From: Heliocidaris erythrogramma
Taxonomy: Eukaryota; Echinodermata; Echinoidea; Camarodonta; Echinometridae
Assembly (NCBI GenBank): GCA_025617745.1
Contig: CM046870.1
Location: 29,097,927-29,161,926 of the forward strand
Length of the DNA stretch: 64,000 bases
Direction: 5' to 3'
Shown: positions 1-64,000 of the stretch, piece after piece
Layout: each line of letters opens with the position of its first letter
How positions within the stretch are numbered: position 1 is the first letter of the stretch
Notes under the pieces: generated by a model
Databases searched by the model: none
What the model saw: the letters and a program-made list of their open reading frames with translations, nothing else
What the model was told of the DNA's origin: nothing
Translations under genes and position numbers: made by a program

Positions 1-344
1 GTTTATGGAAAGGAGATGGAAATTAAATACAAGGTCTGATCTGAATAGATATAATAGAAACCCTCCTATTGGATAACAAACTGAAACCAAGAGAAACGAA
101 GGGGGGAAAATATACCATCATTATTTTATTCTTTAGACTTAGTAGTGTTCAGAATCTCCCAGTAAAAGAAGCTCTGAATGAGAGAGAGAAGTTTTGCTAA
201 TAGAATGATAAAACTAACTTCCATGAAAAGTACACTATCTTACCAGCAAAAATAGATTTGGTATATCTTGAGGAATACAGTTTTATTGGATACTTCATCC
301 AGATATTTTTGTTTTTGTTTTTTTGTTTTTCATCCACAATTCAG
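1..344. other. No gene seen; probable intron or upstream sequence
   Basis: AT-rich sequence without a convincing coding frame. It ends in a T-rich tract (about 306-330) and a TTCAG splice acceptor at 340-344, which fits the 3' end of an intron belonging to the exon that follows. Confidence 0.3.
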
Positions 345-581
345 GCAGAGACCAATGGCAGCAGTCACCTAGCATCGGAACCAGACCTGAGCCTTCCATT
401 GGATCCCGAATCAGGACTCAAGGAAGAGTCCATAGAGCTGGTCCAACCCCTAGGAAAGAGTGATGCCAAGGTGGTCAAGGTACCAGATCCAATGCGGCGG
501 TCTAGACTCAATCAGATTACAGGAGGTCTCTTGAACAGACTCAAGCTGAAGGCCATGACTGCTGAACCAACACAAGACTGA
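345..581 (+). CDS. Probable terminal exon of an unrecognised gene (partial)
   Basis: A good splice acceptor (long T-run, then TTCAG at 340-344) opens an in-frame stretch of 78 codons ending at TGA 579-581. The peptide is acidic, Ser/Leu/Pro-rich at first, then basic (VKVPDPMRRSRLNQITGG). It has no domain I recognise and no membrane segment. Upstream exons would lie left of the window. The last ~110 bases are repeated twice downstream (596-712 and about 745-908), and the first of those copies keeps an open frame very like the exon end, with its own stop. The splice signal and open frame are seen; the gene assignment is inference. It could also be a chance frame in a tandem repeat. Confidence 0.35.
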   Translation, partial: AETNGSSHLASEPDLSLPLDPESGLKEESIELVQPLGKSDAKVVKVPDPMRRSRLNQITGGLLNRLKLKAMTAEPTQD

Positions 582-908
582 ACCTTGTTTCCAAGATGGT
601 CAATGTCCCGGATCCAATGCGGTGGTCTAGACTTGATCAGATTACTGGAGGTCTCTTGAACAGACTCATGATGAGTGCCATGACTGCAGAACCAACACAA
701 GACTGTACTTGGAAAACTCCTAGATTCCAAAGTAGTCAAGGTTCTGGATCCAATTGGGCAGTCTACAGTCAGGGTTCCCGATCCGATACAGCAGTCTAGA
801 GTCAAGATTCCAAATCCGAAGTGGTGATCTAGACTCATTCAGATTAGAGTCGGTTTCTTGAACAGATTCAAGATGAGAGCTGTGACTGCAGAAGAAGCTC
901 AAGACTGA
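478..908 (+). repeat. Three degenerate ~110-bp tandem copies of an exon end
   Basis: The segment GGTCTAGACT...ATCAGATTA...GGAGGTCTCTTGAACAGACTCA...ACAAGACTG occurs at about 495-580 and 620-702 with few changes, and again, more diverged, at 825-908. The first copy is the end of the putative exon at 345-581. Each copy ends at an ACAAGACTG(A)-type stop context. Confidence 0.7.
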
Positions 909-1760
909 ACTTGTACACTGTGCCTACTGACTGGCAGATTTGAAGAGAAAAAATGTCATTGCCTTTTAAGGCTAGATATGAAAATTGGAAATGGGGTTAT
1001 TTTCTTGGATAGAGATTCATATTGGTCATATGAATTGTAAAATAAAAACTTCAGCCTTCTAGTCCGAGAAAAAGCTCAGTTGGCTCCTAATTTAAGTTAC
1101 ACAGTGGACAATGGACAGTGGGACCATCTTTGATGTATATGCCTACAATGCCTTCTAATTTTGAATTTTTATGACTTACGGGACTATTCGAAATAAAGAG
1201 TCTTGCACGTTTTGAGATTTTCCGTTTTGAGCTTATTATTCCTCCCCAAATCTGGCTGTAGTCCGAACATAAGTTGTTCATTTGCTAATAGGATCACTGT
1301 ATAGCCTCTGAGGGACATGTATTGGTGCTGTGGAATTTAAGTCATATGAAGGTGAAGCGATGATGAATATGTTCCAGGTCCTGCATTTGAAGATTGAACT
1401 TGCCTTACCCTACAACCCTCAATAATCCTGCAGAATGCTCTGAAATACTAGTTCACCAATTTGCAATTTCTTGTTTGATTTATATTATGCTATTCCAGTA
1501 CATGCTAAGGATTTATAGCCCATCATTACACTGCCGAAAAATTGGAGGAACTCGTCAGTGAAGTGTTGAGAAAAAAATCTGATGATTAAGAAATAAAATC
1601 TAAGTGCTAAGTTTTGGAGATCACTGCAATTTAGCTACTGAATGATTTCCCTAGCATGCCATTTTTTTGTATTACAATTTTCAAGTATATTCACATTCTT
1701 TCGTTTAGTGTTAGTGAAGATGTATGTTTGTTTGATATAGGAGGACCTATGGCTATAGGA
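909..1760. other. No gene or clear repeat seen
   Basis: AT-rich sequence with only short chance frames on both strands. No splice-bounded coding segment, RNA gene or inverted repeat was recognised. AATAAA-like sites near 1040 and 1200 could be polyadenylation signals of the gene ending at 581, but nothing distinguishes them. Confidence 0.4.
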
Positions 1761-1763
1761 ACA

Positions 1764-2276
1764 TTTTTATGCCTCCGCCCACCGAAGGTGGGTGCCGGAG
1801 GCATTATGTTTTCGGGTTGTCCGTCCGTCCGTGCGTCCGTCCGTCCGTCCGTCCGTGTGTCCGTGCGTCCGTCCGTCCCACTTCTCGTTACCGCGATATC
1901 TGAAGAATCATTTGAGGTAGGAACCTCAAACTTGGTACTAGTATGTATCCCCATACGAAGATGAACTGATTAGATTTTGGGGTAAGTAGGTCAAAGGTCA
2001 GAGGTCACAGAGGTCAATTTACATAAAATTACATGAAATTATTTCTATTTGCTATAAAATATCTATTTCCTTGGTGTATTTGATGATTGTAAGTCATCAA
2101 TGGTAAGTTTTTTTATTTGTACGGGATGAAAATGAAATGAAATAAATTTTCTGTCTCCTGTGCTTTTTAAGTGAAAAGATTTGTAATTTTGTTGGACCAA
2201 TCCTTTTTACATTTCCAATCTGGTGATGGCGGAGGCATAAATTCCGACCGCGCGCGGTCGAAGATTCATCTAGTTT
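1764..2276 (+). repeat. Dispersed repeat family A (GCCTCCGCC...CGACCGCGCGCGGTCG), copy 1
   Basis: The left end is TTTTTATGCCTCCGCCCACC, then a (CCGT)n tract at 1821-1875. The centre holds four AGGTCA half sites at 1988-2016. The right end is GGAGGCATAAATTCC followed by the perfect 16-bp palindrome CGACCGCGCGCGGTCG at 2245-2260 and ATTCATCTAGTTT. The same ends recur at 40981-41443 (+), 55945-56910 (-) and 62157 to the window edge (-). No coding capacity is visible, so it is a non-autonomous dispersed repeat of unknown class. Confidence 0.8.
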
Positions 2277-2427
2277 CCAATGGTATAATTTGGACATCAA
2301 GTTGAGAAAATGTATTTATTTTTCAAGGAGATGAATATTCATGATATCTATTGTAGAGCATGGATAGAGATAGGACAGAGATAAATTATTGTTGTTGTGA
2401 TGTCAGATATTTTACCCAAGTGTTCCT

Positions 2428-2564
2428 GGGGAGCGTTTCATCAAGCGTTTTGTCAGTGATTTTTCTGACAGGTTTGCTCTCAGCCAATCAGATGCAAGGA
2501 CTTCAGTAGCTTATTACAGTTGTCGGTAAAAATCACTGACAAAACGCTTGATGAAACGCTCCCC
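2428..2564. mobile_element. 137-bp MITE, family B (GGGGAGCGTTTC ends), copy 1
   Basis: Perfect terminal inverted repeats of about 37 bp begin GGGGAGCGTTTCATCAAGCG and end with the complement. The inner sequence contains GCCAATCAGATGCAAGGA. Copies lie at 31412-31549 (inverted, in a PAN2 intron) and 44544-44661 (one arm eroded). The element is too short for a transposase, so it is a MITE. Confidence 0.85.
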
Positions 2565-3880
2565 TGGTTTCAAGCTGATTTTGCCATTTTTGTAACACGA
2601 AGGCTTAAAATCGGCACAAGCTTTATGTTCCAATTTAGAAGATAAGGCTATTCGGAACTTCATTCAGAAATAGTCCAATTTCAGTCTTGCGTAGATGGAT
2701 CGTAACTGACATAAATTACCTTTCACAATTTGGTCAAAGCGGCTTAAGCTTTCATTACAACCTGATTTAAAAAGTATGTGTCAACAGCACTTTTGTACAA
2801 GTTGATGGAGAATTGTGAGGACAATCATGTGATCAAATCATGTGATCAAAGGCTGTCGGATAAATAGAAATATATGTAATTTTCATTCCAGTTTACGTGC
2901 CTAGAACATATTGACTTACCTCTGAGTCTGTAGAATTTTGTTGGAAGTACTACTTCACAGAATTATCTCGTTAGACACGCAGGCTTCTCGGCAGAAAAAA
3001 GTTCACACATGGTTCAAATTGACAAGAACATGACCTTACCGAATTCCATGGGGGATGATCTGAGAAGACCAAAGCAATTTTGCAGGTTAAAAGTATGCAT
3101 TGACACATTTATTGGTCCATATTGAGTGAAATATGACCTTATGACATCCCAGGGAGGACCAAAAAAACTTTGGAGATTGAAAGTAGGCATTGACTGATTT
3201 ATTATTATCCCTTGCCAGTACCCTTGTTTGAGGAATCTACACATGGTTTTTATTTTCTGGAATTCCTCACCCTTTGTGTCAACACTAAGGGCGTTATGTA
3301 CTGTTAATACACGGTTGAACTACCCCGTAAAACAGTTGCATTTCATCATTGGCTGTAATTGTAAGCTTTAATAGTATTAATGTTATTTTCATACTTTTTC
3401 ATCTTTGTTTTTGCTATTTTTTCATTAAGGCAATATAAACAGGCAATGTTATCATCTTGAACTGCCTGTTTTTTAATGTCAAAATGTATGACTACACATT
3501 ATGTTAATATCTGAAACACATCTTTATGAAAGAGAAAGCATTTTTGAGAATGCATTGAATGTAATATATGTGAAAGCACACTCGGGTACATCCAGAACAC
3601 ATGTTATATTAATATGTTATATTAATATGTATAGTATGAAATATTTTTTTTTGAAGAAAAATATACTCAGAGAGTGAGCCCTGTTGTGTTACCCACAATT
3701 TGCATGACTGTGCTTTGACAAATGCCTCAGGCTCAGTTAGTACAACCTCATAGCCCATTTCAAATGGATGCAGACTAAGCAGACATATCATATTGATTAT
3801 GTGGCACTTTCTGCCCAGGGACTTTCCCCGAGGTATAGGTTCTCTGTGTGTAACTTGGATAACAAGTGATATTAATATGA
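2565..3880. other. No gene seen
   Basis: AT-rich DNA. A short internal duplication (GACCAAAGCAATTTTGCAG near 3068 and a related stretch near 3160) is visible. The open frames on the minus strand around 3014-3244 and 3609-3920 lack domains or splice logic and are treated as chance. Confidence 0.4.
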
Positions 3881-4061
3881 TGTGTGTGTGTGTAATTGGG
3901 TTTTTACAGACGTGTATCAATCAGTTATGATTATTTACGTCTGGGACCGACCTTTAACGTCACCATCCGAAAGACGTGACTCAGTCTCGAACCTGGGTCC
4001 GCTGAATCAGTTTATAACTTCCACTGGTAGCTGGATTACAGGCGCACGCCACAACGCCCAG
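3881..4061 (-). mobile_element. 7SL/Alu-like SINE with (CA)n tail
   Basis: Read on the minus strand, the element starts near 4060 with TGGGCGTTGTGGCG, then GTGCGCCTGTAATCCAGCTA. This resembles the 5' Alu domain of 7SL RNA, including its pol III A-box region. A tRNA-type B box (GGTTCGAGACT, 3983-3993) follows, then a unique tail, and the element ends in CA repeats. The mix of a 7SL-like head and tRNA-like B box suggests a composite pol III-transcribed SINE. The resemblance to 7SL is from memory and covers only about 35 bases. Confidence 0.55.
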
Positions 4062-4164
4062 TGTGTGTGTGTAATTGGGTTTTTACAGACGTGTATCAAT
4101 CAGATATGATTATTTACGTCTGGGACCGACCTTTGACGTCACCATCCGAAAGACGTGACTCAGC
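4061..4164 (-). mobile_element. 5'-truncated second copy of the SINE tail
   Basis: About 100 bases from GAGTCACGTCTTTCGG to the AATTACACACAC end repeat the 3' part of the adjacent SINE (3881-3982) with very few changes, at a 179-base offset. The 7SL-like head is absent. Either the SINE inserted in the tail of an older copy or the tail was tandemly duplicated. Confidence 0.7.
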
Positions 4165-4654
4165 CCAGTTGTTAAACTGAAACATATTTAAAGCACACAT
4201 TATTTTTTGATAATTGTTATTGGTTAGTAATAGAGATTTCTTTCATTAAGAAGGATATTTTGATAGATATGTTTAATTATTGCCCTAAAATGTTGCAAAG
4301 AAGAATGAAACAAAAATTTGGCACATGTAAGTTATTATTCGCATGCCACTTTTTAAGATAGGAACGAATTTCGTGTTTTAGCATAAATTATTCAAATTAC
4401 TTAATTGATATTCATAACTCTGAAGTGATAATTGGAAGCATGCATGTCAACACGTAGTGGTATCAAGTAGTGCAGACAATGTGGATTTACAAGGTCATGC
4501 AATTTCAATTTTATTGTTTCAATCCAAGTCATTAGGAGAAGGGAGCATATTCTTTAAGCACATGAATATTCATGAGTTGAGCGCAGTATCACATCTTTTG
4601 TTGATTATCTATTCATCTTTGTTGATAATGGAGGTAGATTTTACAGTTCACAGA

Positions 4655-4940
4655 CAGTGGCGTATCCAGGGGGGGGGGGGCGCAACAGGCGCGCGCCCCC
4701 CCCCCCCCCCCCCTATTGGTCGTCGTAAAAAAAAAAAAACTAGCCAAAAAAAAAAAAAAAAATCCTCATACCAATTGAAAATATTGTTCATTAAATAGGC
4801 TTCAAAATTGGTCACATATAGCACTATTTTGCATCTCAGCCCTTCTTCAGAAGCAAAAATTTTCCAAAGACCCATCCCCCATGACGGCGATCAATAATTC
4901 CTGGCGCCCCCCCTATTGGGAAATCCTGGATACGCCCCTG
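4655..4940. mobile_element. MITE with CAGTGGCGTATCCAGG ends
   Basis: CAGTGGCGTATCCAGG at 4655 is matched by CCTGGATACGCCCCTG ending at 4940, so the element has inverted termini. The interior has long G, C and A runs (4671-4760) and no coding potential. CAGTGGCG-type termini are frequent on hAT- or P-like elements in invertebrates; the superfamily is inferred. A related end, on the minus strand, is visible near 45380-45445. Confidence 0.6.
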
Positions 4941-5275
4941 ACGGATGTATCTCTTTTTTTAAACTCTAATTTTAAACATTTAAATTCAGAAGTCAAGATT
5001 AACTGTGAAATTAATTATGAAACCTATCGAACTAGTCTGATTTCCAGTCTTAATACTGCCAAATATTCAGTAATGTGTGTATTGTTGTTACATGATATTC
5101 AGTTGCATGTAACTTTGACTGATGTCACTTTTTGTCACTTTGAAAATTTCAGTTGGTGCTATACATTTATTTTACAGTACTTGTCTCTGGTGTAAAAGGA
5201 AACAAGTGAAATGTGATTACATGTGATACATGTGAGTATGAGATATCAATTGATCGTGAAATCCTGAATACAAAG

Positions 5276-5684
5276 TTAAGTCAAGACAACTGACCACATT
5301 TTGTGGTTTGGCTCAATAACTTTTGATTCAGAGCTCTAAAAAATATACCAGATGCAGGAGTAGGAAAAGCAAAAATTTCTACACACATTGTGTCCATGTT
5401 TGTTGCATGACCATATTGCGTTTGATGCCTGGAATTTTTAAAAGGAGAATAATCTTCAAAATCCTTAAATTGGCAACACATTGAGTGGTTCAAAATCACT
5501 GTTTTTTATCAAAATTGGCAATTTTTTCAACTTTTCGACTAAGTTTCTAATGATGTATATTGTTTTCAAAGACATTGCATTTTGTTAGAACCATGTAGCA
5601 CTAAAAGAAAAATATTGTTGCCAATTTGAAGAACAAAATGTGATCAATTTAGCCTTTAAATAATTCCTGTCATGAAAGGGTTAA
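5276..5684. mobile_element. TTAA-flanked MITE family C, copy 1
   Basis: The element is bounded by TTAA at 5276-5279 and 5681-5684, with GTCAAGACAACTGACC at the left and CATGAAAGGG at the right. Closely related copies lie at 38206-38559 (opposite orientation, in a PAN2 intron) and 58205-58620. There is no open frame of note. TTAA target sites suggest a piggyBac- or Kolobok-mobilised MITE. Confidence 0.7.
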
Positions 5685-5691
5685 ATCATGT

Positions 5692-6218
5692 TTAAAGGGA
5701 AAGTCCACCCTGGTATTTAGTTGATTTGAATGAAAGTGGAAAAATGAAAGAAACAGCTTAGTAAAAGTTTGAGCAAAATCCGAAAGGAAATAAGAAAGTT
5801 ATGAATTTTTGAAGTTGTAATCAATCAAACACAAATTGGCAACTCTGTGACATATCTTGCGACCTCTCCGATTTGCTTTGTACAGGAAATTATGTCAGTG
5901 TTCATTAAGTTTCTGATGAAGGAATAGATTTGTTTAATACAGGTATTGTGTAAAAACAAATGAGCAATGATTATATCTAAGGTGTATGTTTGAATATTTT
6001 CTTCAGAGAAAATGGAAATTAATACTTTTTTTAGGTACAGGGCAAATGGAAGAGGAGCTTGCAAGATACGTCACAGAGTTGCTAATTTGTGTTTGATTGA
6101 TTACAACTTCAAGTATTCATAAATTTTATATTTCATATCATATTTTGCTCAAACCTTCACTGATCTGTTTAATTTTTCTGCTTCTTTAAAAATCAATTAG
6201 GATAGACTTACCCTTTAA
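5692..6218. mobile_element. TTAA-flanked foldback MITE family D, copy 1
   Basis: TTAAAGGGAAAGTCCACCC opens the element and ACTTACCCTTTAA closes it. The inner arms are also inverted: GAGCAAAATCCGAAAGGAAA on the left against a diverged ATTTTGCTCAAACC arm on the right, and CACAAATTGGCAACTCTGTG against its complement. Relatives are at 7296-7763 and 33343-33755. Confidence 0.8.
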
Positions 6219-6740
6219 TAGGCAATTATCGTATCATACCTGTTGTTCTATTTTAGCACCCCTGTTGTGCTTTTCTAAAATTGATTTGCCAAAATTATAT
6301 TTGTAGTGGGTCTTAGTATGATTTGTTATTGTTTTCTTATACACATTTCAGTGATTGATGCAGAAACTTGAATGTGCATCAATACAATGCCAGTTCTTTT
6401 TTTGTTGTTGTATGTGGAAAATGAAATTGATATATGTACGGTATATGTAAAAGCAAGATCCTTCTTCTTGAGCAAGAATGCAAGTTTAAAAAGTTTCTGA
6501 GAAGTAGATATCTGTCAAGAAATATTCGTAAAGATTTACATTTTCTCTGAGTTTTCATACAAAGAAAATGTATAACATTCATGAAAATATGCCAGTAATT
6601 TTGTTTAACAAACATTTCTTTGTATAAGGATATATTTTAATTATCAGTGGTTAAGAATGTATGTGCCTTTGTGATGGTCCCTTGTCATGTTGCCTTGGTG
6701 TTTGTTTTCACAAATTTTCAATCATTGAGTAATCACTGGT
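6219..6740. other. No gene seen
   Basis: AT-rich stretch without recognisable features. Confidence 0.35.
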
Positions 6741-6765
6741 GAATCCAGAATTGTGCATGTTTGTG

Positions 6766-6784
6766 TGTGTGTGGGTGGGTGGGT

Positions 6785-6816
<32 letters not shown>

Positions 6817-6922
6817 GTAGGAGAGCACAAGTCTTTAAAAATCTTAAACAAGCCTCCCCCACCCCCAAAACAGCAATAAACAAAAATCAACAACTAACCC
6901 AAAAAAAAAAAAAAAAAAAAAA
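6766..6922. repeat. Low-complexity tract: (GT)n, (GGGT)n, long G run, A run
   Basis: TGTGTG passes into GGGTGGGTGGG, an unbroken run of about 30 G (6785-6815) and, after a short spacer, an A run (6900-6922). The frames over this tract are artefacts of low complexity. Confidence 0.85.
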
Positions 6923-7295
6923 CTCAGCGTCTGGAGAGAAATCTAAATTGATCGCAGTAATATAGATACATTGTACATTTAGCTGACGCCCTTATGTCCC
7001 TGCCTATTTGTTGCACCCGGCTGCCCATGCAATTATTGAAAACAGTGAAGAGTGAGGTTTTTTTTATCAGTTTACCGCCTCTCCGGCCTTTTTATCTATG
7101 ATGGATTAAGGGGGGGGGGGGGTCAAGGGGCCCTGGTACCCCCTTTTCACAAAATCACCTGGAACCGCCCGCCTGCATGACAAAAAACAAAAGATGCGTC
7201 TTAGCCGCAGGTGCAACTCATAATGTGTTCTGAATTTACTGGATAGTAGATATGATACCATTTGTCACACTTTAATATTGTCACTATTCATGTGT

Positions 7296-7763
7296 TTAAA
7301 GGAAAAGTCCACTCTGATTACAAGTTGGTTTTAAAAGAAGCAGAACTAAGAAACAGATCTGTGAAGGTTTGAGCAAAATCCGATAAGAAATATGAAAGTT
7401 ATGATTCTTTGAAGTTTCAGTCAATCAAACACAAATGAGTAACTCGTGTCTTGCGACCTCCTCTCTCTCTCGCATTTGCCCAGTGCCCCAAAAATCATTA
7501 CTTCCATTTTCTTAGATTCTGAATTGAAGGAATAAATTTGTTTAATATATGTTTGAATATTTTCTTTAGAGAAAATGGAAATTAATGATTTTTAGGGTAA
7601 GGGCAAATGAGAGAGGAGTTTGCAAGATATGTCGGTGTGTTTGATTGATTATAACTTGAAAAATTTATAACTTTCTTATTTCTTATCGTATTTTGCTCAA
7701 ACCTTTACTTTCAAGTTTAGAACCATCTTAATTGTAATCAGGGTGGGCCGACTTTCCCTTTAA
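7296..7763. mobile_element. TTAA-flanked foldback MITE family D, copy 2
   Basis: TTAAAGGAAAAGTCCACTC at the left and GGGCCGACTTTCCCTTTAA at the right form inverted termini with TTAA at both outer ends. Long inner arms (TTTGAGCAAAATCCGATAAG and its complement near 7690) would let the whole element fold on itself. There is no coding capacity. Confidence 0.85.
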
Positions 7764-7859
7764 GTCAAAACAAACAAACAAAAAGCAAAACACCCTAATA
7801 ATGAATTCGAAGCACCATTTTGTTAAAAAAAAATAAAAGAAGTCAACATTGCATGCACC

Positions 7860-9110
7860 TAGACCTACTCTGAAGGGTTGGCCAAATTGGCTTACAAAGT
7901 GCCAAGTACAAGTTCAGCTTCATCCTTGGCTGGCGCGCCCTGAGCGAGCCCTTGCGGCGTTCCATAGAAGAAGTGGCGTCAGATTATCGAGATATATCGA
8001 GAGGTTGGGAACAAAATTCAGCGTCAAAGCGAGGTAGGAAAAACACAAATCCACAACAAAAGAACGATCTACTTGTGGACATTTAGAACTTCCTGAGGTC
8101 AGTACAAGCAGTTATAACTTCACATTAGGTTATAATGAATTATAGTTTTACTTAAATATGGAAATAAAATGTGTTTATGATGTTTGTCTAACTCTAACAT
8201 CTGTGTGAGTGGTTATGGTGAGCACCCCGGTCCGCGTCCGGAGAGATTGCCGCTGCTTTGCAGAGCCAGAGAGCGCATGTCGCGGCGCGGTGCTTGGCCT
8301 GCACCTGTGCTGTGGCTGTGCAAATAGTGAATAAGGTAACTGGTAAGTCCAAAAGTTGTTACACCGGGCTTGGGAGTCCAGAAATGCCGCATTGTCAAAT
8401 TTATTGCAGGTTAAGCTTTGGCAATCATGCAGCACCGCTTCGTGACAGCACTGTGTATACATGTAGTTACGCAAGGGTGACCTTTCAAAAAGTGCAGCGA
8501 TTACAGTAATTTACATTCTGCCATTACGGACTCACATATATATGTCACACGTGTATGTGCCGCTGTGACGTCCCCCATTTTCAACCTTCTCGGCCTCGGG
8601 TCGCTCCCATGATATGCGATTTTCACTAACCACACCTCGATTGGCTTCCGACTCGCTCCCTAGAATATGAGAAAACAATGCGCACAGCCCATTGTCCGGG
8701 AACGGTCGCTTTCTAGCATCCCAGGCCAGCGCAGCGGGGGAGCTGGGCGGCCTAGTGCCCCCTAACTTAGTGCTAGCGGCAGCTCAGCCAGATCAATCTG
8801 CATTCGACATCGAGTCAGTGCAGTGTGTCGCGGCATGTACAGCGTTAAAAACAGCGCTGCGACCGCTGACTTGGCTCATGCACCGTATGTGTACCCGAGT
8901 AGTGAGATCGCGAGCAGCTAAAATTAGCTCTTCCCTTTCGCTCCTTAGACCCTCAAAAATGAGCTTCCTCAATTAACCATTTAGCTCCTTAGACCCTCAA
9001 AAATGAGCTTCCTCAATTAACCATTTAGCTCCTTAGTTTTGAGATTGGCAGCGGCACACCCATATATCCAAAAACAGGTTAAGTGCCCCTCCCGGAGGAC
9101 TGTGGGCAGA
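7860..9110. other. CpG-rich stretch, no supported gene
   Basis: This stretch is much richer in CpG than its flanks (for example 7925-8000, 8220-8300, 8690-8760 and 8820-8870). Several medium open frames exist on both strands, including 8692-8976 (+), but none has a domain, signal peptide or clear splice partners. It could be a promoter or CpG-rich first exon region; nothing in the sequence decides this. Confidence 0.3.
8940..9036. repeat. 44-bp tandem repeat, 2.2 copies
   Basis: GCTCCTTAGACCCTCAAAAA starts at 8940 and again at 8984 with identical 44-base units ending CCATTTA. A third partial unit (GCTCCTTAG) starts at 9028. The identity suggests a recent duplication. Confidence 0.9.
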
Positions 9111-9339
9111 CTACGCAATAAATCATCGTTTTTTGTAAGTTGTAAGGTTAACTAAATTTAACTTAATTAATGAATGTAACAATTAGTAGGGCCAAATTCG
9201 TTATTATGGCCAGCCACCATTAATCCGACTGACCAAGTGAATATTTAGTCAAGTTTCTTGTGTTTTTATTATTGAAATTCTGATCATTTTCAACGGAATA
9301 AACGCTATTGTTAATTCATAACTGAAAAAAATATCAGTC

Positions 9340-9428
9340 AAGAAGAGCGGGATTCGAACCAGCAACATTGTAGAACGTGCGGTGTAGAATAAGGATACTT
9401 ATTTCTTTACCACTAGACCACGAGCAGT
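9340..9428 (-). pseudogene. tRNA-like sequence or tRNA-derived SINE head
   Basis: On the minus strand an A box-like TGGTCTAGTGG (9410-9420) and a perfect B box GGTTCGAATCC (9350-9360) are spaced as in a tRNA. I could not pair a full acceptor stem or assign an anticodon, so this is called a tRNA pseudogene or SINE head, not a working tRNA gene. Confidence 0.45.
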
Positions 9429-10101
9429 TGACGGTACAGCTCGTTGCTCTTAAGGCTTTATACCTCCACTCTATAGAAATTCAGTACCTCTGTTCTGCTC
9501 ACTGTTTTTTCGATATCCTACAGTACCAGTCAGAGATTTCAAGCTCACGTTGTCACGCTGTGTTGCGCTCGAACAGCTTAAGCCGGAACTCGTGAACGCT
9601 CCAGCTCATCACGCTGCCCTCAGCTTTTTCAGAACAATCGCCCATGCGATGACAGGTTTGCGTCCGCGAATCACGGTGTAGAAAATCGCCTCATTCTGTG
9701 GTGCGAATCGAACGTGTTATCGTACATTGTAGTAGCAATCACGTTCCGCGCGTGCTGCGCGGCTCAGACAGTAGGCACGTACAGACTACGCAAGTCATGG
9801 TGGAAAATGACCGAAGAAATGGGGTACTGGTGTACATGTACATGTAGTTTATTTTCGGTATACAATGCCGTTGATAGCAGTTTAACTTCTGATCGTGACA
9901 TATATTGATTTTCATTGATTTCCTTTGATACCAAAACCTTTATAATGTGACAAGAAAAGTTTATAAAATAGCGTAAAAGGGAGTAGCTGTTGAACGCAGT
10001 GTCTTTGACAAAAGCTCTTTCACATCGGTGCTACATGTACCTACAGTGTATACGTAGAGTAATAAATATTGAATTAGAAATAGAGCGGGGAATGATACAG
10101 A

Positions 10102-10132
<31 letters not shown>

Positions 10133-11290
10133 AAGAAAGAGAGATGTCAAAGAAGAGAGCCAAATTAGACAAAGAGAGACTGAGAGCATTCATTTTGTTC
10201 TTATATATTTATGAAATGAGGTTCTTGAGTTTTTTAAAACAGAAAGACAAGGAATAAATATTGAATGAAAGATAAATGAACTGGAACATAAGATAAGAGA
10301 GAGAGAGAGAGAGATATGTCAAAGAAGAGCCAATTAAGTTAGCCAAAGAGAGACCGAGAGCAATTTTATTAATCTACAATGTAGCTAAGTTTGAAAATTT
10401 CTGCGTAGAAAATAACGGAAAGAACAAGAAGAGAGGGGAGCTGACAAAGGAGTTCGAGAGAGAGGGAGGGGAGAATATGGGAGCTTGTTTAGAAAGAGAA
10501 AGACCGAGGGAGAGCATGAATAAATAAACGATTCACTTTGTTAGAAAACAAAAAGTTTTAAGAAGTAGAAATTCAAGATAAACACCAGATCAATACCACA
10601 TCGCTCATTAAAAACAAGCGAAAAAAATAATTCTACACCAAGTCACCAGCGGAATCAAAACGCAACAAGTTCTCGATCGAGTGATTGCGTTTGTTGACCC
10701 CCGAGTGACCTCATCCGAGTGTACCCATACTATACATTCCATTGTACACCAAAATGTTCGAGCGTGTTCGGCGCACGTCTGTTGTTCTTTGATCGCCCGC
10801 ACAACGTGCATCCCCCCGGCCCAGGCACTACATCGCATGAGTACCCCGGCCAATAGCCACTGAACAATGAGCCTGAACCTTGGTATTGTGCACTAGGAGA
10901 GTTTTATTGATCCCCAACTCTCTTTCAATTGACTTCCTGGGCATCTTGGTTATATAATGAGGGTGTATTGTGTATTTTTTTTGTATTGTAAAGAACAGAA
11001 TGTATCCCGAACATGACTCTTTTAGTGGGTTCTATGAGATACATTTACAATACATGTAAAGTAGATCAATAAACTATAGAGAGTGAATGAATTATATTCA
11101 ATTTGAAAGTGAAAAGAAAATATAAGAGCACCCAACTGTAATAGCTTTTAGTTTGCCAGGCAGAACATTTTGGACAGGAAAATGCTTTTGAAAATTATGG
11201 TGACTATTGACCTCTATTATTATTTATGTATATAATTATTGCTTGCTTTTACCCCGCCTGACAAGGAACGCCAGGTACGCCACAAGATAA
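9429..11290. other. No gene; GA-rich microsatellites
   Basis: There are (GA)n tracts at 10104-10146 and 10295-10315. The flank AAGAAGAGCCAAATTAG...AAAGAGAGACTGAGAGCA (10150-10190) recurs at 10322-10365, so the microsatellite block is itself partly duplicated. The rest is AT-rich with no supported exon; the frame pair at 10608-10863 on opposite strands lacks any family signal. Confidence 0.5.
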
Positions 11291-11299
11291 AAGATAAGG

Positions 11300-12440
11300 A
11301 AAATGGATGAAATGAGAGCTAGAGGCGTGCGACACATTGAAAACGAAGAGAGGAAGAGGAGAACTGGGGGTGTAAAAGGGGAGGGGAGAGAGGGTGAAAT
11401 ATAGAGAACTGATTAAATATGATGGGCAGCGAGAGAGAGAAAATCTGAAAGGGCGAGGGGATAAATAGAAAATGAAGGAAATATAGAGTAAAAAAAAACG
11501 GGAAGGGGAGGGGCAGAGAGAGGGGAGAGGAGGGGGAGAATGAAATATAGAGAGTGAATACGATGGGCAGAGAGAGAGAGAAAATCTGAAAGGGCGAGGC
11601 CGGATAAATAGAAAATGAAGGAAATATAGAGTAAAAAAAAACGGGAAGGGGAGGGGCAGAGAGAGGGGAGAGGAGGGGGAGAATGAAATATAGAGAGTGA
11701 ATACGATGGGCAGAGAGAGAGAGAAAATCTGAAAGGGCGAGGGGATAAATAGAAAATGAAGGAAATATAGAGTAAAAAAAAAACGGGAAGGGGAGGGGCA
11801 GAGAGAGGGGAGAGGAGGGGGAGAATGAAATATAGAGAGTGAATACGATGGGCAGAGAGAGAAAATCTGAAAGGGCGAGGGGATAAATAGAAAATGAAGG
11901 AAATATAGAGTAAAAAAAAAACGGGAAGGGGAGGGGGAGAGGAGGGGAGAATGAAATATAGAGAGTGAATACGATGGGCAGAGAGAGAGAGAAAATCTGA
12001 AAGGGCGAGGGGATAAATAGAAAATGAAGGAAATATAGAGTAAAAAAAAAACGGGAAGGGGAGGGGCAGAGAGAGGGGAGAGGAGGGGGAGAATGAAATA
12101 TAGAGAGTGAATACGATGGGCAGAGAGAGAGAGAAAATCTGAAAGGGCGAGGGGATAAATAGAAAATGAAGGAAATATAGAGTTAAAAAAAAACGGGAAG
12201 GGGAGGAGCAGAGAGAGGGGAGAGGAGGGGGAGAATGAAATATAGAGAGTGAATACGATGGGCAGAGAGAGAGCTCGAGTGGACAGAGAGAGACTCAGAA
12301 AGTGAGAGGGATGTGGAGAGGGGGAAAATAAAGAATTAAATAGAGAGTAAAAAAAAAACGGGAAGGGGGAGGGGCAGAGAGACCGAGGGAGAGGGATTAA
12401 ATAAACAGAGTGAATACGATGGGCAGAGAGAGAAAGCGAT
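11300..12440. repeat. ~142-bp GA-rich minisatellite, about seven units
   Basis: The marker GATGGGCAG occurs at 11421, 11562, 11705, 11847, 11971, 12115, 12257 and 12418, giving steps of 141, 143, 142, 124, 144, 142 and 161. Each unit contains GAAAATCTGAAAGGGCGAGG, an A-run followed by CGGGAAGGGGAGG, and GAATGAAATATAGAGAGTGA. Units are almost identical, apart from a shortened fifth and a diverged last unit. Confidence 0.95.
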
Positions 12441-14900
12441 ATAATAATATCATCAATTCATCATGATCATCCTAATTATATCATCATCTTGATAATCATA
12501 TCGTCAAAACCATTATCTTCTTCAATGCATCAAAAAATATCATTAAGCCAAATGTTCTTCCCTACCCGACCGTAACTTTATCATTTAAGTTTAACACCGG
12601 GTTTAACACACATGATCAACACACATGATCATCATCATGATCATCTGATATGATCATTATAGTCATCAATATCATCTTCATTAAAAAAAATATCAAGCCA
12701 ACATTTTCTCTCTACCCGACCATAATTTCGTTCTTTAACACACATTGGTTCCCTTTTGAAATTCGATCTGTTTATTCCATATACATTTCGCCCATTTCGC
12801 CCGTCGCGTTGTGAAAGGTAAAAAAAAAAAAAGCACAGACCTCCGTGGGCTGCATGGCTGGCATATTTTTGCGCGTGTCATGACATGTGATTAACAAATG
12901 AGGTCACAAGCCCAATTTACGAATGGAAATGTTGATCGCGCGCACTCTAGACATTCTTTGGTTCCCACTGCCTTGCTTTTCACTTTCACATGAATAACGA
13001 AGGATATCATTGAGGATTTATCGCTATGCACTATTAATCTGATTTCAGTTCTATGTTCCTTCTTTGTCAAAGTTTTTTTTTTCAGGAAATTGTGTCAGAT
13101 CGTGAGCGATTTTTGAAGGTTTTTGAAGGTTTGGCGAAAAACAATTTTGTCCCCCGCCCCCCACTGAGCGACTTTTCGAGAAGCTGGAGAGACCAAAAAA
13201 TACGGGTCTACCTTTTCACAAACGTTCATTTTTGTACCCCCTCTTTTACTCAATCCTGGATCCGCCTTGAATATGCATGAGCTTGTAAACTTTACGCCCG
13301 CTAATCACCCTTCACCCGCCCCCCTCCCCCACTCAGTATTATTTAGGGTACGCGTATGCTTGTTCCCTCCCTTTGAAAGCACCTATCTCAGGGCTGCCAA
13401 AATTTCTGAACCCCCCCCCCCCTATCGCGGGCTTTTCCTGCCTTGGAGACCCCCCTAAATTTAGAACACTGCTCAATGTACCCCCTATCTCAGGTGAGCT
13501 CTCATTCCAACCCCATACCTCAGGACAGACACCAACCCCCCCCCTCTCCCAAGTAAGCTGTCATGACAATACCTTGGAAGAGATGGGGGCCAGTGTTTCT
13601 ACTTTTCAAAATGAAATAATCCTGGCTGAATGAGTTATCAAAACTAGCAGGAATTTCAGGAATTTGATCCTGGGATTTGATCAATTTTTCAAGATATTTC
13701 ATAACCCCCCTTTTAAAAATTTCTCAGGTGTCGAAGAGAGAGAGAGAGAGAAACGCCCCCTTTTTAATGAAATCTCCGGGTGAAAGATAAAAAAAACACG
13801 CCCTTTTTGTCGCCCCCAAAATACCCCTTTACCGGAGATTTTGGGAACACGCATGCGGTCCGTTCTACCTCCGAGTGGGGGGGGGGGCGGGATCGTTCAC
13901 TACTCTTTGCATGATTCTTGTCCTCTCTTTCTTCTCTTTTTATCCATCTTCATTTTGTCTTCTATCTTTAACAACAAGAATGCATCAAATCATGATCTCA
14001 TAACAGATTAATTGTTAACGGCATGCAGATGGATAAAAGTACTCCACGCTGACTCAATCTAGAACAGTTTAAAGCGTCTGTGATACAGACTATTGCTGAC
14101 AAATTCCAGACCTTCACTCTGACAGGTTGGTCGTCCGGTGCTCGCCAATAGGCCAATTAAAAAAAAGTTGTTGACCGTGACGTCCATTTTTTCCATGAAA
14201 TAATGTTAAATATAATAGACCAGAGACAAAAGCAATATTCTATAATTTACTTAATTACGGAGAAAATCCCAATTACGATTTTCATCTATTCCACGTGAGA
14301 TATACTAGAACCAGGGAAGTGTCTCTAACACTTCCCTGCTAAGTCTTTTGTTCTGTCTATTCTTCTCTCCTTCCTCTCCTCTCTCTCCATCTTTGCTCTA
14401 TTCACGTCCTCTCCTTTCTCTCTCCCTTTTTAATTCTATTATTTTTCCATTTATTCTTTTTCGTATCCAGTTTTTTTATCTCAAATCTTGTCTCTTATTA
14501 CCGATTTACCAAACAGTTGAAAAAAATTGATTCTCTTTACATTATCATTCATGATTCACTTCGTATACCATAATTTTCTTTTCTTTTCTTCTCATCTTTC
14601 TTTCAGTCTCTCTGCACATCTCCCAACAATCTTTCTCCTTTATATCTCGATCGCTTTCCTCCAACAAGTCATGTGGCAGAACCAAAACAATGACATTCCT
14701 TATCAAATCGCATGGCAGTTTGTTTACAAATTAATACAGAGCAAAAATCAAAAAGCCTGTCAGACAGCTGGAACCCAAGCTGGGTGTCACATTACAGATA
14801 CAAGTACATGTACGGGCGACCTAAGCTAACAGCAAACTCTCGTTTGCTATTGGCTGGTGAAGAATGATCTTTGGACTTTGAAGCTACAAACCAATCCAAG
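12441..14900. other. No supported gene; ATC-rich and C-rich low-complexity DNA
   Basis: 12445-12665 is rich in ATCATC and carries two diverged copies of CTACCCGACC.. spaced by about 150 bases. 13140-13560 has several C runs interleaved with CCCTATCTCAGG-like segments (13380, 13483, 13511). The frames over it are proline-rich low complexity. 14340-14660 is TCT-rich. No splice-bounded exon could be supported. Confidence 0.4.
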
Positions 14901-14918
14901 CACATGATGGGTGTGCAG

Positions 14919-16510
14919 TGAGAGTGACATGTGGGCGTGGTCATCCAGACCACGTGGATGTTATAGTCTGCAAGACTGATCCTGAATTTATGTGGAACGT
15001 GGCTTGTCTGGACCTCGGACAGCAAGATCACGGACTGTGTGAAATCTATCACTGTATGGACAAGGGTCACAAGGCCGAGGTCACTATGAAGATTCAATGT
15101 ACATATAGTCAAGTAGGTTTTATTCTCAACATTTTCTCTCATACAAAACATAAAATAAAATTGACATGAATATCATAGATGTAATAATTAAACTCGTCTA
15201 AAAAGAAAAAAATAATGAAAGAGATGATGCATCATTTTTCGATTGTCTCAAATGTGGCAAGAATGCTTCGTCTGCTTTGTCCAAAAAAGATCGTGACCGA
15301 GTTTTAAAAAAAAGGGTGAATGTACGAAGAATTGCGTCATGCACTTGAATACATGAAGCGTGTGTGTGAGTGTGTATAGATCACCAATCATGACGGGAAA
15401 TGAACTGCTTTGCGGATTTTACTTCTGTTGCTTTTTATTTTTATCCTTGACTAAATCCTTTCTTTTCGTAACTAATTTTCCGTTAGAAAGTATGAACTGT
15501 AGTTTGGCATGAAAGAGCAAGCGAGTTTAATATGGGGGGGGGGGATTTTCACGGAGGCGAGTTCAGCTGTAGATGATGTAGCTTCTTAAAGAATTAAAAC
15601 AAGCATATCAGAGAAGCGACCATGCTGCATACACATAAATGCTTTCTAGTGAAAATGTAGTGTGATTATCAAACTTGAAGCCGTAGCAGAACGGGATAAT
15701 TAAGTGAGAAAAAAATTATTTTCATGAATTAAAAACGATTGCAGAGCCACACTGCAGAGTCAAATATAATCTGAGCGAGCCATGCCATTATTGGTACATG
15801 TTACTGATTTTCCGTTAGAAAATATGAACTGTAGTTTGGCATGAAAGAGCAAGTGAGTTAAATGTGGGGTGGGTTTTTTCACCACCGGCGGATTCAAAAA
15901 CTTAGGGGTGCTGTTTATAAGAACGTTATTTACAGTATCTCGCTGCGTTCATTCTAGCTAGCTATACTTTTAGATTCTTATAGAACTAAAACAAGTAAGC
16001 ATATCAGAGAAGCGACCATGCTGCACGCACAGAAATGCTTCCTCGTGAAAATGTAGTATGATTATCAAACTTGACAGGCTAATTAAGTGAGAAAAAAATT
16101 TATTGTCATGAATTAAAAACGATTTGCAGAGCCACACTGCTGAGTCAAATATAATCTGAGCGAGCCATGCCATTATTGGTACATGTTACTGGCATCTTGA
16201 ACCGACGCAGCTCTCCTCCATCCTGACGGGCGCCACTGCACTGCACTTAAACTCTGCTCGTGACCCACGCCAGCGAGAAGGCGGGCTGAATTGCACATCC
16301 ACGTTTAACGAGACGCACTTGTGCAATTTTACATCCGGGAATTTTGTCAATGTATCGAGGAACGCGCGTGCATGCAACGTGACCATCGCCTTTTCACCTG
16401 TTACATTTGTAAGCCGAGGTACGAAGCAGCGGACCGAATCATTTAACGTTCGTGTGTGTGCGAATCACTACCCGCTGTTCAAAGGCTCGCTGCTGCAGTT
16501 CCGTGTCTGA
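14919..16510 (+). CDS. Putative last two exons of an unrecognised secreted-type protein
   Basis: Exon 14919-15112 follows GTGTGCAG and ends at CAA|GTAGGT. Exon 16211-16510 follows GACGCAG and ends at TGA. The first exon ends in phase 0 and the second is open in phase 0, so they join without a shift. The first encodes about 65 residues with six Cys (CGRGHPDHVDVIVC..., CEIYHC). The second encodes 99 residues with four Cys and several N-X-S/T sites clustered near its middle (NCTSTFNETHLCNFTSGNF). The Cys and sequon density suggests an extracellular protein. I recognise no family and found no signal-peptide exon. The intron holds a 332-bp duplication. Confidence 0.35.
15474..16190. repeat. ~330-bp direct tandem duplication
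   Basis: TTTTCCGTTAGAAA.TATGAA starts at 15475 and 15807. The two copies then share CATATCAGAGAAGCGACCAT, the GAAAATGTAGT.TGATTATC segment, and AGCCACACTGC.GAGTCAAA, through GGTACATGTTACTG. The second copy carries an extra ~50 bases near 15880-15960. It lies directly upstream of the putative exon at 16211. Confidence 0.9.
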
Positions 16511-16892
16511 TCATGTTACTCACGCTACCGACAGCCGGATGCGGGGGATTAGCTCTGTGTGGTGTTAACGTGAGCTTGAAATCTCTGACTTTTCGGTATT
16601 CTAGGTAGGATTTTTGCCAATTTGAGGATTACTAGGCATATTAGCTAATATAGCCATTAATAGTTGAAGTTTTATTTAGTTTAATTTTTAGATAAAATAT
16701 ATATGTAATTTCAGCGGAAAGCATGTAGTCATCAATTTGTAGTTGCAGTTCGCAAAGCTAGAGAAAGGCTGTACATGTAGTTACTTCTAACTTAGATCTG
16801 CAGGAGAATAAAATTATTGCATATCACAACAGTCACACAACACTGGTTTTGCATTTGTGAATTGTGTGTGACTGTGAGGTCACTTTTCATGC

Positions 16893-17192
16893 ATGCACTC
16901 CTCCATTTCTTTTCAATCTCTCCATCTCCTCTTCCTCTTCCTCTTCCTCTTCCTCTTCCTCTTTCTTCTTTTACTGCTTTTTCTTATCCCCTTCCTCCTT
17001 CTACTCCTTCTTCCCCTTTCTCATTTTCCTTCTCCCCTTCTTCTAGTCCTACATTTTCTTCTCCTTCACCTCCTCCTCCTCTCCTATTCCAGTCCTCTTT
17101 CTTTTCCTTCACCTCCTCCTCCTTCTCCTCCTCCTCCTTCTCCTCCTCCTTCTCCTTCACCTTCACCTCATTCTTCCTCCTCCTCCTGCATG
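16893..17192 (+). repeat. ~300-bp polypyrimidine (CTT/TCC) tract upstream of PAN2 start
   Basis: The plus strand is almost pure C/T from about 16908 to 17190, with TCCTCTTCC and CTCCTCCTT units. It ends 50 bases before the PAN2 start codon. Such homopyrimidine tracts can form triplexes and are common in promoters and first introns; whether it is transcribed cannot be told here. Confidence 0.85.
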
Positions 17193-17242
17193 TAAGTTTT
17201 AGCTTATTTTTAGTTATTATTTTTTTTTCTCCTAATGAAAAG

Positions 17243-20200
17243 ATGGAGTTCCCTCCCCCCGGAGAGCTAGAGTATGGGCCAGCTCATGACTATACCAATG
17301 ACTACCATGGTCTAGGTGCTGTTGGGCCTCAGATGATGGTGGAAGGGTACAGACCAGAGGATCATGGTGCTCCTCCTGTCGTTGAAGATTATGTCAATGG
17401 TAAGTGCTTTCTTTAGTAAGAAAATACATATGTCCATATTCATAACATATAAGTGTGTCTATGACGTAAGCTGCATCCAGATTTGATTCATATTTATGTT
17501 GGGAAGAGCATGCTGCCATTAGAACAAAACAAAACAAAACAAAACAAAAAAAGCCCCAAGAAAACAAAACAAAATAAAGCAAAGAAATAAACAGACATTG
17601 TTCCATTTCATGGGATTTTTTAGTCCACAAAAAAGAGAAAAAAGGCTCACCAAACTAATGTGGGGAGTGGGGACACATGAATTTTTATTCTGATTTGAGT
17701 AGGTCATTTTCTTTTGAAGGCAGGATGTCACAGTGCACTTAATGCATGAAATTTGAAGCTGTTTTTTATTTACTTATTTATTTTTTTGATTTGACCATAG
17801 AAACCCCCATCAGAGGTCCTATAAATGACATTTTAAGAACTCTGCTCTGTTCTTTTACGATACCAAATTTGAACTTGTTTCAGGGAGCCACAGTCAGCTT
17901 CACATGGGAAACAGTGGGATGTACCGTGAGCTGAGGAGTGTAATGATCGATGGTGGCGACAGGTTTGGGGTCTCGACGATCACAGTGGATACGCAAGAAG
18001 AGCTCGCGTGGGTCGGAAACCAAGGAGTGAGTAGAGATATGTTCTCGAATTAATGCTAAAGCTGATTTGAACTCGGGGGTAAAGCTCAGGACGCCTTTAT
18101 GGTTCAACTGTTACCTACATGTAGGATGGAAAACGCCTTCATATGCTGTATCCAGGAGTCTCGCCAGTGTAAAACGCCCGTGGTGTTAATACCAAGTATT
18201 GGGGATTTCAGAAAAGAAAAGAAAATACCAAGAGCTAATTGTTATACATACAGGTATAACAAATATGTCAATGTATACTTGCCACCTCTAAAATTGCTCT
18301 GATCCATCCAAATCCCAAATCACTCCCACCCCCCCCCCCCCCCCCATACACAAAGACCAATCAATTTGGACCAAGGATAAATCATTTTCTGCAGCTTTCA
18401 TGATTCTGTTTTTAGATGATTAATGTTTGCAGGACATCGAGACAACATTTGTAGCCTTCTGGCTGTACACATAATTGATGAAAAGTTTACTGATATCAGG
18501 AGGATACATTACTCGATGATCTTACAGTTTAATTTTTTCATAAATCATCAATGGTGATCTGTCAAGTGACAGGTTTAGTGACCCAATTAACTTCTAGAGC
18601 AAAAGTCTTTCCAACTGCTACGAATTTTAGCCATCTGTTTCACATATATCCATGCCCTCCTACTCCAGAGTCTGCAATGATATCATCAAAGAAGCCTTTG
18701 CGAGTTCTTCCTTTTGACTTATTTCCAAGGAGACGAGCTGCCATAACTCTGATCATTAGGCCATCATTTCATAGTATATGTCCTATCCCTTTCTTCTGTC
18801 TTTCTCTAATAATATTCAGCAGCACATGTTCCTCTTTTCATAAACTGGATAAAATATTCACAGAATTACCCTTTTATAAAGTTTTCCTCTCACTTATACT
18901 CTACTGTATGTCGTTCAATCGTTTAGGGCCATGTGACATCCTACTATGGTTCCCAGATGCAAAAGTACACATCCTTTCAAGTTCACCCGACCAACCCAAT
19001 CCGTGAGATATCCACCTTCCCTGGAGGGGTCCTCTCACTGTACAGCAATGGCCTCCGCTGCAATGCCAGGCAAGGCATGAGAGTCTTTGATTGCAAGTAA
19101 GTCGAGATTTGATGGTCTCCTCAAGTCTCCTCAAGTTCATAAGCATCACATTCCAGTTTCTGTATTTTCACAGGCTTTGTTTTATTGTGTAGTTGGGCTA
19201 TAAAACTTATAGCCATTGTTTAGTGAATTTGCCAGGGCAAGGTTGTCTTCACACATATAGGAACAGAGAATATGCTTCATTTTGTTTAAAGAATGCAAAA
19301 AACAAACAAAACAAAACAAACAACAACATGTTCATGTGTTGGCTTTCAGGGCATCTTGGCTAAAGGCAGGGTAGTATTAGTACATTGTAGGCGCATTGAG
19401 CACCCTTAGAAAGTATATGCAGCCAATATAAATGTAGCTATTATTCTTATTACTATCATTATGATGATGATGATGATTATTATTTCAGGAGTGAGGACTT
19501 TCAGAACATGCAGAGCATGCTGGTCTTGAGTGACACCCGGCTTCTCCTTGGGGGTCATCAGGACCGGCTGGTAGAGGTCGACCTGGGGTCAGGGGTACAG
19601 ACTGTGACCCACCCGACGGACAAGGTGGGCGTGGCTATCATGAGGCCTGATCAGAGGTTCATCTGCTGTGGAGAACCAACAGGACATGTAAGATACAAAA
19701 CACTCCAGCAAGTTATAATAATAATAGTAATAATGGTGGCTTCTTGTATAGCGCTCAGGTCCGTCACGCTGTGACGCTCATGGCGCTCCAACACTTTTAC
19801 CCCGGTCATAGCCGAGTTTTTGTGGGATAGTGGCAGTTTGAGGGGGATCGTCAGACAAACTGAATAACATTGTTGGCAATTAAATTGCTGTGGTTTATTC
19901 AAATTACAGTGTATCAATATTAGAGCATATAAAAGCATCATTTGATTCAAATTAATGGCAAAAGGATTTTATCAGTTACAAAAATGTTCGTTCCTTTCGT
20001 TATTTTTACAAGCAATCAGAACCTTTTCTCTGCTGAGCTCCAGAATTAATTCATGTTTATTTTAAGAAATGCTCAGCAGAATTCCAAAATTGTAATAGTT
20101 TGTTGTCACTAAGTTCAACTAATGGGGTGTTGCAAGAAAGTTGCGATTGATTGCAAGTTGCAACTGATCGGTACTGACCAATCAAAATCATTGTTGCAAG

Positions 20201-23200
20201 CCCATCTTCTTGAATGGGCAGACCCTGAACCATTCAGAATGGTTGTTCTAATTTGATTTACAATTTGCAGTTGATTGCAACTTTCTTGCAACACCCCATA
20301 AGAGATTCAGCTACTATTAAGATATACAATACACCCGGTAACATTCCGTACTTGTATTTATTTATTTATTTCTGTACTTATTGTGATTAGGTTCAGCTAA
20401 GGGACCCAGCTACCATGAAGATAGAACACACATTAGAAGCCCACAGAGGTGCTCTCTCAGATTTTGATGTCATCGGAAACCAACTCATCACATGTGGCTT
20501 TGGAGAAAGGTTAGTAACAATATTGAAAATGATGAAAAGGGGATAGGGGTGTCAAGTTGTTTTGAAAGGTTACATTCTAATTTGTCTCACTGTTACTGGG
20601 CAGCGTATCATGTATTACAGTCTTAAGCCACTAAACCCATGCTATGAAATTAGCACACATTTCAGTTGAATGTCTTTGGAGTTAGACTTGTGATGGCTTT
20701 CTGAGATGCTGCCCTGCTTCTTTTTCTGTAAAAAATTGTTTGCACCTATCAAATGATCTAGAAGATTCACAGCTGTGTAAAAAATTGTGTGCAGCCTGGG
20801 TGTGAATTTATTGATTTGTGTAATAGTGATTGTCGCCAATTGTTTATAGGAAAAGGGCTTTATGAGTAACACTTTATAATACCCCCTTTCGTGCCTTGGG
20901 TGGCAAATTCCACCCAAGAATCTACGTGTTGAACTATGTGTTTGGACTAAGAATGGCTTCATTTTACTACCTGAAACAGAAACGGGTACTTTTATTCCCA
21001 TGGAAGATATTTTGCACCAAATTGACACCAAACAAAAAAAAAGCGTTGCAATACACAGTTTTATTTTTGAAAGTTTTTATTTGCGACAGTTCCAAAGATA
21101 AGTGACATAGAAGGGGGTAGTTATTTTTAAGGATCATTAGATACATCCGACTCCTCAATCTGTTCAATTATCACCACCTCTGTGTATTGCCACACAGGTT
21201 AGGAAGTTTGAATGTGGATAGGTTCCTCATGGTGTTTGACCTCCGAACCATGCGACCTATGGCCCCTCTCCACGTGCCGATTGAACCCATCTTCCTGCGC
21301 TGCATGGCTACCTACTCAAATAGGATCATTATCATGGATCAGGTAAGTTCAAGTGAATACAAGCATGAGTATGAAATGACTAATTATTGTCATTCTGATG
21401 ATTTAAGACACTGGTTTGCAGGTATGCAAATATGAATCTATTATCCAACTGTTAAATTTGTAGATTTCAAATGCAATAGACTTAATTGTTTTTTCCCCTT
21501 CATTTTCCCTGTGTTTTCAATGGCTGGTATTCATGAAAGTTGGCTATAAAGTTCAGCCTAGTATAGCTTAGTCTACTAATTCATAAAGCGCAAACGCAGA
21601 ACGAGTAAAGGAAATGAATGTAGCCATGAAATGAAACATGAGAAATTGATTTCACAATGATATGATTTTTGTTTGTTCATTTAGGTATAGACTTACACAT
21701 AATTTTACAGGATGAAGAGGTTGGTTGACACATGGCACTCCATAGGTCAGTGGACTAACTTTACACAATTTGTCAGGGTTTAAACCTGGACTAAATTTAG
21801 TACGCATATATGAATACTCGCCCTCTGTTGTCTACACCACTGATGTATTATGACATATATGCACTTTGTGTTCTCACACGAAATGTACATTTTACCCATT
21901 TTTCTTTCCCAGAGTGGTCAATTTCAAATTCTTGACCCTGGTGGACTTGTGACCCCTGACATGATGGTACTGTATCAGGTCAACATAGCGGGGGACATGG
22001 TGATGGACTTTGATGTGTCCAGTAACAGTAGCTGTGTTGTGTTTGGAGACTCTGGAGGTAAGTTTATGTATACAGCTTCCAAAATCAGCACCAGCATGCA
22101 AGCTGATAAAGTAGGGAAGAAATTATTGTTGACTAGTACAAAAAATGGCGAATTCTGGGAACTGATATGGTGCTCTAATAAGAATTTCTTAGACAAGGGA
22201 ATAAATATGGTGAACTGATTAAAAAAATTAGCAGACTAGGGGATAAATATGGTGGACTAACTAGTGAAGAATTTGGTGGAATAGGCAATAAGTTTGGTTG
22301 GAATAAATATTAAAGAATTTGGTGGACAAAAGAATGAATATGATGGACTATTAAAAACTTGGGCAGATTATGGAATACGTATGGTTGGGCTAGTTGAAAC
22401 TGAGGCTAACTAAGTAGTCCAGCTGGCTAGGAATGAATAAAGCTACAGTGCGACCCCTATGCAAACATTCGCTAGTCTGATATAGATCTGCTTTGAATCA
22501 ACTCTAAATGTATGGTATGAGTGAACGCCCTTCTGCATTTCAGACAATATAGGGCCATATTCTCGAAAGGTGCCTAACTTCAAGCTCCCGCGTAAGTGTG
22601 GAGATTTAGGCCACTGAATTATGGAGAGCCAAATGTCACCCACTTTTAATCCTACAAAACGATCATAGACTCCCTCTAATTCTGGAACTAAATGCAAATT
22701 ATACAAAAACCTTACGATAAAATTGATTTCTTATGCTCATTTCATACCAGAAAATAATTTTGTTTCTTTATTTTGTTACATAAATTTAGTAATTATATTG
22801 GACTTACGGGTTGATGAATGGCCTTCCATAAATCAGTGGCCTAAGTTAAGCGTGGCTTAACTTAGGCCACTTGGAGAATACGGGGCATAGTGTCTGATAA
22901 GAGCCAGGAGGGCATCCACTCCATATATAAATGGTACAAGTTAACGCCCTTCTGTGTCTCGGCAAACGGTATAATGTCTGTTGAGAGCCAGAAAGGCATT
23001 GCTCTGTAAAATTATGAGTTAACGCCCTTCTGGTTCCCTGCTGAAAAAAACATGAAGCAGTCTGTGTTTATTTGGTCATTACAAGAGGTGCAGTTTACCA
23101 CTCTCTAAAATCAATTTAATTCACCCAGGTTGTTGTCATCTGTGGTCAAGCAGTGATGAAGAGGTGACTTTCAACAATTTCTCCACGGAAACCGAGTTTG

Positions 23201-23208
23201 CTGAGCCT
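17243..23208 (+). CDS. PAN2: PAN2 exons 1-8: N-terminal leader and WD40 propeller (residues 1-386)
   Basis: Exon 1 encodes an acidic, Pro/Tyr-rich leader that is poorly conserved. Exons 2-8 encode the seven-bladed propeller: landmarks are [16 protein letters not shown] (blade 1), [31 protein letters not shown], the [17 protein letters not shown] motif, and [12 protein letters not shown]. Blade 7 ends at CHLWSSS in exon 8, followed by a run into the linker. The propeller binds the mRNP and helps hold PAN3. These assignments rest on similarity to vertebrate PAN2 that I know, aligned by eye. Confidence 0.9.
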
Positions 23209-26200
23209 GTGAGTAAACCACACCTCATCTCTTTACCTTTTAGGAAATTCCACTGGGGCTTAATCCATGCGATGTAGAGATAAAAGCCAATCTCAGTTAC
23301 TCTCACTGAGTTTGTCATCACAAGTGCTTGTGTAATTCAGGCCAGCAAATTAGCTAGGACTTGCTGAAAATGCCTTTCACGGATATATATATATGGGACA
23401 ATGTAGCTAGTAAACCATGTACATGGCCTGGATATAACATGATCCCAACACTCCATGTTTAGTTTGCTAATTACTCAACAATTACATGTTTCTTTCCGAA
23501 TCATTTGGCAGATAATATTATTTAAACTTTTAACTATTTGATGGTAATCGTGTCAGATTTTTAAAGAATTTATTTTGATTGTTGACAGAACTCAAAATTA
23601 TCTTGAGTGGGACCATCAGGAGCTTCCTAGCATGACAAGAAGCCACCATTATTGTTGCTGTTATTATTACTATTATTCTTGATCACACAGGTGGTACCCA
23701 TGCACCCTATCCCATTCAGTGATGAGTTGTCATCATTCTCCACCATACCCATGCCATACTGTGAAGAGGAACCCCTACTCTCAGACTGGCCAGCAGAGCT
23801 CTGTAAAGTCAGTATGAGGTAAGAACTAAGGGAAAGCTCCAGCCTGTAAACTTGCATTACATACTGTGCTGCATGCCACAGTCAAACCTTCCTTGTTACA
23901 TGTCCCTAAAGGCCACATAAAGCTTTCATGTTATGAACTATGTATTACGCTATAAACTTTGCACGGTGTACTAAATTCCAACTTGTCTAATATCTGGCCT
24001 TATCTTGATTTTGATGTTACTCTCCTGAGACCATTCTGCACCAAATTTAGATTTCATAATCTACATCCAGTTGGAGTTAGGTTCTAAGATGTGCAGCGGT
24101 CTTTAGATTTCAGAAAATCGCTTTCCTTGTTTAGTATTTACTTTGTAAATTTTTTTCTTCTCATGAACTGTCATTCAGGCAACCCCCTCCCATCGATCCG
24201 GAGGTTCTCCGCAGCATGAAACTGGTGCAGTTCATCGGCTACGCCCCAAACACAGGAGGGAGACGAAGGAACCAGGTGACGTACAAGGATGTCGGAGGAG
24301 GCTCCAAGAAGACCGGCAAAGATTTGGTGCCAGAGAGCCCCTCTGGTAGAAGTAAGTCTTGATAGAAAGGAATTGTGGAGGTCTATGTACTTCTGGAACA
24401 TGGTGGAATTTATATTTGACTCGCAGGAGCAAGATGGTTGAGGAAAATATACGGGATGTATGGATAGGTTTTGGTAAAACTGAAATATTACAGAAGGCAA
24501 GTTGGCCCAGTTGGTAAAGCATCTGTCTGTCAAATAAAAGATCGTGGGTTTAAATCCAGCCCAGGCAGATGACTGAAGCCTTCGTTGTGTCCAAACGTGC
24601 CCCTCCCATGTCCCGTAGATGCAGGCTAAGTTGCAGTGGAAAACACTCCATCCCTTGGATAGGATGTTAAAAGGGGGCCCCTTGTGTAGGAGAGTCACCA
24701 TCTATGCATGTTTAGAACCCTCTTCACTATCCGTGAAAGAGTAGGGGAAATCCTCAGTGTAAATGTAGTAGTCCACCTGCACATCCCAGTTACAATTACA
24801 GTCAAACCTGCTTTAGCAACCACCTGTAAAGAAAGACCACCTGACCACAATTTTTGCTTCCCTAGAAGGTTATTTCTCATTGAAACGTGCATTAAAGGAA
24901 CCTGTCTATAAAGACCACCTGCTCATAAAGACTGCTTTTCTTGTCTCCCTTGAGTGGTCTTTATAGACAGGTTTCACTGTAGTAGGGTTATACATGTAGT
25001 GAGTAAGTTAATTTGCATTTTACCCATTCAGGCGCAGGCGACATCAAATACTTCCTAATGATAAAAATACTTCTTTCTCCATCTTTTATATTTCTCAGCG
25101 GAGGACCCATTGATGTTCATGGTGCCTAAGCCGTACAGGAAGGTTGAGATCAAGTATTCCAAGCTTGGTATAGATGACTTTGACTTCAGGCATTACAACC
25201 GGACCAACTTTGCTGGACTCGAACCTCACATTCCAAATGCCTACTGCAACTCTATGCTACAAGTGAGTTTTTAATAGTGCAACAGACCTGTTTAATAATG
25301 TATTTAAATTTTTTAGATGTTTTTCCCCAAGAACCATCAGTGCCGAGCTGTTCAGTTCACCCTTTTTATGTTTATACATTGCAATTGCAAACAATAACCA
25401 TTTCAGGTATCAACAGATCACTTGTTCTCTGTGATAACATTCTGTACAGGTGGAATCTACCTTGTATACATTACCTGGTGCTATGTTGGGCAACCTCTAT
25501 AGGGCTTTCGGTTCGTAAATGGGACATTTGTTTAAGAAGCACTGCTTTATTACAGTCAAACCTGCGTTGGGAAGCACCTTAAGATATGGACCACTTGTCT
25601 ATAAAGTCAACATTTTCATTTGTTTTCCTTGAACTATGTTTCTTATCTATCTATCTATTTATTGCCCATAGTTTGGGGCAGTTAGGGCCACAATGTGATG
25701 GATATTGAGACACAGGTTTTCCATTGCTTTCTGTCTTCAGCTGTTTCTTACTGAAGCATAATTAAAGGGAACCTACTGTCAAAGACTACCTTCCTGTAAA
25801 GAATTTGTTTACTGGCAGGACAGACTTTATATATTCTTGTCCATTGTTACCTGAATTCATAATCACACCGTTTCTTTCTCAGGTGTTGTACTTTGTGGAG
25901 CCTCTTCGCTGCGCATTGGAAACCCACACATGTTCCAAGGAGTTTTGTCTAGCGTGTGAAATGAGCTTCCTCTTCTATATGTTTGACTTGTCAAAGGGAC
26001 AAACCTGCCAGGTAAGACAGATCTCTCACCAGGTATCCAGGGCTGGTGATCAATTCAATACTTCAGAGAGATGTCACAAATATTAGAATTTCACTCTGTT
26101 ACGGGCTTAAAAAAAAAACACCACCACACACAAATATAACGAACAACCAAACTTCGGACATAGTTGCATCTTCAGGCTCAGTTTAAGAAAGCTTATGTCA

Positions 26201-29200
26201 GATTTCATTATTAATTTAAGTTGATAGATAGCAAGATATTGTCAATACTAAGCTACTGTGAAGTGTTTTCCAGCTCAGGTGGAATATTAATTTTTCTTGC
26301 TCTTAAAGGCTAGATGTGAATTTCAGTGTGCAGCTGACACATGTAATACTTCCATGTACCACTGTTTCTGCTAGATTCGTACAAACCTTCGTGAGTGAGA
26401 TTTTTAGTGATCGTGTCAATTCGGAATTTCTTTCATATATTTACACAAAAGTTCACCGCAGATCATGGATGGACACCAAAATATCTGCGCATGTATCTTT
26501 TGATAAAAGTAGAAAATCACGAGACCATATTCAACTTGTTTCTTTCCAATTTCCATTCTGCTACCTTTACTGAATATTGTCTTTAATGCTACCCAAATCT
26601 CTGTGTGTATCTCTTTGCTTTCCAATCAGGCAAGTAATTTCCTTCGAGCATTCCGTACCATCCCTGAGGTGTCTGCATTGGAGCTCTTGCTTGGGGACGC
26701 AGAGGAGTCCACCGGCAAGGCCAACTTCCCTCGCCTCATCCAGAGCTGGAACAGATTCGTATTGGCTCAGGTCCTACAGGTAAATCTGCTTGAACTTCAA
26801 GGCATTGTCATAAATAATTTTTAAGAAATCTTTGTGAGAGCTACATGGAATTAGTTTTTATTGTGGACATGTATATGATATTTTAAAGGGATAGTCAACC
26901 GCAGATTGTGGACGTTTTTATTCCATGAGAGGGCACAGTGAGCGTTACCTGATCATGCCGTTGCCCCGCGGGGCGTAAACTCCGGATAGACTGGTCGCCG
27001 CACAACATGCACGCTCTGCATGAGCTCCAGCTCTCGTGCGAGATTCGGTCGGCTTCATGCAGTCCGAAATTTAATCCCAGTAGTCCGACGGACGGGTTCG
27101 ACGCATAAACTTTGTGTACGAGTGAATGGGGCTTACGCAATTCTTTCTTTCCCCACGGCCGCCTGGTGGCGTATCCCTTTAAAAGAAATAGTAGTGTAAT
27201 GGATAAGTCACTGAACTATTTACCACATGGTACAGGGTTTGAATCCCTGCTTTGGCATTGATCTCCTTTGGCAAAACATTCATCGACATTTCCCAGTCTC
27301 CACCCAGGCGAAGTGAATGAGTACTTAGTAGGAAGAAATTCTTTGAATGCTTGGTACCTCAACTAAAGTCAGGATGATAATAGTGTCCAGCACTTTTGTA
27401 CCCTCAGCAAAAAGCGCTTCATAAATCCTATTAATTTTCTTGTTTTTGTTTCGACCAGGAAACCTCCGATCCAGCCACCGACGAGGATGACGGCGAAGGG
27501 AACGAGGAAGAGAAGAAGAAACCAGGTCCTCTCGCCCACCTTGGCGAGACGGTCTCCAGACTGTTTGAAGCTAAAGTGGACAATACTAATGTCTGCAAGG
27601 TGTGCAGCAAGGAAACGGTCAGAGAGGCATCGACCATGGTGGTCACACTCGCCTACCCAGAAGCCCTTGCAGCAGGTAATAAAAGATGACCAGGCAGTAT
27701 TTTCCTTGGGATCAAAGTTCTAAATGTATGTAGCCTTGCATTTCACAAAGAAAATTTTGCTGTCTTTTGCCAAACACCAAATTGTACAAATAGTACACCA
27801 CCTTAAGTCTTTGGCTGATTTCCTGTTTATTGTCCTAAACATTTATATATTTCTGTATACATTACAATTCAACAAAATGTTTGCATTTATATAGAGCACT
27901 TACAGTGCCTTACATACAATACATAATCTTGCATGTTTGCTGGGTACCCTGTGTTTCCAGACATTGACATACCATCTGCTTCATATGTTACTTGATACAT
28001 AACATGTACATGCTCATTAAATGAATACTCTTATCCTCGGTGGGGTGATGAAACCTTGTATCTCAGATTTTGGTGAAAATTACTTTTTTGTGTTAATCTT
28101 CAGATAATCAGTCAAGTGATATCCTGTCCAAATCCCAGCTATCTTACTCCATAAATGAAGCCACTGTGGCATGTCAAAGGGAAGACAATCCCATTTCTTA
28201 GTGTTATGGCAGCCATGTTTTTTTCACTCTCCTGAACATTTCACTTTCTTGAGATACGAGGTTTTGTCGCCCTACCATCGTCATGTGTTTACCTGTGTGT
28301 TTGGTCTTGTTTCAGCTGCTCAAGGCAAGGAAGTAAAGGAGCAAAGCTTCGTTTCGGTGCTACAAGGAAGTATGAACATAGAGCAGTCGACACAGGCTTG
28401 GTGTGATGACTGCCAGCGATATCAACCATCTGTAAGTAATTACATATTAGACAAACCAGAATACTGCATAAAGACCTAAAATCTTTTCGTCAGAATTGTG
28501 ACATTATCTAATCAAGTTTGAAATGCAATGTATCGTGAGCTGTATGATATTTTGGATGCTTTTTCTTCCCTTTCGTGGTGTATCAATGCAGCATTCACAG
28601 AACTTGTGTAGAAATTCTATATTTGTTTCGGAGTGGATCTTTCCTTTGATTCTACGTCACATCCATACATGTAAATATATAACATCCATAGTTATAAGTT
28701 TCAAAGCTAGTGTAAGCTTGTCAGAGCTAGTGCAAATTCATATTTGAAATTTTTTACTTACAAACTCACGTACAAGTACAGGAACGTATCTCTGAAAAAA
28801 ATATGTCGGAACTACTAACCTTTAACCATATAAGAGACATTTCATGTAAATGTATAATGATTTACCATTCTTTAGAGTCATACATCTAGTAGGTGTAAAA
28901 TATTGATGCAAAGTATGCCTGAATTCCAGTTGCAGCAGGTTTGAATAGGAAATGTTTTTAAATGCCTTCAGTAGTATGGCAAAGATAATCTTGTTCATTC
29001 AGGATTTTGCGTTAGTATTTTTATAATATTGAATGGCCTTGATTGGGATACAAGTGTATATTGCTCAAGCTGATGAGCATATTTTCAAAGCAAGTGTGAT
29101 ATATATACTCTTGTGCTCTAAGAAAGAAAAGCCATTCAATATTATCATTATCAATTGTATGAGACGTGGTTCCTCAATTTTCACAATTGCATGTCTTTGT

Positions 29201-32200
29201 GTATTTGTATTAACTTTAACATAAAACGCAGGTAGAAAAACATTATTTTGTCCTTACCGAAACCATGAGATATGGAAAAACATTGCCCGGTAATCCAGGT
29301 ACTCTTACACAAACCATGAGATATCATTATAAAATTGCAAGGTCATCTGTACTTTTAGCAAAAACCATGAGAAACACCAATTTTATCTGCCTGCTGAAAA
29401 CCCTTCATACAAATGATACAGTGAAACCTGTCTATAAAGACCACTACAGGGAGACAAGAAAAGCGGTCTTTATGAGCAGGTGGTCAGGTTCCTTAAATAC
29501 ATATTTCAATGAGAAACATTTTTCAAGGGAAACAAAATTGTGGTCTTTATAAACAGGTGGTCTTTCTATACAGGTGGTCGCTAAAGCAGGTTTGACTGTA
29601 ATATGTTTTTCTCTCTATCAGATGCAAGTTCGTAGCTACAAGAGACTGCCTGATGTCATCACAATCAACTGTAATCTAGAAACACAGTCAGATGAGAACT
29701 TCTGGAGGAGACAAGAACAGGTGAGAGAAGAAGATATGAATAATTAGCTTTATTAGCATTAATAGCAGTATAAAAAATAATCCAGATAGACAGTGTGCTT
29801 CTGGGTTTTTTTTTTATGAAGGCAACTTTTTAAATGGCAATTTGATCGACATCTCTTTTGAAAGAAAACAAGACGGGAATCATGAAAAATTGTGAAGTTC
29901 AATGAAAAAACAACCCCCAAGTATACAGCATTTCCCCTTATTTGCTTCTTACTGTATTATAGCATTTATACCAGAATCGTTTACAGGCTTGTTAACATTG
30001 TTACTTTAACACAGATACACTTACTAGACATGTTTCATATACATGTATAGCACATAAAAAGCAGTGTATTATAGACTAAAGCGCATTACTATAATTTTTA
30101 TTACAAACAAAGATATACTTTCTACACATGTAACAGATGCAGAACATGAGAAACAATGCATTATGGACTGTAACACATTACAGTGAAACCCGTCTATAAA
30201 GAACGCTCAAGGGAGACGAGAAAAGCGGTCTTTATGAGCAGGTGGTCTTTATGGACAGGTTCCTTTAATAAACATTTCAATGAGAAACTGTTCAAGGGAA
30301 ACGAAAAAATGTGGTCTTTATAGACAGGTGGTCGCTAAAGCAGGTTTGACTGTATTATTATTGTTATTATGCTACATTTACATCGTGACAGTTGGCAGGA
30401 GTGAATTACGACCACCAGAAGGAGTCGGCACAAAGTCAAGTCAAGGCATGTCGTTACGGATTAAACTGCACAAGGGCTGACTGTCGCTTCAGGCATGATA
30501 CGCAAACCAGTGCAGAGTGAGTTACAGTACCATCGTATCAAGTTTTTCATACATCGTCTGTTTGGAGCCAGAAGGGTGTAAACTCTGTGTTGAAGCATAT
30601 GAGTTAACGCCCTTCTGGCTCTCAACAGACGATGTAGGCTACTTGAATATCGAGGGTTCATATTCCCGAAAGGAGACCAACCTTAGACCAGGTTTACACC
30701 CGGTTTTTTCTTTCGTTTATTTATAATTTGCTGGTTCAAGCAACTTATCTTATGCATGAATAGGGCTGCAGAATCAGTTTGAGCCAGTTTGGCTTAAACT
30801 GCTATTCCATTACCGGGTTCCTGAGTCCCGTTGCGTAAAACTTACCATTAACGGTAATTTTGCCATCAATGGTAACTCCCATGGAAACCTTGATTTTGAT
30901 TGGCTGTTGATTGATGTTACCATGGTAGTTACCATTGACAGCAGAGTTACCATTAATGGTAAGTTTTATGCAACGGGGGCCAGGTGCATTAAACTTACCA
31001 TTAACAGTAACTTTGCCATCAGTGGTAACTCCCTTGGAAACCTTGATTTTGATTGGCTGTTGATTGATGTTACCATGGCAGTTACCATTAATATAACAAA
31101 GTTACCATTAATATAACAAAGTTACCATTAATGGTAAGTTTATGTAATGGGGCCCAAAACTTAAAAATAGCTTCAAATTTGCATTGTATACAATAGTGAT
31201 CTATCCAGTGATGGGTTTAGTGACCCCTATCATCTTCTCAGGCAATTTTCTCTCCAAGTGTTTTGTGCCAATTGCTTCACCTTTCCATATTCCATATCAC
31301 ACACCACCACAATTTACAATGACATCATCTGGGAAAGCAAGGTCTCCCTTCTGTCATCTTTTCCTTCGGTTGACCTCCTATAACTCTGATCAGTAAGCCG
31401 TCACATCACCTGGGGAGCGTTTCATCAAGCGTTTTGTCAGTGATTTTTACCGACAACTGTTTTAAGCTACCGAAATCCTTGCATCTGATTGGCTGAGAGC
31501 AAATTTGTCACTAAAAATCACTGACAAAACGTTTGATGAAACGCTCCCCTGATGCGTCCTAATCAATTCTTGTGTCGTCTAATCATTTTCAGTATTATAA
31601 GCTCCTCTTGAACACGATTTAGTACCAGTGTGATGCTATCTCTTCATGACACACCTAACACTGTACGCAACCTCTTATTGGTTATGCTTTGGAAACAGGC
31701 CTGAAGTAGAGATGACGTCGTGGCTCCCACTATACATCAAGGTTAGACTCTCCCAGGATAGGAAGGTCGACATTCAAGAACTCAAACCAGAGGTCAGTTT
31801 CACCAGCCATTGTATTTGTGAAGAATCATAACTCTATGCAACATTGATTTTTTTTTTAAAGAAAGAGTGCTTCTAAAACCGCTGTGCTTTGAATCTTTGT
31901 CGTGTCAGCAAGAAATTTACTGTTCTGTAGATTGAAGTGATGTTCTCTATTTCTTTGTGCCTATAAATATTGATGAAATCATGCGGAGACTTTGGGCTAT
32001 CCTGAATCTCTGTCAAGTCAGCAAGAAATTTACTTGTTCTACGTGAATGAAGCAATGTTCTCTAATTCTTTGTGTGGCCTTTTGTGACAAAATGCTGCAG
32101 AAAACACCATTTAAAAACAAATTTCCTGTTTTACTTGAATAATCAATTTGTTAAAGTTAAACTGCATGTATATTGTCTGCTTAGAGCCAAAAGGGCATTA

Positions 32201-35200
32201 ACTCATATGCCTTAACAATGAATTAACACCCTTCTGGCTCTCAACAGATGATATCAACCAAACAAGTACAGTCAAACCTGCTTTAGTGGCCACCTGTGTA
32301 TAAAGACCACAATTTTTGTTTCCCCTGAAAAGTGTTTCTCATTGAAACGTGTATTTAACGAACCTGTACTTAAAGACCACCTGCTCATAAAGACCGCTTT
32401 TCTTGTCCCCCTTGAGTGGTCTTTATAGACAGGTTTTACTGTACATGGACGTGTATTCTGCTTGTTACTACTGAGTTCAGTCTCAAAACAGAAATTTCTC
32501 TTAAGGATTATTTGCATGTCTTTTCCAACAGGGAGACAGGGTGGATGATATTGATGCTGAGGGCTATGTCACCTACTACCTCCATGCCAGCGTAGGTCAT
32601 GTCCGTGACCCCAGGTCAGGGGGCAACCTGGTTTCTCACATCAATGTCGGCAAGACCTACCATAAGAGAAAGGAGGTGTGATAAAGTTCAAAGTTCATCT
32701 TGTTCATTTTAATTTATTACCCAAGGCCTATAAAGATATAAGTAGATGATGATGATGATGATGGTGATGATGATTACAATGATGATGAAGAAGAAGAAGA
32801 ATAATGTGATGATGATGATGATGATAATGACAATACAAACAATGATAAAAATTAACTTACACAGTATGAGAAAGAGAGATTGGTATTAAATGAAGACAAT
32901 TTTCGTCCATTAAAACGTGATCTTCACGTCATTAACTAATTCATAAGTTTCTTATTAGTTGCCTGATCTTCCTGACACTTTTTTATGTGATATACTGGTT
33001 TTCATTCAATTTTTCCTTTGATACATAAAACCTGCACTTTTTCCATCAGAAATGGAATGTCTGAATGAATGCAAAAATGAATTAAACACACTGAAACAAA
33101 TTTAGCAGTATATTTTGTTCACATTCTAATTATATGTTATTATATGAGTTATACTTTTTTTTCCAGGGAGTGACCCATATGCAGTGGTACATCTTCAATG
33201 ATTTCTCAATCCAGCCCATTGATAAGTTTGATGCTACTCAGTTCAACCTGGATTGGAAAGTACCTTGTGTTCTCTACTACATGAGGAATGATGCTACAAG
33301 CCATTATGACATCACAAGTAATATATATTTCTGTCATTCCATTGAATGGGAAAGTCCACCCTGATTAGAAGTTGGATTTAAAAGAAGCAGAAAAATTAAA
33401 GAAACAGATCAGTGAAGGTTTGAACAAAATCTGATAATTTTTGAAGTTGTATTTTTGAAGTGGTAATCAATCAAACACAAATTGGTAACTTTGTGACGTA
33501 CATGTATCTTGCGAGCTCCTATCCCATTTTCCCTGTACCAAAGAAATCATTAATTTCTATTTTCTCTAAAGATAATATTCAAACATACATGCACCTTAGA
33601 TATAATCATTGCTCATATGTTTTTACACAAAACCTGTATAAAACAAATTCATTACTTCAACAGAAACCAAGAAAATGAAAATTTACGAAATGAGCTAATG
33701 GGAGAGGAGCTCGCAAGATACGTCACCTTGTTATTAGGGTGGACTTTCCCTTTAAAGTCGCAGGCCTGTATTCTAGAAAAAGAAATTGAACCTGTTACTG
33801 GTTTTAAGCTCAGTCTAAAGTCGAGTTTAACAAAGAAATGACTTATTCTCATTGTCAATATGTCAGGTTTAAATTGAATTAGTAAAGTACCAGCCACTGG
33901 TTTTAAATAGTAAATTAACTCCTGCATATTGTTAGTGATGGCCAGTTTCGTGGCTAGAAATGTGCAAATTTGAAACATTTGGTGTACTTATTCATTTCTT
34001 ACTTAGCCAGTTTAATCAAGCCTGGTGATTCCAAAGCCTAACGATAATCTTTTATTTCTATTTACCATGTAATCATCCATTCAGATTAACTTCAATTGCC
34101 ACTCAACATTATCTTTAAGTCATTGCTTTCAAGCTTACATTTTACTTAGAACTCTGGTAGAAGTTAAATCCTCATATATTCCTTTATCCTCCAGTATCCG
34201 ATCCAATCTTAACAAGCTACATTTTGCTGAGAAGTTTAGATGAGAGACTCTTTCAATTCTCAGTTATTTCATTTTCAATTAAAAAGTACATTCAAAACAA
34301 ATACAAAATATGTCATAAACAAAATTAGAAAATGAAATGGGGAAACTACATAAATAAAGCCCTTGGGCCTTGTGAAAGCATAGTTCCCCCAAAATATTGC
34401 GAAAATTATATAGACAACAAATAAAAAATAAAAGTTTAGTCGAAATTACATGCCCAAATTTTCCTTTTCCCTCCAGTAAGCAACCCAATTGTACCAAGCT
34501 GTCTTCAACCCAGTGGTATCTCTAAAGCCTCCGGGTTCAAGCCTCATATGACGTTCACACCCCTAGGGACTGAGGAGACCATCGGGGAAGGGTACCTGGT
34601 TGGCCTGGACGCTGAGTTTGTCTCCCTCAATCAGGTAGAGGACTGTACATTTAGTTTTGTTTACTTTGACAGTGATCATACTATGAAGGTTTAGGAAAAG
34701 TCATCACTTGACGCTGTATGTACCTGTAGCCTATCTAGTGTAAAATCTGAAACTTTCTGCAACGGAAACGGACTGCAAAAATTCTATGTTGTGATTTAGT
34801 TATTTCGCAGCATGATACTTTAGTAATCGTAACCAATCGTGAAATTTGTTTAAGATTCATCAATGTTTCTGGTTTCGCAAGTATGTGTTTTTTTGTTGCT
34901 GCATACAACAGATTTTTTCTTGAAGAAAATTTGCTTACAAATTCTAAGTCACCATCACCTAGTCGATAAGATGCGGTACAGTCATACATGGGATAAAAGT
35001 AATCTAATCTAAATTGTTGACAGTGGCCTCACATTGAAACAGTGAAACTCTCATGGATTGCAAGATGTGTATTGGTGTAATTTAATTATTTCACTCTTCA
35101 AAGGTAATCTGTAACTTTGTGGAGACTTGATAAAATCTGAGCTGCATGGCCGTATATGCTATCAGTGTATGTAATATGTTTTAAAAATGAAGCCCTGAAA

Positions 35201-38200
35201 AATGCATGTTAAACTCATCATCATGTGCTTCACAAAAAGTGAAAATATGCAAGTGACAGGAAATGCCGGACCTTTTCTCCCCATAGACTACAGCGTTAGA
35301 CTAAAGCGTACCCCGGTTTCATGAATTGCAGTATTCGGTCATATATATCTTGGAAATATCATCATATATTGCAAAACCTTTATATTCCTGACTGTTTATC
35401 TATCCTTCTGAACATCATTATAGAACACAAACCTCAAAATTCAATTAAATCAAACCTCCACAAAGTTACTGATTCCCTTTAAGATGTTTTTTAATCTGGA
35501 CCACTTGCAAAATTTGAAAAAGTTGTTTGCACACAATCGTTTCTAGGTTTCCGCTAACACAAAAATTTTTTGTGTCATGTCAATAGGAAGAGGCTGAGAT
35601 TCGAAGTGATGGAACACGATCTACGATCAAGCCCAGTCAGATGGCTGTGGCTAGGATTACATGCGTGAGAGGGCAAGGCGATCTAGAGGGGGAGCCCTTT
35701 ATTGATGACTATATCTCCACACAGGAACAGGTGAGAAATACAATTAGATAAAAGTCTACTAACGGTGCGAAGTGTAAGTCTCAACCGAACAATTTGATGG
35801 AACTTTGAGGCAGTTGTGCAAATAGTATCTCATCTTGACCACAAAATATCTTGGTTATGCTTGGTTATTGCAATGAGAATTAGAGTAAAGTTTGGATTTT
35901 CTAACCGAATATGTCTCAAAGATACTTTCTAATTCCATCGCAGAGGGATTTTAATCGTTACAAAATAAAAGTGCTATGCAGAGCTATGCATATCCTTCTA
36001 AGAATTACCGATATTCACATCGTACAATTGGCCAAACCGCATTCCTTGAATGAGCGGAGAAATAGAATTGTTAGATTTTCATTTTCCAAAAAATATTGCG
36101 AAGTGGCTCTTGATCCTGAAGTTTCACTCCTTGATTGGTTTTTCCTGTAGCTGGGCTAAAGGTAGTAGTCAGAATTTTTATCCTCAGGAAAAAGTACGTT
36201 ATAAATTTGACTGTTATTATTATCATGTTAAATTTCTTGTAAAGTCATAACTTGCAAACGGTTGAAGCTACCTTGCAGCTGCATCTGAGGTCCTAGAAAA
36301 TCTAAAATGAATGGCCTTACCCAAAATGTCTGTATTCCCTGTTACTGGTGCGCAGGTTGTGGACTATCTGACGCGGTTCTCTGGTATCAAGCCTGGTGAT
36401 CTGGATGCAACTATATCATCTAAACACCTCACCACCCTGAAGGCAACCTACCTCAAGCTTCGATACCTCTTGGACATGGGCGCCATCTTCGTTGGCCATG
36501 GACTGCGCAAAGATTTCAGGGTCATTAACCTTTTGGTGAGTTTATCAAAGGCGTTTATAAAGTCGCATTGTAAATCCTGATCCGATGATGGGCTGAGAAC
36601 CGGTCATGTGTTTTGCATTTTGTATTTTACTATCCAGCTTACCACAAATTTAGCTTGGCCTGTCAGATCATCATGCCTTTGTGATTGGGTGAAGCATACC
36701 GAATGAGGCTATGTATCCATCCAGCCACCATATCATAGTGTTGAGTTTGGATGCAATAAAATGCATTTTGGATGGAACACTGCCTACATACATGTACAGT
36801 GAGATGCCTATTGCAGCTTTGTGGGCAGTAAAAATTTGGATTGACTCTCTTTTTATATGGAATATTTGCTTATTATCAAGTAACAAGTATCCAGATTTTT
36901 TAAAAAGAAATAATAGTATACATGTAGTTCCTAGTTTGTGCATCAGGGGAAAAAATATACTTTCTGTAACTTCCAAATGGTCCAAAGTTGCACTGTAGTG
37001 TGATTTACCGCACAGAGCATTATGTTATTTGCTTACTAAAGTTTTCCATCAGGTTTGAATGTGATAATAGCTTCCACGAGGCCATGAATAAATTCTTATG
37101 AGAAATCTGTTCTTCCTTTATTTACTTAATTTTCCTTCATTGTAAACAGATATTCACAAATAAGGTAGTGAGCTAAAGCTGGTAAAACAGAGAAGATATC
37201 TTGTACGTATTAATAATAATAATAACAATAATGAACGTTGCTTAGCGCACATCACTTACATAAGAAAGTCCCTATGCGCTTAAAGAAAATATGTAAAGAG
37301 ATAGGTCAGATTAGAAAACTAACATGCCTGGTATATGGAGCTATAATAATAAAAACCAAATAATTACAAAGAATCAAATAATTACTTACGAAGAATAGTT
37401 TAGTAAAGTAGAACATGGAGAAGATTATGTGTGTCAGTGAAACTACCAGACAGCCTAAGGAAATGATCAAATATCAATTGACAAAGAGGTATGTTTTCAA
37501 CAGAGTCTTGAATGACTCTGTTGAATTTGCCTGTTTTACAATATCGGGTAGGCTATTCCATAACTCAGCGGATGTCATTTTAAAAGAGCGAGTGCCATAA
37601 AGTTGAGTTCAAATGTTTGGAGTTTATACCAGGAGGGACTTCTCTTTTGATCTCAATCTTCTTGGAGGGGTATATTTTACAATGAGGTCTTGCAGATAAG
37701 CAGGAGCTGTACCCTATAAATAAGAAGGAGCTGTACCCTGTAAATAAGAAGGAGCTGTACCCTGTCTTTAAGAGAACCAATCACTTTAAAGAAGAAAAAA
37801 AAGAAGAAAAACAAAATCTTTGTACAGCTAGTATGTATAAAATCAACTAACATAACACTTTATCCTATAGAATGCCTGGTAAAATGTGTATTAGTTGATT
37901 TTACACATACATGCACTATGTAGTTGTACACAATGTTTTTTCTGGTAATTGATTCCTTTACGACCTTAAATTCTAATACAGTCGCCTCATGAGTTTTTGT
38001 TATGTTTATTGCAGGTGGACCATCGTCAAGTTGTAGATACAGCAGCTCTGTACAATCTACCCAAGCAGAGGATCGTCTCTCTCAAATTCCTTGCGTGGTA
38101 TTTCCTAGGTGAGTTCACGGTGACTCGACGGTTGCTTTGGTGACCTTTGCTCTGGGTGTTATTTTATCAAAGATGTAGGTTTAGATTTGTGGTTGTGATC

Positions 38201-39644
38201 GGGGTTTAACCCTCTCGGGACAGGAATTATTTAAGGGCTAAATTTATCACATTTTGTTCTTCAAATTGGCAACAATAATATCTTTCTTTTAGTGCTACAT
38301 GGTTCTAAGAAGGTGTAATGTCTTTGAAAACAATACAAATAGTTACAAAGTCGAAAAATTAAAAAAATTGCCAATTTTGATAAACAATGATTTTGAACCT
38401 TTCAATGTGTTGCCAATTTAAGGATTTTAAAGCTTATTCTCGTTTTGAAAATTCCTGGCTTCAAATGGAATATGGTCATGCAACAAAAATGGAAATAGTG
38501 CGTGCAGAAATCATAGCCAAACCACAAAATGCGGTCAGTTTTCTTGAAAGGGTCAAGCTAGGTAGAGGGTTTGGGATACGTATTGGGTTTGGTCTGAGGT
38601 TGAAGATTGGACTTTGAATAGTGTATGAAATTGATTGTGGGGCAATAAGCCTGTTCATAATTACAGTTTGCGCATGTGCAGATAAAGGTCATTTGTAGCG
38701 AGTACAACTGACCTTTATACGCTTTCATAATTTGAGCACAATGATGCGCGCACCAGTAACGTTTTAGTTGTTTAACAGATGCGCGTGCGCGTACAAATGT
38801 GGGTCATGTCGGGGTCATTTGTAGCAAGTACTAATTGCGAACTGGCTTATTGTCAAAGGATTATATGTAATTCAATTTAGATTACTATTGTCATCCTCTC
38901 AAACTGCAGAAAGAAGAAAAGACAGAAAGACAAAGAAGAGGGAAGTTATAAAAGATAGAGGGGCAGTGGAGAAAGAGAAGAAATGAAAGAAGGATTAGAA
39001 GGGGCAAAGAAGAGAAGGAAGGGGATGAAGGAGCAGAGTGGAAGAAAAAAAAATGTCACATGACCAAAACTCAACTTTACTCTTAAGTGTAGCGATCACC
39101 TAAAAAAATAACTTGTGTAGAGCTGGAATGTACAAAATCAACTTGAAAACACATTACCTGGCCTTCTATGGGTTAACGGTTAAGGAGTATGAAAAAATTG
39201 AAAACATTAAACCAATTCCAAAGTCGGTTCCGCGCTGGTCATTATTCTTTGCGAGCACGTACGGGTGCGTTTACTAGTCTTCTCACAAGTCGCTTTTTGT
39301 TTTCAGTGTATTTCAACCTGCAATATCTCTTTATAGAATCAACATTTAAAGCTCATATTCCGAATACAGTATAGCGACATGGAACCACTAATGTACAAAG
39401 CAAAATATGTTTTGATGGATTGGTGCACTTTAAGGACTCCGTTTTGTTACATTTTTTTCCAGGAACAAACATCCAGTCTGAAACCCACGACAGCATCGAG
39501 GATGCCTACACGGCCCTGAGACTCTACAAGAAATATCTGAAGCTGAGGGAAGAGATGGAGGATGAGAAGGAGTGGGAGACACAGCTCAAGAAGATGTATG
39601 AGGAAGGGAGGAAACACAAGTGGAAAGTACCTGGAACGGAATGA
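17243..39644 (+). CDS. PAN2: PAN2, catalytic subunit of the PAN2-PAN3 poly(A) nuclease (complete, 25 coding exons)
   Basis: PAN2 shortens mRNA poly(A) tails in the cytoplasm together with PAN3. Coding exons: 17243-17399, 17884-18026, 18927-19096, 19489-19687, 20391-20509, 21198-21342, 21913-22057, 23129-23208, 23691-23818, 24179-24351, 25099-25262, 25883-26011, 26630-26779, 27459-27675, 28316-28431, 29622-29720, 30392-30516, 31699-31792, 32532-32675, 33167-33317, 34477-34634, 35587-35730, 36356-36535, 38015-38108, 39463-39644. All are bounded by AG/GT, all phases agree, and the sum is 3606 nt (1201 aa), close to vertebrate PAN2 as I recall it. Order: WD40 propeller, PAN3-binding linker, inactive ubiquitin-hydrolase-like domain, DEDDh exonuclease (D994, E996, D1103, H1150/D1155). 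ATG 17243 is the first Met after upstream in-frame stops. Confidence 0.95.
18303..18926. other. PAN2 intron 2: C run and no other gene
   Basis: A C-rich stretch at 18325-18348 and AT-rich DNA. The plus-strand frame 18551-19006 overlaps exon 3 out of frame and is not coding. Confidence 0.5.
20123..20298. mobile_element. 176-bp MITE with TGGGGTGTTGCAAGAAAGTT ends (PAN2 intron 4)
   Basis: TGGGGTGTTGCAAGAAAGTT at 20123 is matched by the exact complement ending at 20298. The inside also has paired short motifs (GATTGCAAGTTGCAACTGAT and ATTTGCAGTTGATTGCAAC). There is no coding sequence. It is inserted about 90 bases upstream of exon 5. Confidence 0.85.
22550..22888. mobile_element. Foldback repeat with CCATATTCTCGAAAGG-type ends (PAN2 intron 7)
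   Basis: The left end GGGCCATATTCTCGAAAGGT, followed by GCCTAACTTCAAGC, is mirrored by GGCTTAACTTAGGCCACTTG and GAGAATACGGGGC at the right. The arms are diverged but paired. There is no open frame. Confidence 0.6.
22900..23035. repeat. Two tandem ~70-bp hairpins, family F (GAGCCAGAAGGGCGTTAACTC)
   Basis: Each unit has an arm like GAGCCAG(A/G)AGGGCAT...CT and a partner arm GTTAACGCCCTTCTG. Related hairpins lie at 30551-30635, 32166-32255 and 59105-59185, and a half unit near 22527. Three of these sites are in PAN2 introns. Confidence 0.65.
23691..24351 (+). CDS. PAN2: PAN2 exons 9-10: PAN3-interaction linker (about residues 387-486)
   Basis: Exon 9 encodes [16 protein letters not shown] and [10 protein letters not shown]. 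Exon 10 encodes [20 protein letters not shown] followed by [12 protein letters not shown]. In the known PAN2-PAN3 structures the stretch between propeller and UCH-like domain wraps around the PAN3 dimer; the order and the DPE(V/I)LR.MK..GFIGYAPN-type core match. An intron with a tRNA-derived SINE and a family E MITE follows exon 10. Confidence 0.85.
24497..24790 (+). mobile_element. tRNA-derived SINE (PAN2 intron 10)
   Basis: A box TGGCCCAGTTGG (24503-24514) and B box GGTTTAAATCC (24547-24557) have tRNA spacing. An unrelated body then runs to about 24790, where a family E MITE begins. The A-box is perfect to consensus; the B-box has lost its central C, so the copy is probably old. Confidence 0.65.
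24797..24981. mobile_element. MITE family E (TACAGTCAAACCTG ... CAGGTTTCACTGTA), PAN2 intron 10
   Basis: TACAGTCAAACCTG and CAGGTTTCACTGTA form near-perfect inverted termini ending in TA. The inside contains repeated AAAGACCACCTG-type motifs in both orientations. Other copies: 25551-25803 (interrupted), 29417-29600, 30179-30354, 32267-32443, 53463-53585 (partial) and the 1.3-kb member at 50630-51929. A TA target suggests a Tc1/mariner-type mover, but no transposase is seen. Confidence 0.85.
25099..33317 (+). CDS. PAN2: PAN2 exons 11-20: inactive ubiquitin-hydrolase-like domain (about residues 487-949)
   Basis: The Cys-box region reads [16 protein letters not shown]. Where active USPs have NTCYMNS the sequence has NAYCNS, so the catalytic Cys is Ala534 and the domain should be non-catalytic, as in other PAN2s. 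Likely structural-zinc CxxC pairs are seen: CSKEFCLAC (exon 12), CKVC (exon 14) and CDDC (exon 15). The end of the domain has [15 protein letters not shown] and [10 protein letters not shown]. Exon 17 inserts a CCCH finger (separate entry). Exon 14 starts with an acidic, lineage-variable stretch rich in D, E and K. Confidence 0.9.
27185..27440 (+). mobile_element. tRNA-derived SINE (PAN2 intron 13)
   Basis: A box-like TAGTGTAATGG (27192-27202) and B box GGTTTGAATCC (27236-27246) are followed by a body ending AAAAAGCGCTTCATAAATCC, a common tail type of invertebrate SINEs. It ends about 20 bases before the exon 14 acceptor tract. No tRNA cloverleaf is complete. Confidence 0.6.
29417..29600. mobile_element. 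MITE family E copy, PAN2 intron 15
   Basis: TACAGTGAAACCTGTCTATA at 29417 and CAGGTTTGACTGTA ending at 29600 are the two termini. It ends 21 bases before the exon 16 acceptor, so it overlaps the likely branch-point zone. Confidence 0.85.
30179..30354. mobile_element. MITE family E copy, PAN2 intron 16
   Basis: TACAGTGAAACCCGTCTATA starts at 30179 and GCAGGTTTGACTGTA ends at 30354. It lies 38 bases before exon 17, the exon that encodes the CCCH finger. Confidence 0.85.
30392..30516 (+). CDS. PAN2: PAN2 exon 17: CCCH zinc finger inside the UCH-like domain (residues 779-820)
   Basis: Exon 17 encodes [16 protein letters not shown], a perfect C-X5-C-X4-C-X3-H pattern (C798, C804, C809, H813), the RNA-binding CCCH finger type. 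It sits between LPDVITINC (exon 16) and the [10 protein letters not shown] strand (exon 18). The frame requires the acceptor CAG at 30389-30391. A second CAG 8 bases on (30397-30399) would lead straight into GAG TGA. Exon length is not a multiple of three, so skipping breaks the frame. A family E MITE ends 38 bases upstream (30354) and a long hairpin starts 34 bases downstream (30551). Confidence 0.85.
30551..30635. repeat. Long hairpin, family F, just after PAN2 exon 17
   Basis: ACATCGTCTGTTTGGAGCCA, then GAAGGGTGTAAACTC, pairs with GAGTTAACGCCCTTCTGGCT and CTCAACAGACGATGT. The arms are about 34 bp with few mismatches and the loop is about 16 bases. The start is 34 bases past the exon 17 donor. 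Confidence 0.85.
30825..31155. mobile_element. Two adjacent palindromic elements built of TTACCATTAATGGTAA motifs
   Basis: Both units (30825-30979 and about 30985-31155) open with a GTTGCGTAAAACTTACCATT-like end and close with TACCATTAATGGTAAGTTT plus TGCAACGGGG-like sequence. The centre GAAACCTTGATTTTGATTGG is identical in both. They are direct copies of one inverted-repeat element in PAN2 intron 17. Confidence 0.75.
31412..31549. mobile_element. MITE family B copy 2 (PAN2 intron 17)
   Basis: GGGGAGCGTTTCATCAAGCG at 31412 and ACGTTTGATGAAACGCTCCCC ending at 31549 are inverted. The middle is in the opposite orientation to the copy at 2428. Confidence 0.85.
32267..32443. mobile_element. MITE family E copy, PAN2 intron 18
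   Basis: TACAGTCAAACCTGCTTTAG opens and CAGGTTTTACTGTA closes the copy. It directly follows a family F hairpin (32166-32255). Confidence 0.85.
33343..33755. mobile_element. MITE family D copy 3 (PAN2 intron 20)
   Basis: GGGAAAGTCCACCCTGATTA near the left and AGGGTGGACTTTCCCTTTAA at the right pair with each other. The left TTAA has been lost. It starts only 25 bases after exon 20. Confidence 0.75.
34477..39644 (+). CDS. PAN2: PAN2 exons 21-25: DEDDh exonuclease domain (about residues 950-1201)
   Basis: All catalytic residues of the RNase-T-like DEDDh fold are present: VGLDAEFV (D994, E996) in exon 21, [12 protein letters not shown] (D1103) in exon 23, and THDSIEDA (H1150, D1155) in exon 25. 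Exon 22 carries [18 protein letters not shown] and [12 protein letters not shown]; exon 23 carries [11 protein letters not shown]-like and [14 protein letters not shown] motifs. The C-terminus ends KWKVPGTE. Nothing suggests loss of activity. Confidence 0.93.
35098..35482. mobile_element. TTAA-type MITE family G, copy 1 (PAN2 intron 21)
   Basis: TAATCTGTAACTTTGTGGAG at the left and CTCCACAAAGTTACTGATTC plus CCTTTAA at the right are inverted. A second copy lies at 51991-52388 in a CMAH intron. Confidence 0.75.
36986..38014. other. PAN2 intron 23: dispersed repeat remnants
   Basis: (TAA)n at 37209-37233 precedes GCTTAGCGCACATCACTTAC and CCTATGCGCTTAAAG, a common 3' end type of sea-urchin-like SINE/LINE tails. 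A 21-base unit containing AAGAAGGAGCTGTACCCTGT is tandemly repeated at 37699-37765. There is no gene. Confidence 0.5.
38206..38559. mobile_element. MITE family C copy 2 (PAN2 intron 24)
   Basis: It starts at TTAACCCTCTCGGGACAGG. Its body matches 5276-5684 in the opposite orientation (TTGGCAACA..., CAATGTGTTGCCAATTTAAG). The right end has lost TTAA. Confidence 0.7.
39060..39440. repeat. Dispersed repeat family H, uninterrupted copy (PAN2 intron 24)
   Basis: Landmarks GAGTATGAA, GTCGGTTCCGCGCTGGTCAT, TAGTCTTCTCACAAGTCGCT and CTGCAATATCTCTTTATAG match 50380-51985 segment by segment. There the copy is split by a 1.3-kb element, so this copy serves as the empty site. Confidence 0.75.
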
Positions 39645-40340
39645 TGGAATGTTAAAAGATGGACAGAAGAAGAAGGAAGGAGAAGGGATGGAAAGTAAGC
39701 AGAAGGAAGATATTAAGAGAGTGATGCAGAGGGAGGGAAAAAAAAACAAGTGGAAAATACAATGTAGCTTGAACGGAATGATAGAAGGTCTAAAGATGGA
39801 CAGAAGGAGAAGGAAAGAGCTCTCACCACGGAGTCTTTTAAAAAAGCTCTCAAGACCCATCTCTTCAATTTGAAAAACTAGCCATTTGATGACATGAATG
39901 ATTGAACATTGCAGACAATTATGTTTTTGAAACATTTCATTTTGTTTTAACTGTAAATACCACAACACCCATCTCTTCAATTTGAAAAACTAGCCATTTT
40001 ATGACATGAATGATTGAACACTGTAGACAAGTACTTTTTTGAAACATTTCATTTTGTTTTAACTGTAAATACCACGAGCTGTGCACCCTTGGAATTCAAC
40101 TGAATTTTGAATGAATATTTTGGAGCAAGCGCCATGAGTGCCTGCGTTGGTGGATGCAGGCGGGAACACAGTAAGAGAAGGAAGGAGAAGGGAGAAAGTA
40201 TGACAATGATGGACACAAATGAAAAACAGGTGGAAAGTACCTGGATCAGATTGGACTGATGTCTAAAGGTGGACAAAACAAAGACGGGAGAGGGTTGAAA
40301 CACAATGGAAAGTTTCCCAGAACAGAACAAACTGATGACT
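39645..40340 (+). repeat. Degenerate tandem copies of the PAN2 3' coding end, with an embedded LINE-like tail
   Basis: The end of exon 25 plus following bases (AACACAAGTGGAAAGTACCT, then GGAACGGAATGATGGAATG and AAAGATGGACAGAAG) recurs at 39738-39815, about 40205-40285 and 40298-40340 with growing divergence. Between them, 39797-39880 reads SFKKALKTHLFNLKN then stop, a C-terminal motif typical of a LINE-type ORF2. A 111-base segment (39856-39966) is duplicated at 39967-40075. None of the PAN2 copies keeps a long frame. Confidence 0.65.
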
Positions 40341-40980
40341 GATTCCCGACTGAAGTGGCACATCACTGTGTTTAACAGAGATCTGCAAATATTGTCATTT
40401 GTACCGAGTACTACATGTAAGTCCATGGTCTATGAAAGTCCCATGTCCTCAGGGAGAGAGAGAGAAGGGGGGGGGGCTTGCTTCTCAAGTAAACCTCATT
40501 CACAATTAGCGCTGTAAAATGCCTCTAAAAACAGGCTGCATTGAGAATTAAACCACATAAGCATAGTGCATTCCACCACTCTGTTTCTTGTAATGGTGAG
40601 TACACTTTAAAGTCAAATTTGTTGCGTGCAGCTACTTTTTTCCACCCCTCCCCCACTTGCGAGTCATTTACTCACATGTGATATGCTTTTATTTTCCAAC
40701 AGCAGCTATTTTGAGGAAGTTTTAAAGCGTCATATGTGCAAGAAGCTTTACAGTATTAATGATAGCCGTCAGTTTATTGTGCTTAAAATTGATTGCTACG
40801 TCAACGTTTAGTGCCACCAGATGGCAGAGGAACCATCACACATCGTCTATTTATACAACTGTGCAAACATTCATGCTTTCCGTCATCAATTGTGGATAAA
40901 CACCCCTGCCTCTGTCAGTCAAATTTCATCATGTAGCCACTGAAAACCTGTTCAAAGGGTTGAATTGATCAGGTTTTCTT
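40341..40980. other. No gene seen; possible PAN2 3' UTR or flank
   Basis: Mixed sequence with a GA/G run at 40455-40475. No AATAAA in a convincing context was singled out as the PAN2 polyadenylation site. Confidence 0.3.
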
Positions 40981-41443
40981 TTTTAATGCCTCTGCCCGCC
41001 GAATGTTTACGGGTTGTCTGTCCGTCCGTCCCGTTTTTGTTCTCATGATAACTTAAGAACCATGCGGCAGATGAACTTCAAAGTTGGATCATGTATGCAT
41101 ATGGGAGGGACAATGATCTGATTAGATTTTGGGGTCACAAGGTCAAAGGTCATAGAGGTCATTTTATATATGAAAATGGCTTGTTTTCAACCATTTGGCG
41201 AGTCAATTTCAAACTTGGCTCATGTATGCATATGGGAGTGATGATCCAAGTCGATTTGGGCTCACAAGGTCAAATATCGAAGGTCACAGAGGTCATTGTG
41301 TACCTGGAAATAGATGGTTCTCACAATTTTTCGATGAAACTTTAAAACAAATCAACATGATTGTGCAATATATTTCTGATCTGGCAAGGGCAGAGGCATA
41401 AATTTTGACTGCATGCAGTCGAGAATTCATCTACATGTAGTTT
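40981..41443 (+). repeat. Dispersed repeat family A, copy 2
   Basis: It runs from TTTTTTAATGCCTCTGCCCG to AGGCATAAATTTTGACTGCA, then a decayed palindrome (TGCATGCAG) and ATTCATCTACATGTAG. The inside has AAGGTCAAAGGTCATAGAGG near 41139 and a second, decayed half-site cluster near 41269, so it holds two internal units. Confidence 0.8.
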
Positions 41444-42940
41444 AAAATTTGGTAACACTAGTATTTTTCTGTTAAGTTTTTTAATTGAAAATCAATATTA
41501 ATGAAAAGAATATATATACAATATATACATAGATTATTTTGAAAAGTTTACAAGGTTGCCACTTTTATCTGTTGAACATTCCATCTTGTTGTCAATTTAA
41601 GGATTTTTAATGTTTTGATTTTCCTTTATCAGATTGCTGCTGTCAAGTGCCATATCGTAACACAACAGAAATGTGGACGGAGTACATGTACATGTATGTG
41701 CAGAATTTTTGATACTGTAATGGTTAAAAAGAAACGAAAGCAAGATGACAGAAATAGTGGCAGGAATACAAAAAGCTCTATTTTAACTCATTACTTGCTT
41801 TGATTGACCAGTGGAACAAACTGGATTGCCACAGTTGACTTTTGGCACACCGTTAGAGTGTACATGTATATGTGTAATATAGACGTATATGTACACCAAA
41901 TGTGGCAGTCCAGGGTTTCGATCCATGGCGAATAAAGAGTTAATGTGTGTAATTATCCGAGTCTGCAGGTGTTTATGAATACCCTTTCACTGCCCATATA
42001 TCAATAATAATATGTTATTTCAGAGAATGAAATTAAAAATGAAATCTAGAGGGAGAACCCTCCAAAAAAACAGTCTATCATTCCAAAAAATAAAATGAAT
42101 ATGAATTATTACCAGTTGAAGCTGTAACCTTTATTTAAAAAAAGAAAAGAAAATGTTATTAGACTGCCTAAAGTACTAACTATTTTTAAAGAGTGGAAAG
42201 AATACTTGTATTTGAATTTTGGTGCAATTTTCCATCTTTTTTAATGAAAATGCTTTGTTTATTAAGAGTATTTCTTAGGGTAACCAGGCGGGTCGTGTAT
42301 CCAGCCCAAGTCAATGGGAGAAAAGCTGTGAATTGGTTAACTTAACAGACTCATTCAAGCAGTGTTTTGGGTATCCTTGAATCCCATCTTGACATCTCTA
42401 CTAAATGTGATTACAAGACTTGATGTGTGATGACATCTGGGACAGCTACCCCCTAGTTTGATTACCCCCCCCCCCTCCCTCCCCAGGTTATTGTAACCTT
42501 GTTATACATGTATATGTAACAAACTCCTTGGGACCAAGGAAATTGCCTATTTACATCAAAACCTCGTTATATCGGGGCTAAAATAACAATAAAATACAAA
42601 GATGTCGGACCAAAGTGACTTTGTTACAACGGTGTTCTTTATAAGGTTCCTGTACAGGGGGTATTTTCCCCCTAAGGATATTTCTCAACCTTGGATCAAG
42701 GAGCTGCTGAAAGGGTTTATCGCTGGGGGGGGGGGGGGGGGGGGGGGTTGTCCCAGGGAGTAGGTACATGAAGTTGTTTGGGGGGGGGGGGTAAATGTCC
42801 AGATATAAATTGTCGAGATACAATATACTACTACATTGTACAAGTATGAACAGAAATAATGCTGGCAGACTGCTGCTAACATGAAATTCTCTTCATGGTT
42901 ATTTGCTGCTTGATACAGATGGTACATTTATGTGTGTTTT
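41444..42940. other. No gene; G-rich runs
   Basis: AT-rich DNA with G runs at 42724-42747 and 42779-42791 and a C run at 42466-42474. The proline-rich minus-strand frames there come from the runs. Confidence 0.45.
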
Positions 42941-42953
42941 GTATGGCTAGGTG

Positions 42954-43921
42954 TAGCCTCTTGTCGAGGCCCTGGCGTTGTTGAAATCCTTGGCGGCAAA
43001 CCGAGGCGCTTGCGCCGAGGGCCTCTTGACACCCGACCTGAATTATATATTCATGAGGCACGATTTCCTACTGAATTATGCATGAAAACGTGAATAGTTA
43101 GATAACCGCGGCGATCGCCCAGCAAATTGGCCAATGAAATCTCAAGGATTTCTTACTTCAGTTCAGGACTAGTCTATTATTTTTTTGGGGGATTACGTAA
43201 ATCTATTGCTCAAAATACATTCACAGACAAGCACATTATGAAGAATTCGATCTCTAGCTTACAAACCATGGTAATTTGAAATAAGACAAATGTACATATT
43301 TCTCAAGAGATCATCATATATTTACAAATAATGAAGAATGGGCAATAAAAGTCACCGTTCAACAATAGATGCATCTCCATCAATTCTGATGTAACCAAGG
43401 AGTTACCAGCAACTTCACTGCCCGGTAAGGCCCCGGGGGATCCGCCTGGCCTAGGCCCTAGCATAGCTCGCGAATTCAAAGCGGGGTTAATCAGCACAGA
43501 CCGGTAGCGCGTGAAAAATAACACTTTTTCCATAGCCAGTAGGCAGATTCACAAAAACATCTGTCCTTTAAGTGCAGATTTGATTGCATCAACTTGCAAA
43601 TCTTTGAATCTGTCAATCTTCAACATTCTAGCTGCATATTCTAAGCTCTTACAAATATCGTCATCACTCGTCGTGGAAGAAACGTTGAACGCCATTTTGG
43701 GCTAGCGTGCAGTCGAGTCATGAATATTTAACATTATGTCATGGTAGCTCGCGCTTATTGGATGATTTTCACCGACCAAAATTTGGTCGGAATATTCGTC
43801 AAAACAATGAAATACAAAAGAAATTCAGATCAGGTGTCAAGAGGCCCTCGGCGCAAGCGCCTCGGTTTTGCCTCCATATCGCCAAGGATTTCAACAGCCC
43901 CAGGACCTCGACAAGAGGCTA
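42954..43921 (-). mobile_element. 968-bp Mutator-like element with 9-bp target duplication and RecQ-like fragment
   Basis: The direct repeat GGCTAGGTG lies at 42945-42953 and 43922-43930. Between them the element opens TAGCCTCTTGTCGAGG and closes CCTCGACAAGAGGCTA. The terminal inverted repeats are about 90 bp (42954-43043 and 43824-43921), matching over CCGAGGCGCTTGCGCCGAGG with one ~6-base indel. A 9-bp duplication with long inverted ends is the hallmark of Mutator-like elements. No transposase is present. The only coding trace is the RecQ-like fragment at 43487-43695. Confidence 0.8.
43487..43695 (-). pseudogene. RecQ-like helicase N-terminal fragment, frameshifted
   Basis: ATG at 43695 opens 48 codons (MAFNVSSTTSDDDICKSLEY..., then FKDLQVDAIKSALKG) ending at TGA 43549-43551. 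Shifting frame at about 43560 continues DVFVNLPTGYGKSVIFHALP and ends at TAA 43487-43489. FK.LQ..AI..L..G.DVFV.LPTGYGKS is the motif 0 / Walker A region of RecQ-family DNA helicases. One base is missing or extra near 43560, so this copy cannot make the domain. It lies wholly inside the Mutator-like element. Confidence 0.8.
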
Positions 43922-43931
43922 GGCTAGGTGC

Positions 43932-44412
43932 TACATGCATGTATCTGAACACAGTTACCCTGTGAATTACATAGAAGAATGTTCAACTTAAGTCTACATT
44001 CTTGCTGAATTGAAATTCCATGTGCATTTGTAACCTCTTTTATGGCCAACTAATGGCATGTATTTATTGTACAGTGTCCACAAATTATGTGTTCTTTGAA
44101 AATAAATATGACATACATGTATACTTGTCCGTTTCCTTTTGTTTTCTTGATTAATGAGTATACAATACAAAACGTTATGTTTAGTCTTTATACAAGGAAC
44201 AAGGATAGATGAGAGGACCTGATAAGAATATGAGGAAACCCAAGAAATAAATAAAACCAAATAAAAATATTTTAAAAAAGGAGATTATGGCGGACTGAAA
44301 GGAATAATACACTATGAACATAACGGACAGAGTGTGTGCACAAAATAAACAACTCATTCTCCCCTTCACAATGGTTCTGGCAGACAAAAGAATGGAGAGC
44401 AATCATTCTTTC
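43932..44412. other. No gene seen
   Basis: AT-rich DNA without recognisable features. Confidence 0.35.
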
Positions 44413-44755
44413 CGAGGGTTCATAATTCCGAAGGTTAGCAATTCCGAAGGTTCGCAATTCCAAAATATAAAATTCACATAGGGGGTTTATAATTCCGAAA
44501 ATCAAAGGGTTCATAATTCTGAAAAAAACTAATTCTGAATACCTGGGAGCAGTAATTTTTTACTGACAAATTTGCTCTCAGCCAATCAGATGCAAGGATT
44601 CAGTAGCTTATAACAATTGTCGGTAAAAATCACTAACAAAACGCTTGATGAAATGCTCCCCACATGCATTACTCTGAAGGTTCGTAATTCCGAAAATCAA
44701 AAAAGGGTTCATAATTCTGAAGCTCAAAAAAGGGTTCATAATTCTGAAGGTCCGG
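44413..44755. repeat. Degenerate short tandem repeat (GGTTCATAATTCCGAA), split by a MITE
   Basis: At least nine units of about 16-25 bases like GGTTCATAATTCCGAAGG and GGTTCGCAATTCC run from 44413 to 44545 and from 44675 to 44755. The family B MITE (44544-44661) separates the blocks. Confidence 0.75.
44544..44661. mobile_element. MITE family B copy 3, left arm eroded
   Basis: The right arm ACGCTTGATGAAATGCTCCC and the middle CAGCCAATCAGATGCAAGGA match the copies at 2428 and 31412. The left terminal repeat is reduced to TGGGAGCAGTAATTTTT. Confidence 0.75.
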
Positions 44756-47040
44756 AACAGAAAGCAGTAGAGGTACATACACATCATAATCACACTTTTA
44801 ACTCGACAAAATTAAGATGTTGGTGCATACACGTATACTATGACAGCATTGCTTTTATTAAGATTTTATACATGTATTTTCCAAATGATTCAATATGAAT
44901 TAGACAAGGCAAACATTGTGAAATGATCGCATGAAACAGTTTATTTGAAAAGAGAGTGTCGGTGGTGTAGTAATGAATACCAGTGTGGATTCTGGAGTCT
45001 TCAATGCAAGTAGACCGGTATATAGTTGGAATTTCTTCCCAATCCCAGTATCTAAATTATTTGTTTAGTATTTTCTATTTGAGGAAAATTTTTCACAGCA
45101 TTTTAATATGCTAGTATATATCTTGCTTATTCATCATCTAAAATCAAAGAAAGCTGATGAAAAGCTTTTGAGGGATGACCGAAACTATATATATGACCTT
45201 GAATATTAGCAACATTTGGTCTCTCATTACACTGTTGAGGGGACACCGGTTTTACTCGGAAAATTCAATGCAACTTTACGAGGTCACTGATTAGGGGGAA
45301 GGTGCAGGTACCTATCGTCTTCTTTTCTCATCCTTTCCCATTTTTTTCTTCTTTCTTTTTCTCTCTTAAAATTTTGTTTTTCATCCATTCATTTGGGTTT
45401 AGGGGGAGGGGGGAGGCCCGTGCCCACCAGTAACTACGCCACTGTGTTGTGTAGAAACCCGCTGGCGATACCTGGCATTTGTTCTTATTGAAGAAACCAA
45501 TATTCTCCCCAAACAAAACACTCCATCAACCTTATTCACTGAATCGATGAATCAATACTGGTGAAATCAAATCCGTTGACTGTGCCAGCTGATTAATTAT
45601 AATACCTATCGGTAATCAATGACCGAACATGTGGTTAACCTTTCATTTGCCACCAGAGCCTACTGGCACAGTTGCTGGTCTGACACGTATGCTGACGAGC
45701 AATAAAATAATTGGCACCAATTAACGAAAGACTTGTTTTGTGCAACACACAAACTTTCTAAAAATGACCCATCTGCGGGCTTGATCAGCTACATACAATG
45801 TACTAACCCTTTTAAACACCTGAATAGATTAGTTTTACACTGGAAACAGTTAAATATATAAAATAATCTCAAAAACTTCCCTCTATTTATCCCATGATAG
45901 ATATAATGTGGCACAGACAGATCATTTGTATGGAATATGAAGAGTTACCGGTTAACATAATATTTATTGCATTGACCCAGATGTGGTCCAAATGGTACCT
46001 GGTAGGAAGAAATCAGTTGAATGTCACAAGCACCTTAATTTTCAAGTGATTAATTTTTAGCGCCCAGTTGAAGGAAGTAAATTTCACGTTTTTAATTTTT
46101 GTCATTGCACCAGGCTCAAATATTTGCGTGTTATTATTTTAATGCCAATTTCATGCCGAAATGCGTAAAAATTTCCACACTGCAAATTATTCCACGTTTA
46201 CAGGATTTATATACTTAACAGTATATATTCCATCTGTATATTTCATAAAATTACAGTAAACTTACTTTCTAATAATGAAGGTTTAAATTCTTGACAAGAA
46301 CAAACAACAACACAACACAATGCACTTTACATGATTCATTTGTTTTTGATCCAACAGAGTTATATAATCTTAGTTGAACTACCCCAACATTTAATGTCAA
46401 TAATCCACAACTCTCATTGTAATTAGTCATAGAAAGCAGAAATATATTCTCTTTTTAAATATTTTTTTATTCTTCAGGATGAACTGTACAGATAAAACGA
46501 TAGAAAAGGCTAACGTTGATAAACACATGAAAAGAGCAATGGTGCAGGTTTTTAATTTTCTCTTCAAAATTGCCCTTTTGGAACATGGGTAAGCCAAAGT
46601 ACATTGCACACGCGAACACACACACCTAGGCCTAGGAAAACTATGATATTGTTTTCAATCATACCTTTAAATTGAATCCAGGAATTTATTATTACCTGGA
46701 TGTGATAAATCTGCCAACTTGACAAAATTGGCAACATGCTCTTGTTTACTTAGAGTACACATTCACGACAGGCTGTCTATAATAATGTCAACATGGATGG
46801 TGCAATGCAAATATTGTAAGTGCACTTTTATGAACTATACTCATTTATTTCTCGCACCTAATTTGTACAGGAAAAAAAAAAGGAGAGATATAAATATTGA
46901 TAATGAAAGTATGAAGACTTATGAACCTAGTATGTTTTTTTTTCTCACCTCTCAGATATCATTTCAATGTACACTGTACCCAATCATGTTTAAGCACAAT
47001 CATGAATTTGTCGACAAATAGACAAATATGAGGGTACATT
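44756..47040. other. No gene seen
   Basis: AT-rich DNA. A TIR-like end (CAGTGGCGTAGTTACTGG on the minus strand, about 45443) with a C/G-rich flank resembles one end of the element at 4655-4940. 47041-47190 is a decayed relative of family J (see 49777-50161). Confidence 0.4.
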
Positions 47041-47458
47041 GTATCTATAATGACTTCAGAGTTTAAAGAGGAGTTCGAGCTCTGGTAATTTGTGAGCTTT
47101 TTCATTTCTTTTTTATGGCGGTTTTGAAAGAATATGAAAGAAGAAATGTACCGGTATCCTGACAACGACTCCTCTTCAATTAAATGCCCTTATATTCAAA
47201 GTGTAAAGAGAAATAGCCAATATATATGTTATATATAAATGACATGATCCAACAAATATATTCTGTATATGAGTACTTGGCAAATGAATAAGTAATAGTT
47301 CAATCCCATAATCTACCACATATAAATATCATTCAAATGCATCATTCGTAGTTTAAAGCCATGACCGAGCACAAATGAAATTTGTTACATTTTTCCTATT
47401 TCTGTACCAAGAACATAAATGTAATACAATATGAAGACCAACAGAATTGAATCTGCAA

Positions 47459-47942
47459 TTAAAGGCCAAGTCCACCTCAATATCAAGTTGATTTGAATAA
47501 ACAGAGTAAAATTAAAAAGCATAACAGTAAAAATTTCACTGAAATCGGATGTAAAATAAGAAAGTTATGGCATTTTGAAGTTTTGCATTATATCATGAAA
47601 CAGTGATATGCATAGCATGGGCGGTATGCAAATGAGTGAACCGATGATGTCACACACTCACTTTTCCTTATGTATTTTATTATATGAAATTTAAAAAATT
47701 CAATTATATGACTCCATATGTTCCATATGGAGTCAAACCATGTTTTACATTATTGAAGCAAAAAAATGAAATATATGATATTTCATATAATAAAATACAT
47801 AAAGAAAAGTGAGTGCATGACATCATCGGTTCACTCATTTGCATACCGCCCATGCTATGCATATCACTGTTTCATGAAATAATGCAAAACTTCGAAATGT
47901 CATAACTTTCTTATTTTACATCCGATTTCAATAAAATTTTAT
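47459..47942. mobile_element. Large foldback element with ~130-bp near-perfect arms
   Basis: TTAAAGGCCAAGTCCACCTC opens the element. The arms 47559-47690 and about 47780-47912 are complementary along nearly their whole length (AGTGATATGCATAGCATGGG, CGGTATGCAAATGAGTGAAC, and so on). The centre also has the palindrome TCCATATGTTCCATATGGA-like sequence near 47710-47735. The left TTAA (47459-47462) fits the other TTAA-flanked families. Confidence 0.85.
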
Positions 47943-48365
47943 GGGGCCCTGGTCTAAATAGTTCTAAAAATGTGCCTTCATATTTGAAATCCAGTGATAA
48001 ATTCATGCATGTATGTGTGTGTAAGTCTTAGATGAGGATGATAGACAGAAGAATAAAAAAATTAAGCAGAAATTAAACCCACAATACTACTAACAATAAA
48101 TATGTCATTTTCCTATCAGCTGTCATCTTTGTCATAATCGACTGCATAGCATGTCACTATTATATAATTTCATATCAATTTAGTATAAGCACCTAATGGA
48201 CAGACGATCAAAACAAATACTACGTGTTTGTAGGTGGGTGGTATACATAAAACAATATCCATCTTGTCAATAAATATGTTGAGTACTGGTTTGCTTTTCA
48301 TTTCATACCTAATCCATAATAAATGGACTTTTAAACGAGGAAAGGATAGGATAGGAATTATATAG

Positions 48366-48700
48366 CAACTAGGGGAAAGAGAAAGAGAAAGAAAGACAGA
48401 GACAGAGGCAGAGGCAGAGAAAAAGAGAGAGAGAGAGAGAGAGAGATGGGGGATGGGGGGGGGAGAGAGATGGGGGAGAGATGGGGGGAGAGATGGGGGG
48501 GGGAGATGGGGGGGGGGGGGAGAGATGGGGGGGAGATGGGGGGGGGGGAGATGGGGGGGGAGAGATGGGGGGAGAGATGGGGGGAGAGATGGGGGGAGAT
48601 GGGGGGGGGAGATGGGGGGGGGGAGAGATGGGGGGGGGGGGGGGGAGAGATGGGGGGGGGGAGAGAAGGGAGAGAGAGAGAGATAGAGAGAAGACAGACA
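48366..48700. repeat. (GA)n and GGGGGAGAGAT low-complexity block
   Basis: Almost pure purine on the plus strand, with units like GAGATGGGGG repeated from 48444 to 48665. All frames over it are low-complexity artefacts. Confidence 0.95.
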
Positions 48701-48999
48701 AGGTATAGACTAAATAGAGAGACATACATAAAAACGAACACAATAACTACAACAGCCAAATTTCTCAGTCACCTTTTCTACTCTTCAAATATATACTAAA
48801 GCTGCTTTGGATATATACACATACATGCAGTGTACCCTTTCCTAAATATTTCATTAGTCAGTAACTCAGATTTCTAAGTAAGCAAAGCTGAATGGATTAG
48901 TAAAAACATACAACTGTAACAAGGTGATGTGTAAACAGTTAGAAATGCACCAAGCAGAGCAGATCGACGGCAGAGCTGTGTCATTTCGCTGCTCCCTCT

Positions 49000-49196
49000 C
49001 TACTTCATCCTCCACAGCACAATGCCAGCAGCAAGAACTGCTACTCCAACGGGGACCAGCCAAGTCATGAAGTCCCCTTTGCTGCCTCCTGTAGGCTTGT
49101 CGGCGCCATGACCTCCGTTCTTCTGGAGTGGCTCGTGTTTGCCATTTGGTCTTGAAGTGTGTCCGTTGTCTCCCCCAGCATGCAAGGTGCGTTTGC
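49000..49196 (-). CDS. CMAH: CMAH last exon: hydrophilic linker plus C-terminal transmembrane anchor
   Basis: The acceptor is a (CT)n tract ending CTAG at 49197-49200. The exon reads out of GGC (Gly split across the intron), then a Gly/His/Asn-rich linker (GGDNGHTSRPNGKHE) and TWLVPVGVAVLAAGIVLW, followed by RMK and stop (49000-49002). An 18-20-residue hydrophobic segment three residues from the end is a classic tail anchor. Vertebrate CMAH is soluble and ends near the preceding exon; echinoderm hydroxylase activity is known to be membrane-bound, which this exon would explain. Confidence 0.85.
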
Positions 49197-52100
49197 CTAG
49201 AGAGAGAGAGAGGGAGGGTGAGAGAGAGAGAGGGAGAGGGGGAGGGAGAGAGGATGGAAGGAAAAAGAGAGAGGAGAGAGGAGAGAGAAGAGTGGAGGGA
49301 GGGCCAGGGAGAGAGACAGAGAGAAAGAGAGAGACAGAGTGAGAGAGAGGCAGAAAAGAAATAGAGAGAGGGGGGGGGGGGGGGGGGGCAGAGAGACCGT
49401 GAGGGAGGGAGAGAGAGAGAGAGACAGACAGGGGGATTTACATTTCAATTTGCAATATCTCTTTACAGAAATTACATTTGAAGCTGATATATATATATAT
49501 ATATATATTATACCAGCACGATCCCCCAAACATACACGGAGAATACACAAACACATAACTCCACGACAGAGCTTACACATACATGTACATGTATCAAACT
49601 ACCAGAGTAAAAAAAAAATGCCTTTCTAATACATTCATGAATAATAATACTCTTCATCAGTAAACCTTTACCAAACATTATTCCTAACCCTAAACCTAAA
49701 ACCCAGTTGCAACCCCAATTCTAACCTTGTATATTTGATGAAATAGAGCCCTGAGCAAATGTCACCAGAGAAAATGTTAAAGGGAAGGTTGAGTTCTGGG
49801 AAAGGGAAAAAATAATTTGTGAGCTTTCTCATTTCTTTTATGTCAGTTTGGAAGAACATCATAGCAGAAATGTCCTCTGAAAAGGATTGCTCTTCAAATG
49901 CCCTGCTTATATTCGAAATATGATGAGAAACATTCGAAATGTTTCGGGCCGAACATGTGTATGTAGTCCCATATGCACATTTCTGTGTGCAGTGCACGTG
50001 ACTCTCAGCAGGATTGAGTCCATTTCTTCTCGTTTTGGTGATTTCCAAACTTTACAGCATACACCAATTCTTATGCACTATATAACCAACCTTTCCCAAT
50101 TGATTTGAGACAGTTTCAGTCGAAATATTATCGCATGACCAGAACTCAGCTTTACCTTTAAGTCACCAGGGTCCTGTTTCATAAATCTATCTTTCTTAAG
50201 AATCAATAATAGTTTACAATTACACATACAAGCTATTATTATCATAGAATAGTTATTAAAAATTACTCGTATCCCACTGACGACTGAATTCTCTCATCCC
50301 CATAGGCTTAATACAGAGGCCACTCGGTTCTTGTGGGCAATGGGTTAAAGTGTACCAACCATTTGAAAAAAAATAATTTGTATACCGCTAGAAAGTATAA
50401 ACTTAGCCTCAAAAGAACTTTATCAGGCATTCTATAGGTCAACAGTTTAGGAGTATGAAGGAAACATAGGATAACATTAAGGTGCCGGCGCGGAACCGAA
50501 CTTCGGGTCATACGGATGCGTCGAGTAGTCTACTCACGAGTCGCTTTTTATGCTTTTAGAAAGTGTAATTAAACCTGCAATATATCTAGAAGTAATATTA
50601 GAAGCCCATATTTTGAATATACAGTCAAACCTGTCTATAGCGGCCACCAAAGGGAAACGGAAAAAGTGGCCGCTATAGACAGGTCGGCGGCCATTTTTAA
50701 TTTTTGTATATACGGTACCTATTACCTACATGTATCCTACACGCAACATCACTTTATAGTCGGTGTACATGTATCCATATACGATGTATATCACTCAGGA
50801 AAACAATCTATAGATCTAAAGATTTGACGTATAACATGTCATATGATATACATGTATAAAATGCCAAAATAATATGCTTTGTTGTCAATAAATGAGAAAA
50901 ACAATAGATATACGAGCAATCTCTGTAAAATGAATTTTCCCTCAAATTACCACGTACGTAGTCACCCGCGGTAGACTGTGCTGTTCTTGATTTTTATAGT
51001 CTAAAAACGATGTCTAATCATGCTTTTGCTTCCTGTCAAAAATTACAATAAGAAGTTTATCTCTTGAATAAAATCATGCAGTCAATTTTTATTCAATAAA
51101 TATTTGCCTTTTGAATGGTTTAAAAGAAGTTTTAACTGTTTTTGAGAAAAAGCGATAGAAGGTGCTCGGTTGATTCGTCGAAAGTGCGAACGTCGACAAT
51201 GGATCGCTGGTACTACACCGTACTGGTACATTTTCCTGCTGTTTTTCAGCAGGACAATGTCGTACATGAAATCGTTATTATTGATCCTTAAAAAAATAAT
51301 AGCTGGGTAGTATTTTATTATTTTCACTTTCTAAAAAAAGAATCACTCTTTTATTATTTTTTTCGATAGCTTTAACCCTTCAAATTTTTGTGATAAATCT
51401 ATAAAAAAATAAAAATTAATATTGCAGTGTACGAGCCTGTGCTATTGCGCAATGGCGATCGCTATCAATGCCAACCGTGATAGCTTAAGAGAACAATGAG
51501 GCGCAGGAGATCGCAGCTGGATGGTGCGAAGATTACGTAAACGAACAATACTAGTGCTTAATTCTTACTAAAAAGACTTTTAATCTCTAATTAGTCGGCA
51601 ATGTGGTAAAACTTTTAGATCTTCTTGGCCATTGTAGAATCTATTCACGACGATTGTGTGAGAGTGTTACTGAGCTAGGACTCGGTAAACACATCGCGGC
51701 TTTATTATGCCTAACTTTTTATGGCAAAAACTACTTTTTGTGCATGAAGCTACGGCTCGACTCGATATTGGCCGAGGGATACATAATGGGTGGCCGCTGG
51801 CCGCGTTAGGCAGGTGACCGCTATATGCAGGGTCTACAACACAGTAATATCCTGCGGGGGATTTTTTGGTGGCCGCTATGAGCAGGTGGCCGCTATAGAC
51901 AGGTGGCCGCTAAGACAGGTTTGACTGTAGTATAATGACATGGAACCTCTAACATACAGAGCAAAATATTTTTTGTGATTGGTACCATACTTAAAGGGAT
52001 TCTGTAACTTTGTGGAGGCTTGATTTAATAAATTGTTGAATTTTGACATCTGTCTTGTATAATGATGTTCAGAAGGATAAATAAATAGCCAGGCATAGAA

Positions 52101-55100
52101 AGGTTTTCAAATATACATGTATAATGCTATTATTAAGATATCTACATGTACGACTGAATACTCCCATTTACGAAAGCGTATGGCCATACGCTTTACTCTA
52201 TGGGGAAACATGAGTCTGGCATTTCCGGTCACTTGCATATGTGTACTTTTGTGTAGGATATGATGATTTTGAAGTACTTTTTTTCCCCCCTTACACCATT
52301 TTTACACCATATTACATACACTGATAGCATGTAAGGCCAGGCAGCTTAGATTTTATCAAGCCTCTAGAAAGTTACCAAATCACTTTAATACATGGGGCCC
52401 AGATCTTACCATTAGTTATCTCTGAATGAGATGGTTTCCACACGTCTTTCCTGGGGCTGTTCTTGGCCTTCATCTCAGCAACAAAGGCATCCCAGTTGGG
52501 GGGCTCGAATGGAAGCAAGATCTGCATGTGATTCCAGAACCTGAACAAAATAGTCAAAAATAAAAACATTGTTGTTCATTAGGGCCCTACACAAAAACAG
52601 GTGAAAGTATAACATAATACATTCATGTAGAAAACAAATCTGATACAATAAAAAATGTTGAAAAAATGACAATAAATGAACATTATTAGAGGAAACCAAG
52701 AAATAGTATCAACCTAAATTTCCTAGTTAGAATAACGCATCTTACTTTTCAGTCAAACCGTTTGCAAAATCATGGATGATTTTGCTTTTAATGTGGCTTT
52801 AAGTGAAGGTTGAGTTCTGGGAAAGGGGAAAAATAATTGGTGAGCTTTCTCATTCTTTTCATGTCAGTTTGGAAGAACATCACAGTAGAAATGACCACTC
52901 AGGACTACTCTTCAAATGCCCTCATCTTCAAAATATGACGAGAAATAAGTGTTTGGGTCAGACATTCATGCCACAAGTGTGTGCAGTCCCATGTACCCCT
53001 TTTTGTGTCCTTTTCAGGAAAATTGGGTCAATTTCTTCTTACGATTCCAAAAGCTCACAGAACACATCAAGCTTTATGTAGACATGATCAACCTTTCCCA
53101 ATTGCTTTAAGACAGTTTCTTTCACAATTCAATCTCATGACCAGAACTCAACTTTATCTTTAACTGTTTGAGTCAGCCCAAATGACAAAATTTATCATAT
53201 GTACTTAGTAGTTTTACACTGTTACTTTTCAAACAATAAAAACCCTTGGTAAAGCTACCTCTTGAAAAATACGAAATAGAACAGATATAATTTGAATGGC
53301 ACATAAGATTCAAGACTCACAGGTAATGGAATGTGTCTGGTGTCCTTGAGATCTGGTTGTTGAAGCCGATGTAGAGGTCATCCCAGAAGAGGCCCTTCAG
53401 TACAGTCTGCCGGTGAACCCCAATTCGATTCTTGATCTGATTAGAAGGGGAGGAAGATCATATACAGTGAAACCTGCTTGAGCAACCACCCGACTATAAA
53501 AACCCTGTCTGTAATATCCACATTTTTGTTTGCCTTGAACGGTGTTTCTGATTGAAACCGGTACTAAAAAACAACAACCTGTACTAGTCAGATTCTTGAT
53601 CAGATCAGAAGGTGATGAAAATTGTATACAGAGATACCGGCTTACCAACATCATAGAAAAACGGCATAGAAAAACTTTTCGGTAGGGAATGTTGCTTCAG
53701 GACCACTGAAATCAATCAGGAAGTTATATCCTCCTTTACTATACTATACTATACCATACTACAATATACTATACATGTACTATACTATACTAGACATACC
53801 TCAAGGTAATTGTGCTCTCTGGCTGGTCTCTCGGTAGGGAATGTGGCTTCAGGACGACTATATTCAATTGGGAAGTTACATCCTCCTTTACTATACTATA
53901 TTATACTATACTATACTATACTATACTATACCATACTACAATATACTATACATGTACTATACAATATTTTATTTACTATAATATACTATACTAGACATAC
54001 CTCAAGGTAATTGTGCTCTCTGGCTGGTCTTTCGGTAGGGAATGCTGCTTCAGGACCACTGAAATCAATCAGGAAGTTGTAGCCTCCTTCTATCTCCTGG
54101 AAGTCATCATCCGTCTCTATCATCTTCAGGCGGAATAGCGAGCGAAAGATGAATGGGACAGAGATGAAAAAAAAAGATAGACTAGTTCCATAGTTGTAAA
54201 GAGGAAACAACAAAAAAACCCAGATAAATGGTATACATACAAGTACATGTAGCTGCCAACCTTCCATAGGTAAAATTAGTAATCTTCTAAGGCAAAACTG
54301 GGAATAAGGTGTATTTTGTGTGCTTTCACACAGATTTTTTTTTATAAAAAGAGAGGAATCTAGGGCTGATAAAATTAGTTTGAAAGCCAAAAAAATAGGA
54401 ATGGTTGGCTGTATGGGTAAATACCAACAAAAAGAAAAGGAAAATGTATACATTGTGTGTTTCACACATGGTCAATGAAACAATCGTCACATACAATTTC
54501 TATTTCCTTACAAGCACAATAACATGATTTCTCAACTGATATCACTCTTGTCTTCATTCCTCACAACTAATTTCATTGTTCGAGGGAGACAGTATGGCTC
54601 ATTAAACATGTATGCTCCAAAAAGAGAAGAGTGTATCCTGAAGACAGGTGCCTTCCTCTTCAAGTACCTACATGTAGTCCCTAGCACTTAGCACTCAGTT
54701 CATATGTGAACAACCATGTCTGAAGTCAGGTTACAGTCTCATTCACATACGATGCAGTTAACCACAATGGCTTTTTGAAGAGCATAACGTGCTTCAGTTA
54801 TGTACCTTGTGACACACACAAATAATTAATATACGTAGAAACTAAGTTGTGCACAGCTACATTTTTTCATTTCCACCTGCCATTAAGTGAAACTGCCGCA
54901 GTAAACTGCTAGGCCCGAATTCACAAAGGTGGTAATAGATTTGTACCATGGTTTAAGCAAATTTTGTGGTATACGCGCGTACACTTAGAAAGATCCAATG
55001 ATGAACGCGAGTGATTAGCAAAGTGCGCAAATTTTACGCTAGTTGCCATGCATGGTTCAAGACCATGGTTTATGTAAATTTACGCACAGTTTATTTCAAT

Positions 55101-56976
55101 TAATTTACATGAACCATGGTCTAAACCATGGCAACTAGCGTAAAATTTGCGCAATTTGCTAATCACGCGCGTTCGTCATTGGATCTTTCTAAGTGTACGC
55201 GCGAAATCAAGCGCATTTATACCAGAAAATTTGCTTAAACCATGGTACAAATCTATTACCACCTTTGTGAACTCGGGCCCAAAGTTTTCCTGTCCCACAT
55301 GTGAACAAGCTTTTAGGCGGGTCAAAGTTAAGCCGGGCAAGTCAAGAATGTTGGAAAAACTTACCCTCACAACCAGGTTATAGCTGTGGAATTTAGCCCA
55401 CTTGTAGTACTCTTTGATCCACTCGGGATAGGCGAAGATCTCGTGCTCAATGGATTCGTTCACACCATTCACATACTTCTCAAAGGCCCAGCTGGAATAT
55501 AATCATGAAATAAATGCTTATATAGAATTATCAGCCTTGTTTTTAACATCCATATGGGATTCATGGGCATTTCAGAAAGAGCTGAATAACTCACAAACAT
55601 CATACACATGTACATACATATACATTGTTGTATATATGCAAAAATCGCAAACAAGCTTTGGTTTATCTATATATTCTTACAGTTGCTAGCTAAAAACAGA
55701 ATACACAACCAGGAATGCGATCCTCACCCTTATTCTTTAAAAAAAAATATTAGATAAAAACAATTACTACAAAGAACTAAATTGATTTAATGAAAAATAC
55801 ATATTATCCTTTAAACTTGAACAATTTGGTTGCACCAACAGGGAACATTGTTACCTCCACTGGTCATGTATCTGTAAGATGAATAGGTGCGAATTTAAAT
55901 CCCATTTATTTCTTAGTGAAGTATATTTGGAAGACAGAAAAGAACTAGATGAATCTTCGACCGCGTGTGGTCGGAATTTATGCCGCCGCCATCACCAGAT
56001 TGGAAATGTATGGCATGTACAAAAAAAGGATTGGTCCAACAAAATTACAATTCTTTTCATTTAAAAAGCACAGGAGACAGAAAATGTATTTCATTTCATT
56101 TTCAAATAAAAAACTTACCATTGATGACTTACAATCACCAAATACACCAAGGAAATAGATATTTTATAGAAATAGACCACTGTCCCCTTGAAATTTCTAA
56201 AATAGGTAGGCCGAGACTCCATACATCACGAACCAGTATTATGTATATAATGACCTCTATGACCTTTGAACTTAGACCTTGAGACCCTAAAATGTAATCA
56301 GTTCATCGTCCCTCCCATATGCATACATGGGCCAAGTTAGAGGTTGATCTGTCAAACAGTTCTTCAGTTATTGCGAGAACTAACCATTTTATGTACATAA
56401 TTACCTCTTTGACCTTTGACCTTTGGACCCCAAAATCTAATCAGTTCATCGTCCCTCACATATGCATACATGGGCCAAGTTAGAAGCTGATCCGTCAAAC
56501 AGTTCTGAAGTTGTTGCGAGAACGAACCATTTTTATGTATATAATGACCTCTATGACCTTTGACCTTGAGACCCCAAAATCTAATCACTTCATCGTCCCT
56601 CCCATATGTATACATGGGCCAAGTTAGAAGCTGATCCGCCAAACAGTTCCTAAGTTATCACAAGAACGAACCATTTTTATGTATAAAATGACCTCTATGA
56701 CCTTTGACCTTTGACCTTGAGACCCCAAAATCTAATCAGTTCATCGTCCCTCCCATATGCATACATGGGCCAAGTTACAAACTGATAAAAAAAAAACGGT
56801 TTTTAAGTTATCGCGAGAACGAAAAGGGGACGGACGTACGGACGGACGGACGGACAACCCGAAAACATAATGCCTCCGGCACCACCTACGGTGGGCGGAG
56901 GCATAAAAATGAAGCAAAATAATCTTACCTGTCCTTGAGGATTTTTGTGCCAGGTGGTGGCTCCTTGATATAATCA
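49000..56976 (-). CDS. CMAH: CMAH, CMP-N-acetylneuraminate hydroxylase, last six exons with a membrane-anchor tail (5' end missing)
   Basis: CMAH converts CMP-Neu5Ac to CMP-Neu5Gc. Exons in transcript order: 56976-56929, 55491-55365, 54123-54001, 53436-53321, 52540-52410, 49196-49000. Each has AG/GT borders and compatible phases; they give 246 residues. Diagnostic stretches are EPPPGTKILKDSWAFEKY, EWIKEYYKWAKFHSYNLVVR, MIETDDDF, RPAREHNYLEIKNRI, LFWDDLYIGF and FHYLFWNHMQILLPFEPPNW, colinear with the C-terminal third of vertebrate CMAH as I recall it. The Rieske centre and metal-binding part are not in view. After the usual end the protein continues about 80 residues to a hydrophobic segment. 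The 3' UTR runs left of 49000. Confidence 0.9.
49201..49500. repeat. (GA)n, G run and (TA)n microsatellites in the last CMAH intron
   Basis: GA-rich 49200-49430 (CT on the coding strand, directly serving as the polypyrimidine tract), a G run at 49371-49388, and (TA)n at 49486-49508. Confidence 0.9.
49777..50161. mobile_element. TTAA-flanked MITE family J, copy 1
   Basis: TTAAAGGGAAGGTTGAGTTC at the left and AGAACTCAGCTTTACCTTTAA at the right have outer TTAA sites (49777, 50158). A second copy with the same boundaries is at 52799-53163. Both are in CMAH introns. Confidence 0.85.
50380..51985. repeat. Dispersed repeat family H, copy split by a 1.3-kb element
   Basis: The left part 50380-50629 and right part 51930-51985 (GACATGGAACCTCTAACATA, then CAGAGCAAAATATTTT) join into one copy matching 39110-39440. 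Confidence 0.75.
50630..51929. mobile_element. 1.3-kb member of MITE family E with GGCCACC/GGTGGCC inner ends
   Basis: TACAGTCAAACCTGTCTATA (50630) and GACAGGTTTGACTGTA (end 51929) are the termini. Just inside, GCGGCCACC and three copies of GGTGGCCGCTA face each other. The 1.1-kb middle is AT-rich. It has one plus-strand frame (51603-51809) without a family signal and no transposase. CpG is raised around 51430-51540. Confidence 0.75.
51991..52388. mobile_element. TTAA-flanked MITE family G, copy 2
   Basis: TTAAAGGGATTCTGTAACTT opens at 51991. GCCTCTAGAAAGTTACCAAA plus TCACTTTAA closes at 52388. It stops 22 bases from the 5' splice site of the CMAH exon at 52410-52540. Confidence 0.8.
52799..53163. 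mobile_element. TTAA-flanked MITE family J, copy 2
   Basis: TTAAGTGAAGGTTGAGTTCT to CAGAACTCAACTTTATCTTTAA, with the same body landmarks as 49777-50161 (GAGCTTTCTCATT, CAGTTTGGAAGAACATCA). Confidence 0.85.
53463..53585. mobile_element. Partial MITE family E copy (CMAH intron)
   Basis: TACAGTGAAACCTGCTTGAG, then diverged AAACCCTGTCTG and CCTTGAACGGTGTTTCTGAT. The right terminus is missing. Confidence 0.6.
53678..53735 (-). pseudogene. Truncated duplicate of the CMAH exon end (copy 3)
   Basis: On the minus strand it reads GYNFLIDFSGPEATFPTE, nearly the same as the exon at 54001-54123, then departs before the REHNYLE end and has no donor. An ATACT-rich array follows. It cannot act as an exon. 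Confidence 0.75.
53736..54000. repeat. (ACTAT)n arrays between the duplicated CMAH exon ends
   Basis: ACTATACTATACCATACTAC.. blocks at 53736-53790 and 53889-53995 share the same imperfect units and the insert CATGTACTATAC. The duplication unit is exon end plus array, about 201 bp between corresponding donor sites (53800 and 54001). Confidence 0.9.
53800..53888 (-). pseudogene. Duplicate CMAH exon end with intact donor (copy 2)
   Basis: The frame reads GCNFPIEYSRPEATFPTERP then AREHNYLE, followed by a GTATGTC donor identical to that of the real exon. The only nearby acceptor-like AG (53886-53887) would give 86 bases, entering in the wrong phase relative to the exon at 55365-55491. So in-frame use instead of the true exon is unlikely. 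The open frame with few changes suggests a recent duplication. Confidence 0.75.
54913..55280. mobile_element. 368-bp foldback element with ~165-bp arms (CMAH intron)
   Basis: GCCCGAATTCACAAAGGTGG at the left pairs with CCACCTTTGTGAACTCGGGC at the right. The inner parts (CCATGGTTTAAGCAAATTTT, ACGCGCGTACACTTAGAAAG, TAGCAAAGTGCGCAAATTTT) all have inverted partners. The loop is about 40 bases and AT-rich. There is no coding sequence. It lies 85 bases from the donor of the exon at 55365-55491. Confidence 0.9.
55945..56910 (-). repeat. Dispersed repeat family A, copy 3, with four internal ~145-bp units
   Basis: It runs in reverse from GCCTCCGCCCACCGTAGGTG (about 56905) through a (GGAC)n tract (56828-56853) to the decayed palindrome CGACCGCGTGTGGTCG (55958-55973). 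The marker GGGCCAAGTTA recurs at about 56329, 56472, 56615 and 56767. Each unit has TGACCTTTGACC-type half sites. It ends 19 bases before the CMAH exon at 56929. Confidence 0.85.
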
Positions 56977-56999
56977 CTGCATCATGACAAAGAAACAAA

Positions 57000-58204
57000 A
57001 AGTGACACCTTAAAGAAGTGCAAAAATCTTGAATGGATAAAATATTGCCGCTGTAATCAGTGAGTGTACTGCTTTATAACACTGTATAAAATCATGTCTA
57101 CGCATACATGTAGCGAACTGAGACACATGCAGACACATGCACACACAGGCATGTACACATTTCTTGAGCTCCGAATAATTTCCTCCTACCATACTTATAA
57201 AAATAAGCAGATGGATATTACAATTTCTAAAGTGCATTTTGCAAACAGATGTAGCAAAACAGATGCAGAGTATACGACCACCAAAATCTTTTTAAATACA
57301 CCAAATGTTCAAAATCTTATAAAACATTGCAAAATGATTTTATCCAAACACTTAAAATAGATGTATCTCCATTAAACTGCAGATATCTTTCTTTTCCAAA
57401 ATGCTAACCAGTCCCTTTAAGAGGTAAGTCAGAATACACACATCTCTCTGTATGAACTGGAGTGTATAGTTTAATACACGGCAGCGATAACAGCCTCAAT
57501 TTCAATAAATGTACAGCAAGGTTTATGCACGGAAGAATGCTCTCTCTCTGCAAGCTTTTAATGTAGTGGGCAGATAGAAATGTGGAAAGGCGATTTTCTT
57601 GCGTTAATTTGCTCAACGGCAGAACATAAACCGATTTACAGAGATTTTGATATCATGTTTAAATCCCCCAAAATTAATTACAGTTTAAAAGATCTCACTT
57701 TTATCTAGCAGAGTTCCCTCCCAATACAGGGCATGTGTTATCACACAAGAAGTTGCACATTGTATATTATGAAGTGCAATTTTCAAACAGAGATAGCAAA
57801 AAACAATTTATTTTAAATCCTCAGTATACAACCACCAAAATCATCTTCAATGCAACAAATGATATTCAATATTTGAATTGAACTTTTACCGTTCGTTTAT
57901 ATCCAAACATTTCAAATCGATACGCCCCATAGAATTACATGTAAGAGCCTGATCGGTTAAGAGTAGGCATTTTGTCCGTCCGTGACATTGAATATTTTTG
58001 GATTACAATTTAGTAGGCACCACGGCAACCAAATTTTATCAAGTTTCAACTCCTTCGGCGATGCCCTTCACAATGAAACATAAAATAGCTCTCTGCAATT
58101 AAATACTTATTTTCTACAGGCCTTCAAACTTCAAAATTTGTCAAATGTCGCGTCTGTGACTAACCAATCAGGCTAGTATCATTCAAAAATAATGACCAGT
58201 CCCT
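57000..58204. other. No gene seen
   Basis: AT-rich DNA. Two diverged direct repeats are visible (AAAATCTTTTTAAATACACC near 57283 and AAAATCATCTTCAATGCAAC near 57837, each after CAACCACCA-like sequence). No upstream CMAH exon could be identified here. Confidence 0.4.
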
Positions 58205-58620
58205 TTAACCCTTTCAAGACAACTGACCACTTTTTGTGGTTTGGCTCAATAACTTTTGATTCAGAGCTTTAAAAAATATACCAAATGCGCGAGTATAAAG
58301 ATCAAAATTTTCTGCACACATTATGTCCATTTTTGTTGCATGACCATATTGCTCTTGATGTCAGCAATTTAAAAAACTAGAATAAGCTTTGAAATCCTTA
58401 AATTGGCAACACAATGAGAGGTTCAAAATCATTGTTTTTTCATCAAAATTGGCAATTTCTTTCACTTTTCGACATATTTGTAACTATGTATATTGTTTTC
58501 AAAGACATTACAACTTTTTAGAACTATGTAGCACTAAAAGAAAAATATTAATGTTGCCAATTTGAAGAATAAAATGTGATCAATTAAGCCCTTGAAGAAT
58601 TCCTGTCCTGAAAGGGTTAA
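58205..58620. mobile_element. TTAA-flanked MITE family C, copy 3
   Basis: TTAACCCTTTCAAGACAACT at the left and CCTGAAAGGGTTAA at the right give inverted ends with TTAA on both sides. The body matches 5276-5684 closely (GACCACTTTTTGTGGTTTGG). Confidence 0.85.
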
Positions 58621-59103
58621 GAGGTGAATCAGAATATAAATTTCAATCTACATGTACAATAGGAGCATGGTTTATGCATGGAAGAGTGCTCTGTACAATC
58701 TACAATGTAATGGGCAACTAGAAATGTTCATGGAGATTTTCTTGTGTTGATTTTCTCAACAGCAGAATATAATTATGCAATTCAATTCACTTCAATTTTG
58801 GTTTAATGATCTAAAATCTACAATGCAGTAGTCCACGGGCTGATGGTGCAGTGTTTACGATAAAAGCACATCAGAAACAGGAATACCGATCAATGATTCA
58901 CATCATTATAAAAGTACGTAGGGTACTTCAAATTAAATCCATATTGTAATAGAATGATAATAAAAAAAAAGTTTGCAACAATATGCAAAAAGGAACGAAC
59001 AGGGTAATTTTTCTAATCCACTCTTTAATAGGTAGTCGTAATTCCGAAAAATATTTTGAAAGCGATGGAAAATATCAATTGTGAAAGTGAACATTCATAA
59101 TCA
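58621..59103. other. No gene seen
   Basis: AT-rich DNA; the same holds for 59190-59700, where the only notable tract is purine-rich 59555-59615. Confidence 0.35.
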
Positions 59104-59104
59104 T

Positions 59105-59185
59105 GAGAGCCAGAAAGACGCTAACTCTACATAAAGAGTTTAATATGAGTTATCGCCTTTCTGGCTCCAAGCAGAGGATATTTTG
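59105..59185. repeat. Hairpin family F
   Basis: GAGAGCCAGAAAGACGCTAA pairs with GTTATCGCCTTTCTGGCTCC. The loop is AT-rich. It is the same design as 30551-30635 but outside PAN2. Confidence 0.75.
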
Positions 59186-59920
59186 TCGAAGAGAAATTTT
59201 GATATTATGTTCACATACCCTCAAATATTGTGTACATTTTACAATATCATATTTTCAGTTCCGTTCATTTATTTGATTCCATCTCATTAAAAACACTTTT
59301 TACATTAATAAACACATGCAATTCCACATTAAAATTACACAATTGGAATGGACTACAAACCAGAATAAGGTACAGCTGGTAATAAACCAGAATAGGTTTG
59401 GTCTAGACAGCTAGCTAAGTAATTTCGAATGTAATAAATACACATTAGAAACAAGAGCCAAGTAAAGTCTTGGGTAGTATCATGATATAATAAATGCACC
59501 GAATACGGCGCAGATCCTATACACACAAGGATACAAAAAAAAAAAATAAGGATAGCAAAGGAGAAATTAAGGAGGAGAAGAAGAATGGGGAGGGAGAGAA
59601 AGAAAGAGAGAGAGGGTTTGACACATACATTCAATGAGCGTCAGGTGTGATCACGAACTTTTTGAGCTTATGTTTAAAAAAGGACGTTGTAAAATGAAAT
59701 TCGAGTTAGGTCAGAGGGAAGCGAGTTCCATATCACAGGAGCATGTTAGATTTTCATCTAGCATTTCACGTAGATAATGAATAAAAGGAGTCCAATCTTT
59801 AAATTATGTAGACATGACCTATGCAATATTTGGACCAAAATTTAGGCGCAAGAAATATTTCATGATCTTTGAAGGTTTGCATGGTGGAGCTTATAACGTG
59901 GAGAAGGTTTACAGTTCACC

Positions 59921-60487
59921 ATGTGTGTTGGTTGGTACCACTCCTTCCACCACCCATCCATCCACCAGTCGGTACCCAACTCCCTTATCAGACGCGCATA
60001 CCAACTCAGTGACAAGGACCATCTTCAACAAGAACTCACTCACATCACCAATGCACTCACCTCCATCAACCAATACCCTAGGAAGAAGATCTCCACCCAC
60101 CGACCTCATCACCAACCCACAGACGCCGCCACCAACGACCAATCCACCGGAAACCAACCCACCACAGTTGTTCTCCCGTACCTCGGCAAAACATCCCACC
60201 AACTACACCGCATACTTACTCAGGCCAACTTCAAAGTCCGACACCGATCCTCCAAGAAACTTCACTCCATCTTGCACTCACACAAGGACAAGACCCCTAC
60301 CAACAAACAACCCGGTGTATACAAGATTCCCTGCGACTGCGGCAAAGTCTACATCGGAGAGACAGGACGAGACTTCAACACAAGACTTAAGGAACACAAG
60401 GCCTGCCACCGACTTAGCGACTGGGACAAATCTGCAATAGTCAAACACGCACAAGAAGAAGATCACCACATCGACTGGGCACTCTAA
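59921..60487 (+). CDS. GIY-YIG endonuclease region of the Penelope-like element
   Basis: An open frame of 188 codons. It has a linker with KKISTHRPHH, then LPYLGKTSHQLHRILTQANF, a Cys-containing zinc-knuckle-like GVYKIPCDCGKVYIGETGR (from 60314) and LKEHKACHRLSDWDKSAIVK plus HAQEEDHHIDW. GVY..(6-10)..VYIGETGR..(F/L)..R..EH is the GIY-YIG core of Penelope-like elements. The frame stops at TAA just after HIDWAL, and the expected continuation (ITNIKHWHTRRVREAIEI) lies one frame over. So the ORF is broken by a one-base change near 60483. Confidence 0.85.
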   Translation: MCVGWYHSFHHPSIHQSVPNSLIRRAYQLSDKDHLQQELTHITNALTSINQYPRKKISTHRPHHQPTDAATNDQSTGNQPTTVVLPYLGKTSHQLHRILTQANFKVRHRSSKKLHSILHSHKDKTPTNKQPGVYKIPCDCGKVYIGETGRDFNTRLKEHKACHRLSDWDKSAIVKHAQEEDHHIDWAL

Positions 60488-61026
60488 TCACCAACATCAA
60501 GCACTGGCACACCAGACGAGTGAGGGAGGCCATCGAGATTCAACGCCACGACACAGTACCACAGGACACAGGACTTCATCTCAACCACATCTGGCACCCA
60601 ATCCTTCATAGGGGCACCAACCAACACCAAACCCAATCCACACAACCAGCACCACTGACAACTCAATCCACTGAATCGTCGCCCACCAAACCCACCGACT
60701 CACAGCCCACTCAACCCGCCGACCAGCCGACCATCCAGCACGCCGAACCGCCGACTACCAACGCACCCCCGACACCACAGCTCGCCGTCCCACCTACTCA
60801 AACCCGGTACAATCTCCGCCCTCGACCAGCAAACACACAAAGGACTTCACGCCGCCAGCCCCCCGCTACCAATCCATCCGACGTCCGCACTCGCGTCCAC
60901 TCAACTCTCGGACATAATAGCGCCACCACCGACAGCAACCCGCCCACACCACCGGCCGCCGATTCCTCCGACGTCCGCACAGACTCCATAAAACCCCGCC
61001 GCTCGTCTAGCACACTTCACTCCTGA
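60484..61026 (+). pseudogene. Frameshifted C-terminal part of the Penelope ORF, Pro/Thr-rich tail
   Basis: In the shifted frame the protein continues WHTRRVREAIEIQRHDTVPQ and LHLNHIWHPILH, the usual end of the endonuclease region. A long Pro/Thr/Gln-rich tail follows, with RYNLRPRPANTQRTSRR-type basic motif, and a stop (TGA 61024-61026). CpG and GC are much higher than in the flanking host DNA. Confidence 0.8.
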
Positions 61027-61062
61027 TGACGGACAGTCAACCTGTCCGAAACGTCGAGTAAC
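61016..61062 (+). ncRNA. Hammerhead-ribozyme-like motif of the Penelope-like element
   Basis: CTGATGA (61023-61029), a 6-bp helix II (GGACAG 61031-61036 with CTGTCC 61042-61047, loop TCAAC), GAAAC (61048-61052) and a GTC cleavage triplet (61053-61055) occur in canonical order. Helix I can start with ACTC (61019-61022) and GAGT (61056-61059). Helix III would be only AC/GU, the minimal type described for Penelope hammerheads, which act as dimers. One departure: an extra C (61030) between the CUGAUGA box and helix II. Confidence 0.6.
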
Positions 61063-62156
61063 CTCCTACTCAAGCCTCATCTACTCAAACCTTCGCTACT
61101 CAATCCATCGCTGCTCATCCATCGATCAACCAAGTCTTCTCATCTCATCTCATCTGGTCTACAGTCCTTTTCAGGACTTCACCCATTGTCACGAAAGAAT
61201 ATTTCTTCTTTTCTCTCTTGTCATACTTTCTCGTCTATCCATTTCTAATTTCCTTTTCCCTTTCCTCCTACCAACACACATGGTGAACCATAAACCTTCT
61301 CCACGTTAAGAAATATTTCAGTTTGAATTTTCCCTTGCATCCCGCATTTTTAGAGCGATGAAAAAAAATATTGCTCTCTTTAAAAAAAGAGGGAAGCGAG
61401 TTCCATATCACAGGAGCATGATGTTAGATTTTCATCTAGCAGAGTTGTACAATCATTTCACATAGATAATGAATAAAAGGAGTCCAATCTTTAAATTATG
61501 TGGACATGACCTATGCAATATTTGGACCAAAATTTAGGCACAAGAAATATTTCAGTTTGAATTTTCCCTTGCATCCCGCATTTTTAGAGCGATGAAAAAA
61601 AATATTGCTCTCGTTAAAAAAAGAGGGAAGCGAGTTCCATATCACAGGAGCATGATGTTAGATTTTCATCTAGCAGAGTTGTACTATCATTTCACGTAGA
61701 TAATGAATAAAAGGAGTCCAATCTTTAAACTATGTGGACATGACCTATGCAATATTTGGACCAAAATTTAGGCACAAGAAATATTTCAGTTTGAAGTTTC
61801 CCTTGCATCCTGCATTTTTAGAGCGATGAGAAAAAAATATTGCTCTCGTTCAAAATGTTGTAATTTTATTTTCTTATGAATCAGAATGTTTTATTCAATT
61901 TAAATACAATATATTTTATTTTGAAGCAGGATAGTCTGTGACTGGGCGGGTAACCGTCTTGAGTTGTGCTGAATTTTAGGTGAATGGAAATGTACATTTT
62001 TGGGTGGTGACGATATATCGCCATATCAGCGATACTGAAGCTGACGATTATCGAATAACCCAAAGTGCGATATCGTGCAGCCCTAACTTCATGTGAACTT
62101 TCAAATAAATTTGTAGAAATATTCACAAAGGGAGCCACATGTCAAAATAATGTAAA

Positions 62157-64000
62157 CTAGATGAATATTCGACCGCGCGCGGTCGGAATTTATGCCTCCG
62201 CCATCACCAGATCGGAAATGTATGGCATACATGTACACTCTAAAAAGGATTGGTCCAACAAAATTACAAATCATTTCACTTAAAATACACAGGAGACAAA
62301 AATTTATTTCATTTCATTTTCAAACGAGGCTAAAAACCAGTAATGTCATGTAATTTCATGTAAATTGACCTCTGTGGCCTCTGACCTTTGACCTACTTAC
62401 ACCAAAATCTAATCAGTTCATCTTTCTATGGGGATACATACTGGTACCAAGTTTGAAGTTCTTAACTCAAACAGTTCTTGAGATATCGTGGTAACGGTGC
62501 TAAAAACCAAGAATTTCATGTAATTTCATGTAAATTGACCTCTGTGACCTCTGACCTTTGACCTACTTACCCCAAAATCTAATCAGCTCATCTTCGTATG
62601 GGGATACATACTAGTAACAAGTATGAAGTTCTTACCTAAAACAGTTTTTGAGATATCGCAGTAACGGTGCTAAAAACCAAGAATTTCATGTAATTTCATG
62701 TAAATTGACCTCTGTGACCTCTGACCTTTGACCTACTTACCCCAAAATCTAATCAGTTCATCTTCGTATGGGGATACATACTAGTACCAAGTTTGAAGTT
62801 CTTACCTCAAACAGTTCTTGAGATATCGCGGTAACGGTGCTAAAAACCAAGAATTTCATGTAATTTCATGTAAATTGACCTCTGTGGCCTCTGACCTTTG
62901 ACCTACTTACCCCAAAATCTAATCAGCTCATCTTCCAGGCATGATAGTGGCCTACCAAAAAAAAATCTACATTTCCGGGGTCCCCTGGAACCCCTGCACT
63001 TTTGCTCTTTCATGAGCACATTTAAAGGTGTCTAGAAGGCCTTTTTTTTGGAAATTTTTATATAACTGTAAAGGCAAATCACTGGGTAGTTTCCAACTTA
63101 CATTAGGTTGGATGGCTTAGATCCCTTTATCCCTTTTCCTGACACGTGCACGTACGTACATGTACGATGTAAATCCACATGATGATAGAGCAAGTACAAA
63201 ACAGCTGAGCCGCGTGCCTGGGCAGGCGGCAGCCGCTGACCTGGGCTGAATATATAGCGTCGCGAGTAAACAAACGCATGCTGTTCCGCTTACGTTTATG
63301 TTACGTTGCTATTGATAAAATTCGGCCAAAATAAAATCTACCCCAGTCACCACCTTGCTTCATGTACACGTGCGCACCACACCATGCAATGCTACACAAA
63401 ACGAATCACTTGCAGGCGAGCCAGCACAAAAAAACAACGCTTACCATACAGGTACAACCGACATACGAATCGCCCCAAATCTCATATCAACCACAAATTA
63501 TTCGACCACAACAAAATCGGTTTTTTAAAACAGGATCGTTTATTACAATCTGGGAAAAATGCCCAAAAATCGAGATCATTGTCAGGAAAAGAAAAAAAAT
63601 CGGAATTCCGATTTAAATCGGAAGAATATCATGCCTGATCTTCGTATGGGGATACGTACTAGTACCAAGTTTGAAGTTCTTAACTCAAACAGTTCTTGAG
63701 ATATCGCAGTAACGGTGCTAAAAACCAAGAATTTCATGTAATTTCATGTAAATTGACCTCTGTGACCTCTGACCTTTGACCTACTTACCCCAAAATCTAA
63801 TCAGCTCATCTTCGTATGGGGATACATACTAGTAACAAGTATGAAGTTCTTACCTCAAACAGTTCTTGAGATATCGCAGTAACGGTGCTAAAAACCAAGA
63901 ATTTCATGTAATTTCATGTAAATTGACCTCTGTGACCTCTGACCTTTGACCTACTTACCCCAAAATCTAATCAGTTCATCTTCGTATGGGGATACATACT
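62157..64000 (-). repeat. Dispersed repeat family A, copy 4, with a 170-bp tandem array (runs off the window)
   Basis: The element starts (in reverse) at the perfect palindrome CGACCGCGCGCGGTCG (62170-62185) and GGAATTTATGCCTCCGCC. The 170-bp unit marker TGCTAAAAACCA occurs at 62498, 62668, 62838, 63716 and 63886. Steps are 170 bases except one of 878, where an insertion sits. Each unit carries TGACCTCTGTG.CCTCTGACC followed by TTTGACCTA. The left end of the family (CCGT tract) is not reached. Confidence 0.9.
62936..63637. mobile_element. 702-bp transposon with CAGGCATGATA ends and 6-bp target duplication
   Basis: CAGGCATGATA (62936) and TATCATGCCTG (ending 63637) are inverted. ATCTTC flanks both sides. 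The marker spacing across it is 878 = 170 + 702 + 6, proving a 702-bp insertion with a 6-base duplication. Inside, CpG is raised at 63190-63290, and a plus-strand frame 63306-63638 has no recognisable domain. The superfamily is not identified. Confidence 0.85.

Follow-up and report, generated by a model that had tools for sequence, protein, structure and literature searches.

Does the hammerhead-like sequence at the end of an open reading frame (ORF) in this sea urchin locus belong to a genuine ribozyme, what kind of element carries it, and do genomic copies of that element bear traces of its cleavage? These questions were addressed in the window, the 64,000-nucleotide stretch of Heliocidaris erythrogramma DNA analysed here (contig CM046870.1, positions 29,097,927 to 29,161,926), in which an initial annotation had placed a hammerhead core beside the ORF of a Penelope-like element (PLE). 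We find that the hammerhead motif at 61019-61059 on the forward (+) strand is real and stands where that annotation had put it. With a probability of roughly 85%, we take it to be the hammerhead of a Penelope-like retrotransposon pLTR, present here in a broken, 5'-truncated copy and with a proposed mechanism that would involve dimers.

Structure of the motif

The motif (61019-61059, +) is a hammerhead of the minimal type I, or PLE-type, form, as judged from its core, its count in the genome, the covariation of its helices and an independent covariance model. Read 5' to 3' on the + strand, it consists of the 5' strand of helix I, ACTC (61019-61022), which pairs with GAGT at 61056-61059; the core CTGATGA (61023-61029); one extra core base, C (61030); helix II (61031-61047), formed by GGACAG (61031-61036) and CTGTCC (61042-61047) around the loop TCAAC (61037-61041); and a final segment (61048-61055) made up of GAA (61048-61050), ACGT (61051-61054) and C61055. 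Within this last segment, GAAAC occupies 61048-61052 and the cleavage triplet GTC occupies 61053-61055. Each element that had been described initially, namely CTGATGA, a 6-bp helix II, GAAAC, GTC and an ACTC/GAGT helix I, was found in its place. The accompanying statement that the motif lies just after the ORF holds in so far as the motif adjoins the end of the ORF, but the two in fact overlap, as the ORF stop codon TGA (61024-61026) lies inside CTGATGA.

The order required of a hammerhead core, C3U4G5A6 N7 G8A9 followed by G12A13A14, is present in the window, as are the A15.1-U16.1 pair (A61051 and U61054) and an NUH triplet before the cut (GUC, 61053-61055). Two properties of the classical type I hammerhead are absent: (i) a monomeric helix III with a closing loop, in place of which there is only ACGT (61051-61054), a loop-less, self-complementary helix III of 2 bp, and (ii) a core free of additional bases, C61030 being inserted. 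The sequence properties of the PLE-type minimal hammerhead, in comparison, were found: type I order, a minimal helix III, location in a PLE pLTR, and tandem copies, the last of these at another locus of the genome (L042), the window copy holding a single motif; cleavage as a dimer is predicted. These features suggest that the window ribozyme is a new member of this already known kind. Two such ACGT segments could pair with each other in a dimer, and the cut is predicted to fall between C61055 and G61056; positions are numbered below relative to this cut, with G61056 as +1, C61055 as 0 and A61019 as -36. In the lowest-energy monomer fold that was predicted, base pairs join the core GAUG to CGUC and the extra C to the G of GAAA, and unconstrained folding of either the monomer or two strands did not show the active hammerhead fold. 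Such a competing monomer fold would fit the need for a partner or a protein.

A broken and truncated Penelope-like element carries the motif

The insert that carries the motif is a 5'-truncated PLE copy of 1445 bp (59863-61307, +), housed in a host tandem repeat with a unit of 234 bp. It is bounded by a 13-bp target duplication, AAGAAATATTTCA, with its left copy at 59850-59862 and its right copy at 61308-61320, and this 13-bp target sequence is single in the host repeats without an insert (61542 and 61776). The insert opens with an inverted 5' arm (59863-59935, -), which is a piece of the 3' terminus of the same element together with a tail, and continues with the C-terminal portion of the PLE ORF (59936-61026, +). 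This portion is split between two frames, one ORF (59921-60487) carrying the GIY-YIG match and the other spanning 60520-61026. The part of the pLTR that lies 3' of the predicted cut extends over 61056-61307 (+). The tail forms the 31 outer bases of the inverted arm (59863-59893, -) and is missing at 61307. These 31 bases were considered as filler, a reading that was rejected, as other copies show the tail as well; its bases directly follow the 3' terminus in, for example, L036, L040 and L042, and in L042 the pLTR continues via the tail to where the next ORF begins.

The GIY-YIG match in the window ORF reaches 21.6 bits, just below the cut-off of 22.6, and the reading frame shifts between 60487 and 60520, so that the window copy is broken as well as truncated. 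The region that was lost from the window by truncation contains an RVT_1 domain in longer copies (L042, E=5.8e-11; L041, E=1.3e-11), for which no GIY-YIG match was listed at E up to 0.01, and a PDB search with one L042 frame returned a single weak match, to an RNA-directed DNA polymerase (E=0.0059). The PLE carrier that had been proposed at the outset is borne out by the RVT_1 matches in these two longer copies together with the pLTR, the tailed inverted arm and the target duplication, all of which are hallmarks of PLEs. The small, non-coding unit of an animal retrozyme was not found, the unit here bearing a PLE ORF. In the one tandem locus examined, L042, two motifs occupy the same strand at a distance of 3,140 nt, separated by the RVT_1-bearing ORF.

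Two further arrangements of the element were observed in passing. At L041 (3189-7466), head-to-head element arms of about 2,062 bp are 99.8% identical and have their 3' ends outward, a geometry and identity that look like a single recent insertion event. Elsewhere in the host genome, three pLTR probe sites lie on one strand at a spacing of 105 bp (C3:24521281-24521513), which suggests that part of the pLTR may have turned into a small tandem array.

Genome count, covariation and conservation

Within the window by itself, matches to a loose hammerhead pattern do not significantly exceed chance: 19 were counted against a shuffle mean of 11.7, and 14 of 100 shuffles reach 19. Across the host genome (1.064 Gb in 26 contigs), the core pattern CTGATGAN{8,30}GAAACGTC gave 769 matches (401+368) versus 15 (8+7) for the reversed control, and the matches listed group into subfamilies with differing helix II sequences. 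Covariation was counted in 16 distinct, hand-picked sequences from the same genome, with identical or near-identical copies excluded along with those whose helix II was broken or of another length (L021, L023, L024, L026, L028, L030, L031, L032, L049 and others); an alignment containing some of the excluded copies (A1) was not used for this count. Helices I and II covary in this set: 87.5% of 176 cells are standard pairs, the cells being a tally of sequences and not of evolutionary events, and no more than 44.3% were paired when the structures were slid by 1-3 columns. Changes on both sides of a pair fill 21 cells in 4 of the 11 pairs, against a shuffled mean of 8.8 and with 0 of 500 shuffles reaching 21. 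Three of the five measures in this test lie above all 500 shuffles, and the measures "pairs with double change" and "pair types" lie within them (282 and 355 of 500, respectively, reach the observed values).

When nine copies of other subfamilies (alignment A3, in which one copy, L028, is gapped in helix II) were used to build a covariance model, the window motif scored 42.3 bits, with E=3.4e-10 as a rough value from a short calibration, and the runner-up place in the window had E=0.12. Another model, R1, matches the window copy by construction because it includes that copy; it assigned only E=2.8 to L026, a copy of a distant subfamily, and L024 was absent from its list. Rfam listed no hammerhead in the window, either at the gathering score or at E up to 10. 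This silence is weak evidence because phage hammerheads whose helices I and III are complete escaped Rfam as well: it was silent at gathering on seven IMG/VR hammerhead contigs and, at E up to 5, on six of the seven. The initial annotation had proposed a search with a hammerhead covariance model; Rfam yields no such match, the model from other subfamilies does, and the hammerhead reading of that annotation is supported by this independent model and by the covariation of the helices.

The motif is also better conserved than its surroundings. Compared with the window, and with gaps scored as differences, seven members of a related subfamily are 93-100% identical at 61019-61058, 25-69% at 61059-61154 and 57-83% at 61155-61306, and seven copies of distant subfamilies are 75-82% identical in the motif and 33-73% and 57-71% in the two flanks, although the conservation of the motif is partly by construction because the search that retrieved the copies required CTGATGA and GAAACGTC, presetting 15 of the first 40 positions compared.

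An extra base after CTGATGA

The base C61030 had been singled out initially as a departure from the consensus that might lower or abolish activity. It does depart from the classical core, but it is a trait of the family and not a defect of the window copy. In a scan that permitted 0, 1 or 2 additional bases, exactly one extra base follows CTGATGA in 47 of 47 rows from the same genome whose helix II is 4 bp or longer (these rows represent 42 distinct places, since five were fetched twice; the other 12 of the 59 own-genome rows have a helix II of <4 bp); this base is mostly C, and T and A also occur. An extra T is found at that site in seven IMG/VR contigs and one Paenibacillus contig. Damage to the window copy was therefore rejected as the source of the extra C, all 47 rows and these eight phage or bacterial hammerheads having such a base, and we regard it as a natural variant because it is common to the other copies examined and to the eight hammerheads.

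The latter (L009-L015 and L075, a Paenibacillus zanthoxyli contig) are type I hammerheads in phage-like or bacterial contigs with one T after CTGATGA; their helix III is extended, their helix I covaries (CCCGC/GCGGG, CCCGT/ACGGG), and Rfam is silent on the IMG/VR members. A helix I of 4-5 bp behind the extended helix III is present in 8 of 8, of which L009, L010 and L012 are close relatives and L009 has a helix II of only 2 bp without a gap. We rejected the idea that the phage and bacterial relatives are of the same minimal type, as helix III is extended in those whose helix I is good; L076, from a Tannerella MAG, has neither of the two. A second group of IMG/VR hammerheads (L077, L078, L079, L081, L082 and L085-L087) has a helix III of the type ACGTC-loop-GACGT, and the extra base occurs in one of its eight members, L079.

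A viroid hammerhead with an extra nucleotide is reportedly active, with its insertion at the same place. The viroid hammerhead has a full helix III. It differs from the present case in belonging to a viroid RNA and resembles it, to go by the title of the paper, in having one extra core nucleotide (de la Pena and Flores 2001). Natural core insertions elsewhere, after A6 and near C3, reduce activity (PMC3088659).

Predicted transcript start

A TATA-like CATAAAA (60987-60993, +), whose first T lies 30 nt upstream of A61019, and an initiator-like TCACTC that contains A61019 (61017-61022, +) would together form a promoter from which the transcript starts at A61019 (+), a base that also belongs to helix I. 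The distance of 30 nt is the spacing of a TATA box to an initiator. If transcription does start at A61019, the 5' strand of helix I would be the very 5' end of the RNA and the ribozyme would open the transcript, a place that would account for a helix I of just four pairs.

Several short copies begin near this predicted start: L037 (both arms at -36), L047 (-38 and -31), L043 and L044 (-32), L008 and L046 (-35), L053 and L054 (-39, possibly one event), and likewise L055, a copy of the related subfamily. Others begin elsewhere (L002 at -52, L040 at -48, L050 at -103, plus longer copies), and none of those copies can begin inside the motif because they were found via an intact CTGATGA. At the head-to-head junction of L037 (around 4691-4727), a CATCAGGAGT-type stretch is repeated several times, and the repeats look as if an RNA 5' end near -36 had been copied over and over.

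Comparison with known systems

Known PLE hammerheads (Cervera and de la Pena 2014; Lunse, Weinberg and Breaker 2017) are of minimal type I and lie in the pLTR (PMC6155905, PMC7761336), and the window motif is like them in its type I order, its lack of a real helix III and its pLTR location. The reviews describe PLE hammerheads as having no helix III, as possibly cutting as dimers and as being of unknown role (PMC6155905, PMC7761336); the dimer idea put forward in the initial annotation agrees with them, with cleavage here being predicted.

Poseidon of Anolis carolinensis (PAc, PMC11167929) likewise combines a tandem pLTR-ORF-pLTR arrangement with a hammerhead, and its tail is explained by an internal start of reverse transcription. 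The PAc ORF begins at stem II, whereas the next ORF in L042 begins about 280 nt past the cut, and, unlike in PAc, the stop of the preceding ORF sits in the hammerhead core. Ribozyme mutants of PAc left in vitro insertion unchanged, cleavage by the PAc ribozyme required protein, and the RNA-seq presented there had no ends at the cut; the authors also state that self-cleavage of a PLE hammerhead was seen earlier at 3-25 mM Mg2+ (PMC11167929). The Penelope of Adineta vaga (PMC3846280) shares with the present element an inverted pLTR, a target duplication, a TATA box with a TCACT initiator, and an optional 31-bp tail on one inverted pLTR that matches the tail found here. Its TATA-initiator spacing is 20 bp, versus 30 nt here, and the main text does not contain the word hammerhead. 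Animal retrozymes (PMC7229834) also place type I hammerheads in animal mobile elements, but they are small non-coding repeats, whereas the carrier here is a coding PLE.

Genomic 5' ends at the predicted cut site

Genomes with hundreds of copies record RNA 5' ends, and such ends were mapped with a probe (beginning at +120 in L042) that has 815 places in the genome at no more than one mismatch (control, 0). From the listed C1 and C2 places without an intact listed motif, 19 short stretches (L056-L074) were sampled as arms. One of them, L056, begins exactly at +1, and in L069 one arm runs from +1 and the other from +4. Other arms end at +7 (L068), at -30 and +37 (L072), at +34 and +87 (L065), at +39 (L070) and at +59 (L071), with approximate ends between about +46 and +58 in L062 and at about -26 in L063, where three bases are visible upstream. 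L058 and L060 were rejected as 5' ends, as they have internal deletions instead; the element runs to the edge of the stretch in L057, L059, L061, L066, L067 and L074, and no clear match was found upstream of the probe in L064 and L073. We rejected the idea that copies start mainly at the cut site, given that the resolved ends of ribozyme-lacking arms are scattered between about -30 and +87; +1 is the end of a minority of the sampled ribozyme-lacking arms.

Genome-wide, +1 to +20 is intact with a base other than C before it at 46 places (A 24, T 13, G 9; control 0), compared with 9 places at a control boundary, where +4 to +23 is intact with a base other than G before it (C 4, A 3, T 2; control 0). 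The difference between 46 and 9 corresponds to p=4e-7, and that between 33 and 9, without the T class, to p=3e-4, both values assuming independent insertions and an equal background at the two boundaries, of which only the former involves a base in a CpG (C61055). At three of the nine control-boundary places, the arm lies opposite an arm of the +1 class and directly adjoins it. Six arms are seen or forced to lack an upstream ribozyme: L056, the partner in L069 (C2:12070746) and four others. C1:7658203 and C1:7658230 are facing arms with 6 nt between their matches and hence are forced to be without one, and C8:48196779 and C12:10391935 each abut an opposite arm. The junctions of L069, C8 and C12 are alike and may be duplicates of one event. 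Beyond these six arms, a share of the 46 places may be point mutants and not true 5' ends, the point-mutant class at the cut having GAAACGT directly before a base other than C and GAGTAACCTCCTAC.

In our judgment, the evidence is evenly balanced on whether the hammerhead cuts in vivo and its product serves as a template for retrotransposition, such that one class of PLE copies begins right after the cut, beside another that begins at the transcript 5' end. We consider it doubtful, if deserving of real weight, that the +1 excess reflects base substitution at C61055, which lies in a CpG, or a stop of reverse transcriptase at the folded motif. A T precedes +1 at 13 of the 46 places, as expected from CpG decay; against this, A (24) outnumbers both T (13) and G (9), six arms are seen or forced to be without an upstream ribozyme, and a reverse transcriptase halted by helix I would be expected to end near +5. 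If cleavage in vivo is the correct reading, 5' ends at the cut would be a functional footprint for a ribozyme whose role in PLEs is called a mystery, and, if copies do pile up at the cut site, in vivo cleavage would be readable from assemblies, species by species and without an RNA experiment. Our literature search returned no report of genomic 5' ends at a hammerhead cut, which is not proof, as the primary papers on PLE hammerheads were outside its reach.

The same surplus of candidate 5' ends at the predicted cleavage position speaks against regarding the motif as a relic, kept through descent and copy number and cutting in no copy now, as do the covariation of helices I and II between subfamilies, the better conservation of the motif than of its flanks, and the earlier PLE hammerhead self-cleavage stated by the PAc authors. 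We therefore consider a relic unlikely, even though the weak helix III, the extra core base and the competing monomer fold would all fit one, as would the ribozyme-independent insertion of PAc in vitro. It is very improbable that the conserved hairpin serves a promoter or the packaging of RNA and merely resembles a hammerhead: the motif does sit at the TATA/initiator pair and the ORF stop, and a protein-binding motif has been hypothesised for PAc within the first 172 nt of the ORF, yet the order of the hammerhead core and the covariation of the helices with GUC speak against such a role.

Proposed mechanism

For the hammerhead as an active part of the PLE, we propose that transcription would start at A61019, placing the ribozyme at the head of the RNA and the cut behind transcript base 37. 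A read-through transcript of a tandem pair would carry two motifs, the two ACGU segments of which could pair to form a dimeric hammerhead, and this dimer would cut each motif after C61055, giving a product with G61056 as its 5' end. The genomic footprints suggest that the RNA may be reverse transcribed in either state, uncut with its 5' end near 61019 or cut with its 5' end at 61056, and reverse transcription would begin internally, where the next ORF starts. The window copy probably does not cut itself in cis because it has just one motif.

Other features of the window

Outside the insert, an RNase MRP RNA was found at 3662-3880 (-), with 56.7 bits against a gathering score of 50. At about 62300-64000, repeated units with CCTCTGACCTTTGACCTACTTAC are visible by eye.
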